Positions 1 to 33,908 of a stretch of DNA of 33,908 nt are shown here, piece by piece (the stretch's first letter is position 1; the number at the start of each line of letters is the position of its first letter). The stretch is from assembly GCA_026416115.1 (NCBI GenBank), contig JAOAFU010000164.1, positions 1 to 33,908 on the forward strand, given 5' to 3'. The notes below the pieces were generated by a model, which searched no databases, was not told the DNA's origin, and saw only the letters and a program-made list of their open reading frames with translations. A program made the position numbers and the translations under genes. This stretch comes from Bacteroidales bacterium (GTDB taxonomy: Bacteria > Bacteroidota > Bacteroidia > Bacteroidales > DTGW01).

Positions 1-157
1 GTGTCTCCATCCGTGGCAAATGCATTGCCGTAAAATAATCGCTAAACCTGTAAGCAGTCCCTAACAGGTCGATCCCTTTGACAAACCCCGAAAAAATAAA
101 TACCAGCGCTATCAGTATACGCACAAAATATAGAAGATATAGATTTATCCGTGCCAT
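1..157 (-). CDS. DoxX-like / BT_3928-family membrane protein (5' part only)
   Basis: The reverse strand from 157 to the window edge is open and reads 52 codons beginning [20 protein letters not shown]. It has a charged start, a hydrophobic segment at residues 7-25, then [20 protein letters not shown]. The 'FSG-VK-D-LGTAYK--DY' pattern matches my memory of the Bacteroidetes BT_3928-type proteins of the DoxX superfamily, which are small four-helix membrane proteins of poorly defined role. The ATG at 157 is the natural start, because the hydrophobic helix begins just after it. The C-terminal part lies outside the window. It lies on the same strand as tmk, 182 bases downstream of it. A short inverted repeat CTATA-gaat-TATAG sits just before its start (162-175). 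The family call rests on about 50 residues, so it is moderate. Confidence 0.6.
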
Positions 158-286
158 ATGACTATAGAATTATAGTTTTTTTGCCCTTATCGTTATTTTC
201 TTTCGGAAAAAATTAAGTATTTAACCTATTAAAGCATTTTAAAAGTTCTTTGAGTATATTAAAAAAACAACTTTACTCTTTAATAT

Positions 287-302
287 GTTTCCGTAGGGAA
301 AC
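287..302 (-). other. Hairpin downstream of tmk
   Basis: GTTTCC (287-292) and GGAAAC (297-302) form a perfect 6-bp stem with a 4-base loop, about 40 bases after the tmk stop codon. A second inverted repeat, ATATTAAA (256-263) with TTTAATAT (279-286), lies beside it. There is no U-tract immediately after the stem in the tmk direction, so intrinsic termination is possible but not well supported. This is the only structured element I see in the 182-base tmk/DoxX gap. Confidence 0.3.
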
Positions 303-339
303 CATCATTCATTTTTCAAATCAATTTAAGTTTTAATTT

Positions 340-1008
340 TTATAATCCTATAACTTCGATCATTTTATTAAATACATCATTTGCAGGAATTATACCATTT
401 TCGTCGTAACATGGGATCACCTTCATCGAAGGTTCAGTTTGCGCTAACCAAAGGTAAACATCTCTTACCTTTTTTTGAAAATCAAGGTCCATTTCGTGAA
501 TATCTTTGGCTCCATTTAAATAGTTTCTTTCGTTGCCCTGCCGATTGTTGGTTAGGTTTTGTTCAACAAATTCCATTGGAACATCGAGAAATATATTGAT
601 ATCCTGTTGAGGAATTCCGAAATATTCGTACTCGAGACGCAAAATCCAATTTTTGAGGTCGTTTTTTGCTGTTTCGTTCTCGACCTTGGCACACTGATAA
701 GCAATATTAGAAAAAACATATCGATCGGCAATTACATGCATGCCTGCGTCGATCCATTGGCGAATAAGAAAAGAAGCATCTCTTCTGTCTCCTGCATAAA
801 GCATGGCAACTAAATAAGGGTCGACTTTGTCGTTTGGTCCTAGCTCTCCCCTTAGAAAACGAGCTATCAATTCGCCAAAAAAAGGGGTATCGGTTCGAGG
901 AAAATGTAAATACTCGAATGGAACATGGTGTTGCTGAAAGTATTCTTTAAGCATACTCAGCTGGGTAGATTTTCCACTACCGTCGAGCCCTTCAATTACA
1001 ATAAACAT
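340..1008 (-). CDS. tmk: Thymidylate kinase (dTMP kinase)
   Basis: Phosphorylates dTMP to dTDP with ATP, a cytoplasmic step of dTTP synthesis. The 222-residue protein opens with the P-loop GLDGSGKST (residues 7-15). It has the substrate-binding FPR motif (36-38), followed by the P-F-G region (to 45). The DRY motif with S-x-x-A-Y-Q follows at 95-105, as in dTMP kinases, where this segment binds the nucleotide. Length is slightly above the usual 205-215. The ATG at 1008 puts the P-loop at its normal position, so the start is secure. It is transcribed away from folP, with a 102-base divergent spacer carrying promoter-like elements. I see no missing key residues. Confidence 0.93.
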   Translation of the reverse strand: MFIVIEGLDGSGKSTQLSMLKEYFQQHHVPFEYLHFPRTDTPFFGELIARFLRGELGPNDKVDPYLVAMLYAGDRRDASFLIRQWIDAGMHVIADRYVFSNIAYQCAKVENETAKNDLKNWILRLEYEYFGIPQQDINIFLDVPMEFVEQNLTNNRQGNERNYLNGAKDIHEMDLDFQKKVRDVYLWLAQTEPSMKVIPCYDENGIIPANDVFNKMIEVIGL

Positions 1009-1054
1009 TTTTTAAAAGTTATTTTCCAACAAACTTCATTATTTTTGGCAAGGG

Positions 1055-1083
1055 CTAAGATAGAATTTCTTGCAATATTTAGC
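1055..1083 (-). promoter_or_regulatory. Putative promoter for tmk
   Basis: On the minus strand, TATCTTAG (1055-1062) is one mismatch from the Bacteroidetes -7 element TAnnTTTG. A TTG lies 20 bases upstream of it, within the spacing known for the -33 element. The same spacer also holds TATTTTTG on the plus strand (1040-1047), a full -7 match that could serve folP but lacks a clear -33 element. Both assignments are motif-based only. Confidence 0.35.
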
Positions 1084-1110
1084 AATTAAATGCCGGTTAA
1101 AAAGTTGTAA

Positions 1111-1968
1111 ATGAAACGCTGGATAAATATAAGAGGTAATTTGTACGATTTATCGATTCCACGAGTGATGGGAATAGTGAACATAACTCCCGATTCTTTT
1201 TACGAAAAAAGCCGACAAACCGACGAGAAAGGAATACTGGAAACAGTTGAAAAAATGCTTGCCGAAGGAGCCGATATGATCGATGTTGGGGCATTCTCTT
1301 CCCGACCCGGTGCTGTTATCGTTGACGAACATGAGGAAAGAAAACGACTGGATGTCGCTCTTAGAACCATACGCAAACACTTACCCAATACGATAATCTC
1401 GGTCGATACATGCCGGGCCTCTATAGCAGAGTGGGTTGTATCAAACTATCAGGTAGATATTATCAACGATATTTCGGGAGGAAAATCGGATAAAGATATG
1501 TATCGAACCATTGCAAAACTCCAAGTGCCATACATCATCATGCACATGAGAGGCACACCTCTCGATATGCAGAATCGTACTCATTATCAAAATGTTACTC
1601 AGGAAGTCATATACGAACTCTCCGAATGTCTTTATAATGCTCGTCACGAAGGAATAAACGATATTATCATCGATCCGGGTTTTGGATTTGCAAAAACCCT
1701 TGAACAAAACTATGAACTGATGGCTAACCTGGATGCCTTAAAAATATTAGACTGTCCAATATTAGTGGGTGTATCTCGCAAATCAATGATATACAAGCTA
1801 TTAGACACACAGCCCGAACTGGCACTCAATGGAACCTCGGCTCTTAACCTTGTTGCACTGCTGAAAGGTGCAAACATACTAAGAGTTCATGATGTATCGG
1901 CAGCAAAAGAAATAATGAAAATTTATCAAACACTTGTAAAAGCTAAATCTATCAATCATGCTGAATAG
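1111..1968 (+). CDS. folP: Dihydropteroate synthase
   Basis: Condenses 6-hydroxymethyl-dihydropterin diphosphate with p-aminobenzoate to give dihydropteroate in folate synthesis; it is the sulfonamide target. The 285 residues form the expected TIM barrel. Family motifs appear in order: GIVNITPDSF (21-30, with the conserved Asn), DVGAFSSRPGA (58-68, pterin diphosphate loop), SVDT (97-100), NDISGG (119-124), MHMRGTP, DPGFGFAKT and VGVSRKS. The protein ends with the RVHDV segment typical of the family. The last 11 bases overlap the start of the phosphoethanolamine transferase gene, so the two are probably co-transcribed and translationally coupled. In many Bacteroidetes, as I recall, the downstream neighbour is a diadenylate cyclase gene instead. 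Confidence 0.95.
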   Translation: MKRWINIRGNLYDLSIPRVMGIVNITPDSFYEKSRQTDEKGILETVEKMLAEGADMIDVGAFSSRPGAVIVDEHEERKRLDVALRTIRKHLPNTIISVDTCRASIAEWVVSNYQVDIINDISGGKSDKDMYRTIAKLQVPYIIMHMRGTPLDMQNRTHYQNVTQEVIYELSECLYNARHEGINDIIIDPGFGFAKTLEQNYELMANLDALKILDCPILVGVSRKSMIYKLLDTQPELALNGTSALNLVALLKGANILRVHDVSAAKEIMKIYQTLVKAKSINHAE

Positions 1969-3499
1969 AATTTCTCAGAAATTAGTCTCATGGTTCAATG
2001 CACAACTTAATTTTTTTAAATTCATACTCATTGCAACCCTAAGTTATGGTTTACTTGTAGTTTCGCTCAACTATGCACATTACCCAGTAGGAAAATTTGT
2101 CGATATTTTTCCGGTCCTTGCACACTGGCTACTTATTACTCTTAGTGCTGGGGTAATAATCTATTTGTTAGCTCTAAATCGATGGGTATTTACTCTCCTA
2201 TTCCCCATACTAATGATATGTACCGGTATTATTGGATACTATATTTTCCAGTACGACATCACGATAAATACTGCGGTAATAGAATCGACCTTTAATACCA
2301 ATAACAGTGAAGTTTTGAGCCAGATTTCGCTTCGGCTAACAATATATGTTCTCATTCTGGCATTGGTAAGTATATGGCTGGTAAGTAAAAGGCGAAGGTT
2401 AAAAAAAACCTATCTCGCAATAGGTCACATACCCATTATCCTTATTGGGTTTATTGCAATAAGTACGATAAATCAAATCCGTTTCAATACTATTTATCAG
2501 CGTAATCCTTTTTGCATCTATCTGGGTTTTAAAAACTATTTTGCCGAGCGAACCGAATTAAAAAAGTATAGGAAAAGTATTTCCGATGGGGTGGTTTGTC
2601 AAAACGATTCTTTAACCGTAGTAGTAGTTATTGGCGAAGCTCTAAGAGCCGACCATGTTAGTCTTAACGGTTACTATCGCGAGACTTTTCCAAATCTGGC
2701 AAAAGAAAAGGTAATTTCTTTTAAAAATATTTATTCCGAATGGACTCACACACTAAAAAGCCTACCCCATATACTTACTCGAGCCGACAGTGCCAACCAT
2801 GCCCCTGCCACCGATGAACACTCGTTTATATCTATCTTTAAGGCATGCGATTATAAAGCATGGTGGCTGGGTAACCAGGATTTAAATAAAGTTTTTAAAC
2901 CTTTTGCTCTCGAGTGTGATACGTTTATTATAAATAAGCCTTTCAAATCGGACTATAATTTTACTGGTAAATACGATGAAGAGCTGTTGCCATATCTCGA
3001 CCAGGCATTAAGCTTGTCTTCCCCCCGAAAACTCATCATTTTTCATCAAGTTGGGAGTCATTGGTATTATCCTTCATACTATCCCCCTTCGTTCGAATAC
3101 TTTAAGCCAGTGCTGAAAAGCAAATCGTTCAATTTATCCGACAAACAGAAAATTATCAATGCCTACGACAATTCTGTACGCTACACCGACTACATTTTAT
3201 GGCAAATCATCGAACGTCTCCGACACCGAAAAGCTATCATGATTTACCTTTCGGATCATGGCGAATTACTGGGCGAAAATGGCAAGTGGATACACGCCCA
3301 GGATACCGAATATGAGAAAAACCCAGCATGTATTGTCTGGTTCTCGGATAGCTATAGAATCCAATATCCCGATAAGGTAGAAGCTGCCGAACGTAATAAA
3401 AACAAGCGTTTTAGGAGCGATTTTTTGTTTCATTCGGTTCTCGATGCTGCCGACATTCGGTCGCCATATCGTCACGACGATCTGAGTATTTTCAAATAA
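1958..3499 (+). CDS. EptA-like phosphoethanolamine transferase
   Basis: A 513-residue inner-membrane protein of the EptA/MCR alkaline-phosphatase-fold family, whose members transfer phosphoethanolamine from phosphatidylethanolamine to lipid A or other envelope sugars. Five hydrophobic segments (about 20-38, 51-73, 76-98, 125-143, 153-171) precede a periplasmic domain, the EptA topology. The segment NTNNSEVL resembles the Q-T-N-x-A-E motif between the membrane helices. Metal and catalytic residues align with MCR-1: Glu227 (GEALRADHVSLNGY), nucleophile Thr265 (WTHTLKSLP), His368 (GSHWYYP), Asp433-His434 (YLSDHGELLGENG) and His446. The two cysteines that bracket the nucleophile in MCR-1 are Glu261 and His271 here. 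The ATG overlaps the end of folP by 11 bases. The exact acceptor cannot be told from sequence, so no EptA/B/C symbol is given. Confidence 0.88.
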   Translation: MLNRISQKLVSWFNAQLNFFKFILIATLSYGLLVVSLNYAHYPVGKFVDIFPVLAHWLLITLSAGVIIYLLALNRWVFTLLFPILMICTGIIGYYIFQYDITINTAVIESTFNTNNSEVLSQISLRLTIYVLILALVSIWLVSKRRRLKKTYLAIGHIPIILIGFIAISTINQIRFNTIYQRNPFCIYLGFKNYFAERTELKKYRKSISDGVVCQNDSLTVVVVIGEALRADHVSLNGYYRETFPNLAKEKVISFKNIYSEWTHTLKSLPHILTRADSANHAPATDEHSFISIFKACDYKAWWLGNQDLNKVFKPFALECDTFIINKPFKSDYNFTGKYDEELLPYLDQALSLSSPRKLIIFHQVGSHWYYPSYYPPSFEYFKPVLKSKSFNLSDKQKIINAYDNSVRYTDYILWQIIERLRHRKAIMIYLSDHGELLGENGKWIHAQDTEYEKNPACIVWFSDSYRIQYPDKVEAAERNKNKRFRSDFLFHSVLDAADIRSPYRHDDLSIFK

Positions 3500-3501
3500 A
3501 A

Positions 3502-3529
3502 AGCGCCTTGTTATCGTAAACAAAGCGCT
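3502..3529 (-). terminator. Intrinsic terminator of tRNA-Ser
   Basis: AGCGC-C-TTGTT (3502-3512) pairs with AACAA-A-GCGCT (3519-3529), giving an 11-position stem with one C/A mismatch and a 6-base loop. Read on the minus strand the stem is followed by TTTTTATTT, so it looks like a terminator for the tRNA gene. On the plus strand it lies two bases past the phosphoethanolamine transferase stop and may also end that transcript, although no U-run follows in that direction. Confidence 0.6.
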
Positions 3530-3542
3530 ACTTCGAAAAATA

Positions 3543-3632
3543 TGGCGGAGAAAGAGGGATTCGAACCCCCGGTCCAGTCACCCGGACAACGGTTTTCAAG
3601 ACCGCCGCATTAGACCACTCTGCCATTTCTCC
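3543..3632 (-). tRNA. tRNA-Ser (anticodon UGA)
   Basis: On the minus strand the sequence folds as a class II tRNA. The acceptor stem GGAGAAA (3632-3626) pairs with TTTCTCC, and the T-loop GGTTCGAATCC is canonical. The anticodon stem-loop is GGT-CTTGAAA-ACC with anticodon TGA. A long variable arm (TGTCCGGGTGACTGGACC region) is the hallmark of tRNA-Ser. The gene encodes discriminator G and the 3' CCA (3545-3543). It reads UCA and other UCN serine codons. It is monocistronic between a good -7 element and a terminator. Confidence 0.97.
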
Positions 3633-3637
3633 GAGCG

Positions 3638-3645
3638 CAAAGGTA
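3638..3645 (-). promoter_or_regulatory. -7 element of the tRNA-Ser promoter
   Basis: On the minus strand TACCTTTG, a perfect match to the Bacteroidetes -7 consensus TAnnTTTG, ends 5 bases upstream of the mature tRNA start. A TTTC sits 17 bases further upstream and could be a weak -33 element. The same octamer precedes thiL. Confidence 0.6.
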
Positions 3646-4055
3646 ATATTTTCATCGTATTTGAAAAAAACAAACCAAATTTTTTTAGTCAAAACTGCAC
3701 AAAATTCCTACCAAGAACATTTATTCTTAACGACGGACCTAATTTCCTATTGACAACTTTGAAATTATTTGTAATTTTTAATTCACAGATAGAAAGAAAA
3801 AAAAGCTAAATCGTAAATGGAAGCTAATTAGCAACAATTCTTTGGAGCACATTGGTCTCAAAATATCTTAACTTTTCCGAATAACTGCAAGTCGTGTAGC
3901 AACAACCAAATGGTAATAACAGTTAATCTATTATTTTTCAATAAATTTTAAAATTTCGTATGGACAACGAAATAATCGGATATGCATGGTTTTAAGAAAA
4001 CAAAAATGAAAAGTATAAAATCTGGATAATTTTTTGCTTTTTTGCATAAAAAAAT
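3646..4055. other. AT-rich intergenic spacer without a gene
   Basis: I found no credible gene or RNA here on either strand. It is AT-rich with several poly-A and poly-T runs. It holds a 10-bp palindrome GCTAATTAGC (3823-3832) and a 14-bp palindrome made only of A and T (3943-3956); both are within chance expectation at this base composition. The final 30 bases before the next gene contain two TTTTTTGC runs but no full TAnnTTTG element, so the promoter of the pseudouridine synthase is uncertain. Confidence 0.5.
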
Positions 4056-4763
4056 ATGCTCGAGGTTTTATACGAAGATAATCATTTTATAGCTATAAAT
4101 AAGCGATGCGGCGAATTGGTGCAAAGCGACAAGACAGGAGACGAACCACTGGAAGAAAAAGTTAAGCAATACATTCGAAACAAATATGATAAAAGTGGCA
4201 ATGTCTTTCTGGGGGTAACCCATCGAATAGATCGACCCGTGAGCGGAGTTGTATTATTTGCACGTACGAGCAAAGCATTATCAAGAATCAATAATCTTTT
4301 TCAGGAGAAAAAAGTAAAAAAGACATATCTTGCTATTGTCCAGCAATGTCCGCCCGATAAGGCTGCAACACTTGAGCACTATATACGTCGTAATGAGCAA
4401 AAAAATAAATCGTACGTTTTTGCAACCGAGGTAAAAAATTCGCGCAAAGCCATCCTACATTACAAATTATTAAGTCAGTCGGACAGATATTATTTACTCG
4501 AAATAGATTTAGAAACAGGTCGACATCATCAGATTAGGTGTCAACTGGCTGCTATCGGTTGTCCTATACGTGGTGATTTGAAGTATGGATACCCTCGTTC
4601 AAATGAGAATGGGGGCATCGACTTGCACTCATATAAAATTGCATTTATACATCCCGTGACTCATCTGCCCATAGAAATTACTGCCCCTGTTCCCGACGAC
4701 AAACTATGGAACTTTTTTGCTAAAAATGTAGGATTAGTTTCATCGGTTTCGAAGCGTATGTAA
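4056..4763 (+). CDS. RluA-family RNA pseudouridine synthase
   Basis: Isomerises specific uridines to pseudouridine in rRNA or tRNA. The 235-residue protein carries the family signature HRIDRPVSGV (56-65), with Asp59 as the catalytic aspartate. It then has the conserved KKTYLAIV strand (about 89-96) and LETGRHHQIRCQLA (the R-x-H-Q-I-R motif) near residue 155. It lacks an N-terminal S4 domain, so it is the short RluA/RluC-like form common in Bacteroidetes. The target uridine cannot be assigned from sequence. It begins at an ATG shortly after two T-rich runs, and lies 34 bases upstream of thiL on the same strand. Confidence 0.9.
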   Translation: MLEVLYEDNHFIAINKRCGELVQSDKTGDEPLEEKVKQYIRNKYDKSGNVFLGVTHRIDRPVSGVVLFARTSKALSRINNLFQEKKVKKTYLAIVQQCPPDKAATLEHYIRRNEQKNKSYVFATEVKNSRKAILHYKLLSQSDRYYLLEIDLETGRHHQIRCQLAAIGCPIRGDLKYGYPRSNENGGIDLHSYKIAFIHPVTHLPIEITAPVPDDKLWNFFAKNVGLVSSVSKRM

Positions 4764-4773
4764 GAATTTAGCT

Positions 4774-4781
4774 TACCTTTG
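4774..4781 (+). promoter_or_regulatory. -7 promoter element before thiL
   Basis: TACCTTTG matches the Bacteroidetes -7 consensus exactly and ends 16 bases before the thiL ATG. This implies a very short leader. A possible weak -33 (GTTTC) lies about 23 bases upstream, inside the end of the preceding gene. No TPP riboswitch is present in this gap. Confidence 0.55.
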
Positions 4782-4797
4782 CAGCAAAATTAAATCT

Positions 4798-5847
4798 ATG
4801 CACCAATCGAAGAAACTCACACCGCTAAGTTCTTTGGGCGAATTTAAACTGATCGAGCATCTTACTGGCAATTTTCCGATTCGTCATGTTACCACAATAA
4901 AAGGTATTGGAGACGACGCAGCCATACTCGATGCCGGCGATAAGTATATTGTTGTAACAACCGATTTGCTGGTAGAAGGTATTCATTTTAACCTGGTATA
5001 TACCCCTCTAAAGCATCTTGGTTACAAAGCCATCATCGCCAATCTTTCCGATGTATATGCCATGAATGCTATACCCCAACAGGTAACAGTTTCTATTGCT
5101 GTTTCGGCTAAGCTTTATGTAGAACATTTGGAAGAAATATATGCTGGCATAAAATTAGCTTGTGAAAAATACAATGTCGATCTGGTAGGCGGCGATACTA
5201 CATCGTCGATGACAGGTTTAACTATTTCGGTTACTGCCATTGGCTGGGTAAATAAAAACAAGGTAGTATTACGAAATCAGGCACACGAAAATGACTTGAT
5301 TTGCGTAAGTGGCGACCTTGGAGCTGCGTACATGGGACTCCAACTGCTCGAACGCGAGCGTCGACTGTTTGAAAATGAAGGGATTAAGCAACCCGATTTT
5401 GGTTCTTACAGCTACGTTCTCGAACGACAATTAAAACCAGAAGCTAGAAAAGATATTATTGAAATTCTCGAGAAAGCACAGATAATTCCTACAGCCATGA
5501 TAGATATCTCCGATGGGCTCTCATCGGAATTACTCCACATTTGCAAACAATCGCAAAAAGGATGTCTAGTATATCAGCAAAAAGTTCCCATAGCAGCCGA
5601 AACCGAAAAATGTGCTAACGAGTTTAATATACACCCCGTTACCGCTGCACTTAATGGGGGCGAAGATTATGAATTACTTTTTACTGTGCCACTCTCGCAA
5701 TACGAAATTGTTGCTGCAATACCACAGATAAGTATAATCGGATACATTACCGAATCCAATAAAGGTTGCCGGCTTGTTCTCGACAGCGGGGAAGAAGTAG
5801 ATATCGTTGCCCAAGGCTGGAATGCGATGAGCAACGAAACACATTAG
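4798..5847 (+). CDS. thiL: Thiamine-monophosphate kinase
   Basis: Phosphorylates thiamine monophosphate to thiamine diphosphate with ATP, the last step of TPP synthesis. The 349-residue protein shows the PurM/ThiL fold motifs in order: [10 protein letters not shown] (36-45, metal and substrate site), [11 protein letters not shown] (54-64), ANLSDVYAM (81-89), LVGGDTTSS (ATP/Mg site), [15 protein letters not shown] and [12 protein letters not shown] near the C-terminus. Length fits the 320-350 residues usual for the family. The ATG at 4798 follows a strong -7 element. Its last 4 bases overlap the 3' end of the convergent chemoreceptor gene, leaving no room for an intergenic terminator. Confidence 0.94.
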
Positions 5848-7247
5848 AAACGTTCGTATTCAGAGTCTTTATTATCTTCGTCGAAAAGACGAAGGTTAAA
5901 ACCCTTTGTTTTATTTGTTGAATCAGTTGGTAAAGTATTCTTATTCTTTTCTTCTTTTTTTGAACTATTTAATAGATCAGTTAATGGTGGTAAATCTTTT
6001 TTAACTTCTGTTGGTTTTGCTGTAATCCCAATAATTTTCTCTTCAAACTGAGCTTTTCGTTCCTCTAATTTTTTATCTAAAATATTAGAAAGATTTTTAA
6101 CATGGCTTCCGTTGCCATTGTCTTTAGTTTTAGCGTCGAAACGGAAGAAAGCTGTAATTTCTCGAAGGGTTTCGGACTCTTTTGCCAGTTGAACAGCCGT
6201 TTGTGCTAAACTGTCGGACGATACCGCATTTTGCTGGATAACCTGATTTAGACGCTGGAGTGCATTATTAATTTGTTCAGCACCTGCATTTTGCTCTACA
6301 CTTGCAGCGCTGATATCCTGAACTAGCTTGGCAGTATGCTCAATTTCGGGAGCTATTTGTTCGAGTTCTTTAGCAGCTGTTTCGGAAATATTAACACCTT
6401 TAGCTGAAAGTTCGTTAATTTGGTCGGCTGCCACCTTACTTCTTTCGGCTAATTTACGAACTTCGGCAGCTACAACTGCAAAACCACGTCCATGCTCTCC
6501 AGCACGAGCAGCTTCAACCGCTGCATTTAACGCAAGTATATTGGTCTGAAATGCAATGTCGCCAATTATAGAAATTTTCTCGGCTATCAATTTCATCGAC
6601 TCGGCCGCAGTGGTGACCGACTCATTGCCTTTTTTAATGCTTTTAGCTGCTTCAACAGCAATTCGTTCAGTTTGCTTGGAGTTATCGGTGTTAGCCTGAA
6701 TATTAGCAACCATTTCCTCCATACTCGAGGAAACCTCCTGGGCCGATGCTGCCTGGTCGGCGGTACCTTGAGCTAAAACACTTGCCCCCTGACTTATTTG
6801 CTCGCTAAGTTTTACAAGCGTTTTAGAACTTTCCTGAACTCGTGTTGCTATTTCGTTTAACTTGTTGATAAGCTGTTCCATCGAAACAGCCATTTGCCCT
6901 ATTTCGTCGGGACGCTCTTTAACTGTATGTTCGACCGAAGTCTTTAAATTTCCTTCAACCAGTGAATCGATGTTTTCTTTTATCGAACGAAGGGGTTTTT
7001 GAATAGTACGAATAACCCAAATATTGCTTCCCAGTAACCACACTGCTGCTAAAGGGACTATCCAAAAAGCATGCTTAATACCTAAATAGCCGTTTACAAA
7101 CGCTAAAAAGGCAACCCCAAGGGATATAAGGTAAATTAAAGTGGAAACATAAGTAACAATTGTACGTTTAAAAAGAATGCGAACAACCAAAACCCCCACT
7201 GGTGCTGTTACCAATAAAATTATCAAAAAAATCAACACATCATTCAT
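5844..7247 (-). CDS. Methyl-accepting chemotaxis protein with C-terminal docking pentapeptide
   Basis: Chemoreceptor that would signal to CheA/CheW. The 467 residues start with two or three membrane segments (about 3-23, 33-51, 59-77) and no sizeable periplasmic sensor, so it may sense within the membrane or cytoplasm, or through a partner. A HAMP-like linker (about 78-131; Pro85, DEIG at 114-117) leads into a coiled-coil signalling domain. The highly conserved hairpin tip runs [20 protein letters not shown] (228-247) into [20 protein letters not shown]. After about residue 375 comes a charged, low-complexity tail of some 90 residues ending in EYERF. That fits the x-[HFYW]-x-x-[HFYW] pentapeptide that tethers CheR/CheB in other bacteria. 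No che genes are nearby. It lies 127 bases downstream of the IorA-like gene on the same strand. Confidence 0.92.
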
Positions 7248-7268
7248 AAGTACTTCCTTTTAACGATA

Positions 7269-7276
7269 CAAAAATA
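7269..7276 (-). promoter_or_regulatory. -7 promoter element before the chemoreceptor
   Basis: Minus-strand TATTTTTG fits the Bacteroidetes -7 consensus TAnnTTTG and lies 21 bases upstream of the ATG. A second TATTTTTG copy overlaps just upstream (7279-7286). A TTGG about 23 bases upstream of the first copy is a possible -33. An AAGGAA stretch sits 7-9 bases before the ATG. The two overlapping copies leave the exact start of transcription open. Confidence 0.45.
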
Positions 7277-7374
7277 TCAAAAATATATTATCTCACCTTC
7301 CAATATTTAAAGTTACATTTTTTTACGAAAGAATATGATGGAAGTTTTTAAAAATTTAAAAAATGTGAAAAAAA

Positions 7375-8184
7375 TCAGAGATTCAGAATATTACAGATTT
7401 CTTTTGAAGTAATTTTTTTGTTGATTGGTACTATCTGATTTAGCTTACCCCGAATTCGAGTCCCCACACCCATAATTCCTTTTAAATGTTGCTCGATATA
7501 GGGTCGTCCCTCTTCAAGTACTAAGATTTCATCACAAGCATAATAAATCGATTCGACTAGAGATCTCCCTATAGGATAATGCCTAACTTTTAAAACAGGA
7601 TATGCCAACGAAGGTATTTGGTCAAATTCCATACTCACGCTTCCACTTACAATAATGCCAAGGGTTTTGTCATGACCTTGATTAAATTCGTTGAAGGGGG
7701 AGTCGGATGAAAAAGTCTCTAGCGATTTCATTTTCTCGAGAAAATTAAGGCTCGAATAGTCGAGAGGAAAATTCATACTATTTATAAGGTGAGAAATAGC
7801 CTCGATATTCTCTTTTAGATCGTAAGCTTGTTCTGCGAAATGTTCAGGGGCAACAATTAACACCGAAATATTAAATTTTTTTGAAAATAAGACCGAAAAT
7901 GCGAGCATATGGTAGAGTTCATATGAATTAGAAGGCTCAAACACTGGTAGCAAAAAAAGTTCACCCACATATCTGGGATCATGTAAGCAACATTTAGGAT
8001 TCACTACATAAACAACAGAAATTTCCGAATACTTATCTAACAAACCAATCAAGTTATGAGAATTACAAAGAATTATTTCGGGATAATTATTTGCTTTACC
8101 TTGAACATTGTTTACAAACAAAGGAAATTTCTCTTTCCACTCGGCAGTAACAATAATTGAGTAATTATTAAAAAAATTTTTCAC
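7375..8184 (-). CDS. Truncated homologue of indolepyruvate ferredoxin oxidoreductase alpha subunit (IorA-like)
   Basis: The 269-residue protein resembles two stretches of IorA. Residues about 55-115 match the part of the pyrimidine-domain region that reads A-D-D-P...LPVLEPS...E....AF.LSE.....PV in IorA (here LLPVFEPSNSYELY, AFSVLFSKKFNISVLIV). Residues about 175-265 match the transketolase-C-like domain II (GIIVSGSVSMEF, PVLKVRHYPIG, DEILVLEEGRPYIEQHLKGI, then GKLNQIVP). Full IorA is about 530-600 residues. This protein lacks the first part of the pyrimidine domain, the whole TPP-binding domain and the 4Fe-4S ferredoxin tail, so it cannot do the IorA reaction alone. The best start is GTG at 8184; no ATG occurs in frame until about codon 90. 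The frame is intact over its length, which argues against simple decay. Function unknown. Confidence 0.6.
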   Translation of the reverse strand: MKNFFNNYSIIVTAEWKEKFPLFVNNVQGKANNYPEIILCNSHNLIGLLDKYSEISVVYVVNPKCCLHDPRYVGELFLLPVFEPSNSYELYHMLAFSVLFSKKFNISVLIVAPEHFAEQAYDLKENIEAISHLINSMNFPLDYSSLNFLEKMKSLETFSSDSPFNEFNQGHDKTLGIIVSGSVSMEFDQIPSLAYPVLKVRHYPIGRSLVESIYYACDEILVLEEGRPYIEQHLKGIMGVGTRIRGKLNQIVPINKKITSKEICNILNL

Positions 8185-8337
8185 ACCATAATAAATTTTA
8201 ACAATTAAAAAAATGGAGCTTTCTCTCGAAATTATTCACTTAAGCCGAAACTTAATGTAAATCGATATCGCTACGTAAACAAATGATTAAAGTTGCTTTT
8301 GCAAAGCTAATACTTTTTCTATGATGAAAAATATTTG

Positions 8338-8345
8338 CAACTTTG
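8338..8345 (+). promoter_or_regulatory. Probable -7 element for the DUF721-mfd operon
   Basis: CAACTTTG is one base from the TAnnTTTG consensus, and its G lies 13 bases before the ATG at 8358. A T-run (8313-8318) about 20 bases upstream could act as the -33 element. This is the only promoter-like signal on the plus strand in the 173-base spacer shared with the divergent IorA-like gene. Confidence 0.35.
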
Positions 8346-8357
8346 CAAAAAAAGCAA

Positions 8358-8648
8358 ATGCGAAGAAGCAACACCGAAAGTCTTGGAGAAGTTATTCGTA
8401 GGTTGATAAGAGCATATGGACTTGAGGAGAAGCTCAATGAATCAAAAATATATGAAGTGTGGCCTTACGTGGTGGGTGAAGCAATAGCCTCGCGTACGAA
8501 ACGGCTTGCCATTGTAAACAGAGTGCTATTTGTATACCTAAACTCATCCATCGTCAGAGCCGAATTAATTAGAATTAAAGATTCACTTCCTGAAACACTT
8601 AACCGAATGGCAGGAATTGATATGATTGATGAAGTGGTAATCCGGTAA
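8358..8648 (+). CDS. DUF721 / DciA-like protein
   Basis: A 96-residue protein of the DUF721 family, related to DciA, the widespread bacterial loader of replicative helicase DnaB. The conserved parts are the N-terminal helix LGEVIRRLIRAYGLEEKL, the central W-P-x-VVGEAIASRTK segment (about 29-41), and LFVYLNSSIVRAEL followed by a C-terminal DEVVIR strand. Two in-frame starts exist. I take ATG at 8358 rather than the TTG at 8343, because the TTG overlaps the promoter-like CAACTTTG and adds only KKQ-type residues. It ends 12 bases before mfd and is probably co-transcribed with it. Whether the Bacteroidetes members load helicase is an inference from the family. Confidence 0.82.
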   Translation: MRRSNTESLGEVIRRLIRAYGLEEKLNESKIYEVWPYVVGEAIASRTKRLAIVNRVLFVYLNSSIVRAELIRIKDSLPETLNRMAGIDMIDEVVIR

Positions 8649-8660
8649 TTAAGCTATAAA

Positions 8661-11600
8661 ATGGATCTCCATAAACTGCTAAAAATATTCGAAAAACATC
8701 CCCAATACGAAACGCTAAAGAATCAGTTTAAGGATAGTGAAACAACACAATTCTTTCAATTATCGGGTTTAAAAGGTTCGTCTCGTTCCTTAATAGTTGC
8801 CTATTTTGCACAGCAAAAAACAACGACTCAACTAATAATTGCTTCCGACCGAGATGAAGCTCAATATTTTGCCAGCGATCTAGTACAAATATATGATCCT
8901 TCAAGAGTTTTTCTTTTTCCTTCCTCCTACAGGCATCCTGGACAAAGTACTCGAATCGATCCTATTTCTATACTCCAGCGTGCCGAAATATTAAATTACT
9001 TCACTCGTCGCCCCGAACATGCTTCGGTAATAGTCTCCTACCCCGAAGCTGTTGCAGAACTTGTGGTATCACAAAAAGAACTCTCCAAAAATACTCTTAC
9101 CATCCACAAGGGAGAGAAAATCGATATGGAATTTTTAAAAGAGACTCTTGAGGAATATGGATTTCAACGTGTCGATTTTGTATATGAGCCCGGACAATAT
9201 GCTATTCGCGGTAGCCTAGTCGATGTATTCTCATTTTCTGCCCGATATCCTTTCAGAATAGATTTTTTCGATGATGAAATCAATTCTATCAGAAGTTTTG
9301 ATATCGAAAACCAGTTATCGTTCGAAAAAATTGAGAAAATTCATATACTGCCCAACATTAAGCAAATAGAGATGGTAGGTTCTAAGGTTTCGTTAATAGA
9401 ATATCTGCCTATCGACACCTGTTATTGGTTGACAGATAAACGAATAATATTAGAGAAGATAAAAGAACTACCCAATATGGTATGGGAGCAGTATATCGAG
9501 GATACCCAGGATGAACAGCATACCAAACCCGATTTGGTAAGTAATCAATTTTTTTACGAGATGTTGTCGCGCCGGAATGTGATAGAATTTGTGCATACCA
9601 CCCCCAACAACTCGTCTCAATTTATTTCGTTCAATACATCAACCCAGCCTGCTTTTCATAAAAAGTTCGATCTTCTGGCCAAACATATGATCGATAACAT
9701 GGAAAAAGGATACCAGACGATAATTTGTAGTGAAAATGAAAAGCAACTCGATCGATTAAAAAACATTTTTCAATCGATTGCAAGCTCAATTACTTTCGAA
9801 CCTTTAAAAGTAGGATTTCACGAAGGATTTGCTGATCACGACCTGAAGATATGCATTTATACCGATCATCAAATTTTTGAACGATATCAACGGAGCCGTT
9901 TCGAACAACCTGTCAAAATTTCATCACAAAATATTATTCAAGAAATTTCGGATCTTCATCCAGGTGATTATGTTGTACACATCGACCACGGCATTGGAAT
10001 TTTTGGTGGAATAGAAAAAGTCGATATCAATGGCCGATGGCAGGAAGTAATTAAACTGGTATATAAAGACAATGATGTGCTCTATGTTGGTGTTAATTCG
10101 TTACACCGTATCTCGAAATATAGAGGAAAAGACGGCGAAGCACCTCGTATATATAAACTTGGAAGTAATAGTTGGCAAAAGCTTAAACAGGCTACAAAGA
10201 AAAAAATTAAAGATATCAGTCGTGAACTTATTGCCTTGTATGCTAAACGAATAGAAACAAAAGGATTTAGTTTTAGCCCCGACACCTACTTGCAACAAGA
10301 GCTTGAAGCTTCTTTTATTTACGAAGATACCCCAGATCAGGAAAAAGCCACAAGACTAGTTAAACAAGCCATGGAAAACGAGCACCCAGCCGATGTATTG
10401 GTATGTGGTGATGTTGGCTTTGGAAAAACCGAAGTGGCAATTCGAGCTGCTTTTAAGGCAGCTACCGACGGCAAACAAACAGCAGTATTAGTTCCTACCA
10501 CTATACTAGCACTTCAACATTTTAAAACCTTTAGCGAGAGGCTGAAAGATTTCCCGGTCACTGTTGAATACATAAGTCGCAATCGAAAACCTGCTGAAAT
10601 AAGAGAAATACTTCGAAAGGTCGAAAATGGTGAAATTGACATCCTCATAGGAACACACAAATTGCTCAGTGGTAATGTAAAATTTAAAGACTTAGGACTG
10701 CTCATTATCGACGAAGAGCAAAAATTTGGAGTAGCCATGAAAGAAAAACTAAAAGCTATGAAGGTAAATATCGACTGCATTTCGCTGTCGGCTACTCCTA
10801 TCCCTCGAACCCTACAATTTTCGTTAATGGGAGCTCGCGACCTAGCTATTATCAACACTCCCCCACCCAATCGTTTCCCGGTAGTAACCGAAATACATAC
10901 CTTTAACGAACAAATCATTCGTCAAGGAATACTTAACGAACTTTCGAGAGGTGGACAGGTCTTTTTTATCAATAATAGAGTACAAACTATTTATGAGCTG
11001 GAAAAAAAACTACAGCACATTGTACCCGAAGCACGAATAGCTGTAACCCATGGACAAATGGATGGAGAAAAACTCGAGAATACCCTTTTTGCTTTTATTA
11101 ATGGCGATTACGATGTTTTACTAACTACAGCTATTATCGAATCGGGAGTAGATATACCCAATGTCAACACTATTTTTATCATGGATGCTCATCAGTTTGG
11201 ACTAAGCGACCTACACCAGTTGAGAGGACGAGTTGGCCGTTCGAACCGTAAGGCATTTTGTTATCTCTTGATTCCCTCATTTCATCTGCTTACAGCACAA
11301 GCGCGTCGGCGACTAAAAGCTATAGAAGAAAACTCGGAATTGGGGAGTGGTTTTCAAATTGCTATGCTCGACCTCGACATACGCGGTGCAGGTAACCTGC
11401 TAGGTGCAGAGCAAAGTGGTTTTATTGCCGAAATGGGCTACGAAACCTATCTGAACATTCTCCAAGAAGCCATTCAGGAGGTTAAGGAAGAGGAATACCG
11501 TCACCTGTTCTTTAAAGAAAAATCGATTAGCGATTCACCAAAAGAAACAATCAACGTATTGGAAAAGCATAAATATGTTCTGGATTGTCAAATCGATACC

Positions 11601-12032
11601 GACTTTGAAATAATGCTCCCCGAATCGTATATCGAAAACATCACTGAACGTATTAGGCTATATCGCGAACTCGATGAAATTGAGACTGAAGAAGAACTTT
11701 TACTGTTTGAACATAAACTAAACGATCGTTTTGGACCAGTTCCCGAACCAGCACAACAACTAATGGATATTGTACGTTTACGTAGAATGGCTAAAGAACT
11801 TGGATTTGAACGCATTTCGATTAAAAACGAAAAAATGACACTTTACTTTGTTCAAAATCAACAATCGCCCTACTATCAGTCGGAAATCTTTGGCCGAATA
11901 CTGAAATATGTTCAAAAACACCCACAGGAATTTCGTTTCCGCGACTCTACTGAAAAACCTTCCATGTTTACTCATGGAATAAAAAATGTAAGAATGGCCA
12001 TGGATGTTCTTAAAAAATTAAGCACCGAATAA
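8661..12032 (+). CDS. mfd: Transcription-repair coupling factor
   Basis: Mfd is an ATP-driven DNA translocase that removes stalled RNA polymerase and recruits UvrA to lesions. All domains are present in the 1123 residues: a UvrB-like N-terminal module (about 20-250), the CarD-like RNA-polymerase-interacting domain (about 431-510, HPGDYVVHIDHGIGIF), and two RecA-like helicase lobes. The lobes carry Walker A GDVGFGKTE (about 582-590), Walker B IIDEEQKFGV (about 681-690), LSATPIPRTL, and GVDIPNVNTIFI...QLRGRVGRS. The C-terminal TRCF domain (about 985-1090) closes the protein. Length matches Bacteroidetes homologues (about 1100-1130). It follows DUF721 by 12 bases and precedes the MATE gene by 41. 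Confidence 0.96.
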   Translation: MDLHKLLKIFEKHPQYETLKNQFKDSETTQFFQLSGLKGSSRSLIVAYFAQQKTTTQLIIASDRDEAQYFASDLVQIYDPSRVFLFPSSYRHPGQSTRIDPISILQRAEILNYFTRRPEHASVIVSYPEAVAELVVSQKELSKNTLTIHKGEKIDMEFLKETLEEYGFQRVDFVYEPGQYAIRGSLVDVFSFSARYPFRIDFFDDEINSIRSFDIENQLSFEKIEKIHILPNIKQIEMVGSKVSLIEYLPIDTCYWLTDKRIILEKIKELPNMVWEQYIEDTQDEQHTKPDLVSNQFFYEMLSRRNVIEFVHTTPNNSSQFISFNTSTQPAFHKKFDLLAKHMIDNMEKGYQTIICSENEKQLDRLKNIFQSIASSITFEPLKVGFHEGFADHDLKICIYTDHQIFERYQRSRFEQPVKISSQNIIQEISDLHPGDYVVHIDHGIGIFGGIEKVDINGRWQEVIKLVYKDNDVLYVGVNSLHRISKYRGKDGEAPRIYKLGSNSWQKLKQATKKKIKDISRELIALYAKRIETKGFSFSPDTYLQQELEASFIYEDTPDQEKATRLVKQAMENEHPADVLVCGDVGFGKTEVAIRAAFKAATDGKQTAVLVPTTILALQHFKTFSERLKDFPVTVEYISRNRKPAEIREILRKVENGEIDILIGTHKLLSGNVKFKDLGLLIIDEEQKFGVAMKEKLKAMKVNIDCISLSATPIPRTLQFSLMGARDLAIINTPPPNRFPVVTEIHTFNEQIIRQGILNELSRGGQVFFINNRVQTIYELEKKLQHIVPEARIAVTHGQMDGEKLENTLFAFINGDYDVLLTTAIIESGVDIPNVNTIFIMDAHQFGLSDLHQLRGRVGRSNRKAFCYLLIPSFHLLTAQARRRLKAIEENSELGSGFQIAMLDLDIRGAGNLLGAEQSGFIAEMGYETYLNILQEAIQEVKEEEYRHLFFKEKSISDSPKETINVLEKHKYVLDCQIDTDFEIMLPESYIENITERIRLYRELDEIETEEELLLFEHKLNDRFGPVPEPAQQLMDIVRLRRMAKELGFERISIKNEKMTLYFVQNQQSPYYQSEIFGRILKYVQKHPQEFRFRDSTEKPSMFTHGIKNVRMAMDVLKKLSTE

Positions 12033-12073
12033 GTAGTAATCGAAAAAATAGAGATACCCGAAAATTAATTGTT

Positions 12074-13429
12074 ATGCACGATTTAACTCAAGGACATGTT
12101 GGTAAACAAATATTCCGTTTTACAGTACCTATACTGGTAGGAAATATATTTCATCAGTTGTATCAGATTATCGACAGTATCATTGTTGGGCATTATCTAG
12201 GAAAACACGCCCTAGCGGCAGTAGGCGCTTCTTTTCCAATTATTTTTTTAGTACTTTCGTTTACCATTGGGATAGCAATGGCAGGCACAGTAATAGTTAG
12301 CCAATATTTTGGTGCCAAAGACTACGAAGGAGTTAAAAGAAGTATTGATACATTAAATGTATTCTTAGCTGTTACTGCAATTCTGGTATCTATCCTTTCA
12401 ATCCTGTATAGCGTTAAAATTTTCAAATTGATGCGGATGCCTGAAGAACTGGTTCCATCGGCGGTAAGTTTTTTCAATATTTTTATGTTAGGAACAATCT
12501 TCAGCTTTGGATTTAACGGTACTACAGCTGTTTTAAGAGGGATGGGCGATTCGAAAACTCCGCTCTATTTTCTTGTCACCAGCACTATTCTAAACATTAT
12601 TCTCGACCTAATATTTATTGTAGGATTTCGATGGGGTATTGCATCGGTTGCCTGGGCAACCGTAATATCACAAGCTTGTGCGCTTGGTGCTCTTATTTTG
12701 TACCTCAACAAACGACACCCTGTGATAAAATTTAACCCGTCAAAAATTTTTTTCGACAAAAAAATATTTCTTAAATCGCTGAAAATAGGACTACCAGTAG
12801 GACTTCAACAAATGTTCGTTGCATTAGGGATGATGGCCTTAATGGTAATTGTCAACAGCTTTGGAACCAATGTAATAGCCGCCTACTCGGTAGCATGGCG
12901 AATCGACAGCTTTGCCTCGATGCCAGGCATGAACCTTGCCATTGCGCTATCGGCTTTTGTAGGACAAAATATGGGTGCCCGACAAACCGAAAGAGTAATA
13001 CAAGGACTCAAAACTACCTTACTCATGGCTGGATCGGTAGCTATATTTATTTCTTTTATCGCATTTTTCTGGGGCGACCTTCTAATGCAAATATTCACTT
13101 CCGACAGGGATGTAATTGCAATAGGTCATCAGTATCTTAAAATTGTTGGAATGTTTTATCTAGCTTTTAATTCTATGTTTATTATCGGTGCAGTTATGAG
13201 AGGTGCTGGCGATACTTTTGTACCCATGCTATTATCACTTTTTTCGCTTTGGTTGATTCGACTACCGCTTGCCTACTTTTTGTCCAAACACATTGGAGAA
13301 CAAGGTATATGGTGGTCGATCCCTATTGGATGGACTATCGGAACCATACTAAGCTATGCTTACTATAAAATGGGAAATTGGAAAAATAAAACAATTGTCG
13401 AAAGAAAAGAAATGATAGTTGAAGCATAA
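12074..13429 (+). CDS. MATE family efflux transporter
   Basis: A 451-residue polytopic inner-membrane protein of the multidrug and toxic compound extrusion family, driven by Na+ or H+ gradients. It shows two similar halves of six helices each. Each half begins with the family's P-x-x-x-x-x-x-x-Q-x-x-x-x-x-D pattern: PILVGNIFHQLYQIIDSIIV near residue 16 and PVGLQQMFVALGMMALMVIV near 238. Further family features are GTVIVSQYFGAK (about 75-86) and FNGTTAVLRGMGDSKTPL (about 139-156). The second half has the matching AVMRGAGDTFVPMLLSL. Substrate cannot be predicted. It follows mfd after 41 bases without a clear promoter of its own and may be read through from it. The 200 bases after it contain no gene. 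Confidence 0.92.
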   Translation: MHDLTQGHVGKQIFRFTVPILVGNIFHQLYQIIDSIIVGHYLGKHALAAVGASFPIIFLVLSFTIGIAMAGTVIVSQYFGAKDYEGVKRSIDTLNVFLAVTAILVSILSILYSVKIFKLMRMPEELVPSAVSFFNIFMLGTIFSFGFNGTTAVLRGMGDSKTPLYFLVTSTILNIILDLIFIVGFRWGIASVAWATVISQACALGALILYLNKRHPVIKFNPSKIFFDKKIFLKSLKIGLPVGLQQMFVALGMMALMVIVNSFGTNVIAAYSVAWRIDSFASMPGMNLAIALSAFVGQNMGARQTERVIQGLKTTLLMAGSVAIFISFIAFFWGDLLMQIFTSDRDVIAIGHQYLKIVGMFYLAFNSMFIIGAVMRGAGDTFVPMLLSLFSLWLIRLPLAYFLSKHIGEQGIWWSIPIGWTIGTILSYAYYKMGNWKNKTIVERKEMIVEA

Positions 13430-13520
13430 CAGATTTATTTGCATCTGCAAGGAAAAAATATTAAATATTTATCTATAAACCACATTTTTACAAGCTTCTA
13501 ACAGCATTGTTGATAAAGAT

Positions 13521-13554
13521 TTTTCCATAGCTCTACTACTTTTCTATATCTTTG
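13521..13554 (+). promoter_or_regulatory. Promoter of the parE-parC operon
   Basis: TATCTTTG (13547-13554) is a perfect Bacteroidetes -7 element. A TTTTCC (13521-13526) lies about 20 bases upstream and is a near match to the -33 TTTG. Transcription from here would give a leader of about 70 bases, and that leader contains the inverted repeat listed next. Confidence 0.5.
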
Positions 13555-13557
13555 CTT

Positions 13558-13599
13558 TTACAGCAAAACCACGTAGGTAACAATGAAAGAGTGCTGTAA
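13558..13599 (+). repeat. 8-bp inverted repeat in the parE leader
   Basis: TTACAGCA (13558-13565) and TGCTGTAA (13592-13599) are perfect inverted copies separated by 26 bases, lying just after the promoter and 32 bases before the parE ATG. Such an arrangement could be a paired operator or a stem in the mRNA leader. No U-run follows it, so it is not an intrinsic terminator. Function is not known from sequence. Confidence 0.4.
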
Positions 13600-13630
13600 C
13601 TCATCAATTTGGCTATTTAATAACTAAAGC

Positions 13631-15487
13631 ATGGAACAGTTTTACACCGAAGATAGCATAAAAACCCTCGACTGGCGCGAGCATATACGTAAGCGTCCGG
13701 GTATGTACATAGGCAAGTTGGGAGATGGATCCTCGCCCGACGATGGGATATACGTTCTCATTAAAGAGGTGATGGACAATTCGATCGACGAGTTTATGAT
13801 GGGGTATGGTAAAGAAATCATCCTTCAGATATCTGAAAAAGAAGTGAGAGTTCGAGACTTTGGAAGGGGAATACCGTTGGGTAAACTACTCGATGTTGCC
13901 TCGAAAATGAATACCGGTGCCAAATACGATTCCAAAACCTTTCAAAAATCGGTAGGGCTCAACGGAGTTGGTATTAAAGCTGTTAATGCTCTTTCAACCC
14001 ATTTTACCATTACATCCTTCCGCGATAGCCGCTTTAAACGCATCTCGTTTTCCGAAGGTAATCTTATTACCGAAGAGCCTGAACAACCAACATCGGAACG
14101 TAATGGTACCGAAGTCATTTTTCATCCCGATGAAAAAATGTTCGGCCACTTTCACTTTATTCCCGAGTATATCGAGGCGATGGTTCGTAACTATACCTAC
14201 CTCAATTCGGGGCTTACCATACGTTTCAACGAGCAAGTTTTTATCTCTAAAAATGGTTTGCTCGACCTACTTACCGATAATCTGGCAGAGCCCCCACTCT
14301 ACCCTATCATACATTTGAAAGGCGAAGATATAGAATTAGCTATCACCCACAATACCGAGTACGGAGAAGATTACTATAGCTTTGTCAACGGACAACATAC
14401 CACCCAGGGTGGTACGCATCTACAGGCATTTAAAGAAGCCTATGTAAAAACTATTCGCGAGTTTTACAAAAAAGATTTTGAAGCATCCGACATAAGAGGT
14501 TCCATTGTAGCTGCCATAAGCGTTAGAATACAGGAGCCTGTTTTCGAATCACAAACCAAAACTAAGCTTGGATCAAAAGATATGTGGGATGGGGGTCCTT
14601 CTGTAAGTAAATATGTTACTGACTTTCTTAAAACACATCTCGACAACTATCTGCACAAACATCCGGAAACGGCCGATATTTTGCTAAAAAAAATTCTGGA
14701 AAACGAAAAGGAAAGAAAGGCAATTAGTGGAGTACAAAAGTTGGCCCGCGAACGCGCCCGCAAAGCCAGCCTACATAATAAAAAACTACGCGACTGTCGT
14801 ATACACCTAACCGACAACGATGAGCGCCGTCTCGATACTACCCTGTTTATAACCGAGGGAGATTCGGCAAGCGGCTCAATTACTAAAAGTCGCGATGTAA
14901 ATACTCAAGCTGTTTTTAGCCTTAAAGGTAAACCCCTCAATACTTATGGCCTGACTAAAAAAATTGTTTACGAAAACGAAGAATTTAATCTATTGCAGGC
15001 AGCACTTAATATCGAAGAAGGTATAGAAAATCTACGATATAACAACATTGTTATAGCTACTGATGCCGACGTTGATGGCATGCACATCCGTTTGCTTATG
15101 ATTACCTTTTTCCTGCAATTTTTCCCAGAACTTGTTAAAAAAGGTCATCTTTACATTCTTCAAACCCCTTTATTCCGCGTTCGAAACAAAAGTAAAACCA
15201 TCTATTGCTACGACGAAAAAGAAAAAGAGACAGCCTTAAAAGAACTTGGCAAAAATGCCGAGATTACTCGATTTAAAGGATTAGGCGAAATATCACCCGA
15301 CGAATTTAAACACTTCATCGGTAAAGATATTCGTCTCGAACCTGTTAGACTTCGTAAAGAGGATATCATCCACGAACTACTTGAGTTTTACATGGGCAAA
15401 AATACCACCGAACGACAGGACTTTATTATAGAAAACCTTAAAATTGAAGAAGATATTATAGAAGAAGATGTAATAGAAGAAATATAA
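13631..15487 (+). CDS. parE: DNA topoisomerase IV subunit B
   Basis: ATPase subunit of the type IIA topoisomerase that decatenates daughter chromosomes. The 618 residues start with the Bacteroidetes-type sequence around [20 protein letters not shown] (21-40). The GHKL ATPase motifs follow: [15 protein letters not shown] and [12 protein letters not shown]. The transducer domain follows, then TOPRIM motifs TEGDSASGS (about 409-417) and [12 protein letters not shown] (about 478-489). The absence of the long GyrB-type insert and the adjacent parC gene favour ParE over GyrB. The C-terminus is an acidic Ile/Glu repeat. parC begins 67 bases downstream on the same strand. Confidence 0.92.
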
Positions 15488-15554
15488 AAAAAATTCTTCT
15501 ACAATTTGTTTTTGTATTAACATTCTTGATTTGAAGTAAAAGCAGAACTGAAAT

Positions 15555-18230
15555 ATGAGCGAGCAGACACCCCACGATGAAATACGCAACGAGCAAATTA
15601 ATGACCCATTAGAAGAATCGTCGGAAAACACCTTGTCGAGCCACCCAACCGACATATACAACAGTACAACCGTTTTGGGTGGCATGTATAAGGAATGGTT
15701 TCTCGATTATGCTTCGTACGTCATCCTTGAACGTGCTGTACCCCATATCAATGATGGGCTGAAGCCAGTTCAGCGACGCATTTTACACGCCATGAAACGA
15801 CTCGATGATGGTCGATACAATAAAGTGGCTAATATTATAGGCTACACAATGCAATATCATCCCCATGGCGATGCCTCAATTGGCGAAGCACTGGTTCAAT
15901 TAGGACAAAAGGACCTGCTCATCGACTGTCAAGGAAACTGGGGCAACATCCTCACCGGCGATAGTGCAGCTGCACCACGTTATATCGAAGCCCGGCTATC
16001 GAAATTTGCCCAAGAAGTAGTTTTTAATCCAAAAACTACCGAATGGAAACTCTCCTACGACGGACGAAATAAAGAACCAGTTACATTACCCGTTAAATTC
16101 CCCCTTCTTCTTGCACAAGGCGTTGAGGGAATTGCGGTAGGGTTAGCATCTAAAATCTTACCCCACAACTTTAATGAGCTTATCGACTGCTCAATTGCCT
16201 GCCTTAAAGGTGAACCTTTTGAACTTTATCCCGATTTTCCAACAGGTGGAATGGCCGATGTCTCAAAATATAACGACGGTATGCGGGGGGGAATAGTAAA
16301 AGTGAGAGCAAAAATTCAGAAAATTGACAAAAAAACCCTTGCCATTACCGAAATCCCTTTTGGAAAAACAACCACCTCACTAATAGAAAGCATTTTAAAA
16401 GCAAACGAAAAAGGGAAAATTAAAATCCGCAAAATCGACGACAATACTGCCGAAAACGTCGAAATACTTATTCATCTTCAACCTGGCGTTTCACCCGATG
16501 TAACAATTGATGCCCTTTACGCATTTACCGATTGCGAGGTGTCTATCTCGCCCAATTGCTGTGTGATTGAAAATGATAAACCTAGATTTCTTGGTGTTTC
16601 GGAAGTGCTGCGTATCAACACCCAAAATACTCTCAACCTACTCAAACAGGAACTATCTATTCGACTGCACGAATTAGAAGAAGATTGGCACTTTTCGTCG
16701 CTCGAAAAAATATTTTTCGAAGAAAAAATATACCGCGAGCTCGAAAAAGATACTCGCGACTGGGAAACTATGCTCGATGCTATCCATAAAGCATTCGACC
16801 CTTATAAAAATCGCCTTCGTCGCGAAATTACCATAGAGGATATTACAGCCCTTACCGAAAAACCAGTACGAAAAATTTCAAAGTTCGATATCAAGAAAGC
16901 CGACGAGCATATTAAAAATATCGAGAAACAGATAAAAGAAACCAAACACAACCTTCACCACATTACCGAATATACTATCCAATGGTTTCAAATGTTGAAA
17001 GAAAAATACGGAAAAGGTAAAGAGCGTAAGACTGAGTTAAGAAACTTTGAAACCATTCAAGCTGTATATGTAGCAGCCAATAACGAAAGATTATATGTAA
17101 ATCGAGCTGAAGGTTTTATTGGGACTAGTTTACGAAAAGATGAATTTGTCTGCGAATGCTCCGACATCGACGATATCCTCGTTATCCGTCAGGATGGTAC
17201 TTACCTGATTACAAAAGTAGCTGAGAAAGTATACGTAGGTAAAAACATATTGTATGCTGGGGTTTTTAGAAAAAACGATACCAGAACCATTTTCAATGTG
17301 GTTTATCTCGATGGTGCTTCGGGCATCAACTATGTAAAACGCTGTGCAATAACAGGTCTTCAGCGCGACAAAGAATATCAGCTCACCCAAGGGACACCTT
17401 ACTCAAAAATACTTTATCTTTCGGCTAATCCAAATGGCGAGGCCGAAACCATTAAAGTTAAGCTAAAGCCACGCCCACGATTGAAATCACTCGAGTTCCT
17501 CTTCGATTTTGCCGATATTACCATCAAAGGACGTAACGCAGTGGGTAACATCCTAACAAAACATGCTATCCACAAAATCGATATGATAGCTAAAGGTGAA
17601 TCAACGCTCGGAGGAACTAAAATATGGTACGACCCGGAAGTTAATCGCCTAAATATCGAAGGCAAAGGAAAACTACTGGGCGAATTTAATAATGGCGACC
17701 GAGTACTCGTAGTTCGGGAAAACGGTCATTATTACCTCTCGTCGTACGACCTATCTACCCACTTCGACGACGATATCCTGCTTATCGAAAAGTACGACCC
17801 CGAAAAAGTCTTTACTGCCGTATATTTCGACGCCGACCAGAATTACTACTACCTCAAAAGGTTCAACTTCGAACCCTCAGAAAAAGGTTTCAATTTTGTT
17901 GACGAGGAAAATCCTGCTTCAAAACTTATTCTGCTTAGCGGAGAACAATATCCTCAGTTTAAAATAATTTTTGGAGGTAAACACCAAAAGCGTGCTCCCG
18001 AACTTATTGATGCCGAACAATTTATTGCTGTAAAAAGCGCTCGAGCTAAAGGCAAAAGACTCACTACTTTTGAAGTTGAACAGATAATTGAAGTAGAACC
18101 ATTACAAAAAGAACCCTCAACTCCAGAAGAAATTGAACCTGTTTTACCACCATTAAACGAAGAAATTGAGAAAAAAATTTTCGAAGATAAAGATGCTACA
18201 GGACAAATTGTCCAAACAAAATTATTTTAG
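15555..18230 (+). CDS. parC: DNA topoisomerase IV subunit A
   Basis: DNA-cleaving subunit of topoisomerase IV. After a 40-residue acidic N-terminal extension, the 891-residue protein has the winged-helix breakage-reunion core: LKPVQRRILHAMKRL (69-83), YHPHGDASIGEALVQLGQ (101-118), and the catalytic tyrosine Tyr143 in AAAPRYIEARL. The tower and coiled-coil regions follow (to about 500). The C-terminal part has weak beta-pinwheel blades, for example GRNAVGNILTKHAI near 655. At the quinolone-pocket position equivalent to Ser80 of E. coli ParC there is Ala107, followed by Ser108; the acidic residue is kept as Glu111. It is paired with parE. The tail after about residue 840 is acidic and probably disordered. 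Confidence 0.92.
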   Translation: MSEQTPHDEIRNEQINDPLEESSENTLSSHPTDIYNSTTVLGGMYKEWFLDYASYVILERAVPHINDGLKPVQRRILHAMKRLDDGRYNKVANIIGYTMQYHPHGDASIGEALVQLGQKDLLIDCQGNWGNILTGDSAAAPRYIEARLSKFAQEVVFNPKTTEWKLSYDGRNKEPVTLPVKFPLLLAQGVEGIAVGLASKILPHNFNELIDCSIACLKGEPFELYPDFPTGGMADVSKYNDGMRGGIVKVRAKIQKIDKKTLAITEIPFGKTTTSLIESILKANEKGKIKIRKIDDNTAENVEILIHLQPGVSPDVTIDALYAFTDCEVSISPNCCVIENDKPRFLGVSEVLRINTQNTLNLLKQELSIRLHELEEDWHFSSLEKIFFEEKIYRELEKDTRDWETMLDAIHKAFDPYKNRLRREITIEDITALTEKPVRKISKFDIKKADEHIKNIEKQIKETKHNLHHITEYTIQWFQMLKEKYGKGKERKTELRNFETIQAVYVAANNERLYVNRAEGFIGTSLRKDEFVCECSDIDDILVIRQDGTYLITKVAEKVYVGKNILYAGVFRKNDTRTIFNVVYLDGASGINYVKRCAITGLQRDKEYQLTQGTPYSKILYLSANPNGEAETIKVKLKPRPRLKSLEFLFDFADITIKGRNAVGNILTKHAIHKIDMIAKGESTLGGTKIWYDPEVNRLNIEGKGKLLGEFNNGDRVLVVRENGHYYLSSYDLSTHFDDDILLIEKYDPEKVFTAVYFDADQNYYYLKRFNFEPSEKGFNFVDEENPASKLILLSGEQYPQFKIIFGGKHQKRAPELIDAEQFIAVKSARAKGKRLTTFEVEQIIEVEPLQKEPSTPEEIEPVLPPLNEEIEKKIFEDKDATGQIVQTKLF

Positions 18231-18290
18231 TATTTCTTCTTAAAATTATTTGTTCAGTGAAAACAAGCTAAAAAAAGCCTTATATATTTT

Positions 18291-18337
18291 GCACAATCAC
18301 ATAGATTAATTCTTTTATAAGAACTAAATGATTGTGC
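18291..18337 (+). other. Two-tier hairpin after parC
   Basis: GCACAATCA (18291-18299) pairs perfectly with TGATTGTGC (18329-18337). Inside it, TTCTT (18310-18314) pairs with AAGAA (18319-18323) around a TTAT loop. It lies 60 bases past the parC stop in the 262-base gap before the S41 protease gene. An A-rich run follows on the plus strand, so a classic U-tailed terminator is not seen for parC. A terminator, mRNA 3' stabilising stem or small RNA are all possible. The rest of this gap is AT-rich with no gene. Confidence 0.4.
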
Positions 18338-18492
18338 ATATATTAAAAAAATTTGTAACGGATCCTATCTTATCGGCTCTAAAATGAAGCTTCTTTTTAT
18401 ATCAGAAAAAATCAACAGGATAGTTTAAAAATTGTTTTTTTAAAACATTTATATAAGCTTAATAAATTATTTTTACCCCAAATTATTAGCGT

Positions 18493-19797
18493 ATGAAAAA
18501 ACTGATATATTTTATTGCGTTATTATTAGTCATTCTCCCCGCATGCGAACCAGATAGCAACGACAATAATAGTTCAAAAATAGATGTCGAGAAAAGTCGT
18601 ATAAGAGGTGAGATATATGCCTATATGCAAAGTAGTTATTATTGGAACGATAAAATACCACAGCATAAGGATACTACGGCTGATATTGAACCCGAGGAAT
18701 TCTTTTACAGCTTGCTATACACAGCTCTCGACCGCTGGAGTTTTATTACCACCCAAGAAGAATTGCTTAAACTCGATAACGGGCAATACTATGGACATGG
18801 CATAATGTTTACATACGATGAATATGCAAACATCCGCGTAGGTTATGTATATAAGAATACTTGGGCATCTGAAGCCGGCATACGACGAGGTTGGGTTCTT
18901 AAAAAAGTAAATGATCAGGAAGTACATAGCTACGAACAACTTGAAACGCTGGTTGGTGATGGAACAAAAAAAGTTGTGAATAAATTTGAGTTTATCGATA
19001 ACGAAGGAAACACTAAAATTGTCTCAATCGAAAAAGAGGAAATTACTATTAATCCTGTACTTTCAAACAAAATCATCCAATTTGATGGCAAAAAAGTTGG
19101 TTATTTGGCTTTAGAAAGCTTTTTAGGAAGCAACATTGAAGGTAAACTGGACGACATATTCAATGATTACAAAACGAATTCGATCGATGAGTTGATTATC
19201 GACTTACGATACAATACGGGGGGTAGCCTATACACTGCAAATCATTTAGCCAATCTCGTAGTGGGTAATGTAGCAAAAAATCAACTGTTCATACGTCTGG
19301 CCTTTAATCCGATATTAGAAGATTATTATGACGACTCCATTAAAATTTCTTACATCAATGCAAAACCCAATAGTCTTACCAAACCCCTTTCGAGAGTCTT
19401 TTTTATAACATCTGGTCAAACTGCCTCAGCCAGTGAGGCCTTAATTAAAGGCATTCAACCATACCTTACAACAATCCTTATTGGAACGAGAACCTATGGC
19501 AAACCTGTGGGAATGATCCCAGTGGATATTTCCAATTCAAACTATGTTATTGTTCCAGTAATGTTCGAATGGAAGAATGCGCAAGGAGAATCATCGGGAT
19601 ACATGGGCATTGGGGTCAACCAACCTGAATTTGACGATTTAACCCGAGACTTTGGAGATACTACTGAACTTTGCCTGCACCAAGCTATTCGGTTCATCAA
19701 AACAGGTAATTTTGCACCTCTAAAAAAATCGGCTAAAGAATACAATTTTATTAAGCCCGATTGGAAAGGAATTAGAGCCGAAATTGGAGCTTATTAA
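18493..19797 (+). CDS. S41 (C-terminal processing) family protease, lipoprotein
   Basis: A 434-residue periplasm-facing serine protease. It has a lipoprotein signal peptide with lipobox ILPAC, so Cys18 would be the lipidated residue. An acidic Asn/Asp-rich linker follows. A Bacteroidetes-type N-terminal helical segment (YYWNDKIP, about 49-56) precedes a PDZ-like domain (about 100-180: GHGIMFTY, ASEAGIRRGWVLKKVN). The peptidase core has IIDLRYNTGG (about 235-244), catalytic Ser312 in TASASEALI, and Lys337 (TYGKPVG) 25 residues later, the same Ser-Lys spacing as E. coli Prc. These residues suggest an active enzyme. Substrate unknown. The next gene, also a lipoprotein, begins 11 bases after the stop, so they probably form an operon. 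Confidence 0.9.
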   Translation: MKKLIYFIALLLVILPACEPDSNDNNSSKIDVEKSRIRGEIYAYMQSSYYWNDKIPQHKDTTADIEPEEFFYSLLYTALDRWSFITTQEELLKLDNGQYYGHGIMFTYDEYANIRVGYVYKNTWASEAGIRRGWVLKKVNDQEVHSYEQLETLVGDGTKKVVNKFEFIDNEGNTKIVSIEKEEITINPVLSNKIIQFDGKKVGYLALESFLGSNIEGKLDDIFNDYKTNSIDELIIDLRYNTGGSLYTANHLANLVVGNVAKNQLFIRLAFNPILEDYYDDSIKISYINAKPNSLTKPLSRVFFITSGQTASASEALIKGIQPYLTTILIGTRTYGKPVGMIPVDISNSNYVIVPVMFEWKNAQGESSGYMGIGVNQPEFDDLTRDFGDTTELCLHQAIRFIKTGNFAPLKKSAKEYNFIKPDWKGIRAEIGAY

Positions 19798-19808
19798 TTT
19801 TCAACGTG

Positions 19809-20321
19809 ATGAAAAAAGATAGTATAATAGTACATATCCTATACTTAGCTTTATTTGTATTTATAGGTTGCGTAATATACCAATGTACCGATACAACCGA
19901 CTGCAAATACACAGCAAATCGAAGCTTGAAACTAAATTTTACTCAACTTAGTTCAAATAATAAATTGGTTGACACCATTGTAAGTGGTTTAACAGTTACT
20001 ACCTCGAATGGTATTGCATTGTACGATTCTGTATCGGCCAAACAGCTTCAGCTTCCTTTATCCCAGCTTAGCGACACTTCGATATTTTACTTTTATTTCG
20101 ACTCTATTGCAATAGATACAATGTATGTATTTGCAAAACGAACAATAGAAATGATTTCACCCGAATGTGGATTTAATACCCGATTTTTACTCGACTCGGC
20201 AAAGTGTTCTTTAAACAATATTACCCGTATTATGGTGGTCGACAAAAACATTGGTGAAAATGCGCAAACCGACCGTAATCTAAATCTTGTAATTAAAAAG
20301 AGACCAAAGTTAGGTCAATAG
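19809..20321 (+). CDS. DUF6452-like lipoprotein
   Basis: A 170-residue secreted protein with an N-terminal hydrophobic stretch (about 6-26). Cysteines after FIG (about 21) and after IYQ are candidates for lipidation; the FIGC box is acceptable but not ideal. The pattern Cys-x-Asp-x-x-Asp-Cys just after the signal, followed by LKLNFTQL and a second half containing PECGFNTRFLLDSAKC, resembles the Bacteroidetes DUF6452 family of unknown function. Start chosen at ATG 19809; a GTG directly before it (19806) adds one residue only. It probably shares a transcript with the upstream S41 protease. It faces prmC tail to tail with 12 bases between them, containing a short ATATT/AATAT hairpin. Confidence 0.65.
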   Translation: MKKDSIIVHILYLALFVFIGCVIYQCTDTTDCKYTANRSLKLNFTQLSSNNKLVDTIVSGLTVTTSNGIALYDSVSAKQLQLPLSQLSDTSIFYFYFDSIAIDTMYVFAKRTIEMISPECGFNTRFLLDSAKCSLNNITRIMVVDKNIGENAQTDRNLNLVIKKRPKLGQ

Positions 20322-20333
20322 GATATTAAAATA

Positions 20334-21266
20334 TTACAACTGTCTAATCTTCTCGAGCTCAGGATTATCGCCTTTTTTGTATAGCTTAATTTGAGCGCGA
20401 ATCATACGAGGCTTGCCGTTTATATCGTTACGAAGCTGAATATTTCTAAAACCTTTAAGCGAAAGCATTTCCATTATCTCTTTGTGGAATCGGGGATTAA
20501 TTTCGAAGTATAAAAAACCACCCCATTCCAGTTTAATACGAGCAAAATCGGCAATAGCTCGGTAAAATTTCAAAGGGTCGTTATCTTCGACAAATAGTGC
20601 TATATGCGGTTCGTAATCGAGAACATTACGATGCATCAAGGCCTTTTCGCTTTCAGTAACATAGGGTGGATTACTAACGATTATGTCGTAATATTCTTTA
20701 AACAAATGTGCATTTTTTCCCGATAAACCCTCTAAAATATCGTAATTAAAGAAATTGACAATGCTTTCGTTCATGTACGAATTTTCTTCGGCAAGTTCGA
20801 GCGCTTCGTCCGAAATATCAATTCCATCGGTTTGAGAGTGCACCATAAGTTTATCGAGCGCTATAGCAATGCAACCCGATCCTGTACCAATATCTAATAT
20901 CCGATTTTCGTTAAACTTATGGGTTTTAATAATCCAATCTACCAATTCCTCAGTTTCGGGTCGAGGTATTAAAACTGCGGGTGTAATTCGAAGTGTAAGC
21001 CCCATAAAATCAACCGAACCTAAAATATACTGCAAAGGCTCGTAATTTTTAAGACGTTCAGTTGTTGCAACAATTTTATCAAAAACTTCTCTCGAAATCT
21101 CGAGCTGAGGTTTTAAATGAAAATCGACAGCATTAATATGAGCCAGCTTTTCGAAAAGAATACGACGAATACTACGAAATTCAGGCTCAGGATATAGACT
21201 TCCAACCTCGTCCTGAAAGTATTGTAAAGCCTCTCCTAAGGTTATAACATTGGTATCCACGGCCAT
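20334..21266 (-). CDS. prmC: Release factor glutamine methyltransferase
   Basis: Uses S-adenosylmethionine to methylate the GGQ glutamine of peptide release factors RF1 and RF2. The 310-residue protein has an N-terminal helical domain (1-85), then PRPETEELVDWI (101-112), the SAM-binding glycine loop LDIGTGSGCIAIAL (124-137), and the catalytic SNPPYV (198-203) typical of N5-glutamine methyltransferases. The C-terminal part reads FEINPRFHKEIMEML. Length is slightly above the usual 280-290. The start ATG at 21266 overlaps a GGGGG stretch on the minus strand that is not a normal ribosome site. It is divergent from ribD with a 237-base spacer. Confidence 0.94.
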   Translation of the reverse strand: MAVDTNVITLGEALQYFQDEVGSLYPEPEFRSIRRILFEKLAHINAVDFHLKPQLEISREVFDKIVATTERLKNYEPLQYILGSVDFMGLTLRITPAVLIPRPETEELVDWIIKTHKFNENRILDIGTGSGCIAIALDKLMVHSQTDGIDISDEALELAEENSYMNESIVNFFNYDILEGLSGKNAHLFKEYYDIIVSNPPYVTESEKALMHRNVLDYEPHIALFVEDNDPLKFYRAIADFARIKLEWGGFLYFEINPRFHKEIMEMLSLKGFRNIQLRNDINGKPRMIRAQIKLYKKGDNPELEKIRQL

Positions 21267-21417
21267 AAATTTACCCCCACAAGTTAAAGTTTTTTTTGAT
21301 AGCTTGATATAGACAGGATAAAAATCTTAACAGTATCATTGAAGTAATTAATAAAAGTGAATAAAAACAATACCTTTAGCCAATATAAATCTTTTCTACA
21401 TTATAAAAACTCAATCC

Positions 21418-21441
21418 GTTTTCTCAGTTTTAACTGAAAAC
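21418..21441. other. Bulged hairpin in the prmC/ribD spacer
   Basis: GTTTT (21418-21422) pairs with AAAAC (21437-21441), and CAGTT (21425-21429) with AACTG (21432-21436), leaving a 2-base CT bulge on one side and a 2-base centre. It lies about 26 bases upstream of a TAAATTTG (-7-like) octamer at 21467-21474 that could drive ribD. An operator is one option; no U-tail is present on either strand. No FMN riboswitch is visible in the spacer. Confidence 0.3.
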
Positions 21442-21466
21442 CAAAATAAGAATAGATAAACTGCAT

Positions 21467-21474
21467 TAAATTTG
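21467..21474 (+). promoter_or_regulatory. -7-like element upstream of ribD
   Basis: TAAATTTG fits the TAnnTTTG consensus and ends 29 bases before the ribD ATG. No TTG is found at the expected -33 distance, so the evidence is partial. It would drive the ribD-era-tatA transcript. Confidence 0.35.
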
Positions 21475-21503
21475 TCTGATGTTTTAACGAATTAACCAAT
21501 GAT

Positions 21504-22577
21504 ATGGATACAAAAGATGAGCAATATCACTTTCGATGTATCGACTTGGCATACAATGGTTTAGGACACACAGCACCTAATCCATTAGTAGGTGCCGTAA
21601 TTTTTTACAAAGGTAAAATTATTGGGGAGGGTTATCATAGCCGTTTCGGTGGTGCCCATGCCGAGGTAAATGCAATAAATCAAATAAAAAACGAGTCAAT
21701 ACTTAAAAATGCCACCTTATTAGTAAACCTCGAACCTTGCAGCCATTTCGGAAAAACTCCACCCTGCAGTAGCCTGATTATTGAAAAAAAAATTAAAAAA
21801 GTCATCATTGGCGATATTGATCCATTTCCAAAAGTATCGGGTAGAGGGGTAAAAATGCTTCAACAGGCAAATGTTGAAGTAGCGATAGGGCTTCGAAAAG
21901 CTGATAGTAGATTTATCAATCGACGCTTTTTTACTTTTCATGAAAAAAAAAGGCCTTATATCATTCTCAAATGGGCCGAATCCTATGACGGTTATCTTGA
22001 TAAAATTCGCACTTCTAATGAACCTCCTCAATGGATTACAAATACCTATGCCAAAATATTGGTACACAAGTGGCGAACTCAAGAGCAAGCCATTCTTGTA
22101 GGTACAAATACTGTTATGATGGACAATCCTCAACTGACTGCCAGATATTACTACGGAAAAAATCCAATTCGCCTAATACTCGACCGGAATAATAGATTGG
22201 AGAGAAATTTGAATGTTTTCGATCAAAAAGCACCCACCGTAATTTTTTCACAGAAAAACAACAATCAGTTCCTCGATCATGTTCAATATGTTCAAATACC
22301 TTTTGAAGATATGCCCGCTGAAGTGATGGATTATTGTTTTCGTAACAACATCCAGTCGGTTATAATTGAAGGTGGCAGTAAAGTTCTAACAAGTTTTATT
22401 ACTCGAAATCTATGGGATGAAGCACGCGTGTTTAAAGGCGATAAAGTTTTTGAGCATGGAATTGCTGCACCTAAGATAGATTGTAGACCTCAATATACAT
22501 TACGACTAGGTAATGCAATGCTTGCGTATTATTTCAACGATGAATGGTCGTCAATAGCAAACATTGATTACATTTGA
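21504..22577 (+). CDS. ribD: Bifunctional riboflavin biosynthesis deaminase/reductase
   Basis: Carries out the second and third steps of riboflavin synthesis: deamination of the pyrimidine intermediate and NADPH-dependent reduction of its ribosyl chain. The 357-residue protein joins two domains. The N-terminal zinc deaminase (1-145) has APNPLVGAV (24-32), HAEVNAI (52-58, with catalytic Glu54) and the zinc cysteines Cys79 and Cys88 in LEPCSHFGKTPPC. The C-terminal reductase (about 148-357) has LKWAESYDG, QWITNTYAKILVHKWR, AILVGTNTVMMDNPQLTAR and IEGGSKVLTSFI. Both domains are full length. era begins 15 bases downstream. Confidence 0.94.
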   Translation: MDTKDEQYHFRCIDLAYNGLGHTAPNPLVGAVIFYKGKIIGEGYHSRFGGAHAEVNAINQIKNESILKNATLLVNLEPCSHFGKTPPCSSLIIEKKIKKVIIGDIDPFPKVSGRGVKMLQQANVEVAIGLRKADSRFINRRFFTFHEKKRPYIILKWAESYDGYLDKIRTSNEPPQWITNTYAKILVHKWRTQEQAILVGTNTVMMDNPQLTARYYYGKNPIRLILDRNNRLERNLNVFDQKAPTVIFSQKNNNQFLDHVQYVQIPFEDMPAEVMDYCFRNNIQSVIIEGGSKVLTSFITRNLWDEARVFKGDKVFEHGIAAPKIDCRPQYTLRLGNAMLAYYFNDEWSSIANIDYI

Positions 22578-22592
22578 AAAATTTATTGATGT

Positions 22593-23474
22593 ATGACACA
22601 TAAGGCAGGTTTTGTTAATATTCTGGGTCGCCCTAATGTAGGTAAATCCACTTTAATGAATGCGATGCTGGGCGAAAAACTTTCTATTATTACTCCTAAA
22701 GCCCAAACTACCCGGCATCGAATAATAGGAATAGCCAATGGAGAAGATTATCAAATTGTATTTTCGGATACTCCGGGAATCATTAAACCCAAATACAAGC
22801 TTCATCAAAAAATGATGGATTTTGTTAAAGAAGCACTTAACGATGCCGACATTATACTATTTCTTACAGAAGTTGAAGAAAAAGAAGACGAAGTTCCCGA
22901 AATAATAAATGAAATAGAAAATCTACAAGTTCCTCTATTAGTAGGTATCAATAAAGTCGATCTTTCTAATCAAACAAAAGTAGAACAGCTTGTAGAATAC
23001 TGGAAAAATAGAATGCCTACTGCCGAAGTTTATCCTCTTTCCGCACTCTACAACTTTAATATCGATGCCTTAAAAAAACGTATTCTTGAACTTCTTCCCG
23101 AACACCCACCTTATTATCCTAAGGAGAATCTTTCGGATCGAAATATACGCTTTTTTGTATCTGAAATTATTCGTGAAAAAATTTTACTACATTATCAAAA
23201 AGAAATACCCTATGCTGTAGAAGTAATTATTGAATCGTACAAGGAAACCGAGAATCTTGACCGAATTGCTGCTACTATTTACGTCGAACGCGAGACCCAA
23301 AAAGGTATTATTATTGGTAAAGGTGGAGAAGCACTTAAAAAAATTGGAATAGAAGCTCGAAAAGATATTGAAGCTCTTGTTGGCAAACAAGTTTTTCTTG
23401 AACTCTATGTTAAAGTAAAAAAAGACTGGAGGAACAATGAAAAAATCTTAAATCAATGGGGATATAAGATTTAA
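22593..23474 (+). CDS. era: GTPase Era
   Basis: Essential GTPase that binds the 3' end of 16S rRNA and assists 30S subunit maturation. The 293 residues contain G1 GRPNVGKST (12-20), G2 around KAQTTRH (the TT pair), G3 DTPGI (about 59-63), G4 NKVDL (about 120-124) and a G5 SAL. A C-terminal KH domain (about 200-290) includes the GKGGEALKKIGIEARKDIE loop that binds RNA. Length matches the family. tatA starts 3 bases after its stop, a tightly packed pair. Confidence 0.96.
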   Translation: MTHKAGFVNILGRPNVGKSTLMNAMLGEKLSIITPKAQTTRHRIIGIANGEDYQIVFSDTPGIIKPKYKLHQKMMDFVKEALNDADIILFLTEVEEKEDEVPEIINEIENLQVPLLVGINKVDLSNQTKVEQLVEYWKNRMPTAEVYPLSALYNFNIDALKKRILELLPEHPPYYPKENLSDRNIRFFVSEIIREKILLHYQKEIPYAVEVIIESYKETENLDRIAATIYVERETQKGIIIGKGGEALKKIGIEARKDIEALVGKQVFLELYVKVKKDWRNNEKILNQWGYKI

Positions 23475-23477
23475 GCT

Positions 23478-23753
23478 ATGAGTGGTTCGGAAATTTTACT
23501 TATATTATTAGTAATCCTTATTCTCTTCGGTGCCGATAAATTACCCGAGCTTGCAAGGGGCTTGGGCAAAGGACTTAACGAAGTGCGAAAAGCGTCAGAT
23601 GAAATAAAAAATGAACTTCTTAAACATTCCAATGAAATATCTCAAGAAGTTGAATCGCTTAAAAGGGAAGCTACTTCCAATACATTAACCCCCATCGACG
23701 AGATGCGTAAAGAGATAGAAGAAAATAATAAAGAAGCAGAAAATAAAAGTTAG
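23478..23753 (+). CDS. tatA: Twin-arginine translocase subunit TatA/TatE
   Basis: Pore-forming component of the Tat pathway, which exports folded proteins with twin-arginine signals. The 91-residue protein has a short N-terminal membrane helix (about 4-17), the FG hinge, then the amphipathic helix [19 protein letters not shown] typical of TatA/E. A charged, probably disordered tail follows. Glu5 near the start of the membrane helix resembles the polar residue of many TatA proteins. TatC is not in the window. It is co-transcribed with era and faces the giant surface-protein gene tail to tail. Confidence 0.93.
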
Positions 23754-23771
23754 TTCTTTATTAAAACTAAC
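23749..23771 (-). terminator. Probable terminator of the giant repeat-protein gene
   Basis: GTTAGTT (23749-23755) and AACTAAC (23765-23771) form a perfect 7-bp stem with a 9-base loop. Read on the minus strand it is followed by TTTTATTTTC, a U-rich tail, about 75 bases after the stop codon of the giant gene. It overlaps the tatA stop codon, so it could also end the tatA transcript, although without a U-tail in that direction. Confidence 0.5.
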
Positions 23772-23843
23772 CTGCTGCTATTTCTCTCACACATTCATTC
23801 ATCCACCAAAAACCTTTTACTATTTCATCGACATTAAATACAA

Positions 23844-26800
23844 TTATGGTTTATTGGGCAAACGATAGAACGGTCCTGTAGTTGGAACGGGATAAAGATT
23901 AATTGTAAGGACGTTTGAGTATTTTGGCACACAACCTGGTGTCGACATCTTTCTAACGAATTTGGTTGGTGCATTAACTGCACCTGTATAGGTATAATTC
24001 GCGAAATTAGATGAGGGGATATCTATCCAGCTACCATCTCCGGGTAGAGCACTCATATTGGTTGTATACTGCCAGGTATAGGTGTATACTCCACTGCCTC
24101 CTCTCGGGAACACTACGTTGTTAAATGCAGATGGTGAAGTGCCTTTACAAATTGTTTGATCGGCAGCTATCTGGCCTCCCAAACAGTTTGTGGCACCAAT
24201 AGCAAACTGGGTAGAAAGCGAACTTATACCCAAAAGACCTAATCTATGACATATCGTATCACTGGTATTAATTGTGGCATTTTGGTGTGTTCCCTCTAGG
24301 ATCCAGCTACCATTATTGGTCCTTTTGAGTATTCGAGAAGTAGCATTTACATAATTTGTTCCTGTACTAAAATAATTGGCAAGTAGAGAAATATTAAAGT
24401 TTGAACAAGCAAATCCATTAGCAGCAACAGCATCCCAATAACCTTTCGAGAACTGAAGTATAACACTATCGGCGCCTTCGTCTAGCGGTAAACCGGTGCT
24501 ACCTGGATCGCCAACGAGATATCGCATTATTACAGAACCTGAAGTAAGCCCACTGATTGGACGAATGATAGCATAATGAGCTTCGGTAAATGAGCCTACA
24601 GGGAAAATATAGTTAGTTGCTGTAGCTGTTATCCATCTCTCCAATCGACCAACTACTTGACCCGATGTGTATGTAAGATTTCCAGGATTTGCGGTGCTTG
24701 TCCCTACAACAAGTTTGTATGTCCCGGTATTAATATTACCGCTGGTCATTGTTAGTAAGTTAGATACTACCACATTGCCATTGGCAAGTGATACTCCCCC
24801 TCCAGTGTTATTGATTGTTAGTGAATAGAATGTCTCCTGACCTGCTCTGGATATGGTTTGCAAGCTACTACCATCGAAAGTAACAGTACCAACCTGAGGT
24901 ATAAATGTAGCGTTATTGGTCCAGTTGCCCCCTACAAATACATTGTAGGTAGGTGATGTGGAAACATCAAATGTTCCGTTCGAGATGGTAAGGTTGTTGT
25001 TTACATCGAGAGTATTGGTTATTCTAAAAAGGGCATTACCATTTATCTGTAAATCATAGAACGACTGATTTCTAGGGGATATACTCTTTGTGCCTGTACT
25101 AGCAACAAAAACTACCTTACTAGTCCCACAAGTGAAAATACCAGTACCTGTAATAGCCCAGTTTTCACCAACTGTAATTGTACCTGCCCGAGCTACTAAA
25201 GTACCGCCAGTCATGTAATAACGATTTCCAATATTCAAGTTATTACTTGTAACTCCACCATCGGGAGATAAATCCACTATCCCCCTGTTAATGGTTAAAT
25301 TATTGGTAATTCCAATTGTCGAAGGACTAGTGGTACCCAGAGTAAAAGTAGCATTTCCAGTGCCATTACCACTGTTAAAGACCAAATTGTAGAAATTACT
25401 TGTTGACGGGTTAATATTATGTGTGCCCGATGCAGCATTAAATGTAACTGTTTTAGTTCCAGTAGTAAAACTACCTCCATTACTATTCCAACTACCTCCA
25501 ACAGTTAGGTCGTACCCATTAAAATTAAGATTACCTTTGCTTATGGTTAATGAACCTGTAAGCGTAGTATTTGAGTTTAACTTGTATTGAGTAGCAGATC
25601 CGCCTCTAATAATCAGATTATTGAAGGCGCTTGCTCCCTGTTTAATATCCTTTGTTCCCGACGGAGCAGTTAAAATAACTGTAGAATTGCCAGCTGTAAA
25701 GGAACCACCCATTGATGTCCAGTTGTCACCAACATATATTTTGGGATTAGGACCTGTAGCAATAACATTTCCGTAATATAAAAGTTCTTGCTCAATTCGT
25801 ATAGTATCGGCTACTGTTAACGAAGAACCTGTTTGAATTGTGACCTTGCGAGCACGCGCAGTACCAGCTGAGACTAATGGTTTGTTAGTTACGTTAGGTA
25901 TAATTACAAATTTAGAACTGTCGGGAATTAAACCACTCGACCAGTTGCCCCCTAAGAACCAGTTTGTATTTATTGCACCAGTCCAATAATAGGTGTTTTT
26001 ATTCACCCATCGAATAAGTCCGGTATTGGGGTCTTCAAATCCTGGTCCACCCTGATCATACTCATAATTGTAAACGCCAAAAGCACCCGAAGCATCGACC
26101 ATAACCACCAAGTCGGTACCAATGGTTCGGTAAACGTTTCTTATACTTCCACTAATAGGTGCATTGAAAACGACGTTAAATACTGAATCATTCCTACCGC
26201 CGAAACTGCAGTCGTAGCGGAGATAGTACCCACCATTTTGTCCGTACGAGAAAGAACCTTCTGAGAAATTATATACCGAATCTACATAGGCTCCATTGCT
26301 AATAACAATACCATTGGCATTAATATATTCGATATTGTAATATTTTGCTGCGATGCGACCTCCACCATATACAGTTAAACCATAGCCTGTGGTAGCCGGA
26401 ATCTGCGAAGTTATTAAAGCTGATTCATTTGCTGATTTACCAATTATTCTAATATTTCCACCAGAATTAACAATTAACGACGAACCTAATCCCATTCTTA
26501 ATGTTGAGGTAGAGTCGATGATTAAGGTTCCGTTAATGTTGAAATTTTCGGCCGCTACATTCAAATCGCCATAAGTTAATGTTTTACCATTTAGCTGTAA
26601 AGTACCCCCTGCACTAATTGAAACATTACGTATAAAGGTAGTAGAACTTAATAATTTATAGGTAGTTCGAGAAGTTGAAATATCTACATCGTAAAAGGCA
26701 GAACCACCTGCATCGATATATTTTGTCGTTAGTACATTGCAATTGAAAACTACTCTCCCTAAACCGGCATTAAATGTTCCGGCATTTGTCCAATTACCTC

Positions 26801-29800
26801 CAACTGTTAGAACAAAATTATTTGAACTTAGGTTACCTCCTGGTTGAATGCTAAAATCGTTTCTCACTACGGTATTACTCCCTAACTGGTACACTGCGTT
26901 ACCTGCAATAGTGAGATTGTAAAAGGGTAATGTTCCGACATTAATAGTTTTTGAACCAGTAGTGCCATTCATAATTACAGTTCCATTGTTGGTTATGCTA
27001 CCATTAATACCCTTAACAAGGTTACCCATCACTCCTATAATGTCATTGGTAGAATTAAGACGGAACTGCCCATTGATATAGAAATCTCCTTTAACTTGCA
27101 AATCGATGCTATCGTTATGTGTAGGAGTACTAATTCGTAACGAGGCTCCATTGTTGATAGTTAAATTTAATGCTTTAGCCCCTGCTTTGCTAATAATGGG
27201 TTGATTGGTTGCAGGTGCAATTATTACATGTTCGTTACCTGTAGGAACAATGGGAGGACCGTAGCTAGCACTCCAGTTTAGCGAGTCGTTCCAATTGGTA
27301 CTAACCGAACCTATCCATGTTAAAGTTATTGGCCCTGTCCAGATAATCAAATCATTAGGATCGTCGTCGTATGTTTCGCCGGCAAAAATACCCGATGCAT
27401 TGTAAAACTCAATAGTGTCGGCAGCAGAAGATATTTTCCGAACATTAAAAGCAGATCCTCCAGGATTAGTTGGAAATGAAACATCGTTAATACGGTAAAT
27501 TCCGGTTAGTCGCTGAGTATTTTCTATTCGAAGCATACAACCTGTATTCAAACCATTATCGAATGTACAGTAAGAAAAATTGTTGTTCATATCAATCACG
27601 CCAGTAGTATTAATATAAATACCCAACGCATTCATGTATTCAAACAAGGCATACTTTGCAGATATATTACCATTGACAGTAAATCCATATCGGCTTCCTA
27701 CGCCAGCAATGGTGTTATGCGTAATTATGGCAAGGTTTGTAGGTGTTCCAATTACCTGAATACTACCACCATTATTTACCACGAGGTTAGTACCATTTCC
27801 CAGAGCTAAAACTCCACCGGAACCGACAATATAGGTACCCTGAATAGTTACAGCGTCAGTTGCACCATCGCCCAAACTAATGTACTTCCCATTACCGTTG
27901 AAAATACCTGCCTGAATAATGAAATTACCTCTCAGATCCATATTGTCGAGTGCAACATAGGTTGCACCGCCTGGACTATTAATTGTAATGTTGGTTAAGA
28001 CCGAGCCATTTGTCTGAATATACGCCGTTCCTGTAACTTTATTCAAGATAAATGAACCGCTATAGGAAATAGAACCATTTATCGCTCTTAGATCTCCACC
28101 AATGGAAATAGTTTGACCGTTTGGATTGAAAATACCATTTACTATATTGAGATTACCATTAAAAGTATATGGACGATAAGCACAAATTAAACTGTTGGAT
28201 GATTTATTAATAGTAATATGATTGAAGTTGTTATTCGCTAAAGCATTAACATATAAGTATTGATTGGCCGAACCTGTAAAAATAACTTCACCTTGACGTG
28301 CTAAAAATGTACCATACACGCCAGAAACTGGATTGTTGTTATTCCAATTACCTTCAAGGGTAATAGAAAAATTATTCGGCCCAACATCCAAAGTAGAATT
28401 GTATAAAAATAAATTGGAAAGAACAGTTATATCACCACCCAAGGTCTTTACATTTTCAGACATTAAATAAAGAATTCCATAAGTAATAGGGAAAATAGTT
28501 TGATTCACATTACCATCATAAAAAACCATTGAAGTTGGATCGAGATTGTAAAGAGCAAAATTGGAAGGAAAATTGTTAGCACCTCTAACATATAGTCTGG
28601 TATTACCTTCCATAATGAAATTACCGGTACCGGTAGGATTATTAATTTGATATGTACCTAGGATAAGTTGGAAACTACCATTCTTAAGTATCAAGTTACC
28701 CAACACATTAATGTTGTTTTGAATAGTAGTCGAATAATTTTGTAAGGTTAAATTACCGAAAGTTCCGGAGACAATAGTTTGTGTTCCCGCCGGTCGATCA
28801 AAAATCAAAGTTCCGTTGCCCAAATAATTTCCATTGTTTGTCCACGAAAGTCCACTAAAGTAATGAGTTTCGCCACCATCGTTGAATGTAGCCCCGTTTT
28901 GTATCACTACATTCCCATTGAAATCGATACTTGATGCAGGTTCTGCTTTTAAGGTTGCATTTGTTTGAACTGTAGCTATATTTGCTATTGAAATGTTATT
29001 TTGAACAGCTTTGGTTTGCGTCCCATCAAAAGTTACGTTATAAAAATTTGCATTGGTAATTACCTGATTCTGATTGCCATTAAAAATAACGGTACCAGCC
29101 GCAACCGATCCACCTGTTGGCATAAAAGAAGCACCTAAATTTACATAAAAGTCACCTCCTACGTATAGATTGTAATTATTTGTCCCGGGATACAGCTTAC
29201 CATTTAGAATTGATACACTTCCATCGATTGTAATATTGGCTCCGTTCAGGAAAAAATTAGTAGCTGAGTTATCAATTATTATATTATTAAAACGCGAGGT
29301 TAAAGGTGTAATGTTAGCAACCCCAGCTGATGAGTTAAAAACTACTGTACCTCCTCCATGAGAAAATATGCCGAAATTGCCACGAACCCAGTTGCCACCA
29401 ACATATATAGTATCGCTTGCAGATGCTACAGAAAGTACACCTACATTGTTTGCGGTACCTACAATAATATCGCCCGAAACATATAAATGCTTATTGTTTT
29501 CTAATGATAAATTACCGTTTGTGATAGTTAGTGATTTACAAATAGCATGATTATTGGTAATCTTAGGATCGTTTGGTCGATCTGGAATTACTACATCGAC
29601 ATTATTGTCGGGGACTTGATTGATATCCCAATTTCCTGCAGTATGCCAGTCGGTATTTATTGCGCCTGTCCAATTGGCCAACATAATACATGGCCATCTG
29701 AGTAGTCCTGTCGAACAACTTGGTGGCATAACGGCATCATTTTCGTACTGAAATGTTCCAATATTTCCTGTGACATTAGTAAAATTAATAGGTATCGTAG

Positions 29801-32800
29801 CTGTTGTACGACTTACATTAAATAGGTTGACTCCTGGAGTACCTGCAACATTAAAAGTTACATTATTAATAGTAGGATTGGGGATGTTGTCGGTTTCGAT
29901 ACTTAAATAGCGTGCATTGTTTAAAGCAATATTTCGCCAGTTACCATCGCTAAAATTATTAACTGCATCTACATTCGAACCACTCATTACATTTAGACCT
30001 GAATTAGCCAGCAATTCTATCAAATAATATCGTGCTGCAATTGTTCCTCCCGAACGAATGTTAATAACAGGTTCGTTCCCGTTTCTTGCAACTTCCGAAG
30101 TTATAGTTGCAAAAGAAGTACTAGAATTACCAACAATATCAAGCCTCCCATAAACATCTACGGTGCATATCGAACCTTGATTATTAATTCTAAGAGTTGA
30201 AGTATTGTTTATAGTTAATGTTCCGTTGATGATCAAATTTTTATCTGAAGCTACATTACTACCCATGTACAAGGTATTTCCATTTAATACCAATGTTGCA
30301 TTATTTCCAATAGTAGTTGTTCTCCTAAACCTTGTAATGGGTGAGCTCAGGTTATAGGTAACAGGTGCTGTTGGGTTAAAATTAACGTAGTTAAAGTCAT
30401 TTCCTCCGCCGGCTGTTCCATTGCTCAGGATAGTTATAGGTGAGGAATTTCCATTAAAGGTAACTGTACTGGTATTGCACGTAAATGTCCCGTTATTTAT
30501 CCAGTTGCCGCGCAACGCTATGTTATATCCAGCAGTATTGGTGGTTAATGTAGTTCCACTACCTATGGTTAGGTCTCCGCGCAATGTCCAGTTCGACATC
30601 ATGTATTTGATACCTGTACCGCTTGTAGAAACATTTACAGCCGAGAAGGTAGGAACATTAATATATTGAGCACCAGCTCTATTGAAGTTAAAACTAGAGG
30701 AATCGCTATGTACAGCGCCAGCTGTAACAGTAAATGAGTCGACAGCCAGAAAATGCGTAAACGAGCCCATATAAAGTGTAAGTCCTGGGGTGCGTACTGC
30801 CAAACGACCAATTACTCGAATGCCGTTGTTGTATATTCGTTTTGAGCTCCCATTAAGAAAATATATTTGGAAGAAATAATTCTGCGGATTATCCGGACCA
30901 GGATTAAGCCATTGATTCGATGTACTATTGAAAGAAGTTACCCCGGCAGTTTGAGTAAATACACCTCTGTTGTTCCAATTAGTTCCACTAAAGTTGATGT
31001 TTCGGGTAGTAGTAACAACAGCTTCGGGCTGTATGGTTAAATTACCCGATATGTTAACTACGTCATTTGCATCGCCAAGCGTTTTCGCTCCTACTCCTTC
31101 GAAAACCACATTTGCCAAATTTAAACTATTACTTCCGGCACTATAAAGAGTTTGAGCAATGATTCCATTAAGCGTAAGCGTTACCCCAGGTGTTGCGGTA
31201 TAATAATCGAACCTAACGGTACCTCCGCTCACAAAAATATTTTTTGGAGTAGATGGGTTATCGGCATACGTAGAACCATTAGTATTAAAATTACCTTTTA
31301 CTATCAAATCAGCTATACCGTCGTGAGTAACGGTTTTGGTATTTCCAAAGGTGAGATTGCCATACTGAATGTTCTTACCGGTATAAATTATTTGATTATT
31401 ACCATTGAGTGAGTTAAGTACCACCGTACTACTTGGCGAAAGATTATAAACACTGAAACGGGTAGGGAAAGCAGTATCGGGTGCCGCAGTTCTGTTGTAG
31501 AGAATTGCATTATCGCCAAGGGTAAGTGTATCGCCTGGACCAAATATTCTATAGTTTCCAGCATTATACATGTAAAAAATTATTCCACCACGTACCTCGA
31601 GATTACCCGTTATGATAAGATCATTATTCATTTGCTTATAGCTGGAACCAGATAGAATAAGGTTGTTAAAACCGGTTATATCAGGGTCGATTCCCCATGC
31701 TCCGCCAACATGTGTTAAGGTAGATGTGCCTGTTCCCCAATTAATCTGTGTGCCACCCGTAGGCATAACGATGGTCCCAGTTAGGATCATATTGGCGCTG
31801 TTTGTTGCCATGTCGAGGCGAGTCCTAACATCAGCAATGGTCAGGTTTCCTGTAATAATAAGATTCCCAGCCAATACTCTTTTGGTAACTACAGCTCCCG
31901 ATGCAGTTTGTTTCTGAAGTGTAAGGTTACCATAGCTCCAATTATCGGTCATTCTTACAATTTGGGGATCGAGGTCGGAAATATATCGAACTGTACTATT
32001 GCTAGCTAAACTAATATTTCCAAATCCAACAGGAAAATTATCGTAACCATAGAAAGAAACTAATGTAGCCCCTGTAATTGAAAATAATCCGGTTGCAGTT
32101 CCTGTAATGATATGGGTACCAAAGTTAACCCCTCCTGTAATACCGCCCGATATAATAAATTCGCCCGCTACTGTAAATGGTCTATTAATATTTTTTGCAC
32201 CTGTACTGGCCAATGTTATATTGTTAAAAGTTGTGGCGTTTCCGGCTGCAGCATCAATGGCTTGAGCAACAGTCCCATCAAAAATTACTGTACCAGCTCC
32301 ATTCTGGGTAAAAGTTCCAAAATTGCTCCAGTTACGCCCAACATAAATAATCTTATCCTGTCCGTTAAATGTTGCACCTGCCTGTATGGTTATATCATTG
32401 TTTGCATCGATATTGTTAACAGCAGTTTTGGTTCCGCCACTAAAGTCTATATTATAGAAAGAATTTGTACAGTCAATTAGCTGATTATTGCCGTTAAAGT
32501 AAACAAATGAATTTCCATTATTAAAAAATCCATTGTTTGAGGTATTAACAGTAAAATTACCTGAGACAGTCAGGGTATTAGCTGGTAAAATTTGGTCGAG
32601 CGTTCCTTTATTGATTAAAAGATTACCAGCAACATAAACTGGTTGACTAAAGTTATATTTTGAAGCAGAATTAGCATTAATAATGAGGTTATAGAAACGT
32701 TTTCCAACAGCAGTTCCTCCAGATACGATACTGTAAGTACCATTACCGCCACAAAAATTCACTGTTCCATTATTATGAGTAAAAGTCCCATCATTGATCC

Positions 32801-33908
32801 ATGAACCTTTTATGTGCACTGTATCGCTATTATCAGCAAGAATTAATGTTGCGGAATTTCTAATATGGAGGTTTTCATTAATACGTAAATCATATCCTCT
32901 ACGAATCTGAAGCGTAATAGAAGGACCTAAATCATAGTTTATGATTAATCTTTTAGCACGCGCATCGGCCGAGTCGGCATTAACGGTATAAGCTCCAGCA
33001 ATGTAGGTGTGATCGAGATAAACTATGGTACTATCGTCGGGAACGGTATTTGACGACCAGTTTCTAAAGTTCGACCACTCGCCAGTTCCAGCTGCATTTG
33101 TCCAATAAACTCCTGTAGGATAGCTCCAAAATACCTGGTTTGCGGCATCACTTTCAAAAGTAGCTCCGGCAAGCGAACCGGTAGCATCGACGAAAGTAAT
33201 GGTACCTGTGCTTCCTAAAGGTCTAAAAACATTAAATTGTACAGCTGTAGGTCCAGTTCCTGCATTAAATCTTACATTCGAAACACTAATATTAGGTAGA
33301 GTATAACCCGACAAATTAAGGTAGGCTGCCCCCGTTCCTCCAGTAAAGGTTCCATTCGAAAAATTGTTGGTAGGATGAATTGATGTAGAACTATTCAGGA
33401 AAGAAACTCCGTATGTACCCACGCCACCACCACAGCCATTGATTTCGTATTGTCTTGCTTCAATAGTTCCACCCAACAATCTGATAAAATAGTTACCCGA
33501 AATTTTATTAATTTTTGCTTCATTTCCGGCTACACCAACAATTCGTAAAGTGCCGTTTCTTAAAATTAAGGAATCGAGTGTACCACCAAATTGTAATACT
33601 GCTGCTGAATCGATTTCTAATGTTCCTCCATCAACGATAATTCTATAAGGATTCCCACTAGCTGTCAACATTTTACTATTTAAATCGAGGGTACCAGAGT
33701 AAATTCTTAAAGTATCGTTCCCAGAAAGATTAAGAGTACTTAAGAGTTTATAGGTTGAAGATGGAGCATTTATAAACATTCCGACAAATGTTGCTCCATT
33801 GGCATCAATTATTTTATTACCACCAGAGCTGCTATTAAAATAAACATTTGAACTAGCCGCTTGGGTAAAAGAGGTGCTTGGAGATTGAGACAATGGGGCA
33901 GGATTGTA
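23844..33908 (-). CDS. Giant repeat-rich surface protein (N-terminus outside the window)
   Basis: One frame stays open for more than 3350 codons and continues past the window edge; the last residues there read YNPAPLSQSP with no start. The protein is Gly/Asn/Thr/Ser-rich and looks like a right-handed beta-helix. At least 14 copies of a loose motif G-x-NW-x-N-x-G-x-F-x(3-5)-GTV-x-F-x-G ... I ... F-x-NL-x-I recur through it. Four larger junctions (repeat entries) each carry a W-T-G-A-x-x-T-x-W-x(4)-NW segment. Near the C-terminus come a module with IFPVGSFTEAHYAIIRP (about 24540-24620) and an Ig/PKD-like module (about 24185-23865; QTICKG, GGSGVYTYTWQ, PTTGPFYRLPN), both familiar from secreted Bacteroidetes proteins. 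It then stops after NKP with no recognisable type IX sorting domain. An adhesin or matrix role is inferred. No catalytic motif seen. Confidence 0.85.
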   Translation of the reverse strand, partial: YNPAPLSQSPSTSFTQAASSNVYFNSSSGGNKIIDANGATFVGMFINAPSSTYKLLSTLNLSGNDTLRIYSGTLDLNSKMLTASGNPYRIIVDGGTLEIDSAAVLQFGGTLDSLILRNGTLRIVGVAGNEAKINKISGNYFIRLLGGTIEARQYEINGCGGGVGTYGVSFLNSSTSIHPTNNFSNGTFTGGTGAAYLNLSGYTLPNISVSNVRFNAGTGPTAVQFNVFRPLGSTGTITFVDATGSLAGATFESDAANQVFWSYPTGVYWTNAAGTGEWSNFRNWSSNTVPDDSTIVYLDHTYIAGAYTVNADSADARAKRLIINYDLGPSITLQIRRGYDLRINENLHIRNSATLILADNSDTVHIKGSWINDGTFTHNNGTVNFCGGNGTYSIVSGGTAVGKRFYNLIINANSASKYNFSQPVYVAGNLLINKGTLDQILPANTLTVSGNFTVNTSNNGFFNNGNSFVYFNGNNQLIDCTNSFYNIDFSGGTKTAVNNIDANNDITIQAGATFNGQDKIIYVGRNWSNFGTFTQNGAGTVIFDGTVAQAIDAAAGNATTFNNITLASTGAKNINRPFTVAGEFIISGGITGGVNFGTHIITGTATGLFSITGATLVSFYGYDNFPVGFGNISLASNSTVRYISDLDPQIVRMTDNWSYGNLTLQKQTASGAVVTKRVLAGNLIITGNLTIADVRTRLDMATNSANMILTGTIVMPTGGTQINWGTGTSTLTHVGGAWGIDPDITGFNNLILSGSSYKQMNNDLIITGNLEVRGGIIFYMYNAGNYRIFGPGDTLTLGDNAILYNRTAAPDTAFPTRFSVYNLSPSSTVVLNSLNGNNQIIYTGKNIQYGNLTFGNTKTVTHDGIADLIVKGNFNTNGSTYADNPSTPKNIFVSGGTVRFDYYTATPGVTLTLNGIIAQTLYSAGSNSLNLANVVFEGVGAKTLGDANDVVNISGNLTIQPEAVVTTTRNINFSGTNWNNRGVFTQTAGVTSFNSTSNQWLNPGPDNPQNYFFQIYFLNGSSKRIYNNGIRVIGRLAVRTPGLTLYMGSFTHFLAVDSFTVTAGAVHSDSSSFNFNRAGAQYINVPTFSAVNVSTSGTGIKYMMSNWTLRGDLTIGSGTTLTTNTAGYNIALRGNWINNGTFTCNTSTVTFNGNSSPITILSNGTAGGGNDFNYVNFNPTAPVTYNLSSPITRFRRTTTIGNNATLVLNGNTLYMGSNVASDKNLIINGTLTINNTSTLRINNQGSICTVDVYGRLDIVGNSSTSFATITSEVARNGNEPVINIRSGGTIAARYYLIELLANSGLNVMSGSNVDAVNNFSDGNWRNIALNNARYLSIETDNIPNPTINNVTFNVAGTPGVNLFNVSRTTATIPINFTNVTGNIGTFQYENDAVMPPSCSTGLLRWPCIMLANWTGAINTDWHTAGNWDINQVPDNNVDVVIPDRPNDPKITNNHAICKSLTITNGNLSLENNKHLYVSGDIIVGTANNVGVLSVASASDTIYVGGNWVRGNFGIFSHGGGTVVFNSSAGVANITPLTSRFNNIIIDNSATNFFLNGANITIDGSVSILNGKLYPGTNNYNLYVGGDFYVNLGASFMPTGGSVAAGTVIFNGNQNQVITNANFYNVTFDGTQTKAVQNNISIANIATVQTNATLKAEPASSIDFNGNVVIQNGATFNDGGETHYFSGLSWTNNGNYLGNGTLIFDRPAGTQTIVSGTFGNLTLQNYSTTIQNNINVLGNLILKNGSFQLILGTYQINNPTGTGNFIMEGNTRLYVRGANNFPSNFALYNLDPTSMVFYDGNVNQTIFPITYGILYLMSENVKTLGGDITVLSNLFLYNSTLDVGPNNFSITLEGNWNNNNPVSGVYGTFLARQGEVIFTGSANQYLYVNALANNNFNHITINKSSNSLICAYRPYTFNGNLNIVNGIFNPNGQTISIGGDLRAINGSISYSGSFILNKVTGTAYIQTNGSVLTNITINSPGGATYVALDNMDLRGNFIIQAGIFNGNGKYISLGDGATDAVTIQGTYIVGSGGVLALGNGTNLVVNNGGSIQVIGTPTNLAIITHNTIAGVGSRYGFTVNGNISAKYALFEYMNALGIYINTTGVIDMNNNFSYCTFDNGLNTGCMLRIENTQRLTGIYRINDVSFPTNPGGSAFNVRKISSAADTIEFYNASGIFAGETYDDDPNDLIIWTGPITLTWIGSVSTNWNDSLNWSASYGPPIVPTGNEHVIIAPATNQPIISKAGAKALNLTINNGASLRISTPTHNDSIDLQVKGDFYINGQFRLNSTNDIIGVMGNLVKGINGSITNNGTVIMNGTTGSKTINVGTLPFYNLTIAGNAVYQLGSNTVVRNDFSIQPGGNLSSNNFVLTVGGNWTNAGTFNAGLGRVVFNCNVLTTKYIDAGGSAFYDVDISTSRTTYKLLSSTTFIRNVSISAGGTLQLNGKTLTYGDLNVAAENFNINGTLIIDSTSTLRMGLGSSLIVNSGGNIRIIGKSANESALITSQIPATTGYGLTVYGGGRIAAKYYNIEYINANGIVISNGAYVDSVYNFSEGSFSYGQNGGYYLRYDCSFGGRNDSVFNVVFNAPISGSIRNVYRTIGTDLVVMVDASGAFGVYNYEYDQGGPGFEDPNTGLIRWVNKNTYYWTGAINTNWFLGGNWSSGLIPDSSKFVIIPNVTNKPLVSAGTARARKVTIQTGSSLTVADTIRIEQELLYYGNVIATGPNPKIYVGDNWTSMGGSFTAGNSTVILTAPSGTKDIKQGASAFNNLIIRGGSATQYKLNSNTTLTGSLTISKGNLNFNGYDLTVGGSWNSNGGSFTTGTKTVTFNAASGTHNINPSTSNFYNLVFNSGNGTGNATFTLGTTSPSTIGITNNLTINRGIVDLSPDGGVTSNNLNIGNRYYMTGGTLVARAGTITVGENWAITGTGIFTCGTSKVVFVASTGTKSISPRNQSFYDLQINGNALFRITNTLDVNNNLTISNGTFDVSTSPTYNVFVGGNWTNNATFIPQVGTVTFDGSSLQTISRAGQETFYSLTINNTGGGVSLANGNVVVSNLLTMTSGNINTGTYKLVVGTSTANPGNLTYTSGQVVGRLERWITATATNYIFPVGSFTEAHYAIIRPISGLTSGSVIMRYLVGDPGSTGLPLDEGADSVILQFSKGYWDAVAANGFACSNFNISLLANYFSTGTNYVNATSRILKRTNNGSWILEGTHQNATINTSDTICHRLGLLGISSLSTQFAIGATNCLGGQIAADQTICKGTSPSAFNNVVFPRGGSGVYTYTWQYTTNMSALPGDGSWIDIPSSNFANYTYTGAVNAPTKFVRKMSTPGCVPKYSNVLTINLYPVPTTGPFYRLPNKP
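25872..26273 (-). repeat. Junction repeat 4 of the giant protein
   Basis: Fourth copy: YNFSEGSF, FNVVFNAPISGSIRNVYRTI, VVMVDASGAFGVYNYEYD, GLIRWVN, then YWTGAINTNWFLGGNW and FVIIPNVTNKPLVS. WTGAINT is identical to copy 2. It is followed by four evenly spaced, closely similar beta-helix blocks before the C-terminal modules. Confidence 0.7.
27198..27590 (-). repeat. Junction repeat 3 of the giant protein
   Basis: Third copy: NNNFSYCTF, INDVSFPTNPGGSAFNVRKI, TIEFYNASGIFAGETY, DLIIWTG, then TWIGSVSTNWNDSLNW and HVIIAPATNQPIIS. The segment after NW is a few residues longer than in the other copies. About 440 residues to the next copy. Confidence 0.7.
29575..29965 (-). repeat. Junction repeat 2 of the giant protein
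   Basis: Second copy of the module: NNFSDGNW, then NPTINNVTFNVAG, LFNVSRTTATIPINFTNVTG, GLLRWP, and NWTGAINTDWHTAGNW followed by VPDNNVDVVIP. It includes two cysteines (S-C-S-T-G and W-P-C) absent from the other copies. About 790 residues to the next copy. Confidence 0.7.
33010..33367 (-). repeat. Junction repeat 1 of the giant protein
   Basis: Protein-level repeat of about 120 residues. It opens NNFSNGTF, passes FNVFRPLGSTGTITFVDATG and ends with YWTNAAGTGEWSNFRNW and VPDDSTIVYLD. It is the most diverged of the four copies (T-N-A-A in place of T-G-A-I). About 1130 residues separate it from the next copy. Confidence 0.65.

Follow-up and report, generated by a model that had tools for sequence, protein, structure and literature searches.

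The window analysed here (33,908 nt, the entire contig C28 of the Bacteroidales genome G000) contains an open reading frame of 269 codons that resembles the alpha subunit of indolepyruvate:ferredoxin oxidoreductase (IorA), which raises the question whether this orphan is an enzyme remnant now used for binding or regulation, a partner of another oxidoreductase subunit, or a young pseudogene, the three options left by the original prediction. Inspection of the open reading frames confirmed that the frame is intact, with zero internal stop codons, a GTG start and 17 more open codons upstream of it. Assignment of the start rests on this GTG because the earliest ATG is found only at codon 93, whereas 15 of the 18 other called genes in the window start with ATG. 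The chance of an open frame of this length is ~2e-9 (base composition alone), and its GC content is 34%. The features of the locus are given in Table 1.

Table 1. Coordinates of the orphan, its domains and its surroundings within the window
Feature	Position	Strand	Remarks
IorA-derived frame, 269 aa	7375..8184	-	GTG start, first ATG = codon 93
Domain I (pyrimidine-side), residues 1–143, strongly diverged and shortened	7756..8184	-	22% identity to IorA on average; R71 kept, NEK substituted, YPGTP loop and SSQN lost
Domain II, residues 144–269, better kept	7378..7755	-	35–40% identity to closest IorA proteins; LLPxxARxxY segment absent
Gap of 127 bases between the orphan and the chemotaxis gene	7248..7374	.	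20% GC; no trace of the IorA TPP-binding half
Methyl-accepting chemotaxis protein (MCP), HAMP + MCPsignal, downstream neighbour	5844..7247	-	Linkage not conserved
dciA-like gene (PF05258), divergent neighbour, then mfd	8343..8648	+	

Homology to IorA was detected with the NCBIfam model TIGR03336 (IOR_alpha), which matched residues 69–267 of the orphan to model positions 118–332 of 595 (E=1.1e-16, 60.4 bits), covering part of the pyrimidine-side domain (I) and domain II. This score is below the curated cut-off of the model (650.9 bits), as are those of the full-length IorA proteins of genomes G001 and G002 (539 and 516, respectively). Full-length IorA proteins of relatives matched the orphan with E-values down to 2e-32, and the strength of both types of match means that the resemblance is not due to chance. 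A Pfam search and a single-sequence PDB search with the orphan gave no match. The likeness to IorA originally noticed by eye was borne out by the alignment, in which LPVFEPSNSYELY and DEILVLEEGRPYIEQHLKGI correspond to IPxxEPxNQQEAY and DEILVLEDGYPxVEExLKG of IorA, and the SSQNE segment is shortened as described (MHSSQNEQDSRFYG against LH------DPRYVG).

Domains were assigned by alignment of the orphan with 87 IorA frames. Residues 1–67 correspond only weakly, and in shortened form, to the N-terminus of IorA, with residues 1–36 weakly aligned and poorly modelled, and domain II stops at the expected beginning of the IorA TPP-binding half. Within domain I the YPGTPSTE loop (YPxTP motif) and SSQN are deleted in the alignment; TRLAHSR is replaced, and in domain II the LLPxxARxxY segment is deleted. 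The NEK columns, which contain what we take to be the TPP-activating glutamate of IorA, hold K, F and P in the orphan, and a KEK two residues before these columns may be a shifted counterpart, making loss of the glutamate slightly uncertain. With the YPGTP loop and SSQN deleted and the NEK glutamate replaced, the alignment makes TPP catalysis by the orphan very unlikely. In a Sulfolobus 2-oxoacid:ferredoxin oxidoreductase (OFOR), the substrate carboxylate is bound by an Arg together with the Thr of the YPxTP motif, and the dimer interface involves both domain I and domain II (PMC5020499). This Thr is missing from the orphan, and the arginine of the conserved QDSR segment is retained as R71, probably the carboxylate-binding Arg. 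The original prediction also listed the ferredoxin tail among the losses; a [4Fe-4S] tail is indeed absent, but this is not a distinctive feature, as the Cys motif was present in only 2 of the 87 IorA relatives examined. The IorA of G003/G033 is of the ferredoxin-tailed kind.

The catalytic TPP-binding domain is gone, with the TIGR03336 match ending at position 332 and alignment of full IorA proteins to the flanks giving no trace of this half in any frame. A recent truncation or an assembly error, in which the remainder of iorA belongs in frame at this place, would be in keeping with the full-length IorA of relatives and with a draft genome of 252 contigs, but was rejected since the flanks lack any such remainder. 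Full IorA proteins align to the frame alone, both neighbours are intact, and the highest identity of the orphan to any IorA is 37%, far beyond a recent truncation. Furthermore, the gene order dciA-mfd-MatE is shared with the same-genus genome G001, which indicates that the contig is native, and we consider truncation or misassembly extremely improbable.

The orphan was modelled with AlphaFold using 38 IorA relatives as alignment, so that the fold partly follows from homology; the model had a pLDDT of 82.5 and a pTM of 0.82, with values <50 only at residues 1–5 and 25–32. The top Foldseek match was the OFOR alpha subunit OorA (8ys5_A, E=2.4e-8, TMq 0.65), followed by 9bt4_A (E=2.2e-7), PFORs, and then DXS and transketolase-type proteins, and the orphan is thus predicted to adopt the fold of an OFOR alpha subunit consisting of domains I and II.

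Comparison with known systems showed likeness to the tail-less Bacteroidales IorA proteins matched by TIGR03336 (such as those of G002 and G277), which align with residues 68 to ~260 at 33–37% identity and share the domain II motifs YPVLK, EILVLEEGxP and, with G002, GIMGVGTRI. Unlike these proteins, the orphan lacks the YPGTP loop, the TPP-binding half, SSQN, LLPxxAR and an accompanying iorB, and has the NEK glutamate replaced. The alpha subunits encoded by separate genes (KorA, OorA; 8ys5_A) likewise comprise just domains I and II and have the matching predicted fold, but the orphan is ~100 residues shorter, lacks the catalytic loop, has no beta or gamma genes beside it and shows 12% identity. 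A fold match was also found with the split-gene transketolase beta chain (PDB 6yaj, E=7e-5), likewise a polypeptide of its own within the broader group of TPP-enzyme folds, which is only 10% identical and not an oxidoreductase.

The likeness to KorA and OorA, together with a Kor-type oxidoreductase set on contig C115 of G000, could be read as the orphan being a working alpha subunit, with the TPP-binding beta subunit encoded elsewhere as in KorA/KorB. We regard this as very improbable, since the orphan has lost both the YPGTP loop and the activating glutamate, beta and gamma genes are missing from its neighbourhood, the set on C115 includes its own alpha gene, and the genome lacks an iorB-type gamma subunit. 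The broader option of the original prediction, a partner of another oxidoreductase subunit, is conceivable; the adjacent genes do not encode oxidoreductases, and the assembly contains no iorB. A full iorAB pair elsewhere in the genome was searched for as well, and neither a second iorA nor an iorB was found in the G000 assembly (92% complete). The three POR-gamma matches in G000 belong to other oxidoreductases, and a query with the IorB of G001 retrieves those alone.

In G001 an iorA-iorB-paaK cluster adjoins purA. The corresponding stretch upstream of purA in G000 is unbroken and carries other genes, and the possibility of an iorAB hidden in an assembly gap was therefore rejected. By eye, the genes upstream of purA in G000 (L224, C164:4000-12000) form a run of secreted-looking, repeat-like proteins at the site of the G001 cluster. 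The IorA of G001 (L031 and L055, on contig C54) groups at 100/99 with the IorA of another class (f136) in the tree, and the cluster may thus have arrived by transfer, perhaps at a later stage, and the orphan does not have to derive from it.

Relatives of the orphan were searched for in sets of 60, 393 and 395 genomes, representing ~790 different Bacteroidota genomes. Nearly all listed matches are located in frames of ~530–600 codons, corresponding to full IorA length, with a few in shorter ones (199–490 codons). A pattern scan with the domain II alignment over ~85,000 species genomes gave at least 528 relatives, and in 77 of the 80 kept from these a complete-length IorA frame was present; two frames among the 80 were cut by the ends of their loci (L194, 501 residues; L189, 320 residues). 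The last of the 80, from Ignavibacteria (UBA5771, L210), is an IorA-like frame of 378 residues without the N-terminal YPxTP motif, which may reflect a break in the frame or shortening of the gene. A homologue of the same length, which the original prediction had proposed to look for in Bacteroidota, was found neither in the ~790 Bacteroidota genomes nor among the 80 kept of the at least 528 pattern-scan relatives, and the orphan is a singleton within the genomes searched. Single-protein scans of genome contigs and viral contigs gave no relative, and collections of plasmids and phages gave four matches with 27–31% identity, two of which are annotated as TPP-dependent enzymes. In the tree the orphan has a branch length of 6.83 and no settled place, with the AU test rejecting neither a grouping with G002 (p-AU 0.51) nor one with G001 (0.51). 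Literature searches for a stand-alone IorA fragment found no paper.

The order of conservation is reversed in the orphan: mean identities in domains I and II were 69% and 53% between IorA proteins, but 22% and 34% between the orphan and IorA. Among columns that are ≥90% invariant, the orphan agrees with IorA at 19 of 62 aligned positions in domain I, compared with 18 of 29 in domain II (Fisher p=0.006 for aligned columns only, p=0.001 when deletions are counted). This contrast leans on the weakly aligned residues 1–66; for residues 67–143 alone, conservation did not fall significantly below that of domain II (p=0.41). Neutral change was simulated from two IorA genes until the invariant columns of domain I had diverged as much as observed (t about 0.5, 400 runs each), with an equilibrium GC content of 28% and on the assumption that invariant columns stayed fixed until catalysis was lost. 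On average 12.6–13.8 stop codons were expected, compared with none in the orphan, 0/400 runs stayed open, and domain II was as conserved as observed in ~1% of the neutral runs. The frame stays open across several indels, and its codon log-odds score was 0.165 in frame versus −0.136 ± 0.123 in the wrong frames, which is toward the low end of the genes in the window (others 0.118–0.394).

None of the signs of a pseudogene looked for in the orphan (stops, frameshifts, loss of coding signal) was found, and with a kept coding signal and no stops where ~13 are expected, a young pseudogene is unlikely; the divergence is also of long standing, and the remainder of the gene is not seen at this locus in any relative. 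Ranked second among the readings, and possible if still unlikely, is a decaying pseudogene or old relic, that is a truncated, functionless copy of IorA, perhaps first repurposed and then released, with a frame left open by chance or owing to a recent release. The missing ends, the lost catalytic loops, the GTG start, the low GC content, the singleton status and the weak promoter evidence are consistent with such a relic, whereas the lack of stops at this divergence, the coding signal and the ~60% of invariant domain II columns kept argue against it.

The best reading is that of a retained protein, and reuse of an enzyme remnant fits best of the three options originally raised, given the absence of stops, the coding signal, the better kept domain II and the confidently predicted fold. 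We estimate a probability of roughly 55% that the orphan is a retained, non-catalytic protein (pseudoenzyme) derived from IorA, with a presumed binding or regulatory use, and infer that it is expressed and under selection. Its ancestor would have been a tail-less, Bacteroidales-type IorA from which the TPP-binding half disappeared, together with the domain I loops for substrate and cofactor; fast evolution may have followed, yet leaving an open, folded protein with a reduced domain I and domain II. The protein might work via those surfaces of domains I and II that dimerise and hold other OFOR subunits, and could bind itself or a remaining oxidoreductase such as the Kor-type complex; alternatively, it may bind an oxoacid-like ligand via the kept arginine without catalysis. 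More doubtful is the specific proposal of a lineage-specific regulatory or ligand-binding protein that arose from IorA domains I and II after loss of the enzyme and acts on another 2-oxoacid:ferredoxin oxidoreductase or a sensory pathway. Pseudoenzymes kept as regulators retain their fold and frame but have lost catalytic residues. The orphan shares the frame, the predicted fold and these losses, with its partner or regulated enzyme a candidate only. It works like no proven system and does not qualify as a functional IorA, and the term pseudoenzyme is applied by analogy. If the protein is made, an anaerobic core enzyme would have been reduced to non-catalytic domains and kept, suggesting a role of 2-oxoacid:ferredoxin oxidoreductase domain II beyond catalysis; if not, the frame would be an ordinary relic.

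The orphan is surrounded by genes for the MCP, a thiL-like protein (AIRS domain), dciA and mfd, with no OFOR beta or gamma genes alongside. The MCP gene follows 127 bases downstream on the same strand, and no site resembling a terminator was detected between the two; this could suggest that the orphan is a co-transcribed sensory accessory protein that presents a ligand to the chemoreceptor. This is improbable: the best MCP relatives (61% and 50% identity, in G002 and G003) have other upstream neighbours, the MCP-thiL adjacency is kept in G002 where the orphan is absent, and the dciA-mfd locus of G001 has neither orphan nor MCP. Promoter-like matches in the AT-rich gap were at about chance level, and a clear promoter of the Bacteroidales type was not found for the orphan. 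The sensory link suggested by the original prediction is thus unsupported and positional only. In G001 the ~1.1 kb upstream of dciA (L064:1-1100) contain no frame of 80 codons, and repeated stretches are visible by eye. Elsewhere in the window, an open frame of 3349 codons (23844-33893, minus strand) gave no Pfam match at E≤1e-4, and has a GC content by codon position (0.41, 0.46 and 0.29) unlike that of the other genes in the window.
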